Assembly (NCBI GenBank): GCA_945900775.1
Contig: CAMDJP010000007.1
Coordinates: 1-64,000 of the forward strand
Direction: 5' to 3'
Origin: Akkermansia muciniphila
GTDB lineage: Bacteria; Verrucomicrobiota; Verrucomicrobiia; Limisphaerales; SIAT01
Length of the DNA: 64,000 nucleotides
This document shows positions 1 to 64,000 of the stretch, piece after piece (position 1 is the stretch's first letter; each line of letters opens with the position of its first letter). The notes under the pieces are model-generated. The model did not search any database, was not told the DNA's origin, and worked only from the letters and a program-made list of their open reading frames with translations. The translations under genes were made by a program, and so were the position numbers.

Positions 1-94
1 TTTGTAAGGATATGAGGACCGATCTGCTCTCGCATCCGGGCAGTGGGCGTGACCGTGCCGTGCCTGTGCCGGATAGTGAACGAGAGCTAAAACC

Positions 95-117
95 GTTGAA
101 GGTTTCGTTGAAGGTTT
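95..117. repeat. 11-bp tandem direct repeat
   Basis: GTTGAAGGTTT occurs twice, separated by one base. It lies in the 160-base stretch left of tRNA-Cys, in which I see no convincing gene. A short inverted repeat (AAACCC at 134-139, GGGTTT at 152-157) follows, just past the 3' end of the tRNA on its own strand. It has no proper T-run, so it is at best a weak terminator. Confidence 0.4.
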
Positions 118-161
118 TCCCGTCACCCCAAGCAAACCCCTATAAAATACAGGGTTTTAAT

Positions 162-236
162 TGGAGGCGAGGGTCGGAATCGAACCGACGAATGCAGCTT
201 TTGCAGAGCCGTGCCTTACCACTTGGCTACCCCGCC
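162..236 (-). tRNA. tRNA-Cys (GCA)
   Basis: Read on the minus strand this is a complete 75-base cloverleaf. The acceptor stem is GGCGGGG paired with CCTCGCC (one G-T pair). A D-arm of the GCCAAGTGGTAAGGC type, an anticodon loop CTGCAAA giving anticodon GCA, and a T-arm with GGTTCGAATCC follow, and the 3' end is encoded TCCA. The acceptor and anticodon identify cysteine. No other tRNA is adjacent. Tyrosine or serine is excluded by the absence of a long variable arm. Confidence 0.95.
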
Positions 237-414
237 ATCCGATGGGGATGCGCAGAGTAAAATCCCCCAGCCTCGCCCGCAAGCGCAACTTTTCACCGCG
301 CTCGTACCAGCACCGACCAGACACGCGCACGGCGTCGGTTCTCAATGCTGATGCATCGACATCCGACATCCTCGGCTTGCAACTTCCGTGGGGCCTCGTC
401 AATTTCAGAATCCT

Positions 415-1740
415 ATGCAACGCCTCGCTCTTGTATTTCTCGCCATCGCCGGCTTTGTCTCCGCCCAGCAGCCGCCTTATAACGTCTTTCCGCCGGCGGA
501 TCCGCCCTATTATCGCGTGCGCTACGAAGCGCCGGCCGCGCCAAAGTCGGGCGAGCTGATTTTTCCCGTCAACTACACCATCTGGATTCCGCCCGGAGTG
601 AAGACGCTGCGCGGTGTCATCGTACACCAGCACGGATGCGGCGAAGGCTCGTGCAAGTCCGGCCTCACCGGCGCGTTCGACCTGCACTGGCAGGCGTTAG
701 CAAAGAAGCACGACTGCGCCCTGCTGGCACCCGCGTACGAGCAACCGGATAAGGCCGACTGCCAGATGTGGTGCGATCCGCGGAACGGCTCCAGCGCCGC
801 CTTCCAGAAAAGTTTGACCGAACTCGGTGCGAAATCCGGACATCCCGAACTCGCAAAAGTGCCGTGGGCGCTCTGGGGGCACAGCGGCGGCGGACATTGG
901 GCCGGCGGCATGACGTTGCTGCATCCCGACCGCGTAGCCGCTGCGTGGCTGCGTTCCGGCGTGCCCCTGCTCAAGGAAGATTCCAAACGCGGCGGCATCA
1001 AGGCCCACACCATACCCAAGGCTGCGTTGCTCGTGCCTATCATGTGCAATCCCGGCACGAAGGAAGGTGTGACCGACAAGACCAACCGTTTCGCCGGCGT
1101 GTGGCCCGCGAATGAAGCCTTCATCACCGAGTTGCGCGGTAAAGGCGCGCTCGTCGGGCTCGCCGTGGACCCGCTCACCAGCCACGAGTGCGGCAACCAG
1201 CGTTACATGGCCATCGCATGGCTCGACGCCTGTCTCGCCATGCGCTTGCCGAAAACTGGAGGCGCGCCGCTCAACTTGATGCCGTCCGATAAAGCGTGGC
1301 TTGCACCGTTGCTCGCGAAGGAAGCCGTGCCTGCGGCGAAGTTCACCGGCGACCCGAACAAAGCTGTTTGGCTTCCGAGCGAAGCCGTTGCCCGCGCATG
1401 GATGGCTTATGTGAAAGATACCGCGCTGCCCGACACCACGCCGCCGCCTCCGCCCACAAACGTGCGCGTGACCGGCAACCAGCTCACGTGGCAGGCCGAG
1501 GCGGATTTGGAGAGCGGCCTCGCGGGCTTCATCATCGAGCGTGACGGAAAGGAAATCGCGAAGCTACCCGAGCAACCGAAAAACCCGTTTGGCCGTCCCA
1601 TTTTCCAAGGCCTCCAATACAGCGACACGCCCACACTGCCGCTCGTCCCGCTGACGTTCACGGACAAAACCGCCGAGCCGGGCAAGCAACACACTTACCG
1701 AATCATCGCGGTGAACACGGCAGGCTTGAAATCACAATAG
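415..1740 (+). CDS. Secreted alpha/beta hydrolase with C-terminal fibronectin type III-like domain
   Basis: This encodes a 441-residue protein with a signal peptide ([17 protein letters not shown]), so it probably acts in the periplasm or outside the cell. The nucleophile elbow GHSGGG places the catalytic Ser near residue 157, and a preceding [10 protein letters not shown] segment resembles an oxyanion-hole region. After a proline run (PPPPP, about residue 346), the last 95 residues look like a fibronectin III fold, with the typical ending [11 protein letters not shown]. The substrate is unknown; feruloyl or polysaccharide esterases of PVC bacteria have this layout. I chose the ATG at 415 because it gives a clean signal peptide; a GTG at 388 is in frame. 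The gene is convergent with mtnA, only 14 bases away. Confidence 0.75.
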
Positions 1741-1754
1741 CGGGTGCTCCGCGA

Positions 1755-2858
1755 TCAGGCTGGCCCGCCCAGCCGCGCTCGATGCCGCCACAACTCGCGC
1801 GGCTTGAAGATGCCCGCGGGCGTGATGATGCTGGTAATCAACTCCGGCGGCGTCACGTCGAAGCCGGGGTTGCGCGCGCCGCTGGTCGGGTTCGCCACGC
1901 GCACATACTCACGCCGACCGCGTCGCGTCACTCCCCACGCGCCGAGCGTCTCGGCCGCGTCCCGTTCCTCGATTGGGATGGCGCGGCCTGATTTAAGGTT
2001 CCAATCAATCGTCGAGAGCGGGATAGCGACGTAGAACGGAATGTCGTGCCGGTGGGCGAGCACGGCCTTCGTGTAGGTGCCAATCTTGTTCGCGACCTCA
2101 CCGGTGCGGCCGAGCGTGCGGTCACTGCCGACGATGACGAGATCCACCTCGCCGCGCGACATGAGGAACCCCGCTGCGTTGTCGGCGATGACTTCGTGCG
2201 AAATCCCCTGCTGCGCCAACTCCCACGCGGTGAGCGAAGCACCCTGACAACGCGGACGTGTCTCGTCGCAGAAGACGTGGAACTTTCGTCCCGCGGCCTG
2301 CGCGGCGTACATCGGCGCGGTGGCCGTGCCGACATCCACGAAGGCGAGCCAGCCGGCATTACAATGCGTGAGCACGCGCATGCCGGTGCGGATCAACTTC
2401 GCGCCATGACGACCGATGGCCTCGCAGTGAGCCACATTTTCGTCCGCGAAGTGTTCCGCCGCCGCGAGCGCGAGGTTCTGACGTTCGCCGATTGTCCGAC
2501 CCGCGGCCATTTTTGCGCGGACCTCGAGCATCGCGTTCACTGGATCCACCGCCGTCGGTCGGGCCTCCTTCAAAACTTCAAATACCTTCTCCACATGCCG
2601 ATCAAAAGAGGTGAGGCTCGTGCCGCGGAAGGTCCGCGCGCCCTGCGCCAAACCGTATGCAGCCGCGGCACCGATTGCGCCGGCGCCGCGAACGACCATG
2701 TCCATAATCGCGCGTGCGGTCGCACGGAAATCACGGGTGCGGACCAACTCGAAGCGGTGCGGCAGGAGCCGCTGCTCGATGAGTACGACCTCGTTGGTAG
2801 CCGCATCAAACTTCACGGTGCGGTAACGGCGTCTGCCGGTTTTCGTCCTGACGTTCAT
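1755..2858 (-). CDS. mtnA: S-methyl-5-thioribose-1-phosphate isomerase (MtnA)
   Basis: A 367-residue cytoplasmic enzyme of the eIF2B-like family. It converts 5-methylthioribose-1-phosphate to the ribulose form in methionine salvage. The family motifs are visible: RGAGAIG near residue 58, THCNAG with the catalytic Cys at 166, ETRPRCQGASLTAWEL near 199, GSDR with the catalytic Asp at 246, and NPGFDVTPPELI near the end. The ATG at 2858 starts the usual family N-terminus; upstream in-frame codons to 2906 look spurious. It follows mfd by 57 bases on the same strand. No other salvage gene is adjacent. A related family member, ribose-1,5-bisphosphate isomerase, is less likely given the overall fit. 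Confidence 0.9.
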   Translation of the reverse strand: MNVRTKTGRRRYRTVKFDAATNEVVLIEQRLLPHRFELVRTRDFRATARAIMDMVVRGAGAIGAAAAYGLAQGARTFRGTSLTSFDRHVEKVFEVLKEARPTAVDPVNAMLEVRAKMAAGRTIGERQNLALAAAEHFADENVAHCEAIGRHGAKLIRTGMRVLTHCNAGWLAFVDVGTATAPMYAAQAAGRKFHVFCDETRPRCQGASLTAWELAQQGISHEVIADNAAGFLMSRGEVDLVIVGSDRTLGRTGEVANKIGTYTKAVLAHRHDIPFYVAIPLSTIDWNLKSGRAIPIEERDAAETLGAWGVTRRGRREYVRVANPTSGARNPGFDVTPPELITSIITPAGIFKPRELWRHRARLGGPA

Positions 2859-2915
2859 GGCATTGGTCGCTGTTTCAATTTTCCGCAGCAGCCGAGACCG
2901 AGTCAAGCCCCGCGC

Positions 2916-5900
2916 TCATAGTGCGAGAAGAAGTTTCTTAATCTCCGTAAGCCGCGCCTTGGCGTCCCGTTTCGTCAAGCGCGGGAACTTACCGCCAACG
3001 GTGATGAAATCGCGATTGCGCGTCAGTTTGAGCCGGTCACTCTCGGTCTCGATGGCCGTCACCCCTTTGTCCGCCGCGAGGGTTTTCAATTCGCCCACGA
3101 GCAACAGCAACTCCACCGCCGTGGGCAGGGGCCCGAAACGGTCGCGCAGTTCCGTGCGCAGGGTCGCGAGCGCAACCTTGTCTGTCGCTTGCGCCAGCTT
3201 GCGATAGATGTCGATGCGGTCGCGCGCCTCGCCGATGTAATTCATCGGCAGGAAGGCTGCGCCCCGCCGGCAGGTGTTCCGCTCTTCCTCGGCCGCGACC
3301 GTTTCCTCGAAGTAAATGTAGGTCGGTACTTCGCGCGGTATGCTCAGATCTTCCTCAACCTTCCCCCGTTTCACTTGCGGCTTCACAGGCTGCGACTCCT
3401 CTGGGCCAAGCGCGAGGAAGTCGAATGCCGTGCGCACCTCCACGCGCGGTTTCACCTTCTCGCCCTTGAACGCGGCGACACTCTGCTTGAGTAACTGGCA
3501 GTAGAGGTCGAAGCCGACTTCCGTAATATGGCCGCTCTGTTCCGCGCCGAGCAAATTGCCCGCACCGCGGATCTCGAGATCGCGCATCGCGATTTTAAAT
3601 CCACTGCCGAGCGTGGAGTATTGCTTGATGGCGGCGATCCGTTTACGCACGTCGCTGAGGAGCGCGGCGTGGCGCGGCAACAACAGATAGGCGTAGGCCT
3701 GATGCTTGTAACGACCCACACGACCGCGGAGTTGGTAGAGGTCGCTCAAGCCGAAACGGTCCGCGCGGTCGATGATGATTGTGTTCGCGTTGGGGATGTC
3801 GATTCCGCTCTCGATGATAGTGGTCGAGAGCAGCACGTCCGCTTCGCCGTTCACGAACGCCGTCATCACTTCTTCCAACTCATCCGCGTGCATCTGGCCG
3901 TGACCCACGAGAATCCGCGCCTGCGGCACCAACGCGCGCAATTTCTGCTGCATCACGTGGATAGTCCCCACGCGATTGTGGAGGAAGAAGACCTGTCCGC
4001 CGCGATTCAATTCGCGTTGAATCGCGTCGCGAATCAGCCTCTCGTCGTAAGCGACCACGAGTGTCTCTACCGGCAGGCGGTCCTGCGGCGGCGTCTCGAT
4101 AGTGCTCATGTCGCGCGCGCCGGTAAGCGCGAGATAGAGCGTGCGTGGGATCGGCGTGGCGCTGAGCGTGAGCACGTCCACCATTCGGCGGAGCATCTTG
4201 AACTTCTCTTTGTGCAACACACCGAAGCGCTGCTCCTCGTCGATCACCACGAGCCCAAGGTCCTTGAACTGGATGTCTGCCTGTAGCAGTCGGTGCGTGC
4301 CGATCACGATATCCGCCGCGCCCGTCGCTAGGTCCTTCACCGTGACCTGTTGCTCGCGCTTGGTACGGAATCGGGAGAGCAGCTCCACGCGCACGGGATA
4401 GTCGGCCATCCGCTCGCGGAAGGTGTTGAAGTGTTGCTGCGCCAACACGGTCGTCGGCACGAGAATGGCCACCTGTTTGCCGCCCATCACCGTCTTGAAC
4501 GCCGCGCGGATTGCCACCTCCGTCTTGCCAAAACCGACATCGCCGCAGATGAGCCGGTCCATCGGCCGGGCCGTTTCCAAATCCTTCTTCGTCGCTTCAA
4601 TCGCGCGGACCTGGTCCACCGTCTCCTCGTAGATGAACGCGCCTTCAAACTCCCGCTGCCACGGCGTGTCCACGCCGAACGCGTGCCCCGGCTGCGATTC
4701 GCGCGCCGCCTGCAACGACAGCAGCTCCGCCGCGAAATCGCGCACGGCTCGTTCGGCTTGCTCCTTCGCCTTCGCCCAGCGCTTGCCGCCAAGCGTGTTC
4801 AACGCCGGTCGCGCCTTACCCGCGCCCACATACTTGCCAACCAGATGCGCCTCGCTTACCGGCACGTAGAGCTTCGGTGACGGCTGGTCCGGGTCGCTTG
4901 CCGCATATTCGATCACGAGGCATTCCTGTCCCGGCTCCGACTTCTCCTCCACGCCCGCCGCGTTTCGCCGTGTCGTGATCGGCAGCGTCTTCAAACCGAG
5001 ATAACGTCCGATGCCGTGCTGCAGGTGCACCACGAAGTCTCCTTCCTCCAGCTCAGTGAAGTTGATGTCGAAGGCTGAGCGCGACGCCTGCGCGTGCGGC
5101 GACTTGAGCCGACGCGGTCGCTGCACCTTGTAACGACCGAAAATCTCCGCGTCGGTCACTACCACCAGCCGTGCCTCCGTGCAAAGAAACCCTCGCGCCA
5201 CCGCGCCGAGATGCGTGGCGAGCTGCGCGTCGGGCGCGTCGCCAAAGCCGTATTCGCACCAGATCTCGGCGAATCGCTGCCGCTCACCGTCGTTGTTGCA
5301 TAAGATATGGACCGCGTGACCTTGCCGCGCCCAGCGGTGCAACTGTGCGAAAAACTCCCGCCGCTGTGCCTCTACAATCTGCGGGTCCAAGGCACGCGTA
5401 CCGAGCGGGCGAAACGTATCGAGCCCCGCCAACTCCAGCTCAATAAAATCCGCAGCCGGGGGCTCAACAGAACCATCCTCGACGGATGCGATTTCCATTG
5501 CGCCGTTTTCTGCCAGATCCGCGAGGGCAATCACCGTCATACCGCGCGCGCGCATCGCCTCCTGTAAATCTTCCCAGCCGATGTGGAGCGGATCGTCCGC
5601 CAGTACCTGCGCCGAATACAGGTTCGCGTTCACCGACAACGCCGTTGGCTCGCACAGCAGCACGATTGCATCATCCGTCAAGAAATCGAGCAGAGTGACT
5701 GCAACGGGCGCGGCGCTAGCGGACGTTTCCTGACTGCGTTGCTTGAGCAGACCCAACTCGCCGCCGGGCGGGAACGTCGCCTCGGTAATTGCCTCGCGCG
5801 AAATCTGCGTGAGCGGATCGAATGTGCGCAGCGATTCCAGCTCGTCGCCGAAGAACTCGAGCCGAATCGGCCACGGGCTGGTCAGGGGCCAGACATCCAC

Positions 5901-6491
5901 GATGCCGCCCCGCAGCGCAATCTCGCCCTTCTGCGTCACCTGTGCCTCGGGCTCGTAGCCCTGTTCCTCGAGCCATTCGATAAAGTCGAGCGGCTCGGAA
6001 CGATCGCCGCGCCGCAGTACGCGCGTGCGTTCACGAATCATCACCGCCGGCAACGTCCGCTGCATCAGCGCGACGACATTCGTCACCACCACCGGCATGA
6101 CCGCGGACGAAGGGCGGGAGAGCGCAACCAGAGTTTCCAAGCGTTCAGCAATGACATCCGCGTGCGGTAACCGCGACTCGTTTGGCAATACTTCCCACGA
6201 CGGGAAAAAGAGAGGGCGCGCGGCGATCCACGTCTCCAAGTCCTGCTGAAAACTTTCCTGCGTTTTCACCCCTTCAGCGACCACTACGATGGGGCGCCTA
6301 GGAAATTGCCGATGGATGAGCGCTGCGAGGAAAGGGTGGGCGGCAGGATGGACGCCGGCACATGAGAACAGTCCCCCCCGCTCCACGCGCCGCAGCAGGG
6401 CTTGCGCGGCGGGAGCTGCCTGTAGACCGGCGAGTACGTCGCCGATATTTTCGCCCGAGCTTGTCTGCGCCAACCATCTCCACGCTCGCAC
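2916..6491 (-). CDS. mfd: Transcription-repair coupling factor Mfd
   Basis: A 1191-residue ATP-dependent DNA translocase that pushes RNA polymerase off lesions and recruits UvrA. The N-terminal third is UvrB-like. The RNA polymerase interaction module ([15 protein letters not shown]) lies near residue 480. A superfamily 2 motor follows, with Walker [10 protein letters not shown] near 650, DEEQR near 750 and [18 protein letters not shown] just after. The C-terminal TRCF domain is present, so the length is normal for the family. The start is GTG at 6491; no better in-frame ATG is seen. It probably forms a transcription unit with the downstream mtnA. It is divergent from the gene at 6594. Confidence 0.97.
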
Positions 6492-6593
6492 GCCACGCGA
6501 GTAACCGTCAAGCCGCTAGCCCCAGTTTTCGCCTTTCCTGCAGCGTTCAATTGTGATTGAGTCATCACCTCACGACCTCCGTCTAAACCCTGA

Positions 6594-7820
6594 GTGAAGA
6601 TACTGCTGGCCATCCTGATTGCTGCGAGTGTCGGCTTCGCCGCCGGTTACCTCGTCGTCGCCTCGCGTCCTGTGTCCGCGTCGCCAGTGGTAAGCGTCAC
6701 CGTCACCAATGTGCCGAAAAAGTCCCTGAAGATGGATATCCCGCTGCGCCGCAAAATGGCGAGCAGCACGAACGTCGTCCCACCGACTGTCGCACCGGTA
6801 ATCGGCGGGCTCGATCCGCGGGACGTTTTACAACGGCTCGAGCAGACGAAACTGCGACCCGGCCCCGAGCAATCGCAGAGCATCCGCCGCGTAATCCAGC
6901 TTTTCGAAGACCTCACCGATTGCGGTCCCGCCGCGCTGCCGCACATCCGCGAATTCCTCGTGCGCAATCTCGAGGCCGACTACGAGGAGGATACCGACGA
7001 GATTCGCAGCGGTTGGCGTGACGGCGGGATGACGACCGATTTTCTTCTGCCACCCTCGCTTCGTCTTGGCTTGCTGCGCGCCGTACAGCGAATTGGCGGC
7101 TCGGAGGGCGAGCAGATTCTCGTAGACGTGCTGAACAGCACCGGGCGTGGCGTGGAAGTGGCGTACATCACGCGGCTGCTGGAAGAGGTCTCTCCCCAGA
7201 AATACAAGGAGCCCGTGCTCGCCACTACGCACGAACTGCTCATGCGGCCCGCACTCTCTGGCGAATTGAACCGGCTCGATCGACGCGATCAGGAATGGCT
7301 CTTCGGCGTCCTGCGCCTCTATCAGGACGTGACGTTTGCTCAGCAGGCCCAGGCGCGACTGATCCGCGACGACGGCACGGTAGACGGCAGTGTGCTCAGC
7401 TATCTAAGCGCCACGTTGCAGGGCAAGAGCGTGCCGTTCCTCACGCTGGCCTATCAAGACAATCGCCTGACAAACAACGGCGCGAGGTTTCAAGTGGCCT
7501 ACGCCACGCTCCGTTACGTCGGCGTCGAATCGGCCGCCGACCAGTTCCTCCAAAGCGTGCTGAGCGATTCAAAAAACTCAAAAGGCATGCTTGGCGACCT
7601 CATCGAGGAAATCCCTCAGCGCGGCCTCGAAAACCGGCGCGAGCCAACTGAGCAGGATCTCCAGATTCTCGCAGCGCGCCAGGTCATGCTGGAACAGTTC
7701 CTCGCCGGAAACCTGAATCATCGGCAGGCCGACGAACTGAAAAAAGCTATCCGCCGCATCACCGAAATGCGCGTTCCTCCCAAGCCCCGGAAGGAGGGCG
7801 GTGGCCAGCGCGGTTCCTGA
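6594..7820 (+). CDS. Membrane-anchored protein of unknown function, possibly alpha-helical repeat
   Basis: A 408-residue protein that begins with a single hydrophobic segment (MKILLAILIAASVGFAAGYLVV) and is otherwise soluble. It is therefore probably anchored in the inner membrane with the bulk outside the cytoplasm. The body is Leu/Arg/Glu-rich and helical. Segments such as GPAALPHIREFLVRN and GGSEGEQILVDVLNSTGRG resemble HEAT-like repeats, but I cannot assign a named family. The start is GTG at 6594. pyrF follows 52 bases downstream on the same strand. The last residues (KPRKEGGGQRGS) are a charged tail. Confidence 0.7.
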   Translation: MKILLAILIAASVGFAAGYLVVASRPVSASPVVSVTVTNVPKKSLKMDIPLRRKMASSTNVVPPTVAPVIGGLDPRDVLQRLEQTKLRPGPEQSQSIRRVIQLFEDLTDCGPAALPHIREFLVRNLEADYEEDTDEIRSGWRDGGMTTDFLLPPSLRLGLLRAVQRIGGSEGEQILVDVLNSTGRGVEVAYITRLLEEVSPQKYKEPVLATTHELLMRPALSGELNRLDRRDQEWLFGVLRLYQDVTFAQQAQARLIRDDGTVDGSVLSYLSATLQGKSVPFLTLAYQDNRLTNNGARFQVAYATLRYVGVESAADQFLQSVLSDSKNSKGMLGDLIEEIPQRGLENRREPTEQDLQILAARQVMLEQFLAGNLNHRQADELKKAIRRITEMRVPPKPRKEGGGQRGS

Positions 7821-7872
7821 TTGCGGGAAACTTTGGGCTGACAAGCCGCGCCGTTCTGATTCAATCCGCCCG

Positions 7873-8574
7873 ATGCGCAATCCCATTATTGTCGCGCTGG
7901 ATCTGCCGGACGCCGCCGCCGCCATTCGCCTAGCCGAGCGGCTCACGCCCGTTGTCGGCGCGTTCAAGATTGGCAAGGAGCTCTTCACCGCCGCGGGGCC
8001 GGAGATTGTGAGGAGGTTCCGCGCCGCCGGTGCGCCGGTCTTCCTCGACCTCAAGTTCCACGACATTCCCAGCACCGTGGCCAAGGCCGTCGAGACCGCC
8101 ACGCGACTCGATGTGCAAATGATCACCATCCACGCCAGCGGTGGACGCACGATGATGGCAGCCGCCGAAAAGGCCGCCCAAGAAACGGCGAAGTCGCTGG
8201 GCCACCCCGCACCGCTCGTGCTCGGAGTGACGGTGCTCACCAGCATGGACGCAAGCGATCTCGTGGAAATCGGATTGACTGCGCCGCCCGTCGCGCAGGT
8301 GGAGCGACTGGCCAAACTGGCCATCCAAGCCGGCTTGCGGGGGTTGGTCTGCTCGCCACAGGAATTAAGTGCGCTCCGCAAAATCCTTCCGGCAGAAACG
8401 CAACTCGTCACGCCCGGCATTCGTCCGCACGATAGCGAAAAGGGAGATCAGAAGCGCACTCTCACTCCGAAAGAGGCAATCACCGCCGGCGCAAGCTGGC
8501 TTGTCATCGGACGTCCCATCACTGGCGCAGCGGATCCACGCGCCGCCGCCGAGAAGATTCTCGCCTCGCTGTGA
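7873..8574 (+). CDS. pyrF: Orotidine 5'-phosphate decarboxylase
   Basis: A 233-residue TIM-barrel enzyme that makes UMP from OMP, the last step of de novo pyrimidine synthesis. The catalytic array is seen as LDLKFHDIP (Asp59, Lys61, Asp64). The start VALDLPD, the phosphate-binding TPGIRP and the VIGRPIT motif near the C-terminus are all present. The ATG at 7873 gives the usual N-terminus; an in-frame GTG at 7801 would overlap the preceding gene and add an unlikely extension. The length is normal. Confidence 0.95.
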   Translation: MRNPIIVALDLPDAAAAIRLAERLTPVVGAFKIGKELFTAAGPEIVRRFRAAGAPVFLDLKFHDIPSTVAKAVETATRLDVQMITIHASGGRTMMAAAEKAAQETAKSLGHPAPLVLGVTVLTSMDASDLVEIGLTAPPVAQVERLAKLAIQAGLRGLVCSPQELSALRKILPAETQLVTPGIRPHDSEKGDQKRTLTPKEAITAGASWLVIGRPITGAADPRAAAEKILASL

Positions 8575-8595
8575 CGGCATTCCGCCGGACAGTCC

Positions 8596-8838
8596 TCATC
8601 CGCTCCCACGAAGCTTTTCTAGGAGCTCTGCAACCACCAGTCGATGACGGAAAATTTCCACGCCATCGAGACAACCCACTGGGATGTCGTGTTTATAGCG
8701 ATTGTAGAGCGCAAGGTCGGAAAGAATGTTCACCTGCTCAATCGTGAAGTCCGCGTTCGCCTGCGCCAATTCCATTTGCTCGAGCGCCTCGTCGCACAAC
8801 GGACAATTCGGCTTGGTGTAAAACGTGACGGTGCGCAT
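8596..8838 (-). CDS. Glutaredoxin-like protein (DUF836 type)
   Basis: An 80-residue thioredoxin-fold protein with the redox motif CPLC (Cys12, Cys15) directly after the first strand TVTFYTKPN. It also has the conserved IPVGCLDGVEIFRHRL segment of the glutaredoxin-like/DUF836 family; VP or IP at this position is the cis-proline. It begins 3 bases after the stop of the DsrH-like gene, so it is the last gene of a four-gene operon. Its likely role is thiol-disulfide exchange, perhaps with the sulfur-relay proteins encoded upstream; that partnership is inferred from position only. Confidence 0.8.
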   Translation of the reverse strand: MRTVTFYTKPNCPLCDEALEQMELAQANADFTIEQVNILSDLALYNRYKHDIPVGCLDGVEIFRHRLVVAELLEKLRGSG

Positions 8839-8841
8839 CGC

Positions 8842-9009
8842 TCACCAGACTTGAACGGAGTCGGCTTTGAAAACTTCGTCGAGCAACATCGCGTAATCCG
8901 GCTCAGGCGCGGTGAGGTCTACCGTCGTGGCATCGGACGGCGTTTCAGCAATGATACTGGCGGCGAGATCGTCGCCAGACCGCGTGAGGATGTGCAGTAC
9001 GCGCGGCAT
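8842..9009 (-). CDS. Very short DsrH/TusB-like protein
   Basis: A 55-residue gene with start ATG at 9009 that overlaps the upstream stop as TAATG. The product begins MPRVLHILTRSGDD and ends FKADSVQVW. Both ends resemble DsrH/TusB, which typically start with LH.L and end in a Val/Trp pair after an acidic strand. Family members are usually about 95 residues, so the middle is missing here. The tight fit (one-base overlap upstream, 3-base gap downstream) and the position right after DsrE- and DsrF-like genes support a real gene. The family assignment is tentative. Confidence 0.55.
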   Translation of the reverse strand: MPRVLHILTRSGDDLAASIIAETPSDATTVDLTAPEPDYAMLLDEVFKADSVQVW

Positions 9010-9365
9010 TAGAAACGAAGGACGGAATGACTCTCAGCCGCGAGCGCCGCGAGCGCGGCGTCATCCAGTTCGCGGCAGAAGACCGGAGCGGAGGCACGCT
9101 GGACGAATGGTTTGCCGCCGGGCGGCACGAGTAGCGGACGGTCCGTTTCCGTGAGGAACGGCAGGCAGCGACGAATAATCTCGGCCTCGCACAACTCGAC
9201 CGACTCGTCGAAGGCCAAAAGCGCGTCGCCGGAAAAGTAGAGCTGCAGCTCGACGTTCTGCCACGCGCCAAGGCCTGCGGCCAGACGCATCGCCCCGGCT
9301 GGCCGCGCACTCACACGCGGGTCGCTGTCCACCACGAACAGGATTTTCGGCGTGGGCTTTGGCAT
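9009..9365 (-). CDS. DsrF/TusC-like protein
   Basis: A 118-residue small alpha/beta protein: PKILFVVDSDPR as first strand, a helix with RLAAGLGAWQNVELQLYFSGD, and a C-terminal strand-helix. This is the layout of DsrE/DsrF-type sulfur-relay subunits. It lacks an obvious conserved active-site Cys of the TusD kind, as is common for the C subunit. The start ATG at 9365 overlaps the upstream stop. The family call relies largely on its position between TusD-like and DsrH-like genes. Confidence 0.55.
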   Translation of the reverse strand: MPKPTPKILFVVDSDPRVSARPAGAMRLAAGLGAWQNVELQLYFSGDALLAFDESVELCEAEIIRRCLPFLTETDRPLLVPPGGKPFVQRASAPVFCRELDDAALAALAAESHSVLRF

Positions 9366-9682
9366 CAGTTGAAGCTCACGAACCGGTCACTGGAAACCAT
9401 CAGGTCGCCAATCATAGTCAGGCTGCTGAACAGGGCTGAATCATCCTGAGCAAGGCCTCGGCGACGCGCGGCATGGGCGCAGGCGAAGAGGCGGACGCCA
9501 CGTTCACGCAGGGCCTGAAGCCGCGCTTCGGAAATACCGGTGACTGCGTCATCGAGACAGTAGAGAAGAACAATCACGCCCGCGTCAGTCGCAGTTTCGG
9601 CGAGAGTGATAGCGCGGTCAAAGTTGGGTTGATCCGGTGCAGCGGAGAGGAGCAGGCCGAGCTTTTTGCCGCGGAGTTCCAT
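9365..9682 (-). CDS. DsrE/TusD-like sulfur-relay protein
   Basis: A 105-residue DsrE-family protein. The segment GVRLFACAHAARRRGL matches the region around the active-site Cys of TusD (there followed by AALRRG), which places the persulfide-carrying Cys at residue 68. The N-terminal GKKLGLLLSAAPD is the first strand of the fold, and the preceding LLYCLDDAV is the second. The start is ATG at 9682; the in-frame upstream extension to 9781 is unlike the family. It is the first gene of the compact cluster. In known systems such proteins pass sulfur to tRNA 2-thiolation or to sulfur oxidation; which applies here cannot be read from the sequence. Confidence 0.7.
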   Translation of the reverse strand: MELRGKKLGLLLSAAPDQPNFDRAITLAETATDAGVIVLLYCLDDAVTGISEARLQALRERGVRLFACAHAARRRGLAQDDSALFSSLTMIGDLMVSSDRFVSFN

Positions 9683-9731
9683 GTGCGCAGCGTAGGCGAG
9701 GAAACAGCGAAGTGTCAAATGCGCGGCCGGT

Positions 9732-10283
9732 TCAGCCGTTGGACTTGAGTTGCTCCCAGAGTGGCTTGAGGTCCGGATCATTCAACGCCATCGCACGAAT
9801 CTTCTTCGTGTTGCCGACCTTGAATGCCTGCTTGAGCCACTGGACGGCCTCGGTCAGGGCACCAGCCTGGCAGCGGTAGCAGGCGAGATTGTACGGGATG
9901 GCCTCGTCCGCGGGAAACTTGTCCAACACCGGATAGAGCGCGGCAAAGGCCTCGTCGTAGCGATGGAGGTAGAAAAGCGCGTTGCCGTGATTGATCCAGC
10001 CCTGCGCGGATTCCGGGTCCACCGCAATCATTGCGCGCCCCAGGGAGACGCACTCTTCCCAATTCTTGAGCTGATGGTGGATGTGCCAGCGCGCGTGGAG
10101 TACTTGCGGGTAGAGTTGGTAGCACGGCGAGATCTGCTTGAGTTCGTCGAGCGCGGCATTCGGGTCGCCGAGGCCAAACCAGCCCTCCGCTGCCGACAGG
10201 TAATGGCTGTCGGGCGGCTCAATCTTGCCATGTTTAGCGTCGTTGCCCACTGCTGTTCCCCGCAACTTGCGGTACCAAGCCAA
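9732..10283 (-). CDS. TPR protein
   Basis: A soluble protein of up to 183 residues made of tetratricopeptide-like helices. Examples are AAEGWFGLGDPNAALDEL, GWINHGNALFYLHRYDEAF and YNLACYRCQAGALTEAVQWL, with the Gly/Ala/Tyr spacing of TPR units. The C-terminus (PDLKPLWEQLKSNG) is typical of short TPR proteins. The start is uncertain: TTG at 10283 or GTG at 10250. No partner is evident. It lies between the sulfur-relay cluster and ligA on the same strand. Confidence 0.7.
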   Translation of the reverse strand: MAWYRKLRGTAVGNDAKHGKIEPPDSHYLSAAEGWFGLGDPNAALDELKQISPCYQLYPQVLHARWHIHHQLKNWEECVSLGRAMIAVDPESAQGWINHGNALFYLHRYDEAFAALYPVLDKFPADEAIPYNLACYRCQAGALTEAVQWLKQAFKVGNTKKIRAMALNDPDLKPLWEQLKSNG

Positions 10284-10330
10284 TCATAGCAACTCCGAGG
10301 CCAGACTTCCAAGCGGCAATCTCTGCCACG

Positions 10331-13256
<2,926 letters not shown>

Positions 13257-13260
<4 letters not shown>

Positions 13261-13514
13261 TTCGCTTCCCCCAGTTTTTTCCAGAACTGCACAAGCTGAC
13301 GGGCGTCGAAATCGGCGAGCACCTGCCCATCCACCTCGATACACGGCGCGAGCGTCTGACCGGTGAGCCGCACCATTTCGTCAAACGCGGCCGGGTTCTC
13401 AATCACATCCACCGCCTCGAACACGACGCCGTTGGATTGGAGCCAGTGCTCGGCTTGCCGGCACCAGCCGCAGGCTGGCTTGACGTAGAGTTTTACTTTC
13501 TTGGGTTGATACAT
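13257..13514 (-). CDS. Glutaredoxin
   Basis: An 85-residue glutaredoxin with redox motif CGWC (Cys15, Cys18) after VKLYVKPA, the TLAPCIEVDGQ cis-proline-like region, and a C-terminal helix LVQFWKKLGE. It ends in a 4-base overlap with lipA, suggesting coupled expression. A link to lipoyl or iron-sulfur sulfur handling is inferred only from position. Confidence 0.85.
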
Positions 13515-13594
13515 GATGCGCGCGCCTAATTCGCAGGTGGAAGATTCGCGGCGGGGCGCGTTGCTGGCAATGGCAAAGTCGTCCCTGCTGCGCC

Positions 13595-14587
13595 TCACTT
13601 CTGCGCGGGCGCATCGGGTTTGCGATAGCTGGACTGGCCCAGCACCACACCCGTCGCCACCAACGCCATCGCCACCCAGAAAGTTTCGGTCGGCGGCTGA
13701 TTCAGCAACGCCCACGCCCACGCCATCGTGCTCAGCGGAATCAGGTTGTTGAAGAGGAAGACGCGACTCGTCGGCCAGCAGCGCAGCGCGCTGTGCCAGA
13801 TGCCGAACGCGACGAGACCGCCAAAGACGATGCAGTACCCCTGCGCAGCGGCGAGATCCCATCGCCACACCATCGTGCGCGTGGCTAGTTCCCACGCTGC
13901 GAATGGTGCCAGCAGCACCGCCGCTCGCCACATCGTGTGCGCGGTGATTTCGACACCGGTAAGCGACGTGCCGAAGCCGCGGCAGAGTTTCGAATAGCCG
14001 GCCCAAAGCCAGCCGGCGGCAAACCCAAGCACATCGCCGAGCCAGTGATGTGCGTTGACCATTGCCCCAGCCTCGCCAACAGCCTTCAGCTTCGGCCAGA
14101 ACAGAACCACCACGCCGGCCAGCGCGAGGGCGGCGGCAAAGTAGCGTTTGAGCGAGATCGAGTTTCGCTTCGGCTTCCCTTCCATCAAGAGCACCCAGAC
14201 CGGCGATGCCCCAAGATAAACCGCCACGTGAGCGACGGTGGTGAACTGGAGCGCCACGGTGAAGACAACGATGTACACCGCCAGCGGTAAACCGCCGCGC
14301 CACCAGAGCGCACGGCTCAGAGCGGCATCCGGCGCGCACGTCGCGCCGAGCCACGGCGTCCAGCGCAACAGCGCAAGCATCAGTAGCCCCACGCCAGCCG
14401 CGCGGCTGAAGCCGATCCAGAACGGCGGCCAATCGCGCACTAGGAATCCGACAGCGGCGTTGTTGCCACCCCAGAGGAATACGGCGAAGAGAAGCCCCGC
14501 GGCGAGCGCGGCGTTGGATGGACCCGCAGACACGCCGCGAGGAAAGCGGCGTAAGCGCAGCGGCGCAACGAAAATCGCATTTTCCAA
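13595..14587 (-). CDS. EamA/DMT-family transporter
   Basis: A protein of about 330 residues with around ten hydrophobic segments in two homologous halves (first AALAAGLLFAVFLWGG, last FWVAMALVATGVVLGQ). This is the EamA metabolite-exporter pattern, including the conserved amphipathic-turn region YLGASPVWVLLM and the second-half NNLIPLSTMAWAWALL. The substrate is unknown. The start is uncertain (TTG at 14587); the first 25 residues are basic. It lies upstream of the glutaredoxin-lipA-ligA group by 80 bases. Confidence 0.85.
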   Translation of the reverse strand: MENAIFVAPLRLRRFPRGVSAGPSNAALAAGLLFAVFLWGGNNAAVGFLVRDWPPFWIGFSRAAGVGLLMLALLRWTPWLGATCAPDAALSRALWWRGGLPLAVYIVVFTVALQFTTVAHVAVYLGASPVWVLLMEGKPKRNSISLKRYFAAALALAGVVVLFWPKLKAVGEAGAMVNAHHWLGDVLGFAAGWLWAGYSKLCRGFGTSLTGVEITAHTMWRAAVLLAPFAAWELATRTMVWRWDLAAAQGYCIVFGGLVAFGIWHSALRCWPTSRVFLFNNLIPLSTMAWAWALLNQPPTETFWVAMALVATGVVLGQSSYRKPDAPAQK

Positions 14588-14672
14588 AAACGGCCGCTTA
14601 CTTTATTCTGCCATGTTGTAGAATCTGCTAATTCGATTGAACCTGAAACGGGGTGCACCTAGTTTTATTGCC

Positions 14673-15041
14673 ATGCAACACTCTCCCGGTTTCTTGAAAC
14701 TGGTGAACGAAGCCCAACCGCGCGTTCATGAAATCACGCTGGAGCAGGCACGTGCTCAACTCGCAGCAAATCCTCAGGCTGTCCTGCTCGACGTGCGCGA
14801 GGATCACGAGTGGGCCGCTGGCCACGCGGCGCAGGCCATTCACCTCGGCAAAGGCATCCTCGAGCGCGATTTGGAAACGATGATTCCCTATAAAGGCGCG
14901 GAGATTGTCATGTACTGCGGCGGGGGATTCCGCTCGGTGCTCACGTGCGACGTCGCTCAGAAGATGGGCTACACAAACGTCGCTTCGCTCATCGGCGGCT
15001 ACAAAGCACTGACCACGGGAAAGTGGTTGATGGCGGAGTGA
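14673..15041 (+). CDS. Rhodanese-like sulfurtransferase
   Basis: A 122-residue single-domain rhodanese. LLDVREDHEWAAGH is the CH2A-type motif, and the active-site loop is CGGGFRS with catalytic Cys82. C-terminal LIGGYKALTTGKW completes the domain. The ATG at 14673 is preferred over a TTG at 14637, since the domain begins soon after it. It could supply sulfane sulfur to the nearby sulfur-handling proteins; that is inference. It is convergent with the cyclase-like gene. Confidence 0.88.
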   Translation: MQHSPGFLKLVNEAQPRVHEITLEQARAQLAANPQAVLLDVREDHEWAAGHAAQAIHLGKGILERDLETMIPYKGAEIVMYCGGGFRSVLTCDVAQKMGYTNVASLIGGYKALTTGKWLMAE

Positions 15042-15151
15042 CGGCCACACCAATATCTCCGCCTGATGGACAGACTCTGGGCATCTTCCTCGAGTAATTC
15101 TAGTCGGGCTTGCCCTTCAAACCGCACGGCGGTGGGGCGATTACCAAAGAA

Positions 15152-16243
15152 TCAGTGCTGATAGATGGGGAGGTAGTGGTTACGGACCGCGAGACTCAGC
15201 ATCGCCAGCGTGGTCGAATACACCCGACCGACGCTCCGCTCCATCCCATCGGTGCCACTCCACGAACCGTCCGGTGACTGGCCGCCAAGAAGAAGTTTCT
15301 CCGTGGTTTCGCGCCCTATCTTAGCCTGCGCGCCGCCACGCTTCTGCATTCCGATGGAGTAATAATAGGTGCCGTAGTAGAACCATTGTTCGCCGGCGAC
15401 GACTTGCTTGGCCTCCAGCCACGCCGCCGCACCGACCACCTCGGGTGCGTCGTACTGGCCACAGACTTGGAGAGAGAGCAACCCCGCCGCCGTGGAGGCG
15501 TAGGTAGGAGGTTGCCCAGGGATATAACCAAATCCACTCCTAGTGTTGACTGGAATGCCGGTCTGCGCGCGCGCCGAGAAGTAGCTGCGCTTGAGATAAC
15601 CGACCGCGCGGTCGATTGCCTGCTTCGGCACCTTTAACCCTGCGTTCTGCGCCGAGCGCAACGCCATCACCTGCCAGACGGTGACAGAGAGGTCGGAGTC
15701 GTGCGAGTCAGGGGTGTAACGCCAGCCGCCAGCGTAGAGTGGGGGCTGTTTAGGAACTTGCTGGGATCGTAGAATCAGCGCGATCGCTTTCTCGCACCGT
15801 TCGCGCAAAAGCTTGTCCTGTTCCTTGCTCACGCCCATCCCCAACAACTCGGTGAGCGCGAGCGTGGTGATACCGTGCCCGTACATTCTCGAACCGTCCA
15901 CACCGAAATAACCGTCGCTGGAAGCCTCCGGACGCAACAGGTAATCGAGCGCCCGCTGCATCGCTGCGCCCTCGGGGGATTTTTCCACCGGCTGATGACC
16001 GATGCTGGCCAACGCCATCACGGCCAGCGCCGTCATCGGATTGTTGTTCCCACCGAGGCGCCGTGCCTCGGCGTCATTAATGCTCCCTTGGCGGTCTTGC
16101 TGAAGAATTAGAAAACGCCCCGCCTTGTTCAGTGCCGCATCCACACGGTCACCGCCCACAGGCAAGGAGACCACTGGCGGCGCTGGCTGAGCTGTCAACG
16201 CGCTCGCAAATGCCAGCAACAGAATTACCGCGCCGAAGTTCAT
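15152..16243 (-). CDS. Secreted prenyltransferase/squalene-cyclase-like repeat protein
   Basis: A 363-residue protein with a signal peptide (MNFGAVILLLAFASALTAQ) and repeated alpha-hairpin units with QDRQGS, PEASSDGYFGVDG, YAGGWRYTPDS and QSPDGSWSG. These are the QW-like repeats of an alpha/alpha-toroid. The DXDD acid motif of true squalene-hopene cyclases is not seen, so enzyme activity is doubtful and a binding scaffold is likely. ATG 16243 is chosen because a GAGAG ribosome-binding sequence precedes it; a TTG at 16282 is also in frame. It is the last gene of the seven-gene MoxR operon. Confidence 0.8.
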   Translation of the reverse strand: MNFGAVILLLAFASALTAQPAPPVVSLPVGGDRVDAALNKAGRFLILQQDRQGSINDAEARRLGGNNNPMTALAVMALASIGHQPVEKSPEGAAMQRALDYLLRPEASSDGYFGVDGSRMYGHGITTLALTELLGMGVSKEQDKLLRERCEKAIALILRSQQVPKQPPLYAGGWRYTPDSHDSDLSVTVWQVMALRSAQNAGLKVPKQAIDRAVGYLKRSYFSARAQTGIPVNTRSGFGYIPGQPPTYASTAAGLLSLQVCGQYDAPEVVGAAAWLEAKQVVAGEQWFYYGTYYYSIGMQKRGGAQAKIGRETTEKLLLGGQSPDGSWSGTDGMERSVGRVYSTTLAMLSLAVRNHYLPIYQH

Positions 16244-16284
16244 CCGTTCTCTCGCGGACATCGTATCAAGGTTCGTTGTCAAGG

Positions 16285-19047
16285 TCAGGGCTTTTTGTTG
16301 TTCCGCGCACGCTCGGCGATGATGCGATAATACGCTTCAATCTGCGCGCGGTATTCAGCCGACACATTCTCGCGCTGCGCCTCGATAAGGCCCTCAGCCA
16401 CCTTGCGCGGCAGTTTCGCCCAATCCTCTGGTTTGATGCCCGGCAAGGGCGGCAGATTGTTCACCGGCTGATTCTCGCCAACGATGGAAGCCCCCTCGCC
16501 GCTGCCGCCGCTCGGCATCGCACCCGGCTGACCCTGTGCCCTCGCAGCCATCATCGCCTGTTGCTGCGCGCGAGCCGCCGCTGACAGGGCCGCCATCGCC
16601 GCCTGCTGTGCGCCACCCTGACCACCGGGACCCGATTCACCAGCCTGACCACCCTGACCAGATTGTCCTCCTTGACCGCTTTGACCGGGCTGACCTTGCT
16701 GCCCACCCTGTCCATTTTGACCGGGCTGACCGGATTGTCCTTGTTGACCACTTTGTCCAGCTTGGCCCGATTGACCTGATTGACCTTGCTGTCCACTTTG
16801 CCCAGCCTGACCACTCTGACCAGATTGCCCCTGCTGGCCCGATTGTCCTGACTGACCGGCCGCTTGCCCGGCCTGCTGGCCGCGCGCGGCGGGATTCAGC
16901 ATCGCATCGAAACGATCCAGTGCCCTCGCCATCCACCGCGATTCCGCCGGCGACGGCATCGCGCCCTCACCCGCACCTTGGGCACCCTGTCCACCTTGTG
17001 CAGACTGCGTGCCTTGGCCTGGTTGACCGCTTTGGCCGGATTGTCCGCCCTGACCGGACTGTCCTTGCTGTCCACTTTGACCTGACTGGCCGGGCTGACC
17101 GGATTGTCCTTGCTGACCACTTTGTCCTTGTTGACCTCCTTGTGAAGGCTTCTCACTCTGGCCCGACTGGGCGGGTTGTCCCTGCTGTCCACTTTGGCCG
17201 GGCTGTCCCGATTGGCCCGATTGGTTTTGTTGACCCTGTTGGCCAAGTTGCCCTTTCTGCCCAGATTGGCTCGGTTGGCCGCTCTGCCCTTGTTGCGCGT
17301 TTTGATTTGGCTGACCGCCAGTCTCAGGACGGTTTACCTGTGCGGGAGAAGGGGATTGGTTCTGGCCTGGCTGGTTTTGCTGACCATCTTGATTCTGCTG
17401 CGCGCCGGGTTGGCCGGCTTGGCGCATCGCATTATCGAGCGCAGCGTTCTGCTGCTCGAGCGCCTGTGCACCCTGCTGCGCGGCATCGCGCGCGGCGCCG
17501 TTGTTCTGCTGCTGCAAAGCATTTTGCGCGGCGGCGAGTTGCTGGTTCGCAATCTCCTGCGCCCGCTGGCCGACCTGCTGCAGCTGCTGGCCCTGCGGCG
17601 TGTTCATCCTCGACTCGTGCCGGCCGGCGCGTGAAATATCCGATGCCGCCTGCCCCACTTGGTCGGCGATAGCCTGCTGCCGCTCCGCGTTCTGCTGGGC
17701 GGCAGGATCAGACTGACCCGCCCCTTCGCGGGCTTGCTGAGCCATCTGCCCAGCTTTCTCGGCGGCGGACTTCGCAGCTTGCTGCGCCGCTTCCGCAGCC
17801 TTCTTTTGTTCCGGCGACCCGGCGTTCTGCGCCGCCTTCTCCGCCTTCTCCGCGGCAGCGGCCAGATTATCTGCCGCCTGTTGCAACGGCTTCGCCATCT
17901 CCGCCATTTGCTTCTCCGGCGAAGGCCCGTTCTCGTTCGCTTTCTCTTTCGGTGCCCCGCTCTGGGCAGCCGCCTGCAACTCCTTCTCTGCGTTATCGAG
18001 CTGCAGCTGGGCATCCGCTTTCCCCTGCGCCGCATCTTTTCCGATTGCGGGCACGTCCTTGTTCGCCAACTCACGCGCCTGTTCACCCAGCTTGCGCACC
18101 TGCTCCGCCTGCGCTGCTGCCAGAGCGGGATCGACTGGTTTCTCATTTTTTGCGGCTTGCGCGAGTTGATGGGCCAACTCCTTCTCGGCGGCGGCGGCTT
18201 GTTGTAATTCCTGTTTGGCGGACTCGGCGGTGCCCTTGGCGATATCCTTGAGTTCCTGCCGCATCACCGGGTTTTTGGCGAGTTCGCGCTCGAGATCGGC
18301 GATGGCCTGCTGCGGCGGTTTGTTCGCCAGTTCCATCAGGCGCTGGGTGAGCGCGGCTTGCTCATCGAGCGCGTCTTTGATGCCGAGTTCCTTCTCGACC
18401 TTGCGCAAACCGGCCCGAGTCTCGGCGCCCTTGCCGGCCTCGAGATTCTTGTAGTGCTCGGCCAATTGCTTGAGCGCCTCGGCGAGTTTTTTATCGGCTT
18501 CCGCGGCCTCGCCGAGCGACTTCTTCTGCGCGGCAGGGTCGGTGGCGCGAGACGCAGCATCCAGTGCCTCTTCGGCCTTGACCGGTGGCTCGCGGAGCAT
18601 CGCCACGGCATCGTCGCCATCGCGGGCGCGCTCGCGTCCCTCGGGAGTGCTGGCGTCCTGCACATTGGCGTCGCGGCGGATGGTTTCCTTGACCGCCTCG
18701 ACCTGTCGGTTGAGGCGTTGCTGGTGTTCGAGAAGTTTCTTGGCCTCGGCCTCGGCAGATTTGTCGCCGGCTTTCTCGGCGAGGTTGCCGATCTGTTGCT
18801 CCTGTTTGGCCGCCGCCACGGCGAGGCCGTTGAGCAAATCGCTCAGCTTTGGCGCGACCAAGGCCAACTCGGCGCGGGCGGCGGCAAGGGCGGCTTCAGC
18901 TTCGCGCTGGGCCTGCTGAAGCGTGGCGTTGATGCGCTCAATCGGCTCGGGCACGGGCACGAGCGGCTTGGCGTCCTGCGCGGTGGCCAACGCGGTCGCG
19001 GCGAGCGCGGCGGCGAGGGCAGTCTTCCAGAGGGGTTGATAGTTCAT
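16285..19047 (-). CDS. Secreted coiled-coil protein with long Gln/Gly/Ser-rich low-complexity region
   Basis: A 920-residue protein with a signal peptide (MNYQPLWKTALAAALAATALATA). About 530 residues of Ala/Glu/Lys/Gln-rich coiled coil follow (for example ELAKNPVMRQELKDIAKG). Then come two blocks of GQxGQSGQ-type repeats flanking a short conserved island, SRWMARALDRFDAML. The end is a basic helical tail (ISAEYRAQIEAYYRII-like). No named domain is recognised. It is presumably exported and may be a scaffold or a partner of the preceding membrane protein, as the two are adjacent (19-base gap) and both coiled-coil. The ATG at 19047 gives the signal peptide. Confidence 0.75.
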   Translation of the reverse strand: MNYQPLWKTALAAALAATALATAQDAKPLVPVPEPIERINATLQQAQREAEAALAAARAELALVAPKLSDLLNGLAVAAAKQEQQIGNLAEKAGDKSAEAEAKKLLEHQQRLNRQVEAVKETIRRDANVQDASTPEGRERARDGDDAVAMLREPPVKAEEALDAASRATDPAAQKKSLGEAAEADKKLAEALKQLAEHYKNLEAGKGAETRAGLRKVEKELGIKDALDEQAALTQRLMELANKPPQQAIADLERELAKNPVMRQELKDIAKGTAESAKQELQQAAAAEKELAHQLAQAAKNEKPVDPALAAAQAEQVRKLGEQARELANKDVPAIGKDAAQGKADAQLQLDNAEKELQAAAQSGAPKEKANENGPSPEKQMAEMAKPLQQAADNLAAAAEKAEKAAQNAGSPEQKKAAEAAQQAAKSAAEKAGQMAQQAREGAGQSDPAAQQNAERQQAIADQVGQAASDISRAGRHESRMNTPQGQQLQQVGQRAQEIANQQLAAAQNALQQQNNGAARDAAQQGAQALEQQNAALDNAMRQAGQPGAQQNQDGQQNQPGQNQSPSPAQVNRPETGGQPNQNAQQGQSGQPSQSGQKGQLGQQGQQNQSGQSGQPGQSGQQGQPAQSGQSEKPSQGGQQGQSGQQGQSGQPGQSGQSGQQGQSGQGGQSGQSGQPGQGTQSAQGGQGAQGAGEGAMPSPAESRWMARALDRFDAMLNPAARGQQAGQAAGQSGQSGQQGQSGQSGQAGQSGQQGQSGQSGQAGQSGQQGQSGQPGQNGQGGQQGQPGQSGQGGQSGQGGQAGESGPGGQGGAQQAAMAALSAAARAQQQAMMAARAQGQPGAMPSGGSGEGASIVGENQPVNNLPPLPGIKPEDWAKLPRKVAEGLIEAQRENVSAEYRAQIEAYYRIIAERARNNKKP
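16615..17330. repeat. Degenerate Gln-Gly-Ser codon repeat tract
   Basis: On the minus strand the reading frame is almost only Gly, Gln, Ser and Pro codons, in units such as GQSGQQGQ. The tract splits into two arrays at about 16615-16870 and 17000-17330. The units vary at third positions and are interrupted by Pro, Asn, Ala and Glu. Such tracts expand and contract by slippage, so length may differ between strains, and assembly here should be treated with care. Confidence 0.8.
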
Positions 19048-19066
19048 GGGAGAATTGTTCAACAGA

Positions 19067-22000
19067 CTAACGCTTCTCTTTCGGTTCCGCAAGGGGCACA
19101 GGTGGGGCCACGCGCGGTGCCTCGGCACGGCCGGTCATTTCGCGGCTCACGGCCTGCGCATCGGCACTCTTCGCCGAATCGCCAACAAGGCCCGCGGCCT
19201 TGTCGGGCAAAGCGGCGTCTTTGAAGCCACGCGGCGCAAGCTGAAGCCGCTCGATAAGCCAGCGCCAGTCCTTCGGGCGCGCGCTCGCGGCATCTGCGGC
19301 GGCGGTCTCCCAGCGTTCCTGATGAGAGAGATTCTTGCTGGCCAGTTCCATCTCGGTGAGATGGTGGCCGGCCTCGAGTGTGCACAGCGCTCGAGCGACC
19401 TTGCCGACGGCCTCGAGCACGGCGGCGGCTGGCTGTGTTTGCGAAGCGGTCCGCCACGCGCCGAGGGCGAGCGCGGCCTTGCCGAGGTCGGTGACGAAGA
19501 AGGGATCCATATCGCGCCGTTGCTCCTCGACACCAGCGCGGGCTTGAAGCTGCGTGATGGCAGCCTGCCACGCGTGGCTAGTTCGGGCACGCGCGCCAAT
19601 AAGCGCGAGATCGTCCTCATTCACAGCCTTGACCTGCGCTTCGCCGAGCGATTCAAGAGCGCGACGGAGTTGTTCAATCTGTTCGCTCGAAGAACCGGCG
19701 GCGGTAATCAACTCCTCCCGCGCGGCGTCGCTGCTGCCGACAAGTTCGCGACCGAGCGGGCGCAAATCCGTCGCTGCCGTCTGCAAGGCCCGCTGCAGGG
19801 CCTTTGCGGGCGCGAGCAACGCGTCACTAGGTTTGCTCGCGAGAGCCTTCTCGAGATCGGCGCGCGCGGCCTTCAGTTGCTCAGGCAGTTTATTGGCGGA
19901 TTCCGCGACGGCGGGAGGAAGCCGCGTGACGAGTTGCTTGAGGATTTCCTCGATGATCTGAACTTCCTTGATCGCACCAGCTTGACGCCGGGCGAGCCGT
20001 TCCCACACCGAAGCATCGCCAGCGGCATCGCCCTCGGCGCGAGCATTCACGCGAAGCTGTTCGCCAATCAGGTAGCCCAAATGTTCGGCAGCGAGATCGG
20101 CTTCGTCGAGCCCAAGCAGGCTGCGGGAAAACGTCTCGAGCCGAGGCGCGAGCGCCGCCAGCTGGTTGAGACGCTGCGAAGTCTCCTGCGCGTGTTGACC
20201 GGCGAGCACGATGCGCGTGGCGCCGGAAAGGCTCGTCAACTCGGTCTGAACAGCGGCAAGCGCGGCGTGATCAAGATGCGCCATCGCCCGAGCCAGCAGC
20301 GCGAAATCAGACGATTCGCGCCCGGGCCGAGCCTGCTTGAGATGGAGCTTTAATTGGTCGAGCGCACTGCCGAGCCGACGCCCGAGATCATCCGCGGCCG
20401 ACGCGGCGGCGGCAGAGAGCTGTTTGCGCTGCAGCTCCGAGGCAGTGATGACGGTCTGCGGCGCATCCGCAGGAAGCGCCTTACGAGCAGCCTCGGCGCC
20501 TTCGCGAACGGCAACGATGGCCTTGTGCAATTGGCGGCGTGACTCGACACCGGCAAGGCGACGCGGATCGAATGCGGGCGAAGCGACGGTAATTTTGATA
20601 GGGCCGGACTCGCCTTTGCTCCCCTTGAGATCATACGCGGCGAGCTTGAGCGTGAGAGTATCGCCCGGCGCGACGTTCAGCTTGAGCAGATCCCAGCGGA
20701 AAGCGATGAGAGCGTTCGTGCCGACGGGGGGCGGCAGCGGCGTCTCGACCCAGTTGCTCGCGTTCACCTGCACAAGCTGCACGAGGCGAGCGAGGCCGAT
20801 GTCGTCCTGCGCGGCACCTTTCACGACGAGCACCTCCTCGGGCGGCACGATGGTATCTGTCTTCGGGGACTCGAGGACGACACGCGGCACGAGGTCTGGG
20901 AGCGCGCGCAATTCATATTGAGGACTGAACTTGTTATCGAAGCCGGTCTCCGCAGCGACAAGATGCACGGTATAGGTACCCGAGGTGCGCAGCGCAAAGC
21001 GGCCTTCCAGCTCGAGGCTATTCGTGGAAAGCGTGATGATGTTCGTCTTGCCCGCCTGCACGAGGCGTAACTCGGCCGCCTTCACCGGTTGGGTCACGCG
21101 CAGCTTCAAGTCAATTAATGTCCCTTCCAACGCGGCGAGATGACCCTCCGGCTCGAACGAGTGTCGCAGCGGCAGCTTTGTGTAGGCGGGGTACTGGAAG
21201 GTTTTGTCGAAGGCCGTCACCGCTGGGCGCGGGCGGGCGAGCACGGTGAATTTGCGCGTGAGACCGTCGCCCGCACGCACACGGTACTGCACCGACTCCG
21301 CGCCGACCGCCACAATGGAAGCGTACTGGCGGTTGGTCATCGGCGTCATCGGGACGGCCTCGAGCTTGCCGCTCGCAGGAAAGATCTCGAGCGTCACGCG
21401 GTCGGGGTTCGGGCCCTCAAGCCGCACGACCACCGGCACGCTGTCGCCCTGCGGCGAACTTGAATCACCCTGCGTCGGCGAGAGGAGGAAAATCTTCACG
21501 CGCGACACGCGCTCGACGTTTGCCATCGGCACCGCAGCGCGCACGAGCAGTTGACGGCCATCCGGCCAAAGCGCGAAAAAGCCAAGCACGAGCAGCAATG
21601 CTAGTGCGCCGAGCACCGAAGCGCGCACGAGCCGGGCGGGCAAAAGCCGTTTCGTATCCACTTCCTGCAGCCGGCCGGAGACGTCCTGTTGCAGGATTTT
21701 ACGGAACAACGCCGAGTCCCACTGGGCACCGGCCTCGATGTCGCCCAGTTCCACAGCCGAAAGCAGATCCTCGCGCAAGTCGGGCCGCCGCGCCTCGATC
21801 ATCCGCGCCAGCTCACGGGTGTCCGGAGTATGCCAGAGCAGACGCACGCAGACGATCCAGGCCACCGCGAACGCGCCGAGGTAAACCGCGCCGCTGAGCG
21901 CCCAGCGGAGCGCATCCAGCATCACGATGAAATAATCCGCCAGCGCCACGAAGAGCATCCCACCTAGCAGCGCGATCAATCCGCCACAGACGCCACGAGC

Positions 22001-22120
22001 GAGCAACAGATTGCGCCAGCGCTTGCGGAAGACCCACAGCTTGCTGCTGATGTGCAGATTAAGTTTATCCATTCGCCCGTCCATTCGCGTGGCGGCGCTT
22101 TGCGGCGCGCCACGTTCCAT
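19067..22120 (-). CDS. Large membrane-anchored coiled-coil protein, DUF4175-like
   Basis: Up to 1017 residues. Near the N-terminus are two membrane segments (LLLARGVCGGLIALLGGMLFVALADYF split across helices, then SGAVYLGAFAVAWIVCVRLLW). A cytosolic stretch (RMIEARRPDLREDLLSAVELGD) and a third membrane helix near residue 160 follow. After this are beta-rich segments resembling Ig-like domains, then several hundred residues of coiled coil. This resembles DUF4175-type proteins of bacterial MoxR/Bat loci, but the assignment is by layout. Possible starts are ATG 22120, 22084 or 22072. It sits 5 bases after the VWA gene. Function unknown. Confidence 0.7.
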   Translation of the reverse strand: MERGAPQSAATRMDGRMDKLNLHISSKLWVFRKRWRNLLLARGVCGGLIALLGGMLFVALADYFIVMLDALRWALSGAVYLGAFAVAWIVCVRLLWHTPDTRELARMIEARRPDLREDLLSAVELGDIEAGAQWDSALFRKILQQDVSGRLQEVDTKRLLPARLVRASVLGALALLLVLGFFALWPDGRQLLVRAAVPMANVERVSRVKIFLLSPTQGDSSSPQGDSVPVVVRLEGPNPDRVTLEIFPASGKLEAVPMTPMTNRQYASIVAVGAESVQYRVRAGDGLTRKFTVLARPRPAVTAFDKTFQYPAYTKLPLRHSFEPEGHLAALEGTLIDLKLRVTQPVKAAELRLVQAGKTNIITLSTNSLELEGRFALRTSGTYTVHLVAAETGFDNKFSPQYELRALPDLVPRVVLESPKTDTIVPPEEVLVVKGAAQDDIGLARLVQLVQVNASNWVETPLPPPVGTNALIAFRWDLLKLNVAPGDTLTLKLAAYDLKGSKGESGPIKITVASPAFDPRRLAGVESRRQLHKAIVAVREGAEAARKALPADAPQTVITASELQRKQLSAAAASAADDLGRRLGSALDQLKLHLKQARPGRESSDFALLARAMAHLDHAALAAVQTELTSLSGATRIVLAGQHAQETSQRLNQLAALAPRLETFSRSLLGLDEADLAAEHLGYLIGEQLRVNARAEGDAAGDASVWERLARRQAGAIKEVQIIEEILKQLVTRLPPAVAESANKLPEQLKAARADLEKALASKPSDALLAPAKALQRALQTAATDLRPLGRELVGSSDAAREELITAAGSSSEQIEQLRRALESLGEAQVKAVNEDDLALIGARARTSHAWQAAITQLQARAGVEEQRRDMDPFFVTDLGKAALALGAWRTASQTQPAAAVLEAVGKVARALCTLEAGHHLTEMELASKNLSHQERWETAAADAASARPKDWRWLIERLQLAPRGFKDAALPDKAAGLVGDSAKSADAQAVSREMTGRAEAPRVAPPVPLAEPKEKR

Positions 22121-22125
22121 TCATC

Positions 22126-24876
22126 TTACACCAATCCCTCGCGTTTACGCAGCGCCCATTCAAGACCGAGCAGCAACACGACCGGGACGAACCACCAATA
22201 GCTGTTCCAGAGCGAGGTTTCAGTGACGATGATCTTCCCCTCGCTCAACGGCCGGAGGCGCTCGATAAGACCGTCCATATCCTCCTCGCGATAATACGCG
22301 CCGCCGGAGTTGAAGGCGATGCGGCGGAGCAGCTCCTCGTCGCAATGGAGCTGGCCCAATTCGCCGCTCGCAGTGGCGAGCACACTGAACTCCGTGCGCG
22401 CCTTCATCTCATTCTCCGGCAGGCCGGGCACGTTCACGCGCACCTCGTAGTTGCCGCCGGCCAAGGCGGGCGAACGGCCGCGGTACACGCCGTTGGCCAT
22501 GTTTTCGGCCTTGAGCGGCACGACAGCCACCTTCTTGCCGTCACGATAAAGCACCGCCTCAGGATTCGCGCGCGCCAGCGGTCGGCCCTGCGAATCGCGC
22601 ACGCGCACGCGGATCTCCGCTTGCTCGCCCGGGGCGTACACCGGCGCACCGGAATCAAGCGAAGTGTAGCGGTCGGAGACGGCGTACGGCTTCTCCATCA
22701 CCCAGCGTGAAATCTGGTTCCAGAACTTCTGGTGATACAGGTCGCCAACGCGCTGCCGCCACCGCCATGATTCGTCGAAGCCCGCGTAGAGGACCTGTCC
22801 CGCTCCGAAACGGCGATGGACCAGCGCCGGCACCACAGCCTTGCTCGGCAGCACTAGTTCCAGCAGCGTCTCCGCGCCCGGCAGCGCCTCCATATGTGTC
22901 ACCCACCGCGGCCCCGGGAGGCCGGCCCAGAGCTTGATGTTCTCGGCCGGATCGGCGACCAGCGCGAGCGGGGCCTGCGCGCCGCCGGCAGAGCGGAAGC
23001 GCCATTGCATCGGCGTCTGCTCCAGCAAAGTCGCGCCCCAGCGCACAGGGAACAACTGCCCGATCGCGGTCGGCAAGTAGCTCGCCAATCGTTCCTGCTG
23101 GCCGTCGAGGAAGATCAGGCCGCCGCCAAATTCGACGAACTCGCGCAACCATTGGAGCTCATCCGGCCGAAGCATCTCGCGCGGCACGTCGCCAAAGATG
23201 ACAAGCTGATAGGCGTGCAACTCCTCGCGCACAAGCGGAAAGGAACCGACTCCAAGACCGCGCGGCCATGGCTTGTTCTCGCCGCCGAGGCCGGCAAGCA
23301 GCGGATTCACCTCCCAGCGGTCGTCGCGCTCGAGCACGTTGCGTAGATAGCGGTGTTCCCAGCGCGGCCGGCCGTCGAGCACGAGCACGCGCGGCTTCTG
23401 GGTGATCGCGTGGATGCGCAGCGTCGTGTGGTTATTCTCGATCTGCTTCTCGCCGGCGACCGGCGTGAGCGTGACCCGCAACGCCAACGGCAGTGAAGTG
23501 AAGTTCAGGTCGCGCCCTTTCGCACGTTGAGCAGCCGCCACCGCCTCTTTGATGGAGAAATCGAACGGCACCTCGCGCCTCGGGAGCTGTTGTGTCTGCA
23601 TCGGCTTGCTTTCCCAAAGCAGCCGCCCCTCGTGCTCGACGCGCAGCGTGAACGGCTGGCCCGGCGGCATGCCGTCGCGGAAGATAATCTTTCCAGTCAC
23701 GTTCGCGTCCGGATAGGCCACGGCGGGTGCCTTCACCTCGAGCAGCGCCATGTCGCGCGCGAACTGCGTGGCGCCGGTGCCGATAGTGTGCACCTGCACA
23801 CCACGCTGACCGAGCATCTTCGCCATCTCGATCGGTGAAGAACCGTCGTTGTGCTGGCCGTCGGTGAAGATCACGGCCACCAACTTCTCCTTCGGATCGT
23901 TCTCCTCGACACCAGCGAGGACGGGATCGGACAGGTTGGTTAACAGGTTCGTTGACGACACGCCGAATTCCTTCGGCGCCTTGAAGGCATCGTCACCCTT
24001 GTCCGCGCCGGGCCACCAGAGCAACTCAGCCGACTTGCCGTTGAGCGCGAACAGCTCGATGTGATGATCTCCGGCGAGGCTTTCGAGCAAGCTCTCCTCG
24101 CCGCCGAGCAGGAGCGACTCCAGTCGCTGCCAGCGGGAGAGCTTGTCAAAGCGCTCAAGCGCAGCCTTCGTTTTCTCGTCCATTTTTTCTCCCGCTTCGG
24201 CATCGCCGTTCGGGTTCAACACTTTTTGCAGCGCGACTTCGAATTCACCAAGCAACGGCAATAGAACAGCGAGATCCGCCTGCGCTCGCTCTGGGTCAGC
24301 GAGAGCGAGTTTCTGGGCAGGCTCGAGCAATTCGCGGCGGAACCGAGCGTCCGTCGCGGCGGGCCAGCGGGCGGTGCCGAGCCGTTCCAACCGTCCGGCG
24401 GCGACCTCGAGTCCGCTGCGAAAATCCTGCAGGCCGGCCTTGATCTCCACCGGTTCGCGTAGCACCCGCGTCCCTTCAGCCGCTTGCCGAGCGCGGGCAA
24501 GCTGCTCCGACGCCACGCGGCCATGATCCTCTCCGCGCGGGCCACCAATCCAGCCGAGCTTGCGCGCGAGGGCGAGTTTGCGCACCGACTCCATCGCCTC
24601 ATCGGTCGTTCCCATGCTGGCCGAAGCGTCTACGTAGAGCAGCACGCGGGCCGTCTGGCCGCTGCTTTGGCGGTGCTGGAGCACAGGGCCGGAAAGCATC
24701 ATCACCACGAGAAACACCGCAGCGCCACGCAGCGCCGGCATCAGCCATGAGGCAATGCCAGCTCGGGTCCGCGTGTCACGCCGGTAAAGCCACGCGGCGG
24801 CGGCGGCCAACCCAGCCGCAAGTAGCACGGCTTTCCAGAGAGACCATTCACCAAGGAAACGGAGTTCGGTCGTCAT
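22126..24876 (-). CDS. Membrane VWA-like protein with glutamine-amidotransferase-like region
   Basis: A 916-residue protein with two N-terminal membrane helices and one at the C-terminus (NSYWWFVPVVLLLGLEWALRK split by charge). A von Willebrand A-like domain starts at the MIDAS motif DASAS (Asp83, Ser85, Ser87). A large insert of helices interrupts it before FTDGQHNDGSSP. Around residue 500 is LVLDGRPRWEHRYLRNVL followed by FGGGLIFLDGQQE. This is the GATase1-like segment found in such proteins, without a clear catalytic Cys. Its start overlaps the preceding gene's stop by 4 bases. Related to BatB/BatA-type proteins; partner binding at the MIDAS is likely. Confidence 0.75.
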   Translation of the reverse strand: MTTELRFLGEWSLWKAVLLAAGLAAAAAWLYRRDTRTRAGIASWLMPALRGAAVFLVVMMLSGPVLQHRQSSGQTARVLLYVDASASMGTTDEAMESVRKLALARKLGWIGGPRGEDHGRVASEQLARARQAAEGTRVLREPVEIKAGLQDFRSGLEVAAGRLERLGTARWPAATDARFRRELLEPAQKLALADPERAQADLAVLLPLLGEFEVALQKVLNPNGDAEAGEKMDEKTKAALERFDKLSRWQRLESLLLGGEESLLESLAGDHHIELFALNGKSAELLWWPGADKGDDAFKAPKEFGVSSTNLLTNLSDPVLAGVEENDPKEKLVAVIFTDGQHNDGSSPIEMAKMLGQRGVQVHTIGTGATQFARDMALLEVKAPAVAYPDANVTGKIIFRDGMPPGQPFTLRVEHEGRLLWESKPMQTQQLPRREVPFDFSIKEAVAAAQRAKGRDLNFTSLPLALRVTLTPVAGEKQIENNHTTLRIHAITQKPRVLVLDGRPRWEHRYLRNVLERDDRWEVNPLLAGLGGENKPWPRGLGVGSFPLVREELHAYQLVIFGDVPREMLRPDELQWLREFVEFGGGLIFLDGQQERLASYLPTAIGQLFPVRWGATLLEQTPMQWRFRSAGGAQAPLALVADPAENIKLWAGLPGPRWVTHMEALPGAETLLELVLPSKAVVPALVHRRFGAGQVLYAGFDESWRWRQRVGDLYHQKFWNQISRWVMEKPYAVSDRYTSLDSGAPVYAPGEQAEIRVRVRDSQGRPLARANPEAVLYRDGKKVAVVPLKAENMANGVYRGRSPALAGGNYEVRVNVPGLPENEMKARTEFSVLATASGELGQLHCDEELLRRIAFNSGGAYYREEDMDGLIERLRPLSEGKIIVTETSLWNSYWWFVPVVLLLGLEWALRKREGLV

Positions 24877-27032
24877 CTACGCCTCCGAGTGATGAACTGC
24901 TGCAGTAACAACTCGGCGAAGAGCGCGCCGAGCACGGCCCACAGCAGCGGTTGCCACAGCTCACTCCCGAATCGCCGGCGGCGATCGAGCGCCTTGTATT
25001 CCTCCACCGAGCTGACTAACTCGGCGGACATCGCTTTCGCGGCGGCCCTGCGTTCCGGTTCCGGCAGTTGGCTCAGATCCGACTCCTCGCGATTGATGTT
25101 CACCACGAAATGAATCACTGCACCATCCGGCGCGGCGAGCACGTAAAGGCCGGGCCGCTGAGTCTTCGCGAATTCCACCACGCCGCGGCCGCCCTTCGCG
25201 GCGACCGTCAACTCGTGCTTCTCGCCCAGTGGATCGGTAATCGTGGCCTTCTTCCTCGCGCTGTCCGCCGGAAGGAAGGCGACAGCTGGCTGGCCGGGCT
25301 CGAGGTTGCGCGGCGGGAAAACGGTGGAGGCGAGGTGCGTGACGAGCCGCTGCATGAGCGGCAGATAGAACGGGCGTAGCGGGAGGTTTCCCCAATCCGT
25401 GTCACACGGCACGGCGCAGAGGATGACGCGGCCTTCGCCGAACTTTTTCTCCACGAGAAACGGGTCGCCCGAATCGAGCCGCGCGAAAGCGTTGAGGAGC
25501 GAGTCGTTCGGCGGAGGCTCGCGAAGGCGAAACCACTGCCGCAACTCGCCGTCGGCGAGATTGCCGTTGCGCGTGTCGTTGAAAAACTCGAGCGCCGGAT
25601 GGCTGAAGTGCTGGGGCACGATGCGGGTCGGCGGCGTCTTCGCTTCGCGCCCGCCCGCGAGCGCGAGGAACGTGGCGGGCATCAAGCCGAACGCGGCAAG
25701 GTCGCGGTTGTACCACGCGGTGTCCACTCGTTCACCGGGGAAGATGAGCAGCCCGCCGCCGTCGCGCACGAAATCCTTCACCGCGCGGAGTTGGGCATCG
25801 CTGAGGCGGCTCACGTTCGCCAACACCACCACGCGCTTGTCAGCCAGCGCCTTCTCGTCCAGCCCATCGAGCGTCACCGTCGTGCCGGCGATGAGGTCGG
25901 ACAGCTCGGCTTTTTCCTTCCCCTGCTGGAATGGCTGCAGAGCAATCTGTAGATAGTCGGTCTCGCCACGGAGCGGTTCAGGATTCGGGTCGCCGTTCAC
26001 CACGAGTACTGGCACATGATCCCAGACGGGGATGCTCGCCGCATAGCTGTTGTCGGCCTTGAGCGGATCGGCGTCGGTCACCACCTCGATCACGTGGGAG
26101 CCGGGCGTGTCGAAGGTGCAGGTGAAGAGCACTTGCTTCTGCTCACCCGCCCCGAGCGAGATCTGCGCGGCGGAACGTTCCGCGCCGTCCACGCGGAAAA
26201 AGACTCGCAGGTCCGGAAGCTCCCGTTCGCCGAAATTGCGCACCGTAGCGCGGACGGTCACCGGCTGCCGCACGCCGAGGACCGTGCGCGAGAAATCGAG
26301 CGACTCGACGCAGACGTTCTCGCGGCCCTGGGTGCCGGCATGGAAGAGCGTGATCTGCGGCGGCAGGTTCATCTTGCGAAGTTGGTCCGCGAGGCGCTTG
26401 CGCGTCGGGGTCTCCTTCTCCGACCAACTCACCTTCTGGAAATCGCTGACGACGACAATCTCACGGTAGGATTGCGGAGCCTTGGCAATGATGGCGGCGG
26501 CCTTCTCGAGCGAAGACGCCACGTCGGCCTTGCCGAAGCCGGCCTCGAGCACGCGCAGATCCTTCGCCACGCGCCCGATGTCGGTCACCGAGGCATCGTA
26601 AAGTGGCGCGCCGCCGGAGGCCATCTGCATGACCATGACGTCCGAGCCGCGGCCGAGTTCACCAACGACCTTCGCCGCCAGTTCGCGGGCCAGTTCGAAA
26701 TTCGGGGCGCCCGCACCGCGGTGGTCCATCGAGTAACTGTTGTCGAGCAGCACGACCATCGATGTCTTGGCCGCGCCGACCAGCAGGCTCGCACCGGTGA
26801 GCACCGGCCGGGCCATGCAGAAGGCCAGCGCGGCGAGAACAAAGCAGCGGACCAGCAGTAGAAGCAGTTGCTCGAGGCGCAACCGGCGCTGATTCACCTT
26901 CAACGTCATCTCGAGCAGGTGCATCGCGCCCCAGCGCACCGTGCGGTAGCGGTTCTTGTTGAGGAGATGGATGATAATCGGGACGGCCACCGCCGCCGCA
27001 CCGCCGATCAGGATGACGTTGAGGAAAGTCAT
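24873..27032 (-). CDS. BatA-like aerotolerance protein with VWA domain
   Basis: A 719-residue protein. It starts with the Bat N-terminal membrane domain (FLNVILIGGAAAVAVPIIIH then HLLEMTLKVNQRR) and a second helix. A VWA domain follows with MIDAS DNSYS (Asp97, Ser99, Ser101). A CARDB-like beta domain lies near residue 260 (VTVRATVRNFGERELPDLRV), then a GATase-like region with FVRDGGGLLIFPG. A C-terminal membrane helix ends in RRRR. It overlaps genes on both sides by 4 bases. Likely an inner-membrane partner of the DUF58 and MoxR proteins. Confidence 0.82.
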   Translation of the reverse strand: MTFLNVILIGGAAAVAVPIIIHLLNKNRYRTVRWGAMHLLEMTLKVNQRRLRLEQLLLLLVRCFVLAALAFCMARPVLTGASLLVGAAKTSMVVLLDNSYSMDHRGAGAPNFELARELAAKVVGELGRGSDVMVMQMASGGAPLYDASVTDIGRVAKDLRVLEAGFGKADVASSLEKAAAIIAKAPQSYREIVVVSDFQKVSWSEKETPTRKRLADQLRKMNLPPQITLFHAGTQGRENVCVESLDFSRTVLGVRQPVTVRATVRNFGERELPDLRVFFRVDGAERSAAQISLGAGEQKQVLFTCTFDTPGSHVIEVVTDADPLKADNSYAASIPVWDHVPVLVVNGDPNPEPLRGETDYLQIALQPFQQGKEKAELSDLIAGTTVTLDGLDEKALADKRVVVLANVSRLSDAQLRAVKDFVRDGGGLLIFPGERVDTAWYNRDLAAFGLMPATFLALAGGREAKTPPTRIVPQHFSHPALEFFNDTRNGNLADGELRQWFRLREPPPNDSLLNAFARLDSGDPFLVEKKFGEGRVILCAVPCDTDWGNLPLRPFYLPLMQRLVTHLASTVFPPRNLEPGQPAVAFLPADSARKKATITDPLGEKHELTVAAKGGRGVVEFAKTQRPGLYVLAAPDGAVIHFVVNINREESDLSQLPEPERRAAAKAMSAELVSSVEEYKALDRRRRFGSELWQPLLWAVLGALFAELLLQQFITRRRR

Positions 27033-27934
27033 TTGCGACGGCTCAACCGGCGGGTGAGATAATGGGCGAGCGCCTCGGCGTAGGGTTGGTCAGTCAGCAT
27101 CGGCACCAGGTCCACGCGATGCTTACGGCAACCGGCCACGAGTTCTTCTTGGAATCGCTTCAAGTTCGCGAGGTAGGCTTCACGGAACTGCGCCGGGTCA
27201 ATCATTCGGAAGGCGTCAGCCTGCTCGAGCGATTCAAAGCGGGTCCATTCGCGGAAGGGAAAGTCGACCTCGTCCCGGTCGAGGATGTGGAACACGAGCA
27301 CCTCGTGGTGCGCGGAGCGGAAGTGGGCGAGTGCGGAGGTGAGAGCTTTCACATCGCCGAGGCAATCCGAGAGCAGCACGATGAGGCCGCGGCGGTGGAG
27401 GCGCGGAACGAGGTCGTGCAACACGCGGCCGAGGTCGGTCTCGCCGCCCGGCTCGGCAGCCGAAAGCTCGTTGAGCAGGATGCGCAGATGGCGGGTACTC
27501 GAACGAGGCGGGATATAACGGCGAATCGCCGTGTCGAACGTGACGAGTCCAACGCTGTCGCGTTGCTTAATAAGCAACAGATATGAAAGCGCGGCGGCGA
27601 GGCGCAGGGCGTATTGATGCTTCGCCACGGCCTTCTCACCGCCGTAAGCCATCGAGCCGGAGAGGTCGAGCAGGAGCGTGCAGCGGAGGTTTGTCTCCTC
27701 CTCATACTCGCGGACGTAAAGACGATCCGTCTTGGCGTAGACCTTCCAGTCGAGCCGGCGGATCTCGTCGCCCTGCACGTACTGGCGATGCTGCGCGAAC
27801 TCGACACTCAAGCCCTTGTGCGGCGAGCGGTGAAGACCCGAGATGAAACCTTCGACTACGACCCGAGCCAGCACCTCCAGGTTGGAGATTTTCTGCAGCT
27901 CGTCGGGCGCCAAATAGTCGGCGAGTTGGGCCAT
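27029..27934 (-). CDS. DUF58 protein
   Basis: A 301-residue cytoplasmic protein of the DUF58 family that accompanies MoxR ATPases. The signature region GDEIRRLDWKVYAKTDRLYV is followed by LLLDLSGSM, a VWA-like MIDAS (Asp-x-Ser-x-Ser) near residue 90. The rest is a VWA-type fold (LIVLLSDCLGD, LVFHILDRDE). It ends with a 4-base overlap into the BatA-like gene and starts 52 bases after moxR. Confidence 0.9.
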   Translation of the reverse strand: MAQLADYLAPDELQKISNLEVLARVVVEGFISGLHRSPHKGLSVEFAQHRQYVQGDEIRRLDWKVYAKTDRLYVREYEEETNLRCTLLLDLSGSMAYGGEKAVAKHQYALRLAAALSYLLLIKQRDSVGLVTFDTAIRRYIPPRSSTRHLRILLNELSAAEPGGETDLGRVLHDLVPRLHRRGLIVLLSDCLGDVKALTSALAHFRSAHHEVLVFHILDRDEVDFPFREWTRFESLEQADAFRMIDPAQFREAYLANLKRFQEELVAGCRKHRVDLVPMLTDQPYAEALAHYLTRRLSRRK

Positions 27935-27986
27935 ACGTTTCAGCCAACCTCAAAAGTCTGCCACACGCGTCCAGCGCGTCTCCGCT

Positions 27987-29147
27987 TCACAGCCCTGCCT
28001 TCGCCTTGCCGCGGGGGACGGCCTCGAGCACGCGCCGGATGATGTCGTCCACCGGGATGCCCTCGGCTTCGGCATTGAACGTCGGCACGATGCGGTGGCG
28101 CAAGACCGGGTAGGCAAGTTCCTCGATGTCATCAATCGTCACATGGAAACGTCCCTGCATCACGGCGCGCACTTTGCCGCCGAGGATGAGCTGCTGGCAG
28201 GCGCGCGGGCCGGGACCCCACGCAATCAGTTCCTTCGCGAACGGCACGGCGCCGGGCTCGTCGGGCCGGCTGCGGCGAACGAGTTCGAGTACGAAATCAG
28301 TGACGTGTTCGGGCACGGGCACTTTTCGGACGAGCTTCTGGCACTGGATGATTTCTTCGCCGGTAATCACCGACTGAATGTTTGCCGTGTGGGCGCCGGT
28401 CGTGCGCCGGATGATCTCGCGCTCCTCATCTTTCCCCGGGTAACCGACCTTCACGTGAAACATGAAGCGGTCCTTCTGCGCCTCGGGCAGCGGATAGGTG
28501 CCCTCCTGTTCCACTGGATTCTGCGTGGCGAGCACAAAGAAGGGCTCCTCGAGCGTGTAGGTCTGGCCGCCAACGGTCACGCAATGTTCCTGCATCGCCT
28601 CGAGCAGCGCCGCCTGCGATTTCGGAGGTGAGCGGTTGATTTCGTCCGCCAGCACCATCTGCGCGAAGAGCGGCCCGCGCAGGAAGACCAGCGAACGACC
28701 TCCCTCGGGATTTTCCTGAATCACGTCGGTGCCGGTAATATCCGCCGGCATCAGGTCGGGCGTGAACTGAACGCGCTTGAAACTCAACGCCATCGACTCA
28801 GCGAGACTCTTGATCATGTACGTCTTGGCGAGACCGGGCACGCCCTCGAGCAGACAGTGGCTGCGGGCGAAAATGGCGATGATGATCTGCTCGATGACCT
28901 CATCCTGCCCGACAATCGCCTTGGCCACCTCAGTGCGCATACGGCTGTAGGCCTCGGTCAACCGCGCAGCCATTTCGGCCTCATCAGCGGGGGCGCTGGC
29001 GGCGGGCTTGGCGGCGGGCTTGGCGGCGCGGGCGCGGGGGACGAGCAGGATTTTACCGCAGTTGGGGCACTTGATCTGCGCGCCGGCATTAGCGGCCTCG
29101 ATGGTCATTTCCTGACTACACGCAGGGCAATTAAAAACGATGTCCAT
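27987..29147 (-). CDS. MoxR-family AAA ATPase with N-terminal zinc ribbon
   Basis: A 386-residue AAA+ ATPase thought to act as a chaperone for VWA partners. Unusually it begins with a zinc ribbon (CPAC and CPNC; Cys7, Cys10, Cys27, Cys30) joined by an Ala/Lys/Pro linker. The MoxR core follows: Walker A GVPGLAKT near residue 100, the conserved [20 protein letters not shown] split as Walker B and sensor region, and [20 protein letters not shown]. The first gene of the seven-gene operon; the start is ATG 29147. Confidence 0.93.
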
Positions 29148-29238
29148 CGCAGGTTGTTCTCTAAATGTGACCGATTTTTCCGTTTTGGCAAATGGAGAAG
29201 CGTGTCGAAACAGTCGCAGCCCCCTCCTCTGGCGACAG

Positions 29239-30723
29239 TCAACGCGGCTGTGCCTTCATTGTCAATGGATCGCGCAACGGCACGTCCACCACGCGCGGCG
29301 CGAGCGACTCGATCTTTACCGGGTGGTTCGGGTGCCCCTTGAGAATTGCCTCCTTCTGGCCGACGACGAGGATGACCACCTTCTCCGGCGTCAGGAATTT
29401 CTTCGCCACACGCTGCACGTCGGCGGCAGTAACGGCAGCTATCTTCGCCCGATAGCTCTTGAAGTGCTCCGGAGTCTTTGCGTGGCGTCCGGTGAACTCC
29501 TCCTGCGCGAGCGCGCCGGCCACCTGCGCCTTCGTCGCGAAGCTCCCCGGAAAGGTCTCGATGAACGACTTCTTGGTTGTCTCCAGTTCCTCCGCTGTGA
29601 CGGGCGTCACGGCTATTTTCTGCATCTCCTCCACCACGAGCGATGTCGCATAGGCCACCGTGCCCGACTTGGATTGGAACACCGCCACGAAGCTCAGCGG
29701 GTAATACACGCCTCCGGGGAAGCCCGTGCCGGCCGAGTAGGCGAGCCCCTCGTCCGACCGCACGCGGTTCATGATGCGCGAGGTGAACCCGCCGCCACCT
29801 AGGATGTCGTTCATTACCTCCACAGCGTAGTAATCCGGGTCGTCGCGCCGGATGCCCGGCAGTAGCAGCGAGACGCGACCTTGGTTCACGTCCTTATCCA
29901 CGAAATAAATCCCGGGCGAGGCGAACTGCTTGTCGCTAGGCACCGGCCGCGCCGGCTCGCCTTGGAACGGCCAACTGTCGAATAGCTTCTCCAGCTTCGC
30001 CACCATCGCCGCGCGGTCGAAGTCGCCGCTCGCAGCCACCACGAAGTTTTTCGGGTGAAACCAACGCCGGTGGAACGTCTCGATGTCCGCGCGCGTAATC
30101 GACTCGATCGAAGCCTGCGTCGGATGGCGGTTCACCCAGAAATTTTCGCCGTAGGCGAGATAGCGTCGTTCGCGCTGCTCGATGTCGGCCGAGTCGTCGT
30201 TGCGCTGCTTCATTGCCTGCAACGATTGCTGTTTGAAGAGCGCGAGCTTGTCCTCCTGCAACCGCGGCGCCGTGAGCGCCTCGCGCAGCAACGCCAGCCC
30301 TTCGTCGAGATCCTTCGAAAGCAGGTTCAGACTCACGGTCGCCTGCGTGTCGCCACCGCTCGCATTGAGGCCCGCGGCCAGGAAGGCGAGCCGCTCCTCG
30401 AGTTCCTCGGCGCTCTTGGATTTGATTCCACCCCGCGCGAGCAGCGAACCGGTGAGCGAGGCCAACCCTTCCTTGCCTGTCGGCTCGTTGTACTGACCGG
30501 TGCGAACGTAAATGACGAGGTTCACCAGCGGCAGCTCGCGGTCTGGCACCACGTAGGCGACTGGGCCGCTCTTCAACACCACGCGGTGATCGACCGCGCG
30601 CGGCGGCTCATATTTTAGCACGGGGAACTCGAGCTTCTCCGGCCGGTCAGGAATCGCGTCGGCGGCAGGCGCGATGGCGGCGAGCAAAAATAGCAGTGTG
30701 CCGGCAAATAAAGGCTTCATCAT
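29239..30723 (-). CDS. M16-family peptidase-like protein lacking the HxxEH motif
   Basis: A 494-residue protein with a signal peptide ([19 protein letters not shown]) and two M16 domains. Where active members have HxxEH, this one reads [17 protein letters not shown], so zinc and catalysis are lost. The second half has the usual RMAxYD-like substitutes and [20 protein letters not shown], the M16 Arg/Tyr segment. In this family inactive members pair with an active one to form heterodimers. The active partner is the gene just upstream, and the two overlap by 4 bases. Probably periplasmic. Confidence 0.88.
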
Positions 30724-32465
30724 TTCTTCTCCAGTTCAGCGATACGTTCCTGCGTTTTCTTTCGGAGCAATTTGAGGAACGGCTGCGTCTTGGTCTCAGC
30801 CTTGACGAGCTGTTCCTCGAGCTGCTGCGCGCGGGTCTTCAAAGCGGCAAGGTTCGTGTCGGTCTTGAGCGCGGCGATCACCTTGCGCGCGATTGGCTTC
30901 TGCTGGTCGCTCAGACCGGCGAAATCCGGATCGCCCGTGACCGCGCCAGCTTTGCGCGTGAAGATGGCGACAGCGCGGTTCTCTTTCGTGAAATACTTGT
31001 TCGCCACGCGGCGAACATCAGCGGCTGTCACGGCCTGCAGCCGCGGTCCGCCGTCGTTGACTTCGCGCCAGTCGCCAGCGCCCTCGGCGCGCATCAACTG
31101 CTGCAGGATCGCGTGGTTATTGGCCAGCCGGCGGTATTCACCGGCGGCGAAGTTGTTCTTCACCTTCTGCAACTCAGCGGCGGGGACATCCTCGTTCTTC
31201 AGCTTGTCCAACTCGGCGTAGATGGCCTGCTCGACCTCCTCGGGTTTGCGGCCGTCGCGGCATTCGCCGCCGATATTGAACTGGCCGGCCCACTTGCGCG
31301 AGCCCTGCCACGCCCAAGTCTCAGTCGAGACCTGTGGGCCGAGCACGAGGTTCTTGTAGAGCCGGCCGGTGCGCGTGGAGAGAAGCTGCGCGAGCACGGA
31401 GAGCGAATAGGAATCGGCGTGACCAAAGGCGACCGTGTGCCAAAGGATGTCCACCTGCGGATTCGTCTCCGCCTCAGCGTTCATGCGCTTCTCGGCATTC
31501 TGCGCGACCTCGAGCGTGACCACGTCGGGCGCCGGCTTCTTCCCCTTCGGGATGCGGCCAAAGTATTTCTCCACCAGCGCCAGCGTGCGCTTCGTGTCGA
31601 AGTCGCCCACGAGGATGAGCGTAAGATTTTGAGGCGCGTAATAGGTGGCGTAGAAATCATCCGCCTGCTCACGCGTGATAGCCGAGATGTCGCTCGGCCA
31701 GCCAATGATCGGCCAGGAGTAGGGATGCGACTCCCAGAAGAGCGACTCGAAGGCCTCGGCGAACTTGCCGGTCGGCGTCGAATCGGTCCGCATCCGCCGT
31801 TCCTCGAAGACCACGTCGCGCTCGGCATAGAACTCGCGGAAGATGGGGCGCAGGATGCGCTCGCTCTCCATCCACATGAAAAGCTCGAGCTTGTTCGCCG
31901 GCACGGTGATGAAATAAGCCGTCACGTCGTAGCTCGTGTAAGCGTTCATCTGCGAGCCGCCGCCAGCCGTGTAGATGCGGTCAAACTCATTTTTCACGAG
32001 AATCTTCCGCTGCTCCTCGACGAGCTGCTGGAACTCCTTCCCCAGCTCGCGCAAGCGCGGCGTGCGGTTCTCCGGCTTCTGCGGATCATCGATCTCGCCA
32101 CGGCGCCACGCCGCGCGCAACTTCGCCTCCTCCTCGCGCATCTGCTCGCGCACACGCTCCTGGGCGGCGATGATCTCCATGTCCTTCTTGAAATCCTTCG
32201 TCCCGATCGTCGGCGTGCCCTTGAACATCATGTGCTCGAAGAGATGGGCGATGCCGGTGATGCCCGGCCGCTCGTTGGCGCTGCCGACCTTCGCGACCCA
32301 GCCGCCGGCGACATCCGGCGCGTCGTGCCGCTCAAGCAACAGCACCTTGAGTCCGTTAGGTAGGAAATGCTCGGTGACAGGTACCTTCTGAGCACGCAGC
32401 GCAGGGACGAAGGCGGCGGCGAGCAGAAGGACAGACAACGTACTGATGCAGAACTGGCGATTCAC
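30720..32465 (-). CDS. Secreted zinc-dependent M16 peptidase (active subunit)
   Basis: A 581-residue pitrilysin/insulinase-type metallopeptidase with a signal peptide (CISTLSVLLLAAAFVPALRA). The inverted zinc motif is HLFEH (His74, Glu77, His78), preceded by GITGIA; the downstream Glu ligand lies in the ESERILRPIFREFYAERD-like stretch. GTG at 32465 is taken as the start because it gives the signal peptide; the reading frame extends antisense to 32873 with Arg/Ala-rich sequence that overlaps the NUDIX gene and is spurious. Two M16 domains are present. It probably works with the inactive partner encoded downstream. Confidence 0.9.
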   Translation of the reverse strand: MNRQFCISTLSVLLLAAAFVPALRAQKVPVTEHFLPNGLKVLLLERHDAPDVAGGWVAKVGSANERPGITGIAHLFEHMMFKGTPTIGTKDFKKDMEIIAAQERVREQMREEEAKLRAAWRRGEIDDPQKPENRTPRLRELGKEFQQLVEEQRKILVKNEFDRIYTAGGGSQMNAYTSYDVTAYFITVPANKLELFMWMESERILRPIFREFYAERDVVFEERRMRTDSTPTGKFAEAFESLFWESHPYSWPIIGWPSDISAITREQADDFYATYYAPQNLTLILVGDFDTKRTLALVEKYFGRIPKGKKPAPDVVTLEVAQNAEKRMNAEAETNPQVDILWHTVAFGHADSYSLSVLAQLLSTRTGRLYKNLVLGPQVSTETWAWQGSRKWAGQFNIGGECRDGRKPEEVEQAIYAELDKLKNEDVPAAELQKVKNNFAAGEYRRLANNHAILQQLMRAEGAGDWREVNDGGPRLQAVTAADVRRVANKYFTKENRAVAIFTRKAGAVTGDPDFAGLSDQQKPIARKVIAALKTDTNLAALKTRAQQLEEQLVKAETKTQPFLKLLRKKTQERIAELEKK

Positions 32466-32497
32466 CCGGCTAGTGAACCAAGAACCTACCGCGCGCG

Positions 32498-32968
32498 TCA
32501 ACGCGCAAGAGGCGCACCTAGCTCCTCGAGCGCCTTGCGGGAGTACCACTTCACGGCATTGCTCATCGGCGGCTGAAGCGCGTCGAGCTCCGGCGCTGCG
32601 CACCAGCGGATGTCGTGGTGCTCCGCCTCGGCCAGTTGTAACGCGCCGTTCTTCGGCCGCGCCCAGTAAATCATCCCGATGTGCTCGTGCGCGGGATTGA
32701 TGCGGTGGATGTCGAGGAAACGCGGCCCAATGAGCGCACGTGTGCCCGGCTCGGTGGTGGGCGGCCGTTCGCCGACGAGCTCCACCTCCAGCCCGCTCTC
32801 CTCGCGCGCCTCGCGCAACGCCGCCTGCTCGGGATCCTCGTCCAGCTCGATGTGACCGCCGAGCGGCAACCACTTGTCGAGCTTGCGATGATGAATGAGC
32901 AGGACCTTGCCCTGATGGACGACAAAGATCGCCACCGTGAAATCTATCTTCTCGTGAATGTGCGCCAC
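32498..32968 (-). CDS. NUDIX hydrolase
   Basis: A 156-residue NUDIX protein. The box spans Gly38 to Leu60: GGHIELDE, then RE (52-53) and EESGL at the end, matching Gx5Ex7REUxEExGU. The N-terminus MAHIHEKIDFTVAIFVVH is typical of the family, which supports the GTG at 32968 as start; an in-frame upstream extension to 33091 overlaps the next gene. The substrate (a nucleoside diphosphate derivative) is unknown. Confidence 0.9.
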   Translation of the reverse strand: MAHIHEKIDFTVAIFVVHQGKVLLIHHRKLDKWLPLGGHIELDEDPEQAALREAREESGLEVELVGERPPTTEPGTRALIGPRFLDIHRINPAHEHIGMIYWARPKNGALQLAEAEHHDIRWCAAPELDALQPPMSNAVKWYSRKALEELGAPLAR

Positions 32969-33035
32969 GCGAGGATTAACCGCCAAACCGTGGACAACGC
33001 CAAGCTGTGAAAGAGGAAACGTGTGAGGCCGGATT

Positions 33036-33332
33036 CTATTTTTTAGTCCAACCGCGCTCCTTGAGATACCCTTGAATAAATTTACCTTCAAAAAGAGACA
33101 CTATGCTGCCCGCCAAGCCAGCATGCGGATTACTGTAACCGGTAATCGCACTGCTCAACCGCTGAGATGCTCTGTCTACCTCGCGTATCCTTGCTTGCTC
33201 AGCTTGCGCTGCGCGCACATCACTATCAAAATCATATTCAGCAGCTCCCGGCTTGTGCCAGTCCGCGTATCGTGGCGTGGCGCAGCCTACGAACAGCAGG
33301 CAGGCCACCAAGACCACAAGCGATTGCCTCAT
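33036..33332 (-). CDS. Small lipoprotein of unknown function
   Basis: A 98-residue protein with a lipoprotein signal, MRQSLVVLVACLLFVGC, the lipobox Cys at residue 17, and a short charged body. It contains GLAGSIVSLFEGKFIQGYL and ends WTKK. The start may be ATG 33332, ATG 33344 or GTG 33347; a GGAG lies just before the latter two. Base composition is noticeably more AT-rich than in neighbouring genes, so it may be a later arrival. I do not recognise the family. Confidence 0.65.
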   Translation of the reverse strand: MRQSLVVLVACLLFVGCATPRYADWHKPGAAEYDFDSDVRAAQAEQARIREVDRASQRLSSAITGYSNPHAGLAGSIVSLFEGKFIQGYLKERGWTKK

Positions 33333-33347
33333 AGAGATAATCATCAC

Positions 33348-33596
33348 TCCAGATGTTTCATAGTCATTGAATCATATTTTAAACTCGTTTAACTTGGGAT
33401 TGTCAACCTAGAATTTAACCCATACTTTATAGGGTGCCCCCCCCTGCCCCCGCCGCGAGCAATTCCCATTGGTCAGAAATGCGAAACCCTTCTTGATGCG
33501 CATTAATCTGCTGGTGACAGTGAAATAACCGATGCCAACGAAGCGGCGAACCTTTCTTCGTATTCCTCATAACATCGCTTGTCGCGATACATTCTT
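33348..33596. other. AT-rich intergenic stretch without a recognisable gene
   Basis: About 250 bases between the small lipoprotein and the FmdB-type gene. It is clearly richer in A and T than the rest of the window, apart from a run of eight C at 33437-33444 followed by CCCCC blocks. No tRNA, hairpin with T-run or credible reading frame was seen on either strand. It probably carries the promoter of the lipoprotein gene. Confidence 0.5.
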
Positions 33597-34127
33597 TCAA
33601 TAATCGTACAAGCCGCTGTCGTGTGTGTAAGCACCGCCACCGCGGCCGCCCATGCCACCGCGGCCGCCCATGCCACCGGGGCCGCCTTCCTCGCCACCCA
33701 TGAGGTCCCCGAACACATCGCCCATGTCGGCCTCGATCTTCTCGGGATCCTCGCCGGCTTCGAGGCGTTTGATGGCGATGTCCATTTCCTTGGGCATGGT
33801 GCCCGGCGGCATGAGGTCCTTCATCTTCTTCATCATATGAGCCATGTGGCGCGGATTGTTTTCGTCCATGTGCCCCATGTCCCGCTCCATCTCGGCCATC
33901 ACGCGCTCCATCTTGCGCGGGTCGATGTCGGGCATCGGCGGGCCGTCGCTCTCAGGCTTGGCGGTGGGCTCGGCGAGTCCCTTGCTGAGGGCGAACCGGC
34001 TGATCTCCTTCTCCAACTTCTTGCGGCCGCACTGGGGGCAGGCCGGCGAATGCGCCGGATTCACGCGCTTGGAGAGGAAGCTGAAGATCTTCCGGCACTT
34101 GGGACAGGCAAATTCGTAGATGGGCAT
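33597..34127 (-). CDS. FmdB-type zinc-ribbon protein
   Basis: A 176-residue protein beginning with the FmdB/CxxC_CXXC_SSSS zinc ribbon (MPIYEFACPKCRKIF, with CPQC downstream; Cys8, Cys11, Cys30, Cys33). This is followed by a Met-, Glu- and Asp-rich helical region (RKMERVMAEMERDMGHMDEN). The tail is Gly/Met-rich (GGMGGRGGMGGRGGG), ending in Tyr. Start ATG 34127 begins the zinc ribbon exactly. The Met-rich body is longer than in simple FmdB proteins. A regulatory or metal-linked role is possible but unproven. Confidence 0.8.
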   Translation of the reverse strand: MPIYEFACPKCRKIFSFLSKRVNPAHSPACPQCGRKKLEKEISRFALSKGLAEPTAKPESDGPPMPDIDPRKMERVMAEMERDMGHMDENNPRHMAHMMKKMKDLMPPGTMPKEMDIAIKRLEAGEDPEKIEADMGDVFGDLMGGEEGGPGGMGGRGGMGGRGGGAYTHDSGLYDY

Positions 34128-34263
34128 GCGTCTTTTCTTTCTCCGCTGAACTTCTTCAATAGAAGTTAGCAAGAACCGGTATCAATTGGCAAATAGCCTG
34201 AATCGTTGCCATTCGTCGGAGCGGCGAGCTCAGCGAGTTCAAATCATCGCCTCTCACGGAGTA

Positions 34264-34510
34264 AGAATAGAAGCCGGGGGCGAGCGGCTGAAATTTCTGT
34301 GTGTGCTGAAAGAGTTCACGCGGGAATTTCCGATACTGGAAGTGCGCCGAGGAATCCGTGGGAGAAGGCATATCTGGAATCGTTCAACAGCCGATCGCGT
34401 GCGGAGCACTTGAACCGCGACGCCGTACTCGTCGCTGGGGTTTCTGGCGCTGGCGGCGTTCGAGGAAACCTCGAAACCAACACTCCCATTGCACGTCGCT
34501 CAATAAACCT
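34264..34510 (+). pseudogene. IS3-type transposase remnant, internally deleted and frameshifted
   Basis: Three pieces of an IS3-family OrfB are found in different frames. The first (34264-34353) reads RIEAGGERLKFLCVLKEFTREFPILEV, matching the conserved R-L-K/F-L-x-V-x-D-E-F-T-R-E stretch with Asp changed to Lys (shown here only for reference). The second (34353-34430) reads NPWEKAYLESFNSRSRAEHL, which contains the final Glu of the DDE triad. The third (34475-34510) reads RNQHSHCTSLNKP, like the RPHSSL tail. The segment with the second catalytic Asp (SDNGPEF-type) is missing between pieces one and two, so this is a dead fragment. Confidence 0.7.
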
Positions 34511-34716
34511 CGGTTTTCCGAGGGTTCGAGACTGGATTTTCCATTTCTCGGCCCAGATGGGTCCCTATCCTAACAAAACAAGTCCGCCTCAAGCCCTGCG
34601 AACCGATTTTTTGGTCAGAAAGGGCGATTCCTCAGGGTTTCGGCTTTTTTCCTCCATCAGCGAGAACGTTCGACGGGAGCGGGAAGAAAAAATCTCAGAT
34701 TTTTTGTAAAAATTAT

Positions 34717-34746
34717 TTGACGGGGATATTACAAATCCGCTATACA
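34717..34746 (+). promoter_or_regulatory. Putative sigma-70 promoter of nrdAB
   Basis: TTGACG at 34717-34722 matches five of six -35 bases. After 18 bases comes TATACA (34741-34746), four of six -10 bases. The -10 element lies inside the first NrdR-like box. No other promoter of comparable quality was seen upstream of nrdA. Confidence 0.55.
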
Positions 34747-34752
34747 TGGTGC
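34737..34752 (+). promoter_or_regulatory. NrdR-box-like operator 1
   Basis: CCGCTATACATGGTGC matches the NrdR consensus acaCwAtATaTwGtgt at about 11 of 16 positions and covers the -10 hexamer. NrdR represses ribonucleotide reductase genes by binding pairs of such boxes. Its centre is 32 bases from that of box 2, about three helix turns, as is usual for NrdR pairs. Confidence 0.55.
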
Positions 34753-34768
34753 AGTTCATTGAAACTGG

Positions 34769-34784
34769 ACACAATTAGTTGTGT
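34769..34784 (+). promoter_or_regulatory. NrdR-box-like operator 2
   Basis: ACACAATTAGTTGTGT matches 13 of 16 NrdR consensus positions. It is the core of an 8-bp perfect inverted repeat (GGACACAA / TTGTGTCC, 34767-34786). It would lie at about +16 to +31 of the predicted transcript. An alternative is an IS end, since GGACACAA-like ends occur in IS elements and a transposase remnant is nearby. Confidence 0.6.
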
Positions 34785-34786
34785 CC

Positions 34787-35133
34787 TCTAGTGTAAAGAA
34801 GCGGCAGAGAGGGCTTGGGGATTAGCGGCGGAACCAGTGCTTTTCAGGGCGCGAAATCGAAGCGCGACTGAAAAGCAAAAGATGTAGGCTGGGGCGGTGC
34901 CGATTGGAAACCTTGAACCTCGCGACTGGGAATGCCCAGTTCGATGGGGCGATTTTGCCTCCTGCCCTCCGAACGTTTCCTCACACTAGCCTACCCGCAG
35001 GACGCGGGGCTGTCTCGCCAAGGACAGCCGGGAAAAGGGCCCAGTCGGTTTGAGGCGCGAGGTCGCGGCTCCTGTCGCCCCAAATCCTATTGCAGTAACG
35101 CGGCTGGCAACCGCACGAATCGACAACCAGACC
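34787..35133 (+). ncRNA. Long structured leader of nrdAB, candidate cis-regulatory RNA
   Basis: About 350 untranslated bases separate the predicted promoter from nrdA. Visible stems are GCTTTTCAG/CTGAAAAGC (34839-34876), ACTGGG/CCCAGT with an AATG loop (34925-34940) and GGCTGTC/GACAGCC (35008-35029). A long-range pairing GTAGGCT (34884-34890) with AGCCTAC (34988-34994) would close a multibranch element. No T-run terminator is seen. It does not match the cobalamin riboswitch core. An in-frame TTG at 35050 exists but the ATG at 35134 better fits nrdA. Whether the leader is functional is inference. Confidence 0.35.
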
Positions 35134-38040
<2,907 letters not shown>

Positions 38041-38081
38041 CTGTTTTAAATAAACCAAGAAAATCGAAAAGAAGAACCCGT

Positions 38082-39140
38082 ATGTCCTGCTGTAACGTCT
38101 CCAACACCCCCGCTCAAGCCCACGACCTCACCAAGCGCGTCAACGCCGAGGACAAGCGACTCATCAACTGCAAGGCCGTGGATGTCAACCAACTCATGCC
38201 GCTCAAGTACAAGTGGGCGTGGGAACATTACCTGAACGCGAACAAGAACCATTGGCTCCCGAGCGAGGTGCCGATGCAGAAGGACATCGAACTGTGGAAG
38301 TCGAACAAGCTCACCGACGACGAGCGCCACGTCATCATGCGCAACCTCGGCTTCTTCTCCACCGCCGAGAGCCTCGTGGGCAACAACATCGTGCTGGCCA
38401 TCTTTAAGCACGTCACCAACCCCGAGTGCCGCCAGTACCTGCTCCGGCAGGCCTTCGAAGAGGCCATCCACACGCATACCTTCCACTACATCTGCGAGTC
38501 GCTCGGGTTAGACGAGCGCGAGGTGTTCAACATGTACCACGAGGTCAACTCCATCAGCGAGAAGGACCAATTCGAGATGAAGCTCACCAGCGAAATTCTC
38601 GATTCAAACTTCAGCACCGACACCGTCGAAGGCGTCCAGCAATTCCTCAAGAACCTCCTCGCCTTCTACGTCATTATGGAAGGCATCTTCTTCTACTCCG
38701 GCTTCGTGATGATGCTCTCCTTCCAGCGGCAGAACCGCATGACCGGCATCGCCGAGCAATTCCAGTACATCATGCGCGACGAGACCATCCACATGAACTT
38801 CGGCGTGGATCTCATCAACGGCATCAAGGAGGAGAACCCTGAGGCGTGGACGCCCGCCTTCCAAGCCGAACTACAGCAGATGATCGAGCAGGCCGTCGAA
38901 TTGGAAATCGCCTACGCGCAGGACTGTCTGCCCCGCGGCATCCTCGGTCTCAATGCCGGCCTCTTCCGCGAATACGTCCAGCACATCGCCGACCGCCGCC
39001 TCGAGCGCATCGGCATGGGCGCACGCTACGGCTCGCGCAACCCCTTCCCGTGGATGAGCGAGGCGATTGACCTTGGCAAAGAGAAGAATTTCTTCGAGAC
39101 ACGCGTGACCGAGTACCAGAGCGGATCGCTCACCTGGTGA
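38082..39140 (+). CDS. nrdB: Class Ic ribonucleotide reductase beta subunit (Phe in place of radical Tyr)
   Basis: A 352-residue ferritin-fold subunit that supplies the oxidant for NrdA. The metal ligands are Glu96, Glu127, His130, Glu200, Glu234 and His237 (in [22 protein letters not shown] and RDETIH). The residue four after His130, normally the radical Tyr, is Phe134, and the first ligand is Glu instead of the usual Asp. Each position equals that of Chlamydia trachomatis R2c plus seven. Such enzymes use a Mn/Fe centre instead of a tyrosyl radical. The sequence [18 protein letters not shown] is itself strongly chlamydia-like. Operon with nrdA; a terminator follows. Confidence 0.95.
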
Positions 39141-39159
39141 TTTAGGGGGTGGAGAACCG

Positions 39160-39197
39160 GGCGGCGGCTGGCAGCCCTTGCTGGCCGCCGCCTTTTT
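39160..39197 (+). terminator. Rho-independent terminator after nrdB
   Basis: A perfect 9-bp stem GGCGGCGGC/GCCGCCGCC (39160-39168 and 39184-39192) with a 15-base loop is followed by TTTTT (39193-39197). It lies between nrdB and dcd, 17 bases before the dcd start, and so should end or attenuate nrdAB transcription. Confidence 0.85.
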
Positions 39198-39214
39198 CTG
39201 AGCTCAACACAACT

Positions 39215-39784
39215 ATGGGAATCCACTCCGACAAATGGATCCGCAAGATGGCCAAGGAACACGGCATGATCGAGCCGTTCGCCGAGGCCCAGGTGCGCCA
39301 GTCCGCCGACGGCCGACGCGCCATCAGCTACGGCGTCTCCAGCTACGGTTACGACCTGCGCGTCTCCGACGAGTTCAAGGTCTTCACCAACGTCTTCAGC
39401 ACTGTGGTGGACCCAAAGGCCTTCGACGACAAATCGTTCGTGGACATAAAGACTGACGTCTGCATCGTGCCGCCAAACTCCTTCGCCCTCGCTCGCTCCA
39501 TCGAGTACTTCCGCATCCCGCGCCACGTCCTCACCATCTGTCTCGGCAAGAGCACCTACGCCCGGTGCGGCATCATCGTGAACGTCACGCCGTTCGAGCC
39601 GGAATGGGAAGGCCACGTGACTTTGGAAATCTCCAACACCACGCCGCTTCCTGCTAAAATCTACGCCAACGAAGGGCTCGCCCAGGTTCTTTTCCTTGAG
39701 GCCGAAGAAGTCTGTGAAATTTCCTACGCCGATCGCGGCGGCAAGTACATGAAACAGACCGGCATCACCATCCCACGGATGTGA
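39215..39784 (+). CDS. dcd: dCTP deaminase
   Basis: A 189-residue trimeric enzyme of the dUTPase fold that converts dCTP to dUTP (possibly also on to dUMP). Motifs are [13 protein letters not shown], the phosphate loop GKSTYAR (Ser113, Arg117), [16 protein letters not shown] with the catalytic Glu138, and the final [19 protein letters not shown]. The start ATG at 39215 follows the nrdB terminator; an in-frame ATG at 39149 falls before the terminator stem. With nrdAB it forms a deoxynucleotide-supply group. Confidence 0.92.
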
Positions 39785-40416
39785 CGACAGCCTCCCTGAC
39801 CACCGAGCTTCTCCCCGCCGCCGAAAAAGATTCCCGCCATCTCATGGTCGTCTTGCACGGCCTCGGCGATAGCATGGATGGCTTTCGCTGGCTACCGCCT
39901 GCGCTCAAACTACCGTGGCTGAACTATCTGCTCGTCAACGCGCCTGACGATTACTATGGCGGCTACTCGTGGTACGACTACGCGGCTGACGCCCATCCCG
40001 GCGTCGTGCGTAGCCGCGAATTACTTTTCAAACTGCTCGATGCTCAGCGCGCTGCCGGTTTCCCGACCGAACAGACCTTTCTCCTGGGCTTCTCACAAGG
40101 CTGCCTGATGAGCTATGAAATCGGCCTGCGCTACCCGCACCAACTCGCCGGGTTGGTCGGCATCAGCGGCTACGTGCACGAGCCGGAGAAAATGCTGCGA
40201 GAACGCTCGCCCGTGGCGGACCAGCAGCGCCACCTCATCACGCATGGCACATACGATCCTGTCGTGCCCTTCGCCGCTTCTCACGAACAGATGAACCTCC
40301 TCAAGGCCGAGGGAATCCAGATCGATTGGCAAGAGTTTCGCAAGGAGCACACCATCGCAGGCGAGGCCGAGTTGACCGTAATCCGTGAATTCGTGAAGCG
40401 CCAAGCCGGCCGTTGA
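39781..40416 (+). CDS. Carboxylesterase/lysophospholipase-type alpha/beta hydrolase
   Basis: A 211-residue cytoplasmic serine hydrolase of the carboxylesterase/phospholipase family. The triad is visible: GFSQG (Ser105), GTYDPVVP (Asp159) and KEHTI (His190). [10 protein letters not shown] forms the oxyanion loop. The GTG start at 39781 overlaps the dcd stop (ATGTGA), so the two genes are probably co-translated. The natural substrate is unknown. Confidence 0.88.
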
Positions 40417-40425
40417 TTCATACCG

Positions 40426-41502
40426 TCACGGCGCGCGCTCAACTATAATTCTCTTCCGGTCATTCACGCCGTGGCGCATCAACGCCGCGTTCTCGTAGAG
40501 GGCCATTCGCGGCTCCAGTGGCGGCATCTTGGCAAGCGAGCGCAACCGCCCCAACTCCCCCACGGCGAGGATATCCAGCGCCACAGGATCGCCGCTGAAC
40601 CAGAGTTGCCCGAGCGCCGCGCTGTAGTGCAGCAGCGTCTCCTGCTCACCTTGATACTGGCAGATGAGCGCGTCCGTCACACACAGCGCGACACGGTTGT
40701 CGAAGGCCGGCAGCGCGAGAATTTCCACCACCGCCTGCTCGAACCAGTTCTGATCGCGCTCAAAGCGGCGCGTGTTGTCCAACGTGTCCAACGCCAGCCC
40801 GGCGAGATGCCCGGAAACACCGGCGCGGCGGCGAACGTTCATCGGCGCGACATGGATGATGCGCGTAATCTCCCGCGTGAGCAGTTTCGTGACGTGCGAC
40901 CGTCGACCAACCGCATCCCCTTTTTTGCCGAACTCCAAGTCGGTCGGCGCCGGTTCGCCGAGGAACGGCGAATCGTAGAACGCTGCGGCATCGTACCCTG
41001 CCTCCACCGCACCGGCCACGCGCACTTTGTAGCGCGCCTGCAGCGCCTTGAAACCGGCCTGTTCAAGATCAGCCGCGGACCGGTCCCATACCACGATCTG
41101 CCCCGACGCCAAGCCCGCAGCCAGTAGGCTTTCAATCAGCGCGGCGGCGGTTTCAACGCGCGCGCCACCGCCTTCACCCGATGCTGCGGCGACCTTGATG
41201 CCGATCAGTTCGTTCGCCGCGTACACGCCGTTGGTCGTCAGGAGCGCACGCCACGCCGCGTCCAGCCGGTTCGTTCCCGCCAGTTGCTTGACACCACGAT
41301 CCACGAGCGCACGCACCGCGGCGGCCACGGGCTTGAACTTTACGACCGCGCCGGGAGCCTCAGCCATCACCACGCGTACCGATGGCTCCGCCTTAGGCCC
41401 TTCTGCGCCACATGCGGCAGAAAAAAGCGCGCCGCCGGCCGCGCACGCAATGAGACGCACGTACCAATCCGGCGTTGCAAAGATAGATCGCTTTGTTGAC
41501 AC
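40426..41502 (-). CDS. DUF362-like protein, probably exported
   Basis: A 358-residue protein. Near the N-terminus is a hydrophobic segment (WYVRLIACAAGGALFSAAC), perhaps a signal. The body resembles DUF362 proteins: GIKVAAASGEG, a VVWDRSAAD strand-turn, THIIHVAPMN-like, then GVSGHLAGLALDTLDNTRRF, and SGDPVALDILAVGELG near the end. The usual ferredoxin-type Cys motifs of some DUF362 proteins are absent. GTG 41502 is proposed as start because it leaves 31 bases to the divergent lipoprotein gene; the frame continues antisense to 41778 with unconvincing sequence. Function unknown. Confidence 0.6.
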   Translation of the reverse strand: MSTKRSIFATPDWYVRLIACAAGGALFSAACGAEGPKAEPSVRVVMAEAPGAVVKFKPVAAAVRALVDRGVKQLAGTNRLDAAWRALLTTNGVYAANELIGIKVAAASGEGGGARVETAAALIESLLAAGLASGQIVVWDRSAADLEQAGFKALQARYKVRVAGAVEAGYDAAAFYDSPFLGEPAPTDLEFGKKGDAVGRRSHVTKLLTREITRIIHVAPMNVRRRAGVSGHLAGLALDTLDNTRRFERDQNWFEQAVVEILALPAFDNRVALCVTDALICQYQGEQETLLHYSAALGQLWFSGDPVALDILAVGELGRLRSLAKMPPLEPRMALYENAALMRHGVNDRKRIIVERAP

Positions 41503-41533
41503 TTCTGGAGCTGCGATGCTAGCAGCGCCGTCT

Positions 41534-43141
41534 ATGCAGACCATCAAAAATTCCACCGCACGCGGCCTCGTTGTCGTATTCGCGCTGGCTGTGATTTTTC
41601 TGACCGGCTGCAAGCCGTCCGGTGCCAAAGCCCTTCTCGAAGGCGAACGCCTCATCCAAGAGGGCAAACCGGAGGAAGCTTTCGCCCCGCTGCTCACCGC
41701 CACGAAACTGCTGCCGCAAAACGCGCAGGCATGGAACCACCTCGGCATCGCCCAGCACAACGCCGGCGAACTCGCCAATGCGTTGGAGTCTTACCAAAAG
41801 GCCGCCGCGATCAACCCAAACCTCGCTGCCGTTCGCTTCAACATCGGCTGCCTGCATCTCGAAAGTGGCCGCGCGAAGGCCGCAATCAATGAGTTCGCCA
41901 CCTTCAATGTTCTCCAGACGAATTCGTACGAAGGCTGGCTCTGGCTTGGTTTGGCGCAGACTCACGCACAGCAACTCACGGATGCCGAGAAATCCCTCGC
42001 GCGAGCGGCTCTGATTAATCCGCGCGCGCCCGAGGCGCACAACGCGCTCGGCGTGCTTCAGATCCGCCAGAAGCGCCTTCCCGATGCGGTGAAGAGTTTC
42101 TCCGCCGTGTTGCAGCAGACCAATTACCCGCCCACCTTGCTGAACGCCGCCATCGCATTGCACCAACATTATCCCGCGCGCTCCGCCGAAAACCGGAAAG
42201 AGGCCCTCCTGCGCTATCGTAAATACCTCGAGGCTGAACCACGCGGACGCCACGCGGACGCCGTCCAGTTCGTCGTAAGGCAATTGGAGGCCGAATTCGA
42301 AACATCAAAAATCGCCACCACGAACTCGCCGCCCGCTACTGCCACGAATCGCGTCGTGACCGCGACAAACAACCTTCCGGGCACGAACATCGTTCGCGGC
42401 AGCACTCTCACCAACGTCGTCGTCGTCGCACCCGAGACGACGAACGCACCGACCATCAAGCCGAAACCGCCGGCCGAGACCAACGTCGTCATCGTCACGC
42501 CGCCGCCTTTCCCCAAGCCGCCACCGACCGTCGTGCCGCCACCGACTGCCACGAACCCGCCGCCTGCCGCCGTGACGAACGTGGCGAGCATCCCGCCGTT
42601 GAAGCCAAAGCCCGCGCTCCCCAATGTGCCGCGTTACAAGTACAAGAAACCGGCCGCACCGGTGGAAGGCGATCGTGCAGCGGCGAACGCACCTTTTGAG
42701 AAGGCGCTGACCAGCCATCGCCTCGGCAATCTGCCCGAGGCCATCGCTGGTTACCGAGCGGCGGTGAAAGCCGATCCCGCCTACTTCAACGCCCAGTTCA
42801 ACCTCGCGCTCGCGTTGCACGGCGCGAACGATTTCGCCAACGCGCTCCTCACCTACGAAGTCGCCCTGATCATCGATCCTCTCTCGCTTCTCGCTCGGTA
42901 CAACTTCGCCTTCGGACTGGACAAGCAGAAGTTCCCGCTCGATTCGGCAAACGAACTGGAAGAACTGCTCGGCACGCATCCGTCCTACGTGCCTGCCCAT
43001 CTGCTGGCCGCGAATCTCTACGCCCAGCAATTGAATCAGGCGGACCGCGCGCGCGACCATTATCGGCGCGTTCTCCAGCTCGAGCCGAGCCACACACAGG
43101 CGACCAATATCCGCCGCTGGCTCGCCGATAATCCCGAGTAA
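41534..43141 (+). CDS. TPR lipoprotein with Pro/Thr/Asn-rich linker
   Basis: A 535-residue protein. Its lipoprotein signal ends LTGCKPSG, with the lipid-bearing Cys near residue 22. A first set of TPR units follows (AWNHLGIAQHNAGELANALE, GWLWLGLAQTHAQQLTDAEK). Then comes a linker of over 120 residues made of Pro, Thr, Asn and Val (TATNRVVTATNNLPGTN, PPPFPKPPPTVVPPP). A second TPR block completes it (RLGNLPEAIAGYRAAVKADP). Likely tethered to the outer or inner membrane as a protein-binding scaffold. dnaG begins 13 bases after its stop. Confidence 0.82.
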   Translation: MQTIKNSTARGLVVVFALAVIFLTGCKPSGAKALLEGERLIQEGKPEEAFAPLLTATKLLPQNAQAWNHLGIAQHNAGELANALESYQKAAAINPNLAAVRFNIGCLHLESGRAKAAINEFATFNVLQTNSYEGWLWLGLAQTHAQQLTDAEKSLARAALINPRAPEAHNALGVLQIRQKRLPDAVKSFSAVLQQTNYPPTLLNAAIALHQHYPARSAENRKEALLRYRKYLEAEPRGRHADAVQFVVRQLEAEFETSKIATTNSPPATATNRVVTATNNLPGTNIVRGSTLTNVVVVAPETTNAPTIKPKPPAETNVVIVTPPPFPKPPPTVVPPPTATNPPPAAVTNVASIPPLKPKPALPNVPRYKYKKPAAPVEGDRAAANAPFEKALTSHRLGNLPEAIAGYRAAVKADPAYFNAQFNLALALHGANDFANALLTYEVALIIDPLSLLARYNFAFGLDKQKFPLDSANELEELLGTHPSYVPAHLLAANLYAQQLNQADRARDHYRRVLQLEPSHTQATNIRRWLADNPE

Positions 43142-43154
43142 ACCGCGCCACACT

Positions 43155-44963
43155 ATGGCCGGTCTCTTCTCGCAAACTAGCCTCGAGCAGATCCGCGCCG
43201 CGAGCGACATTGTGGACGTGATCGGCGGCTACTTTCCGCTTAAACGGGCCGGCACGAACTTCACGGCTCTCTGCCCGTTCCACAAGGAGAAGAGCCCGAG
43301 CTTCAACGTCAACCCGCACAAGCAGATCTTTCACTGCTTCGGCTGCCACAAGGGTGGCGACGTGTTCGGCTTCGTAATGAATTTCGAGAACGTGGATTTC
43401 CCCGAGGCCGTGCGCCGACTCGCCGAGCGTGCGCGCATCCCGCTCGAGTTCGAGAACAACCCCGCGCAAAAGCAGGCGCGTAATCTGAAGGACCAACTCC
43501 TCCAGATCCACGAGCAACTCTCCCTGCGCTGGCAAGCTGCGCTGTCCAATGACGCCCAGGGCCAGATTGCGCGCGACTATCTGGAGAAACGCGGCGTCGA
43601 CCCCGAAGCGGTGAAGCTCTTCCGTCTCGGCTACGCGCCCGAGTCGTGGGACGACACGGTGAACTGGGCGCGGAGCAAATCCTTCGACCTCGCGCTCGTC
43701 GAACAAGCCGGCCTCATCATCCGCAAGGAGGGCACCGACCGGCATTATGATCGCTTCCGCGGACGGCTGATGTTCCCGATTTGCGATGAGCAAGGGCGGG
43801 TTATCGCGTTCAGCGGTCGCGTGCTCCGCGGTGATGAGAAAACGGCCAAGTACGTCAATTCGCCCGAGACGCCCATCTTCACCAAGGGCAAGATCTTCTT
43901 CGGCCTCGACAAGTCCAAGCGCGCGCTCGTGGACGCGGGCAGCGCGCTCATCTGCGAAGGTCAACTCGATCTCATTGCCTGTTTCACGGCGGGGGTGCAG
44001 AACGTCGTCGCGCCCCAGGGAACTGCCTTCACCTCCGACCACGCGCGCATCCTCAAGCGCTACGTGGACGAAGTCGTGCTCTGTTTCGATTCCGACACCG
44101 CCGGGCAGGCCGCAGCCGTGCGCGTGCTCGATAGTCTGCTGGCCGCGAGCCTCGCCGTGCGCGTGGCCATCGTCCCCGCGCCGCACGACCCCGACAGCTT
44201 CATAAAGGAACACGGCGCCGACGCTTTCCGCCAGCTCGTTGAGAAAGGCGCCGCCTTCTACGACTGGTACCTCGAAAAACTCTGCGCCACCCACGACACC
44301 AACTCCGACAAAGGCCGCGCCGCCGTGCTGCGCGAGATGGGCGCCGCCGTGCTCAAGGCCGGCGACACCGTGCTCGCCGACAAGTACGAACAGAAAACCG
44401 CGCTGATGCTCGGCGCCTCACCCGTCTCCGTTCGCACCGAGTGGAAGAAGATCCACGTCAACGCGCCCGCTGCAGAGCACTCCAATGCCGCCGCTGAACC
44501 GCCCACCGAAGCCGAGCCGCGGCCCAGCCCCCTCGAATTCTGGCTGCTCAAGCTCACCTTCCATGACGAGTCGAACTTAGACTGGCTCGCCGCGCATCTC
44601 GACCTCGATTGGGTGAACCACCTCACCACGCGCCAACTGCTCGCCCGACGGCTCGACCTCCACACGCAGCAGACGTGGCGAGGCGAGGCGGCTTTCCTGA
44701 GCGAAATCGAGGCCGAGCCGCTCCGCGCGCTCCTCAGCGAGGCGTTGGCCGACGCGCGACCTGCCGAGAACCCCCTGCAGCAACTCGGCGATGTCCTGCT
44801 GCGGCTGCGAAACCAGTTCATCGACCGCCGTCTCATGCGTCTCACTCAGGAATCGGCCCGTGACGGCTTGCCGGAGACCGAACTACATAGCCTGCTCCAG
44901 CAACAACAGACCTTGCGACGGCTCAAGCAACAACCGCTCCAGCCCCACACGGACGCGGCGTAA
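43155..44963 (+). CDS. dnaG: DNA primase DnaG
   Basis: A 602-residue primase. The CHC2 zinc ribbon is C40, H43, C61, C64 (CPFH and CFGC). The RNA polymerase domain includes RFRGRLMFPICDEQGRVIAF and the Toprim motifs EGQLDL (catalytic Glu) and FDSDTAGQAA (acidic pair). The C-terminal DnaB-binding region is divergent, as usual. Its position right after a TPR lipoprotein gene, rather than before rpoD, is noted. The length is normal. Confidence 0.96.
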   Translation: MAGLFSQTSLEQIRAASDIVDVIGGYFPLKRAGTNFTALCPFHKEKSPSFNVNPHKQIFHCFGCHKGGDVFGFVMNFENVDFPEAVRRLAERARIPLEFENNPAQKQARNLKDQLLQIHEQLSLRWQAALSNDAQGQIARDYLEKRGVDPEAVKLFRLGYAPESWDDTVNWARSKSFDLALVEQAGLIIRKEGTDRHYDRFRGRLMFPICDEQGRVIAFSGRVLRGDEKTAKYVNSPETPIFTKGKIFFGLDKSKRALVDAGSALICEGQLDLIACFTAGVQNVVAPQGTAFTSDHARILKRYVDEVVLCFDSDTAGQAAAVRVLDSLLAASLAVRVAIVPAPHDPDSFIKEHGADAFRQLVEKGAAFYDWYLEKLCATHDTNSDKGRAAVLREMGAAVLKAGDTVLADKYEQKTALMLGASPVSVRTEWKKIHVNAPAAEHSNAAAEPPTEAEPRPSPLEFWLLKLTFHDESNLDWLAAHLDLDWVNHLTTRQLLARRLDLHTQQTWRGEAAFLSEIEAEPLRALLSEALADARPAENPLQQLGDVLLRLRNQFIDRRLMRLTQESARDGLPETELHSLLQQQQTLRRLKQQPLQPHTDAA

Positions 44964-45013
44964 TCACGTAGCTTTCATCTTGCCGCGCGGACGATTCCCC
45001 TTATGCTTAAGTT

Positions 45014-45469
45014 ATGGAAGTCGTCATTGGATTGCTCGTCACCGGCGTGGTGCTACTGCTGCTGGAGACGGTGCTGCCGGGGGGAGTCACCGGTGTGATT
45101 GGCTTTTGCTGCCTGATTGGCGGCGTGACGATGGCCTACGTGAACCTCGGCATGACCGTAGGCAACTGGACACTCCTCGGCGTGTGCGGAGGACTGAGCC
45201 TCGGCACCTTTCTCTGGGCGAAATATTTCCCCGACAGCCGCGCGGCGCGCCGCTTCGTTTCTCACCAGCAGGTCGGCGAACTCGGCGTCGGCGATCCGAC
45301 CCTCCTGAATCAGACCGGCATCGTCCACTCCAGCCTGAGGCCGTGCGGCACCGCAATCATTGGCGGAAAGCGAATTGACGTGGTGACCGAAGGCAGCTTC
45401 ACTGAGCCCGGCACGCAGGTCAAAGTCGTCGCTGTCGAAGGTCTCCGCATCGTCGTCCGCCCCCTCTAA
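45014..45469 (+). CDS. NfeD-like membrane protein
   Basis: A 151-residue protein with three or four membrane segments in the first 75 residues (IGLLVTGVVLLLLETVLPGG, TGVIGFCCLIGGVTMAYV) and a C-terminal OB-fold-like domain. That domain reads LLNQTGIVHSSLRPCGTAII then GTQVKVVAVEGLRIVV, the short NfeD form. Such proteins are coupled to flotillin-like proteins, and floA begins 26 bases downstream. Confidence 0.85.
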   Translation: MEVVIGLLVTGVVLLLLETVLPGGVTGVIGFCCLIGGVTMAYVNLGMTVGNWTLLGVCGGLSLGTFLWAKYFPDSRAARRFVSHQQVGELGVGDPTLLNQTGIVHSSLRPCGTAIIGGKRIDVVTEGSFTEPGTQVKVVAVEGLRIVVRPL

Positions 45470-45495
45470 AAAGCCACTCAATCTAACCCAAAACT

Positions 45496-46545
45496 ATGAA
45501 CATCCCATTCCTTGCCCTTGCCGATATAATCAAGATGGCCCTCGTTGTCGTTGTCGTTGTCGCGATACTCGTCGTTGCGGTCATCGTCATCAACTTCTTC
45601 AGCGTGTGGGTCCGCGCACTCTTCTCCGGTGCGAAAGTCACCTTCACCGAGCTCATCGCCCTTCGTCTGCGCTCCGTGCCGGTGGGGCTCGTGGTGGACA
45701 CGCGCATTACCGCCATCAAATCCGGGCTGCCGCTGACCATTGACGACCTTTCCACGCACTATCTCGCCGGCGGCAACGTCGAGATGGTCGTCCTCGCGCT
45801 CATTGCCGCCAAGAAGGCCGGCATCCACCTCGTGTTCGACCGCGCCTGCGCCATCGACCTCGCCACCAAGGGTACGAACAAGACCGTCCTCGAGGCGGTG
45901 AAGACCTCGGTGAACCCCAAGGTCATCGGCTGCCCAAACCCCGCCTCGGGCAAGAGCACAATCGACGGCGTCGCCAAGGACGGCATCGTGGTGAAGGCCA
46001 AGGCCCTCGTCACCGTCCGCACGAACCTCGACCGCTTCGTCGGCGGCGCGACCGAGGAAACCATTGTAGCACGCGTTGGCGAAGGCATCGTCACCACGAT
46101 TGGTTCGTCGGACAGCTACAAGGTCGTGCTCGAGAATCCCGACCGCATCTCCAAGACCGTACTCAGCAAGGCTCTCGACTCGAACACCGCCTTCGAGATT
46201 CTTTCCATCGACATCGCGGACGTGGATGTCGGCGAGAACATCGGCGCGAAGTTGCAGGCTGAGCAGGCCGAGGCGAACAAGCTCGTCGCACAGGCACAGG
46301 CCGAAGTCCGCCGCGCGGCTGCCGTCGCGACCGAGCAGGAGATGATCGCGCGCGTCGCCGAGATGCGCGCGCGCGTCGTCGAGGCGGAAGCGCAGGTGCC
46401 GCTGGCGATGGCTGAGGCCTTCCGCAAGGGCAACCTCGGCATCATGGACTATTACCGGATGAAGAACATCCAAGCCGACACTGGTATGCGCGACAGCATC
46501 GCCGGTGGGTCGGGTACCACGCCGAGCGGTACCCAGCCGAGCTGA
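45496..46545 (+). CDS. floA: Flotillin-like protein FloA
   Basis: A 349-residue SPFH-family protein. It has an N-terminal membrane hairpin ([21 protein letters not shown] split), the UPF0365 core ([19 protein letters not shown], then [20 protein letters not shown]), and an Ala/Glu-rich coiled coil ([15 protein letters not shown]). It organises membrane microdomains in bacteria. The C-terminal region [19 protein letters not shown] is characteristic. It is the middle gene of a probable three-gene operon. Confidence 0.93.
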
Positions 46546-46566
46546 ACAGCGCAACGGATAGCCACC

Positions 46567-47136
46567 ATGACCGGGCCGGACAACATCGAGCGCGTGGTTT
46601 TCGCCGAAGGGTGGGAATCCCTGCTCGTCGTGCTGGCCATCATGATTCTCTCCGGCCTCGGGAACCTCATCAAGAAATTCCAAGGAAAGTCTGATGACAC
46701 GTCATGGGAAGATGAATCGCAACCCGCCCCCTCAAAACCGGCCCAGTCATCGTGGGAGGATCAATTACGAGGACTGCTTGAGCAGAAACAAAATCCCGTT
46801 GCTCCGCCCCTCCTCGCACCAATAACCTATAAGCCCGCGCCCCTGCGGACGTACGCACGTGACGAAGAAGAACCCTCCCAACGACCGTTGGTACATCTCA
46901 CTCAATCAGCCACCGCCTACGAGCGGGCGGCGATGCTGCACGAGCGAGTAGCGGCCCATCTCCAGCAGGTGGACAAGCGGATGGGACTCCACCGTCCCGC
47001 AGCGCCAGTCATGCACATCCGGAAACGCTCACTCGAAGCCGAAGCCGTTGTATCACTGCTTCGGAAGCCGACCACTGCACGCCAAGCCATCATCGCCTCC
47101 ATCATTCTCGGCACACCCAAGTCGTTGGAAACCTAA
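46567..47136 (+). CDS. Single-pass membrane protein of unknown function, FloA-linked
   Basis: A 189-residue protein with a hydrophobic segment near the N-terminus (WESLLVVLAIMILSGLGNLI), then a Pro/Gln/Ser-rich linker containing two WED elements (SWEDESQP, SWEDQL). The end motif is KPTTARQAIIASIILGTPKSLE, which resembles a short C-terminal motif in membrane proteins of PVC bacteria. It begins 21 bases after floA and is followed by a terminator, so it belongs to the same operon. Confidence 0.7.
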   Translation: MTGPDNIERVVFAEGWESLLVVLAIMILSGLGNLIKKFQGKSDDTSWEDESQPAPSKPAQSSWEDQLRGLLEQKQNPVAPPLLAPITYKPAPLRTYARDEEEPSQRPLVHLTQSATAYERAAMLHERVAAHLQQVDKRMGLHRPAAPVMHIRKRSLEAEAVVSLLRKPTTARQAIIASIILGTPKSLET

Positions 47137-47160
47137 CCGCCGCGCTGCAGAGAGGCGTTC

Positions 47161-47200
47161 AAAGAAAAAGGCCGCGCATCACGCGCGGCCTTTTCTTTTT
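47161..47200. terminator. Bidirectional terminator
   Basis: A near-perfect hairpin (AAAGGCCGCGC, loop, GCGCGGCCTTT) is flanked by A-rich sequence on the left (47161-47169) and T-rich sequence on the right (47191-47200). It can therefore stop both the NfeD-FloA operon (plus) and the DUF1549/1553 transcript (minus), whose stop lies at 47219. Confidence 0.9.
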
Positions 47201-47218
47201 GATTGTGCGAAGCTCAGC

Positions 47219-50200
47219 TCAGTCCACGTAGGTCGCCTCGTTGCTGAGCAAGAGCGCTTGGGCGTACTTCTCCCAGACGTTGAGCGGCTTGGGCTTTGAA
47301 CTCGGCGGGGCGAAGTCATCGGCTGCCTTCCACTCATTCATCACCATCGATCCGGTCTTCGGATCGGGCGCCATCGCCTCCATCATCCCAGCCACCTTCA
47401 CCACAGGCGCCCAGTTGAAGAAGTCCTGATACGGCCCTTTGCGGCAGTGCACGATAAAGTCAATGGTGCCATTCTTCTTCACAACCACGTTCGCAGCCGT
47501 GGCGTTGGCGCGACCACGCTTGGAGTCACCGCGCCAGAGTTCCTTCGGCAGTTCCTTCGGCAGTTCCTTCGGCACGTCAGCGGGGGTGTAGAGGATGAAG
47601 CCGCTAACACCGTCATACACCTTGTCGAGCGCATCCTTCTGCGCCTTGGGACTCTTGTCGAAGATGGCTTTGGCCTTCTCATCGAGATAATGCTCGAGAC
47701 CGCCATCGATGTTCACGGTCATGTCGCGCGGGGCAATCCAGCGGCGCACAGCGGCGATTTGCGGAAGCGGTCCGGGGTGCCCGCCCTTCGCGTCCATCTG
47801 CAGATTGCCGTGCTGCGGGTCGGGGAGGCGACCGCTGCCCTGCCACGACTTGCCGGTATAGTGCTTGAGCAAATAGAAGCTCAACTTCTTGGTGACATCG
47901 TCGTAGTTACCGTAGCCGTACTTCCACTGCGACTCGGGCAACGGCTCGGACTTCTCACCGGACTCCTCCTCGAGAAAACGAACGCCGAGCTTCATCTCGA
48001 TTGGCTCGGGTGAGCGCTGGAAAACCGAGGCGTAGAGTGATGCGATGCGCTGTTGGTCACTGCGGAAATCCTTGAACTCCTTCTTCTCGACGAGGCTGCG
48101 GGCGAGGCTGGCAATCATCGGGCTGTTCAGCATGAAGAGCGCCTGCTGCGGCACGGTGGAGGTGAAGCGCTGCGCGACCGTGGACTCGGGGTTGGCCATG
48201 TCGAACGTGCGAAACATCTCCGGCAGATTGCGGCGATCGATGAAGGCGTACACGCTGCGGCGCGGCGGGAAGGGCGGGCGGGTGATTTCCACCGGCTGAC
48301 CACCCATCGTCATGTCAATCTTGCCGCTGACGAAGAGCAGCGAATCGCGGAAGGCCTCGAAGTCGAGGCGGCGGCGATCCATCTTGTAGAAATAAGCGTT
48401 GGACGGATCCACGGCCGCGTAGCGAGGGTTCTCCTCGCTCGACTGCTGATACGTATTGGAGAGCATGATCAGCTTGTGCATCTTCTTGAGCGACCAGCCG
48501 TTCTCCATGAACGTCGAGGCAAGCCAGTCGAGCAGCTCGGGATGCGTCGGATCCTCGGAGCGCACACCGAAGTCGCTCATGTTCCGGACGATGCCGGAGC
48601 CGAAATGGTTCATCCAAATACGGTTCACCATTACGCGTGCGGTGAGTGGGTTGTCCTTGCTGGCGATGGCCTTGGCCAACTCCAGCCGGCCGCTGCCGTC
48701 CTTGAACGGCTGACGATTCGGACCGGAGAGAATCTCGAGGAATTGGCGCGGCGCCTCAGGGCCAAGATTGTTGCGGCTCCCCTTGATGAACACGCGCGCA
48801 TTGGCGGGTCGAGCGTTGTCCACCATCGACATCGCACGGGGCGGCGATCCGGGGTGCGTCACAATAAGGCTCTCAATCTTTTCGTCAAAATCCCGACCTT
48901 CGCGCTCGCCGATGCGGTTATTGTTCATCCTTGCGAGCTGTGCATACGCGAACCAGCTCGGCGAAGCGGGACCGTAAAGCACGGCGCGCAGCGGCTCGTA
49001 ATCCGCAAGCTTGATGTCCTTCAGCTTGTAGCCAAAACGCTTCTCGGCATCTGGCAGGTCCACCGGCGGCTTGATGCCGGGATTCTTGCCGCCCGGATTG
49101 GCCGTGTAGTAAGCGCCGATCGCGCGGTTCCAGTGGTACTCAGCACCGTCGAGCAGGGCCTTGTAGCGCATGATCACATCTCCCATCGAAGTCGGCGGTG
49201 TCTTGAACTGCCCCACGACAAGCGGGTTGAGGGGCTTCTTCTGCGGCGCGGCAAGCTTGGCGGTGACGTCTTTGGCCTTGGCCGCAAAGTTGGCATTCGT
49301 CGGAATGGCCGCGTAGGAGAGGAAGTGGGCGAAGACGGGGTCGTCATTCTTCGTTTTTCCGAAGTAGTTGTTCCAGCTCTGAAGCACCTCGAACTCGAGC
49401 TTCGTGGTCCGTTCGAACGCATCACGGTCGGCGCGGTCTTGTAACCGCTTGGGGCTCGTCTTTTGCGCGTACCACTGGCCCATGTAAAGAACGGTGTTGG
49501 TTCGGGCCTTAGTCTGGTAGTCGAACTCGGTCTTGGTGCGGAACACTTTCCGTTCAGCCTCAATCTCGTCGACCTTCTTCTGGAACTCGACGTAGTCGGG
49601 GTTGGTCGCAGCGGAGGAACCGGGCGTGTAATTCGTGTCGATTATCGGTCTATCCTCCGGCTCGTTGCTGCTGTTGAAGACGCCGTAGAGCGCGTAGTAG
49701 TCCTTCGTCGGAATAGGGTCGAATTTGTGGTCGTGGCAGCGTGAACAATAAACCGAGAGCCCCAGCGTGCCGCGGGTGAGCGCGTCGATGCGGTCGTCGA
49801 TAATTTCGTCCTGGTTGCGGTCGCGTCGGCCGAGGGTTAGAAAGCCAAGGGCCGGCAGCGCCTTTTGGTTGTCACCCGGCAGACGATCGGCGGCAATTTG
49901 CTCCGTGAGGAAACGGTCATACGGCTTGTCCTCGTTCATCGCATTGATAACGTAGTCACGGTAGGTATAGGCCCAAAGGTAACGGCCGTTGCCACCGCGA
50001 CGGTTGTTGGCACCGGAAGTATCGGCGTAGCGGGCCACGTCCAGCCAGTAGCGCCCCCAACGCTCGCCGTAGTGAGGCGAAGCGAGCAGGCGATCAACCA
50101 CCTTCGCGAAGGCGTCCGGCGATTCATCAGCCATGAACGACGACGCCTCTTCCGGCGTAGGCGGAATGCCGATAAGGTCGAAGTAAGCGCGGCGAATCAG

Positions 50201-50803
50201 AGTCCACTTGTCGGCCGGCAGGGACGGAAACACCCCTTTATCTTCCATCTTGGCGAAGATGAACGCGTCGATCGGATTCTTGATCCACGTCTTGATCGGC
50301 CGTTGCGGCACGGGAATCTCCGGCTTTTTCACCGCCTGAAAGGCCCAATGCTTCTTTGCCTTTTCTAAATCATCATCGCCGTTAATTATTCCAGCGGCCT
50401 TGCCGGTGCGCGGATCGGGCGCGCCCATGCGAACCCATTGCTCGAGGTCAGAAAGCTGTTCAGGCGTCAGACGCGGCTTGCCACCCGGCGGCATCGCCTC
50501 ATCGTTCGTATCAGGCAAGCGGATGCGCTTGATGAAGATACTCTTGCCGGGATCGCCAGCGACAACGACAGGACCGGAGGAACCGCCCTTGAGCATCCCC
50601 GCCTTCGTGTCGAGATAGAAGCCTCCCTTAGCCTTAGGCTTGGAGTCGGCACTGTGGCAACTGTGACAGTGCTCAATGAACACCGGGCGAATCTTGGACT
50701 CGAAGAACTCCGCTTCTTCGGGGCGAATTTCCTGAGCGGAGGAAGCGGCGACCAGTCCGCCGGTGATGATTGCCGACACCCAATGCGGATGACTCGACTT
50801 CAT
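47219..50803 (-). CDS. Secreted DUF1549/DUF1553 protein with planctomycete-type cytochrome motif
   Basis: A 1194-residue protein with a likely N-terminal signal (AIITGGLVAASSA). A PSCyt1-type haem-binding motif follows, CHSCH (Cys46, Cys49, His50), with FYLDTKAGMLKGGSSGP after it. The DUF1549 domain includes RWGRYWLDVARYADTSG and VYCSRCHDHKFDPIP, a second CxxCH. The DUF1553 domain includes ARVMVNRIWMNHFGSGIV and LMLSNTYQQSS. A C-terminal laminin-G-like or other extension remains. Members are very common in Planctomycetes and Verrucomicrobia; their biochemical role is unsettled. The partner DUF1501 protein is encoded just upstream. Confidence 0.92.
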   Translation of the reverse strand: MKSSHPHWVSAIITGGLVAASSAQEIRPEEAEFFESKIRPVFIEHCHSCHSADSKPKAKGGFYLDTKAGMLKGGSSGPVVVAGDPGKSIFIKRIRLPDTNDEAMPPGGKPRLTPEQLSDLEQWVRMGAPDPRTGKAAGIINGDDDLEKAKKHWAFQAVKKPEIPVPQRPIKTWIKNPIDAFIFAKMEDKGVFPSLPADKWTLIRRAYFDLIGIPPTPEEASSFMADESPDAFAKVVDRLLASPHYGERWGRYWLDVARYADTSGANNRRGGNGRYLWAYTYRDYVINAMNEDKPYDRFLTEQIAADRLPGDNQKALPALGFLTLGRRDRNQDEIIDDRIDALTRGTLGLSVYCSRCHDHKFDPIPTKDYYALYGVFNSSNEPEDRPIIDTNYTPGSSAATNPDYVEFQKKVDEIEAERKVFRTKTEFDYQTKARTNTVLYMGQWYAQKTSPKRLQDRADRDAFERTTKLEFEVLQSWNNYFGKTKNDDPVFAHFLSYAAIPTNANFAAKAKDVTAKLAAPQKKPLNPLVVGQFKTPPTSMGDVIMRYKALLDGAEYHWNRAIGAYYTANPGGKNPGIKPPVDLPDAEKRFGYKLKDIKLADYEPLRAVLYGPASPSWFAYAQLARMNNNRIGEREGRDFDEKIESLIVTHPGSPPRAMSMVDNARPANARVFIKGSRNNLGPEAPRQFLEILSGPNRQPFKDGSGRLELAKAIASKDNPLTARVMVNRIWMNHFGSGIVRNMSDFGVRSEDPTHPELLDWLASTFMENGWSLKKMHKLIMLSNTYQQSSEENPRYAAVDPSNAYFYKMDRRRLDFEAFRDSLLFVSGKIDMTMGGQPVEITRPPFPPRRSVYAFIDRRNLPEMFRTFDMANPESTVAQRFTSTVPQQALFMLNSPMIASLARSLVEKKEFKDFRSDQQRIASLYASVFQRSPEPIEMKLGVRFLEEESGEKSEPLPESQWKYGYGNYDDVTKKLSFYLLKHYTGKSWQGSGRLPDPQHGNLQMDAKGGHPGPLPQIAAVRRWIAPRDMTVNIDGGLEHYLDEKAKAIFDKSPKAQKDALDKVYDGVSGFILYTPADVPKELPKELPKELWRGDSKRGRANATAANVVVKKNGTIDFIVHCRKGPYQDFFNWAPVVKVAGMMEAMAPDPKTGSMVMNEWKAADDFAPPSSKPKPLNVWEKYAQALLLSNEATYVD
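47540..47575. repeat. Three 12-bp tandem units coding KELP
   Basis: TTCCTTCGGCAG occurs three times in tandem (the last copy ends AC instead of AG). On the minus strand this adds Lys-Glu-Leu-Pro repeats to the C-terminal part of the DUF1553 protein. A 12-base unit keeps the reading frame, so copy number can change without breaking the gene. Confidence 0.9.
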
Positions 50804-50845
50804 ATTTTCTTTCTTGTGCGCTTGAGGCAGGGAGCCTCAGGCAGA

Positions 50846-52270
50846 TCAGGCCATGACTCCCATGACCGGCTTACCCCACTCGTTCTCGTTGTCGGTGTTC
50901 CCGATGAGGCGCGCGTCACGAGCGCCGTTCTTGTAGGTCATCTTGGCGGGATCGAAGCCGAGAGCGTGCAGGATGGTCGCATGCAAGTCGCGCACGTGAA
51001 CCTTGTTTTCCACCGCAGATCCGCCGAGTTCATCGGTGGCACCGTAGGCGGTACCACCCTTGACCGCACCACCCGCCAACACGGTGCTGAATGCCTTGTT
51101 ATTGTGGTTACGGCCCGTGGCGCCGTCGCGCGTGGGGCTGCGGCCGAACTCGGTGGTAGCCACGATGAGCGTGTCCTTGAAGAGGCCACGCTGCTTAAGG
51201 TCGGTCATCAACGCAGCCCAGCCAGTGCCGATTTCGTTGCCGAGACGGCTTACTGTTTGCGGGATGCCATTATGCGTGTCCCAGCCGCCCTGCCAAACCT
51301 GCACGAAACGCACGCCGCGCTCGAGTAAACGACGCGCGATGAGCATCTGACGACCCTGCGCGCTGTTGCCGTAGGCCGTGCGCGTATCCTCGGTCTCCTT
51401 GGCGATGTCGAAGGCCTCGGTGGCGTCGGTCTGCATCCGGTAAGCCAACTCGAAAGAGAGAATCCGCGCTTCGAGCGCAGCTTCAGCCTGACGCTTCTGC
51501 TTGTGAATCTCGTTCAATTGGAAGAGCAGGTCGAGTTGCTTGCGCTGGTCGCTCTGCGAGGTGAACTGGCTCTTGATGTTGGCGATAATCTCCTCGATTT
51601 TCGTATTCTGGGAGTTGACGAACGCCCCTTGGTACGCGCCGGGCATGAAGGAGTTGCTCCAGTTCTTCGCATTCGGCATGCCACCAGGAGCGAGCGAAAC
51701 GAAGGCCGGCAGGTTCTGGTTCTCCGTGCCGAGGCCATAGGTGACCCACGAGCCAAGGCTCGGCTTGGGCATCTGGAACGAGCCAGTGTTCATCATCAAC
51801 GTAGCTTCGTCGTGCGCTGGGACGTCGGTGTGCATTGAGCGGATGATGGTCATATCGTCCGCGTGCGGCGCGAGTTTGGACCACACGTTGCTGAACTGGA
51901 GGCCGCTGCGGCCGTAGTTGGGGAACTCGAATTGTGGCGCGAGCAACTCGCGACCCATGCCGCCCTTGCCGTCGCCCGTGCCTATGCCCGCCTTGGCCTT
52001 CAGCTCCGGCTTCGGATCCCACGTGTCGAGATGCGTCTGCGCGCCTTGGAAGAAGATGTGGAGTACGCGCTTGGCCTTTGCCGCGAGCGGCGGCTGCTTC
52101 GCCGCGAGCAATGCGCCTTGCGCCTGCTGGCCGTGGGTCAGCTCGGGATAAAGCATGCTGGCCAAGCCGAGCGCACCGAAGCCTGTGCCGAAGCGGTTCA
52201 GGAACTCGCGGCGGGTCTGGAACTGATTCTCCAACCGAGGCCGGTGGTCATTGATATAATTGTCAATCAT
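50846..52270 (-). CDS. DUF1501 (sulfatase-like) protein with Tat signal
   Basis: A 474-residue protein. Its N-terminus has a twin-arginine-like signal (QTRREFLNRFGTGFGALGLA). The alkaline-phosphatase/sulfatase-like fold of DUF1501 is marked by HIFFQGAQTHLDTWDPKPE, SMHTDVPAHDEATLMMNTG and LIVATTEFGRSPT then GRDHN-like GRNHNNKAF. It follows the common pairing DUF1501-DUF1549/1553 and is separated from that gene by 42 bases, so they are co-transcribed. The exported enzyme activity is not known. Confidence 0.93.
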   Translation of the reverse strand: MIDNYINDHRPRLENQFQTRREFLNRFGTGFGALGLASMLYPELTHGQQAQGALLAAKQPPLAAKAKRVLHIFFQGAQTHLDTWDPKPELKAKAGIGTGDGKGGMGRELLAPQFEFPNYGRSGLQFSNVWSKLAPHADDMTIIRSMHTDVPAHDEATLMMNTGSFQMPKPSLGSWVTYGLGTENQNLPAFVSLAPGGMPNAKNWSNSFMPGAYQGAFVNSQNTKIEEIIANIKSQFTSQSDQRKQLDLLFQLNEIHKQKRQAEAALEARILSFELAYRMQTDATEAFDIAKETEDTRTAYGNSAQGRQMLIARRLLERGVRFVQVWQGGWDTHNGIPQTVSRLGNEIGTGWAALMTDLKQRGLFKDTLIVATTEFGRSPTRDGATGRNHNNKAFSTVLAGGAVKGGTAYGATDELGGSAVENKVHVRDLHATILHALGFDPAKMTYKNGARDARLIGNTDNENEWGKPVMGVMA

Positions 52271-52446
52271 AAGAACTCGTGCGGTTTAGGGGGCCGTTAG
52301 ATTCGCGCTACTGAGTTGCGTAATCTCCCCAAAACCTAGCACCGCTCGGTGTTGTTGCAACAGCTTTCTCGCCTGCAGACGCTTTTGTGAATAGCGGTGA
52401 AGAATTCTGAGTTGAGTTCTGCCGCCGCACCGATAGACTTACTGAG

Positions 52447-52899
52447 ATGCGTCTGCCTATGGCCATGTCCCTCCTCTGCCTGATTGCCCTCACGGCAATC
52501 GATGGCCGCGCCGCCGAGGCGACCATCGCCAAGGTGCTGCCGCATTACCTCGACGAGGAGGGCCGCCACACGCTCGGCCCCGGCTTGCTCGATCGCGACA
52601 CCTACCAAGCCGAGCTCCGGCGCAATCCAACGAAGATCCGCGCCGTGCGGTTCGATATCAAATGGTCCGGCCGCGCCCGCGCCCAACCGCTCACGCTCCG
52701 CATCGAGGCTCGCGGCAGCAAGGCCGCCTCCACCCCGATTACGCTCGAAACTGCCGCCCAGTCCGGATTGCTCGCCAACTGGACCTCCCTCTCGCTCAAT
52801 TCTGCGGCCTATCAAAAACTCGGCCAAATCGAAGCTTGGCGCGCAACCCTCTGGGACGGTCAGACTCTGCTAGCCGAGCAGAAATCCTTCCTCTGGTAA
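52447..52899 (+). CDS. Secreted protein of unknown function
   Basis: A 150-residue protein with a signal peptide (MAMSLLCLIALTAIDGRAA). A beta-rich body follows, containing VLPHYLDEEGRHTLGPGLLDR, and the strongly phrased end AWRATLWDGQTLLAEQKSFLW. The latter looks like a conserved short domain of verrucomicrobial proteins. No function is known to me. It is divergent from the DUF1501 gene (176-base intergenic region that would hold both promoters). Confidence 0.65.
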   Translation: MRLPMAMSLLCLIALTAIDGRAAEATIAKVLPHYLDEEGRHTLGPGLLDRDTYQAELRRNPTKIRAVRFDIKWSGRARAQPLTLRIEARGSKAASTPITLETAAQSGLLANWTSLSLNSAAYQKLGQIEAWRATLWDGQTLLAEQKSFLW

Positions 52900-52913
52900 A
52901 ATCCCCATCTGTC

Positions 52914-52938
52914 CACGCGTTCCTGTGAACAACGCGTG
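52914..52938. repeat. Inverted repeat upstream of the giant TIG-repeat gene
   Basis: CACGCGTT and AACGCGTG form a perfect 8-bp dyad with a 9-base spacer, 68 bases before the start at 53006 and 15 bases after the previous stop. With no T-run it is not a clear terminator; it may be an operator. Confidence 0.5.
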
Positions 52939-53005
52939 AACAAGATTTAATATCTCCGGCTCGTCGCCTCCCCACACGGTCGGCATTGTGCTGCGGTTTA
53001 TATTT

Positions 53006-56000
53006 ATGAAATTTATCCGCACACTCTTCCTTTGCTTTGTGTTGGGTGCCTTCGCCGCACGACCGGCACAAGCTTTCGTGCTCATCGGCCTGCCTTCTGC
53101 CAACCAGACCGCTACGTTCAATTTCACCGACGACATGGGCGCACCACGGAACATCAAGGAGTTCTTCCGCTGGAACATCCCGAACCTCACCTACTCGTTC
53201 GATGCTAGCTTTGTGAACTTCTTCGGCCTCGAAGGCATCAACGCCGTGAACGAAGCCTTCACCGTGCTGAACGATTTCTTTGTCCCGGCTGACGGCGCCT
53301 ACAGCGGTGCCACTGCGATGGATCTCGTCTCGCACGGCTTCCGCAGCAATTACAACACCACCGCAATCAACGTCACCGCGCAAAACGGACAGGTGATGGA
53401 CATCAAATCGCTCGTGCTCGGCATGGTGGTAAACAACATGGGGCTCGGCAATCCCCACCGGCACGCCTTCTCCATCAACTCGGTCAGGACCAACTTGGCC
53501 GGCACGCAGTTGAACTTCAACGTCCTCCTCCGCAACTGGGATCCCATCACTTACACTTCCTCCTCCAATATCAACAGCGTCGGGTATAGCTATCGCCTTA
53601 TCCACGACGCCCCACCCTCCGTCGGGGTCACCGTCGCTCCCTCCGTGATGGATATGGAGGAGTTCACCACTGACACCTCGGGCAACGCTTACACCACCGT
53701 CGCCGGCATCGCCGATGCCTTCTATGGCAACACCGCCCTTTTCTGGACCGACACGCCCACGCTCTACGGCTTCGGCGTCTATTACCACAAGGACAACGCC
53801 ATCGGCGGCCAAACCGAACCGCGGCACACGCTCACCTACGACGACGCCGGCGGCCTGAAATATCTCTATCGCACGAACAACTTCGTCTATGAATCGCTCG
53901 ATCCCTCCGTCGTGCTCGTGACGCCGACGCAATTCCTGCCCATCACCGCTCTCCCCGTCTTCCCTGGACCCACCGGCCGACTCTTCCCTGATACACTCGG
54001 CGGCAACCAAGGCCTCATCCCACGCCGCAATTTGCCTGGCCTACCGCCGGGCATCCCGACGGTCTCCGTTCTCCCCGCCCCCGTACCGCCAGTGATTGTG
54101 GATGTCGCCCTGCGCGGTGGTAAGGATCGGATGCAGTTCCACTATCAACCGTTCGATTCGCTCCTCGGCGTCACCTTCACCGCCACGAACCAGACGTGGA
54201 CCGACGTCTTCGTGAGTACCAACGGCCAGAACGTGGTGCGAAGCGGCAATACCTTCGCCATCGCCCAGCCGGGTCTAAAGTTCTTCGACCAGACCATCGG
54301 CCGCGCCGTCTTCCAGCCGGACATCATCTTCGTCGCCGACGATCTCGGCCTCAGCCCCGATGGTGTGCCAATCGCGTGGGACCGCACGCCGAATACCGCT
54401 TGGATCGACAATTCGACCAACAATATCGGCGCCGTCCTCCTCACCATCATCCCGACCGGTCCTGGCATTATTTCCACCGCTGGCGCGCCTATCCAGTACA
54501 CCTTCAATAAAATCGCCGAAGGCTTCGAAGTCATCTGGTCCGGCGAGGCCAGCGTGATTGGCAACACCACCCCCTACTCGCTCTGGGGGCATATCTTCGG
54601 CCCTGGCCCAACCGACATAACGATCTTCCCGAGCAACGGCGCCATGTCCATCATGGAGAACGTCGTCGCCCCCTCCACCCTCCCGCCGACCGTCTCCATG
54701 GTCTCGGATGACGGCGGCCTCTCCCCCATCCTGCCCGCCTCGCTCGCTCGCACCACCGAGGCACTCACTCTGCTCGGCCAGAACCTTGCCTCCGTCACCT
54801 CGATTGAAATCATTGATGCATCGAACACCAACTCGATCCTGCAGACCATCTCTCCTATCGGCAGGATTCTTTCCGACCAGAAAATCACCATCCCTGCCGG
54901 TGTTTTGAACGAAACCACCGACAACAACGGGACCGCCAGCGGCCGCCGTGTACGCGTGCGAAACTCCGTCGGCCCTGCCGTCGGCCCGCAAGACTTCGGC
55001 ATCACGACCGGCATACCCGTCATCACCGGCACATCGGCGGACAGCGAGACTTTCGATCGCAGCGGCAACGCCCCGCTTCGTATCTTCGGCTACGGCTTTA
55101 AAGCCACAGGCAACGCCGCGCTCACCCACCTCCGCGTCGAGAACGCCAGCGGCACCCAGCTCCAACCCGCCACCGGCGTGAGCACGGCCGTCACCTTCAG
55201 CATCCTTTCCGACACCGAAGCGGAAATCCCGACCGGTAGCAGTTCTACCGCTGCCATCTCCAGTCTCTCCGATGGCGCCAGCCGCCGCATCCGCGTCGCC
55301 CGCGCCTCCGCCGCCGCCGACCTCAGCGCGACCAACGGCGTCACCACCATCGCCAACATCACCACCACGCCCAGTGTCACGAGCGTCGTTTCCTCGACCG
55401 GCGGCAACGCCACCTTCCGGCGCGATGAAACGGTCATCATCAGCGGCGCCGCCCTCAACACCTCCACACAGATTGAACTCGTGAAATCCGACGGCTCCTC
55501 CTTCTCTCCGTCGGTCGTCATTGCCCTCCCTGCCGCGGGCGTCGGTGTAGATGACAACGGCTCGCGAATCACCATCAGCCCCAGCACTCTCACCGACTCT
55601 GGTGCGGATGAAGGCAACGCCACCGAGACCCGCCGCGTGAAGGTCACCAACCTGGTTGGCTCGGGCTCGAGCAACGCTACCACCACCTTCACCGTCAACA
55701 CGCAGCCGACCGTCTCCGCCGTCTCCGGCTTCGCCGCCACGCATCCCGGGGCGTTCGACCGCAGTCAGGTCACTGGCGACGACCTCCTCATCACCGGTAC
55801 CGGCCTCAAGGCTGCCACCGAGATTCACATCGTGAATGAGAACAGCGGCGACCTAACCAACAACCCGAAAATCACTCTGCCTATCAACGGCGTGACCATC
55901 ACCGATACTTCGATCACCATCGACACGCAGACCGTCCAGTTCACGAACGGCTCGAACGCCGACTCCAATAGCACTTCACTCTACCGCCGCATTCGCGTGG

Positions 56001-56758
56001 TGAGCGCCCGCAATAACGCCACCACTCCAATTGACCAGAAATTCCAAGTCGCCATCCCACCTACCTTCACCTCGCTGGCGGGCACCGGCTTGGCGAGCCC
56101 CAACTTTGAACGCAACGGCACGTTCATCTTCACCGGTACCGGTCTGGAGAACTTCACGCAGATTGAGATTGTGGACACTGCCGGCAACGCCCTCGCGGGC
56201 GTGACCGCCCTCACCCAGACCACGCTCGGCATCGATGGCAACTTCACCGGCACCAGCATCACCGTGGGCACAAGCGACTTCACGCAGGGCAACCTCCTCG
56301 ACTCAATCACCGCGCTTAGCCGACGTGTGAAGGTCAAGAACCCCGTCGGCAACATCGTCAGCTCCAACAACGCCACCGGTGCCTTCACCGTCTCGGACAC
56401 ACCGACCTTCGGCACTACCGCGCAGACGTTCGCAGGCGCAGGCTTTGACGCCAGCACCACCACCTACGACCTCAGCACCGGGAGCTTCGTGATTAATGGT
56501 GTGAACTTCCGCGGCGTGAAGAACATCTTCTTCAACTTCGGCAACGGCACGGCGAGCAGCGCGACGGCCGTCGATGCCAGCGCGCCGCCCGCCGGCATCA
56601 CCTTCAACGCGGCCGGCACGCAGATTACCATTGCCAACACCTTCGCGTTCCCGACCAGTTGGATTGGCGGCGGCAACCGCTCCGTTATCCTAGAAACTGC
56701 TGCGAACCGGAATGCCACAACCTTCTCCACGGGGAGCGGCATCACCACCCAGCCCTAA
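53006..56758 (+). CDS. Giant secreted protein with TIG/Ig-like repeats
   Basis: A 1250-residue exported protein. A signal peptide (IRTLFLCFVLGAFAARPAQA) is followed by a region of about 550 residues that may be a globular head (FRWNIPNLTYSFDASFVNFFG; no HExxH seen). From about residue 570 there are repeats of 100-120 residues with a common pattern. Each opens P-x-V, has an FDR- or FRRDE-type element, then G(T)GL-x-x-x-T-x-I-E-I-V, and closes RRV-x-V-x-N-x-x-G ... FTV. This resembles IPT/TIG domains. The very end is ETAANRNATTFSTG. It is rich in Thr, Asn and Ser. Probably a cell-surface or extracellular structural protein. A paralogue lies at 62488-64000. Confidence 0.8.
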   Translation: MKFIRTLFLCFVLGAFAARPAQAFVLIGLPSANQTATFNFTDDMGAPRNIKEFFRWNIPNLTYSFDASFVNFFGLEGINAVNEAFTVLNDFFVPADGAYSGATAMDLVSHGFRSNYNTTAINVTAQNGQVMDIKSLVLGMVVNNMGLGNPHRHAFSINSVRTNLAGTQLNFNVLLRNWDPITYTSSSNINSVGYSYRLIHDAPPSVGVTVAPSVMDMEEFTTDTSGNAYTTVAGIADAFYGNTALFWTDTPTLYGFGVYYHKDNAIGGQTEPRHTLTYDDAGGLKYLYRTNNFVYESLDPSVVLVTPTQFLPITALPVFPGPTGRLFPDTLGGNQGLIPRRNLPGLPPGIPTVSVLPAPVPPVIVDVALRGGKDRMQFHYQPFDSLLGVTFTATNQTWTDVFVSTNGQNVVRSGNTFAIAQPGLKFFDQTIGRAVFQPDIIFVADDLGLSPDGVPIAWDRTPNTAWIDNSTNNIGAVLLTIIPTGPGIISTAGAPIQYTFNKIAEGFEVIWSGEASVIGNTTPYSLWGHIFGPGPTDITIFPSNGAMSIMENVVAPSTLPPTVSMVSDDGGLSPILPASLARTTEALTLLGQNLASVTSIEIIDASNTNSILQTISPIGRILSDQKITIPAGVLNETTDNNGTASGRRVRVRNSVGPAVGPQDFGITTGIPVITGTSADSETFDRSGNAPLRIFGYGFKATGNAALTHLRVENASGTQLQPATGVSTAVTFSILSDTEAEIPTGSSSTAAISSLSDGASRRIRVARASAAADLSATNGVTTIANITTTPSVTSVVSSTGGNATFRRDETVIISGAALNTSTQIELVKSDGSSFSPSVVIALPAAGVGVDDNGSRITISPSTLTDSGADEGNATETRRVKVTNLVGSGSSNATTTFTVNTQPTVSAVSGFAATHPGAFDRSQVTGDDLLITGTGLKAATEIHIVNENSGDLTNNPKITLPINGVTITDTSITIDTQTVQFTNGSNADSNSTSLYRRIRVVSARNNATTPIDQKFQVAIPPTFTSLAGTGLASPNFERNGTFIFTGTGLENFTQIEIVDTAGNALAGVTALTQTTLGIDGNFTGTSITVGTSDFTQGNLLDSITALSRRVKVKNPVGNIVSSNNATGAFTVSDTPTFGTTAQTFAGAGFDASTTTYDLSTGSFVINGVNFRGVKNIFFNFGNGTASSATAVDASAPPAGITFNAAGTQITIANTFAFPTSWIGGGNRSVILETAANRNATTFSTGSGITTQP

Positions 56759-57038
56759 CGGCGGGCGCACGAGCCAACGTTCCATTGGGGTTCAGTGAGA
56801 GCTCGCTGTCCTGTAGTGAGAACTGCCCAGCTTGCGCGCCAGCCTTCGCAGTAGCGAGCGCCGCAGTCGTTCCCTATTCCGCATTCGCAGCACCCGCCAG
56901 CCCAGCTCCGGCTTGAGCCAGCGGCGGATAATCCATTCGAGAAAATGGCGCAAGAGACGCTTCACAAAAATCACGCATCAGACGACCGAGCCGAGCAGGA
57001 TTGAAACCAACCAGCGGGGCAATCCCAGAAACCCCCGC
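56759..57038. other. Intergenic stretch with no convincing gene
   Basis: About 280 bases between the end of the TIG-repeat gene (plus) and the 3' end of the sigma-factor pseudogene (minus). A 60-residue basic minus-strand frame (56974 to 56792) exists but has no recognisable features. No terminator hairpin with a T-run was found. Confidence 0.4.
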
Positions 57039-57681
57039 TCACTTCTGCGGCACGCCCTGTTCCAATTCCTTCTCCAACCGTTGCTGTTCGCGGTTCAACA
57101 CCCCGCCGACGCGATGCTTCGCGAGATAAATCTGCCCGCCCTTAATATCCAGCGCCTTGACCACCTGCGCCACCGGCCACCCCTTCACCCCGCGACAGTG
57201 GAAGATCTGGAACTGCTTGGGGTTCACCTGCTCCTTCGCTACGTCCAGCGCGGCGGTGAGCAGGTTATTCCGCCACTCCTCTTCCCACACCGCGTCGATT
57301 GCCGACCCAGCTGGGTCAGGGATTTGCTCCAGCGAATCCCTCCCCGAATCGTCGCTCACAGGCAGCACCTCGTTCGGCACCTGACGGTTTCGCTTGCGGA
57401 AATGATCGGCAATGCGCCGCTTGGCCAGATGCACCAGCCAACTCTTGAAGATCTACCGGCTCCGGTCGCACTGGAACTTACCGATGGATTTAGAGACCGA
57501 TATCACCGTCTCCTGAACCACGTCCTGCGCCTCCTCCTCGCTACAGGCCCGCGTGCAGTGCCGCGCTGTAGATGAAGCGCCAGTAGGGGTTGAAGAACTC
57601 TTGCCAGCTCGTTACGTCTTCGTGGTCCTTGAGCCGATGGAGGAGCGTCTGCCGCGTCGGCTGCCAGTCGTCGAATTTCAT
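57039..57681 (-). pseudogene. ECF-type sigma factor, broken by a frameshift and a nonsense codon
   Basis: Intact, this would encode about 210 residues of an ECF-like sigma factor. Region 2 starts MKFDDWQPTRQTLLHRL and includes NPYWRFIYSAALHAGL. One extra T near 57544 then puts a TAG in frame. After shifting frame the product continues as SEEEAQDVVQETVISVSKSIG, and a second TAG occurs at 57453-57455 just before IFKSWLVHLAKRRIADHF. Region 4 (QVVKALDIKGGQIYLAKHRV) follows to the stop at 57039. Two independent lesions make a true pseudogene more likely than one sequencing error. A longer in-frame start at 57744 is possible. Confidence 0.8.
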
Positions 57682-57871
57682 AAGCTGCCCCTTCCATCGC
57701 TGGCGGAGTGCGCTTTCTTTTAAGAATTCTTCAAGTGAATCCATAAACCTTCAGGGACATGGAGGGACCATATCTCGCAGGTTGACGACGATTGACGACG
57801 GTTTGAATAAAGAAGGAAGCCAATCACTGTGAAGCAGCGCGTCCTTATCAAGCGGAAGCCGAGAGAATAGC

Positions 57872-59137
57872 TCAGAGCAGCGGGTAGCAGACGAGCTCGC
57901 GCGCGTCGCGCACGTAAAGGCGACCGCCCGCGTAGGCGGGGTAGTTCCAGTTCTTGCCGCAAGCCTGCACGCGACCGAGCTCGCGATAGGCACCGGCCTC
58001 GCCGGCGACGAAGACGAGCTGGCCATCGTCGGTGAGCACCAGGAGGTTTTTGCCAAGGCCAATCACGGAGGAGTTGTCCTTGCCGAAACCGGGCGCGACC
58101 CACTTCTGCTCGCCGGTGGCGGGATCGATGCAGACGAAGTTCTTCGCTGGGCCGTGGCTGAAGAGGTTGCCGTTCAGCAGCACGGGCGTAGCGAGGTTGA
58201 TTTTCATGGCGGGGTTCTTCCAATCCTCGAAGGCCTTCACCTCGTCGCCCTGCTTTACGACCTTGAAAGCGATGGTGCCGAAGGTGTGGGAGTTGACGAG
58301 GACGCGGTCGCCAAGAATGACGGGGGTGGCGACGTGACGGCGGGCGGCGGTCTTGAGCGGCACGCGCCAGAGGGTCTTGCCAGTAGTGCGGTCGAGGCTC
58401 AGGAGCGCCTCGGCATTCAGCACGATGGCCTGACGCACGCCGGCGAGAGTGGCGACCTGCACAGCGGAATAAGCGGTCTCGTCGTTGCCGCCAGCCCAGA
58501 GCTGCTTGCCGGTGAGTTTGTCGAGGCAGACGAGCGTCCCCTTCTCGGTGCTGCCGACGGGGATGATGATGTGCGAGCCGTCCACGACGGGCGAGCCGTT
58601 ATTGCCGCGACGGCGGCTCGTGCCAGTGTCGGAATTGCCGCCGAGGAAGGCCACGCCGTAATCTTTCTCGAAGCTCATGCCCCAGATCTTCTTGCCGTCG
58701 GTCATAGAGAGACAGGCGAATTCACCGCTCACCGACTGGACATAGACGCGGTCGCCATCCACGACCGGCGTCGCGCGTGGGCCGTTACCGAAGTTGTCGC
58801 CCTTGGCCGGCGCATAGAGCGTCTTCCAGACTTCGCGGGCGTTCTTCGTGTCAATGAGGTGGCAAATCTCGTTCTTCTCATCCACGTCCGCGTACACGAG
58901 CTTGTCGCCGACGACGACCGGCGAGGAGAAGCCGCTACCGACATTGATTCGCCACGCGGCCTTGAGCTCCTTCGGCAAACTCGACGGCACCGGAACGCCC
59001 GCGGGCACGACGCCCGTGCGGTCCGGCCCCAGCCACTGCGGCCAATCGGCGCTCGAAGCGCTCGCGGCGAACAGACCAGTGACAGCGAGGCAGGCGGAAG
59101 AGACAGCGGCGCGGCGGAGAAATGAGAGCGTGTTCAT
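57872..59137 (-). CDS. Secreted PQQ-like beta-propeller protein (BamB-type)
   Basis: A 421-residue protein with a signal peptide (AAVSSACLAVTGLFAASASSA). The first mature motif is WPQWLGPDRTGVVP, which is typical of planctomycete and verrucomicrobial PQQ-propellers. Repeated blades are marked by GSGFSSPVVVGDKLVYAD, ARATPVVDGDRVYVQSV-like and GKQLWAGGNDETAY. It belongs to the pyrrolo-quinoline quinone repeat family, here probably a structural propeller. It lies 89 bases from the LptE-like gene on the same strand. Confidence 0.9.
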   Translation of the reverse strand: MNTLSFLRRAAVSSACLAVTGLFAASASSADWPQWLGPDRTGVVPAGVPVPSSLPKELKAAWRINVGSGFSSPVVVGDKLVYADVDEKNEICHLIDTKNAREVWKTLYAPAKGDNFGNGPRATPVVDGDRVYVQSVSGEFACLSMTDGKKIWGMSFEKDYGVAFLGGNSDTGTSRRRGNNGSPVVDGSHIIIPVGSTEKGTLVCLDKLTGKQLWAGGNDETAYSAVQVATLAGVRQAIVLNAEALLSLDRTTGKTLWRVPLKTAARRHVATPVILGDRVLVNSHTFGTIAFKVVKQGDEVKAFEDWKNPAMKINLATPVLLNGNLFSHGPAKNFVCIDPATGEQKWVAPGFGKDNSSVIGLGKNLLVLTDDGQLVFVAGEAGAYRELGRVQACGKNWNYPAYAGGRLYVRDARELVCYPLL

Positions 59138-59226
59138 CGGAGGTTTAAGTACGGGAAAGAGACGTCGCCCTCAACGCTTTTCTTCAGGGAAACCCGAGGG
59201 ACGAAAGCAAATGCGAAGCCACTCGC

Positions 59227-59763
59227 TCACCATGTGCCGTCCACGATGAGCGTGGTGGCGCGGCGGGCGAGGTCCTCGGCGATAAGGGGCAGAGCTTGAC
59301 GCTCGCCGCTGGCGAGGTCGTTGCCGACGCGAATGGTCGAGGTGCCGGTGATCTCGCGGGTGAGCAGCACCTTGCCGGTGGCGCGCTCGGTGACGACGAC
59401 CTCGGCAGTGAGCACGAGCGAATAGTCCTGCACCTGCAGCACGTCGCCAAGCGTATAGCTAATGCCGTTGCGGGTGAATCGCTTGAGCTTGCCGCTCACG
59501 ACGAGGTCGCCCGCACCGGCGGTCTCGAGGCGATACGTGCCATCCTGCTGGAGGCGCTTGCGAAAGGCGTGGCTCACCGCCTCGACGAGGCGCGGCTCCT
59601 TGGTGAGGTTCTCGAAGAAAGCGATTTGGACCGAACGCGCGTTCGGCGCGAGGCCTCCGGTCGGCCCAAGCCGATACCCAGCGCAACCTAAGCTCGCAAG
59701 CACAACGGCGAAAACCGCAGCGCGGGTCACGCGGACGAGGGTTGAGGTCGCTGGGAAATTCAT
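59227..59763 (-). CDS. lptE: LptE-like LPS-assembly lipoprotein
   Basis: A 178-residue lipoprotein; the signal ends ASLGCAGYRLG with the lipobox Cys at residue 27. The mature part has the LptE-type pattern: VQIAFFENLTKEPRLVEAVSHAFRK, DLVVSGKLKRFTRNGISY and a C-terminal helix. In other bacteria LptE plugs the LptD barrel for LPS export. A GGAG lies just before the ATG at 59763. It starts 7 bases after the BamD-like gene, so they form an outer-membrane biogenesis pair. Confidence 0.75.
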   Translation of the reverse strand: MNFPATSTLVRVTRAAVFAVVLASLGCAGYRLGPTGGLAPNARSVQIAFFENLTKEPRLVEAVSHAFRKRLQQDGTYRLETAGAGDLVVSGKLKRFTRNGISYTLGDVLQVQDYSLVLTAEVVVTERATGKVLLTREITGTSTIRVGNDLASGERQALPLIAEDLARRATTLIVDGTW

Positions 59764-59770
59764 CGGCTCC

Positions 59771-61366
59771 TTATTTCTGGGGCACCACTGCGGCTTGATC
59801 GAGCGCCGCCGCCTTCGCGCTGGCGACCTTGCGCATCTGCTCCAGTTCCTTGGCTTGCTTGGCGTCGACCGACAGAGCAGCGAAGTCGAGACCCCGCAAG
59901 GCAGCGTCAGCCTCGGCATATTTGCTAAGAGCCTCGCCCTCGCGCTTCTTCTTCTCGGCTTTCTCGGCAGCGGAGAAGGCCTCGCGGGCGAGCCGGATAC
60001 GCCGCAACTCGGCGCCACGCGTGCGTTCGCGGGAGGCAGCGGATTCCACCTCACCGAGCTTGGCAGCGGCAGTGTCGCGAATCTGCTCCAGCTCCTTCAC
60101 CGCTCCCGGATCTTTCGCCCACTTCTCGATGGGCAAGGCCTGAAGATTGAGCGCGGCTTCGCGGTATTGGCGGAGAGCTTCGCTGGTGTTGCGCTTTGCC
60201 TCGGCCCCACGGGCGGCGGTGTGGGCGATGCGAGCGGCCTCGAGACGACGGGCGTTCAACTCATCCACGCGTTTGCTGGCGGCCGCGTTCATCGCTTGGG
60301 CTTCGCGCAGCACCTTGTCGGAGCTGAGCGCACGGGTGAACTCCACGACGCGAGAATGATAAACCTGCGCAGCGACCCATTTCTGCTGCTTCTCGTAAAA
60401 CTCCGCGGTAACGCGTGCGCCGCGGGCCTGCTCGAGGCGCATCTGATCAATCTCCTCCTGCGCCTGCTTCGTGCGGTCGGCGTCCTTCGTGTGGAGCGCC
60501 TTGAATATCTCGTAGGATTCGATGGCCTTGCCAGCAATTGACTGGTCGTATTCGCCGTCGCTGGCTTGATTCTGGTAGGCGCGACCAATGCTGAAGCGCG
60601 CTTGTGCGACGAGGTCGTCGCTCTTACGCGGGGCCGCGGTCTCGCTGTCAGGGCGCAGCTTGCCGTAACGGTCAGCGAGCTGCTCGTAGGCGCGGATGGC
60701 TTGATTGAAACTCTCGGCGTCACCGAACCAGCCGGTAGCACCCTTCTCGTAAGCCTTACCAATCTTGAGTTGCGCCTCGACGGCGTTGTCCGCGTAGGGG
60801 GCGTTGGTGACGACTTGCTCATAGAGCTTGGCCGTGCCGTCCATCGAGTTGCGCATCGGCAAGTAGAGGCCGCCGAGCTGCATCCACGCCGTCTGCGGAC
60901 GCCAGCGGTACCACTGACCGCCTAGATGGCGGTCGGCGATGGCGAGCTGGCGCGTAGCCGCCTCGGCACACTTCTCGAACTTGGGGAACCGCTCGATGAT
61001 CCTCTGGTATTCGCGGAAGGCGTCCTCATCGAACTTCATCGCCTCGAGCGCGAGCGCGGTGACGTAGTGCGCGTGCGGTGCGCTTTCACCATCCGGCCTC
61101 TCCTCCACGATGAGCTGCGCGGCGAAGAGCGCGAGGTCGTAATCCTTTTTCTCGTACGCCTCGAGCGCGATTTTCAGCTTCTCGCGGGGACTTTTTTCCA
61201 TCAACTCGCCCTGCATGCCCGGACGGATGTAACGCCAGCCGACGCCGGGGAAATACTTCAGGCCGTGATTGGATTCCTTATCCAGCTTTTGCTGCCGGAC
61301 CGGATCCAGCGTCCAGCCCGGAATAACAAAGGCAAACAACAGGGTGACAATCGCAAAACCTTTCAT
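59771..61366 (-). CDS. Periplasmic TPR protein, BamD-like
   Basis: A 531-residue protein with a signal peptide (KGFAIVTLLFAFVIPGWTLD). The first half resembles BamD/YfiO TPRs (AYEKKDYDLALFAAQLIVEE, YVTALALEAMKFDEDAFREY, AQLKIGKAYEKGATGWFG), while the second is coiled coil (EAARIAHTAARGAEAKRN). No lipobox Cys is seen, unlike Escherichia coli BamD, so anchoring differs. ATG 61366 is chosen over the upstream in-frame extension to 61654. It is transcribed with the LptE-like gene. Confidence 0.7.
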   Translation of the reverse strand: MKGFAIVTLLFAFVIPGWTLDPVRQQKLDKESNHGLKYFPGVGWRYIRPGMQGELMEKSPREKLKIALEAYEKKDYDLALFAAQLIVEERPDGESAPHAHYVTALALEAMKFDEDAFREYQRIIERFPKFEKCAEAATRQLAIADRHLGGQWYRWRPQTAWMQLGGLYLPMRNSMDGTAKLYEQVVTNAPYADNAVEAQLKIGKAYEKGATGWFGDAESFNQAIRAYEQLADRYGKLRPDSETAAPRKSDDLVAQARFSIGRAYQNQASDGEYDQSIAGKAIESYEIFKALHTKDADRTKQAQEEIDQMRLEQARGARVTAEFYEKQQKWVAAQVYHSRVVEFTRALSSDKVLREAQAMNAAASKRVDELNARRLEAARIAHTAARGAEAKRNTSEALRQYREAALNLQALPIEKWAKDPGAVKELEQIRDTAAAKLGEVESAASRERTRGAELRRIRLAREAFSAAEKAEKKKREGEALSKYAEADAALRGLDFAALSVDAKQAKELEQMRKVASAKAAALDQAAVVPQK

Positions 61367-61697
61367 AGCTGTGCGACGGTATCGGAGCCCGCCAAACGCG
61401 TCAAGGCGGTCGCGGTAAAAAGTTGGCCGCTTTGTCGCCCCGCTGAGAGAGATGCGCCCTACATCCACCCACCGTTCCAGCAACATGAAAATCGGCACTC
61501 TTCTCCCCCTGCTCTTGGGCGCCTTGCCACGCACGCGCACGAGGAGTGGCCCCCTCATTTCCACCTCGAGTCGACCCTCATCAGTCTCGACCTCTGTTTG
61601 AAGTGACCGCCGGAGACATCGCGTAGAGAAGCGGTTTGCCCAGCGTCTTTGCAAAACACTTTGCCAATCTCATAACCCTCCTCTAGCGTTCCGCGCC
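61367..61697. other. Divergent intergenic region without a clear gene
   Basis: About 330 bases between the BamD-like gene (minus) and the HAD phosphatase gene (plus). It should contain both promoters. A 38-residue plus-strand frame starts at 61495 with a hydrophobic run (MKIGTLLPLLLGAL), then loses character; a shifted frame continues with HEEWPPHFHLESTLISL. That could be the relic of a small secreted protein, but the support is weak. Confidence 0.4.
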
Positions 61698-62375
61698 ATG
61701 ATTCGAGTAGTTCTCTTCGATATTGACGGCACGCTCATCACGACCGGCGGAGCAGGTGTGCGCGCGTTTGGTCGTGCCTTCGACAGCGAGTTTAAGCTGC
61801 CGCACGCGACGGAATCGCTGCAGTTCGCCGGCCGCACCGACACCGGACTCGCCCTCGAAGTTTTCGCCGCCAACGGTATCAAACCGACAACTAGAAATCT
61901 CCAGCGCTTCTTCGCCGCCTACACACCTCACTTGGAGGAGATGCTCGGCGATTGCACCGGGCATATTTGTCCGGGCGTGAAAAAATTCATCAACGAATTG
62001 AAAGCCTTGCGGCCCGCGCCGCTGCTCGGCCTCCTCACCGGCAACATCCGTCCTGGAGCCGAGTTGAAGCTGCGCCGGTACGGCCTGTGGCAGCACTTCA
62101 CGTTCGGCGCCTACGGCGATGAGCATTCCGAGCGGAACAAGGTGGCGCTGAGTGCCCGCCGATACAGCCGCCGATTACTGGGGCGCGGGCTGAAGGCCGA
62201 AGAAATCCTCGTCATCGGCGACACGCCCCGCGACATCGAGTGCGCGCGAGCCATCGGCGCGAAGGTGCTGGCTGTCGCCACCGGCGATTACACCATTGCC
62301 GAACTGCAGGTGCACCAGCCTGAATGGTGCGTGGAAGATTTGAGAACTGTCCGCGCTAGAATCATCTGCGCCTGA
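61698..62375 (+). CDS. HAD-superfamily phosphatase, phosphoglycolate-phosphatase-like
   Basis: A 225-residue HAD hydrolase. Motif I is FDIDGT (Asp8 nucleophile, Asp10). Motif II is LLGLLTGN and motif IV is GDTPRDIECARAIGAKVLAV. The cap domain (GGAGVRAFGRAFDSEF onward) is of the phosphoglycolate-phosphatase/beta-phosphoglucomutase type. The exact substrate is unknown. Start ATG 61698. Confidence 0.9.
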   Translation: MIRVVLFDIDGTLITTGGAGVRAFGRAFDSEFKLPHATESLQFAGRTDTGLALEVFAANGIKPTTRNLQRFFAAYTPHLEEMLGDCTGHICPGVKKFINELKALRPAPLLGLLTGNIRPGAELKLRRYGLWQHFTFGAYGDEHSERNKVALSARRYSRRLLGRGLKAEEILVIGDTPRDIECARAIGAKVLAVATGDYTIAELQVHQPEWCVEDLRTVRARIICA

Positions 62376-62407
62376 AAACTAACCGGGCTTGCTAACCCAG
62401 AAAGCGA

Positions 62408-62439
62408 TTGGGGCCAGAACCTGGCGGTTCTGACCCCAA
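62408..62439. terminator. Strong hairpin between convergent genes
   Basis: TTGGGGCCAGAACC and GGTTCTGACCCCAA form a 14-bp stem with one mismatch and a TGGC loop. It lies between the HAD gene (plus, stop 62375) and the TIG-repeat paralogue (minus, stop 62488). There is no long T-run, so its role as a bidirectional terminator is probable but not certain. Confidence 0.6.
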
Positions 62440-62487
62440 CTCACTACCCCTCCCCCTTGGCTTTGCCTTTCGGCAAAAATGTCTGCG

Positions 62488-64000
62488 CTACGGCTGGACG
62501 CTTAACACCGCCGTTGTCGCATTTCTATTCGCTGCGGTCGTAAGGACAACTGTCGCATTATTGTTCAGGGTGGCGTACCACGCGGCGGGCACTGCAGTCT
62601 TGGCGATGATGATTCGAGTGCCATCGGCGCTGAAGGTAACGCCGGCAGGCGGAGCCACCGGATCTACCGAGATGCTGCCGGCCGCGTTCGCGTCTCTAAG
62701 GAAGGAGAGTGTTTTAACACCGCGCATATTCGCAATACTGGCAGTAATAGAGAGGCTGCCATCTTGGAATGCGTTGGAGTAGGTACCGTTGCCATCAAAA
62801 CCGCTGTTTGTGCCAGAGTAGACGACTGCCGGGGTAGGGGAGAACGTCGAATTGTTCGAGACACTGAAGAAGCCGGTGCTGTTGTTGTTACTCACCACAG
62901 AGCCAACTGGATTCGTCACCCGCACACGACGCGAGCTGTTGCTGACGGAGTCGAGGAGATGCCCTTGTGAGAAATCATCCCCTGTCACCGTGATTAAGGT
63001 ACTTGTAGAGCTGCCGCCGAATGACACTAGTGTCGCTTGATCGATTGCCGTCACGCCGGTGATTGGACTGCCCGATGCGTCGACAATCTCAATCTTGGTC
63101 ATATAACCAAGGTTCGCACCGGTGAAGGTGAGGGTTCCATTGCGCTCAAATGCTTGGATGCCTAAAGTAGTCCCATTTCCGCCCAGCGAGGCGAACGTCG
63201 GCGGAAGCGCGACATCGAAACGTTGTGAAACTGGGCTATTAGCAGCCGTACGCTCACTCAACACTTGGAAACGACGGAAGTGCGAGGTGCTGTTTGAATC
63301 CGCATTCGCGCCATCCGCGAAGGTGATGGTCTGTGTATCGATAGTGATTGATGTGTCGGTGACGGTCACACCATTCACAGGGAGACTGATACGAGGACGC
63401 GTGGAGGCCGTTCCCAAAGAACCCGCGGCATCATTCACAATTTGAATTTCTGTAGCCCCTAGCAGGCCGGTGCCCGTGATCACGATGTCATCGCCCGTTG
63501 CCTGGCTGCGATCAAATGCGGTCGGGTGGAATGCGGAGAAGCCAGCGATGGCTATGACCGTGGGCTGGACGTTTACGTTGAACGTGGAAGTTGTATTGCT
63601 AGTCCCAGCACCAATCTCGTTGCGGACACGGAAACGGCGCTTGAAGGTGGTTCCGTTGCCATCCGCGCTCGCGTCCGTAAAGCTATTGGCAGCGATACTG
63701 ATTATTGTGCCATTGGCATTCACAGAGACACCAGCCGCCGGCAATTCGAGTACTGCTGCTGGACTGAAAGCGCTACCATCATCCTTGATGATTTCAATTT
63801 CAGTAGCGGTAACAAACCCTGTTCCATTGATATCGATGGCTGTATCGCGCTGAAAATTGCTGCTGGTAAGTCCAAGCGCAGTCACCGTCGGTGTGCTAGT
63901 GATGTTGGCGAGCAAGGGATTTGTTGCCGGGCTCAGATCGGCGGTTGTATTAGCGCGCGCGACCCGGATACGGCGGTTGGCACCGTCAGCTGCACCGGTT
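62488..64000 (-). CDS. TIG/Ig-like repeat protein, N-terminus beyond the window
   Basis: Partial: about 503 residues are present and the frame continues beyond the right edge. The visible repeats match those of the protein at 53006-56758. They include ANRRIRVARANTTADLSP followed by SPTVT-type starts, FQRDTAIDINGTGFVTATEIEI, SFDRSQATGDDIVITGTGL, and the end TTAANRNATTAVLSVQP. Compare RRIRVARASAAADLS and ETAANRNATTFSTG in the other protein. They are clear paralogues. They lie in opposite orientation, pointing at each other. Probably exported. Confidence 0.85.
   Translation of the reverse strand, partial: TGAADGANRRIRVARANTTADLSPATNPLLANITSTPTVTALGLTSSNFQRDTAIDINGTGFVTATEIEIIKDDGSAFSPAAVLELPAAGVSVNANGTIISIAANSFTDASADGNGTTFKRRFRVRNEIGAGTSNTTSTFNVNVQPTVIAIAGFSAFHPTAFDRSQATGDDIVITGTGLLGATEIQIVNDAAGSLGTASTRPRISLPVNGVTVTDTSITIDTQTITFADGANADSNSTSHFRRFQVLSERTAANSPVSQRFDVALPPTFASLGGNGTTLGIQAFERNGTLTFTGANLGYMTKIEIVDASGSPITGVTAIDQATLVSFGGSSTSTLITVTGDDFSQGHLLDSVSNSSRRVRVTNPVGSVVSNNNSTGFFSVSNNSTFSPTPAVVYSGTNSGFDGNGTYSNAFQDGSLSITASIANMRGVKTLSFLRDANAAGSISVDPVAPPAGVTFSADGTRIIIAKTAVPAAWYATLNNNATVVLTTAANRNATTAVLSVQP

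Follow-up and report, generated by a model that had tools for sequence, protein, structure and literature searches.

Paired putative NrdR boxes at the predicted promoter of nrdA-nrdB in a verrucomicrobial bacterium

The DNA analysed here, referred to as the window, is a stretch of 64,000 nucleotides from a verrucomicrobial bacterium. Its plus strand carries the genes of a class I ribonucleotide reductase: nrdA, coding for the alpha subunit of 968 amino acids (35134..38040), and nrdB, coding for the beta subunit (38082..39140). They are followed on the same strand by dcd, coding for dCTP deaminase (39149..39784), and the close spacing makes it likely that dcd belongs to the same operon. The start of nrdA is placed at the ATG at 35134, since same-genus NrdA proteins align from that residue, and the leader is therefore approximately 380 nt long. 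Further upstream, an integrase-like fragment (about 34200-34560) sits between a gene for an FmdB-type zinc-ribbon protein (33597-34172) and the nrdA promoter. No match came from a plasmid search of this part of the DNA.

Upstream of nrdA we predict a sigma70-type promoter: a -35 element TTGACG (34717-34722, plus strand), a spacer of 18 bp and a -10 element TATACA (34741-34746, plus strand), with the transcript expected to start near 34753. The promoter is absent from the list of a generic promoter scanner, because that scanner demands a T at position 6 of the -10 element. Support for the prediction comes instead from conservation, in particular that of TTGAC at the level of the order.

Two 16-bp dyads on the plus strand accompany this promoter. 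Box A, CCGCTATACATGGTGC (34737-34752), agrees with the NrdR consensus ACACWATATATWGTGT at 11 of 16 positions, which is a weak match, while box B, ACACAATTAGTTGTGT (34769-34784), agrees at 13 of 16 and has a non-consensus centre. Both boxes contain C4 and G13. They are 32 bp apart from start to start, with a gap of 16 bp, and box B would span roughly +17 to +32 of the transcript predicted above. The -10 hexamer lies inside box A, and the genes downstream of this promoter are nrdA and nrdB, those of the ribonucleotide reductase. The original prediction had given the same two scores, the spacing of 32 bases and the overlap of the weaker box with TATACA, and our analysis reproduces all of these. 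In general, NrdR targets two 16-bp boxes that are 15-16 bp apart, and the operator rule allows gaps of 14-17 bp or 24-27 bp (PMC12051234); the gap in the window falls within the first of these ranges.

How often would such boxes occur by chance? The motif is near-palindromic, and the scan of the 64-kb window was done on the plus strand. Box B is the sole site with a score of at least 12 of 16, and boxes A and B form the sole pair scoring at least 24 at a spacing of 31 or 32. In a first-order Markov simulation of 200 windows, the expected number of single sites scoring at least 13 was 0.015 per window and that of pairs scoring at least 22 was 0.01, while pairs scoring at least 24 were found in none of the 200.

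The regulator itself is encoded outside the window, as the original prediction had supposed. The assembly of this genome is approximately 91% complete and contains one match to the NrdR zinc ribbon (72.3 bits), on another contig (C24). The protein is intact, with a zinc ribbon (70.2 bits) and an ATP cone (74.9 bits), and its presence excludes the absence of NrdR from the genome, which had been named as evidence that would count against the operator. It keeps D15, R17 and R26-R29 (numbering of PMC9110341), residues of NrdR that take part in DNA reading and backbone contact (PMC9110341). Immediately 5' of nrdR there is a further box pair, CCACAAAGTGGTGTAT and ACACTTTATATTGTGG, 32 bp apart (L001 1642-1689), which suggests that nrdR is autoregulated.

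A scan of related genomes had been proposed as a check. A box pair is found upstream of nrdA, 31-32 bp apart, in all 20 order-level loci tabulated, a set that is neither unbiased, as the boxes were chosen by their best score against the consensus, nor independent, as several loci of family f24 are near-identical. Neither C4 nor G13 varies in either box over these loci; box A has A6 as a further invariant position, and box B has A3, T11 and T14. Further, every one of the 20 loci has a TTGAC that starts 19-20 bp ahead of box A, and this register played no part in the selection of the boxes. The two same-genus genomes (G001 and G002) have NrdA proteins 90-91% identical to that of the window, and their DNA over the region upstream of nrdA is about 72% identical. 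Two other loci, L064 and L161 (genome G071), have equal NrdA identity and the same boxes. Many nrdA loci from more distant bacteria, among them proteobacterial and chlamydial loci, have pairs that are rarely or never matched by shuffled upstream sequence; a minority (for instance L011, L072, L083 and L089) show no convincing pair.

We consider it very probable that the two dyads together form a single NrdR operator, each being a half-site, and that this operator controls nrdA-nrdB and probably dcd as well. Judged by its sequence, it would be a genuine but ordinary NrdR operator, of a kind already known. In other bacteria the NrdR tetramer with dATP and ATP or ADP binds both boxes and kinks the DNA (PMC9110341, PMC12051234, PMC12176259), and the conserved C and G of the boxes are NrdR contacts (PMC9110341). 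By analogy, at high dATP a tetramer carrying dATP and ATP (or ADP) would occupy the two boxes from the same face of the helix, bend the DNA and exclude RNA polymerase; such a block would follow from box A holding the -10 hexamer and box B lying just past the predicted start. Binding, nucleotide control and repression at this operator are all modelled on NrdR elsewhere. A similar arrangement is seen at nrdAB of E. coli, where one box is at the promoter and the other is downstream of it with a non-canonical centre (PMC12176259). The gap there is 15 bp, compared with 16 bp in the window, where a leader of about 380 nt follows.

The less expected part is the context of the operator. A cobalamin riboswitch (RF00174, 45.8-112.8 bits) precedes nrdA in eight families of the order (f14, f16, f25, f27, f39, f42, f49 and f52), and in most of these it lies downstream of a recognisable NrdR pair. 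In one genome of f49 (G050) the riboswitch is present and no convincing NrdR pair was found, and the leader of L010 has an additional terminator-like hairpin with a T run. The nrdA leaders of the window's genus (three genomes) and of family f24 gave no RF00174 match. At two loci (L008:4364-4589 and L162:1100-1271, minus strand) a second match to the cobalamin riboswitch is located after nrdA and is followed by an ORF other than nrdB, which, going by its sequence, reads as metE, a B12-independent methionine synthase.

While RF00174 holds its position before nrdA in the relatives, the window's genus shares only the hairpin pair that follows it. In the window these are two successive hairpins on the plus strand (34994-35008 and 35008-35029), apparently homologous to the element after the riboswitch aptamer, as indicated by alignment and by a covariance model (R1) of this two-hairpin element. 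R1 was built from nine relatives and searched unfiltered against 16 loci. Its best match is at the corresponding place, on the nrdA strand, in the window (L002) and at eight aptamer-less loci (L160, L163, L150, L156, L164, L153, L004 and L003), with 13.9-22.0 bits and E between 0.005 and 0.4. The match at L146 is weaker (11.6 bits, E 1.4), L151 has none even in the unfiltered search, and in whole-genome searches the element is not significant for the window's genome. Individually these matches are weak, and it is their consistent position that speaks for a surviving hairpin pair. The leader was also considered as a cobalamin leader detectable by sequence, and this was rejected: a profile HMM of eight relatives gave the window only 2.7 bits, on the hairpin pair, and found nothing in the two congeners. 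The B12 riboswitch at nrdA seems to have been lost or replaced in the window's genus.

One explanation would be that nrdJ, the gene of the B12-dependent reductase, was lost from the window's genome and that the riboswitch was lost as a consequence. This is not established. In the window's assembly nrdJ was not found, but der (named from its sequence), which adjoins nrdJ in G001 and G002, is likewise missing except for a weak match of 19.9 bits, so the absence may reflect an assembly gap rather than gene loss. Further, G001 and G002 do have nrdJ, and still no aptamer was detected at their nrdA. These two genomes, as well as that of the window, have a cobalamin riboswitch elsewhere. In ten genomes of f24 there was neither an NrdJ match above the family cut-off nor a cobalamin riboswitch match, and the weaker matches to the NrdJ model were nrdA itself or further fragments.

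In the place of the relatives' riboswitch, the window has a structured leader RNA of approximately 200 nt (34788..34989, plus strand), closed by a long helix of 34788-34803 with 34974-34989, and equivalents are found at L006 and L007. The segment 34786-34991 folds better than its shuffles (z -3.3), as do the equivalents in G001 (z -2.5) and G002 (z -2.1). Over the three species, 10 pairs are changed on both sides, compared with 4.9 in shuffles, none of 500 of which reached as many. A control with slid partners gave 0-1 two-sided pairs; the structure was derived from the same three sequences, and this control is biased in its favour. The covariation is support for a real structure and not for a function. 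The leader was rejected as a member of an Rfam family, as no family matched.

It could be argued that the operator is real but minor, and that the main control of nrdAB in the window's genus is this leader RNA, either as a much-changed cobalamin riboswitch or as a new aptamer. Its position is that of the relatives' riboswitch, its closing helix and hairpins covary in three species, in all of which it folds better than most shuffles, and the downstream hairpin pair is retained. In addition, the nrdJ genes of G001 and G002 mean that a reason for B12 control persists. However, the leader has no RF00174 match even at permissive thresholds, its interior shows little conservation among the three close species, no terminator-like site was found on its plus strand, and the comparison comprises only three sequences. 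We therefore regard a leading role of the RNA as unlikely. That the B12 aptamer was replaced in this genus by a different ligand- or protein-binding RNA, which retained the former hairpin pair for its output, we hold to be quite improbable; if true, the ribonucleotide reductase operon would have, beside the NrdR operator, another sensor that has not been described before.

A different role for box B itself is very improbable, namely that it acts as RNA, in the form of a 5' leader hairpin GGACACAA-UUAG-UUGUGUCC, and not as a DNA operator. In the window the stem is a perfect one of 8 bp, but the pairing is broken in G002 (A-G) and imperfect in L161 and family f24, while the positions of box B that are conserved over the 20 loci are those contacted by NrdR. 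In addition, the distance between the two boxes is fixed, and most of box A lies before the predicted start. A role of box B solely as an RNA hairpin was rejected, as conservation follows the NrdR contacts and not the stem pairing.

Least credible of all is the possibility, raised in the original prediction, that the dyad is a terminal inverted repeat of the upstream IS remnant and resembles NrdR boxes by accident: the remnant does exist, as the decayed IS-like integrase fragment mentioned above (rve_3, E 3.7e-4, below the family cut-off), but an IS-end origin was rejected, since no inverted repeat of at least 14 nt occurs within 34100-34720, the box pair is found across the order and also outside it, and G001 and G002 keep the same boxes and promoter, while their upstream sequence, as read, ends a different coding sequence and showed no IS remnant.

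The NrdR operator remains our preferred reading, and the systems closest to it include one from Streptomyces coelicolor. At the nrdRJ and nrdAB promoters of that species, as in the window, a pair of 16-bp boxes separated by some three turns of the helix occupies the site of RNA polymerase and has conserved C4 and G13, and its NrdR, like that of the window's genome, has D15, R17 and RRRR (PMC9110341). A B12 riboswitch has been reported for Streptomyces nrdABS (Borovok 2006, as cited in PMC5962746), a feature that, going by this citation, is shared with the order-level relatives of the window. In contrast to S. coelicolor, the window's genus is without a detectable B12 riboswitch at nrdAB, and in the window's genome nrdR is located on another contig and was not seen adjoining nrdJ.

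With no B12-riboswitch layer detected in the window's genus, NrdR is probably what chiefly remains to control nrdA there. For an order of Verrucomicrobiota, the locus offers clear sequence evidence of a standard NrdR operator that is fused to the promoter at a constant register. What differs is what accompanies it: a riboswitch in eight families, and none detected in the window's genus or in f24. Together, these genomes provide a natural comparison for the same operon: NrdR with a B12 riboswitch, NrdR with a remnant platform where nrdJ is not detected, and NrdR with an unassigned structured leader where nrdJ is kept. Such a comparison would let the contribution of each control layer be asked.
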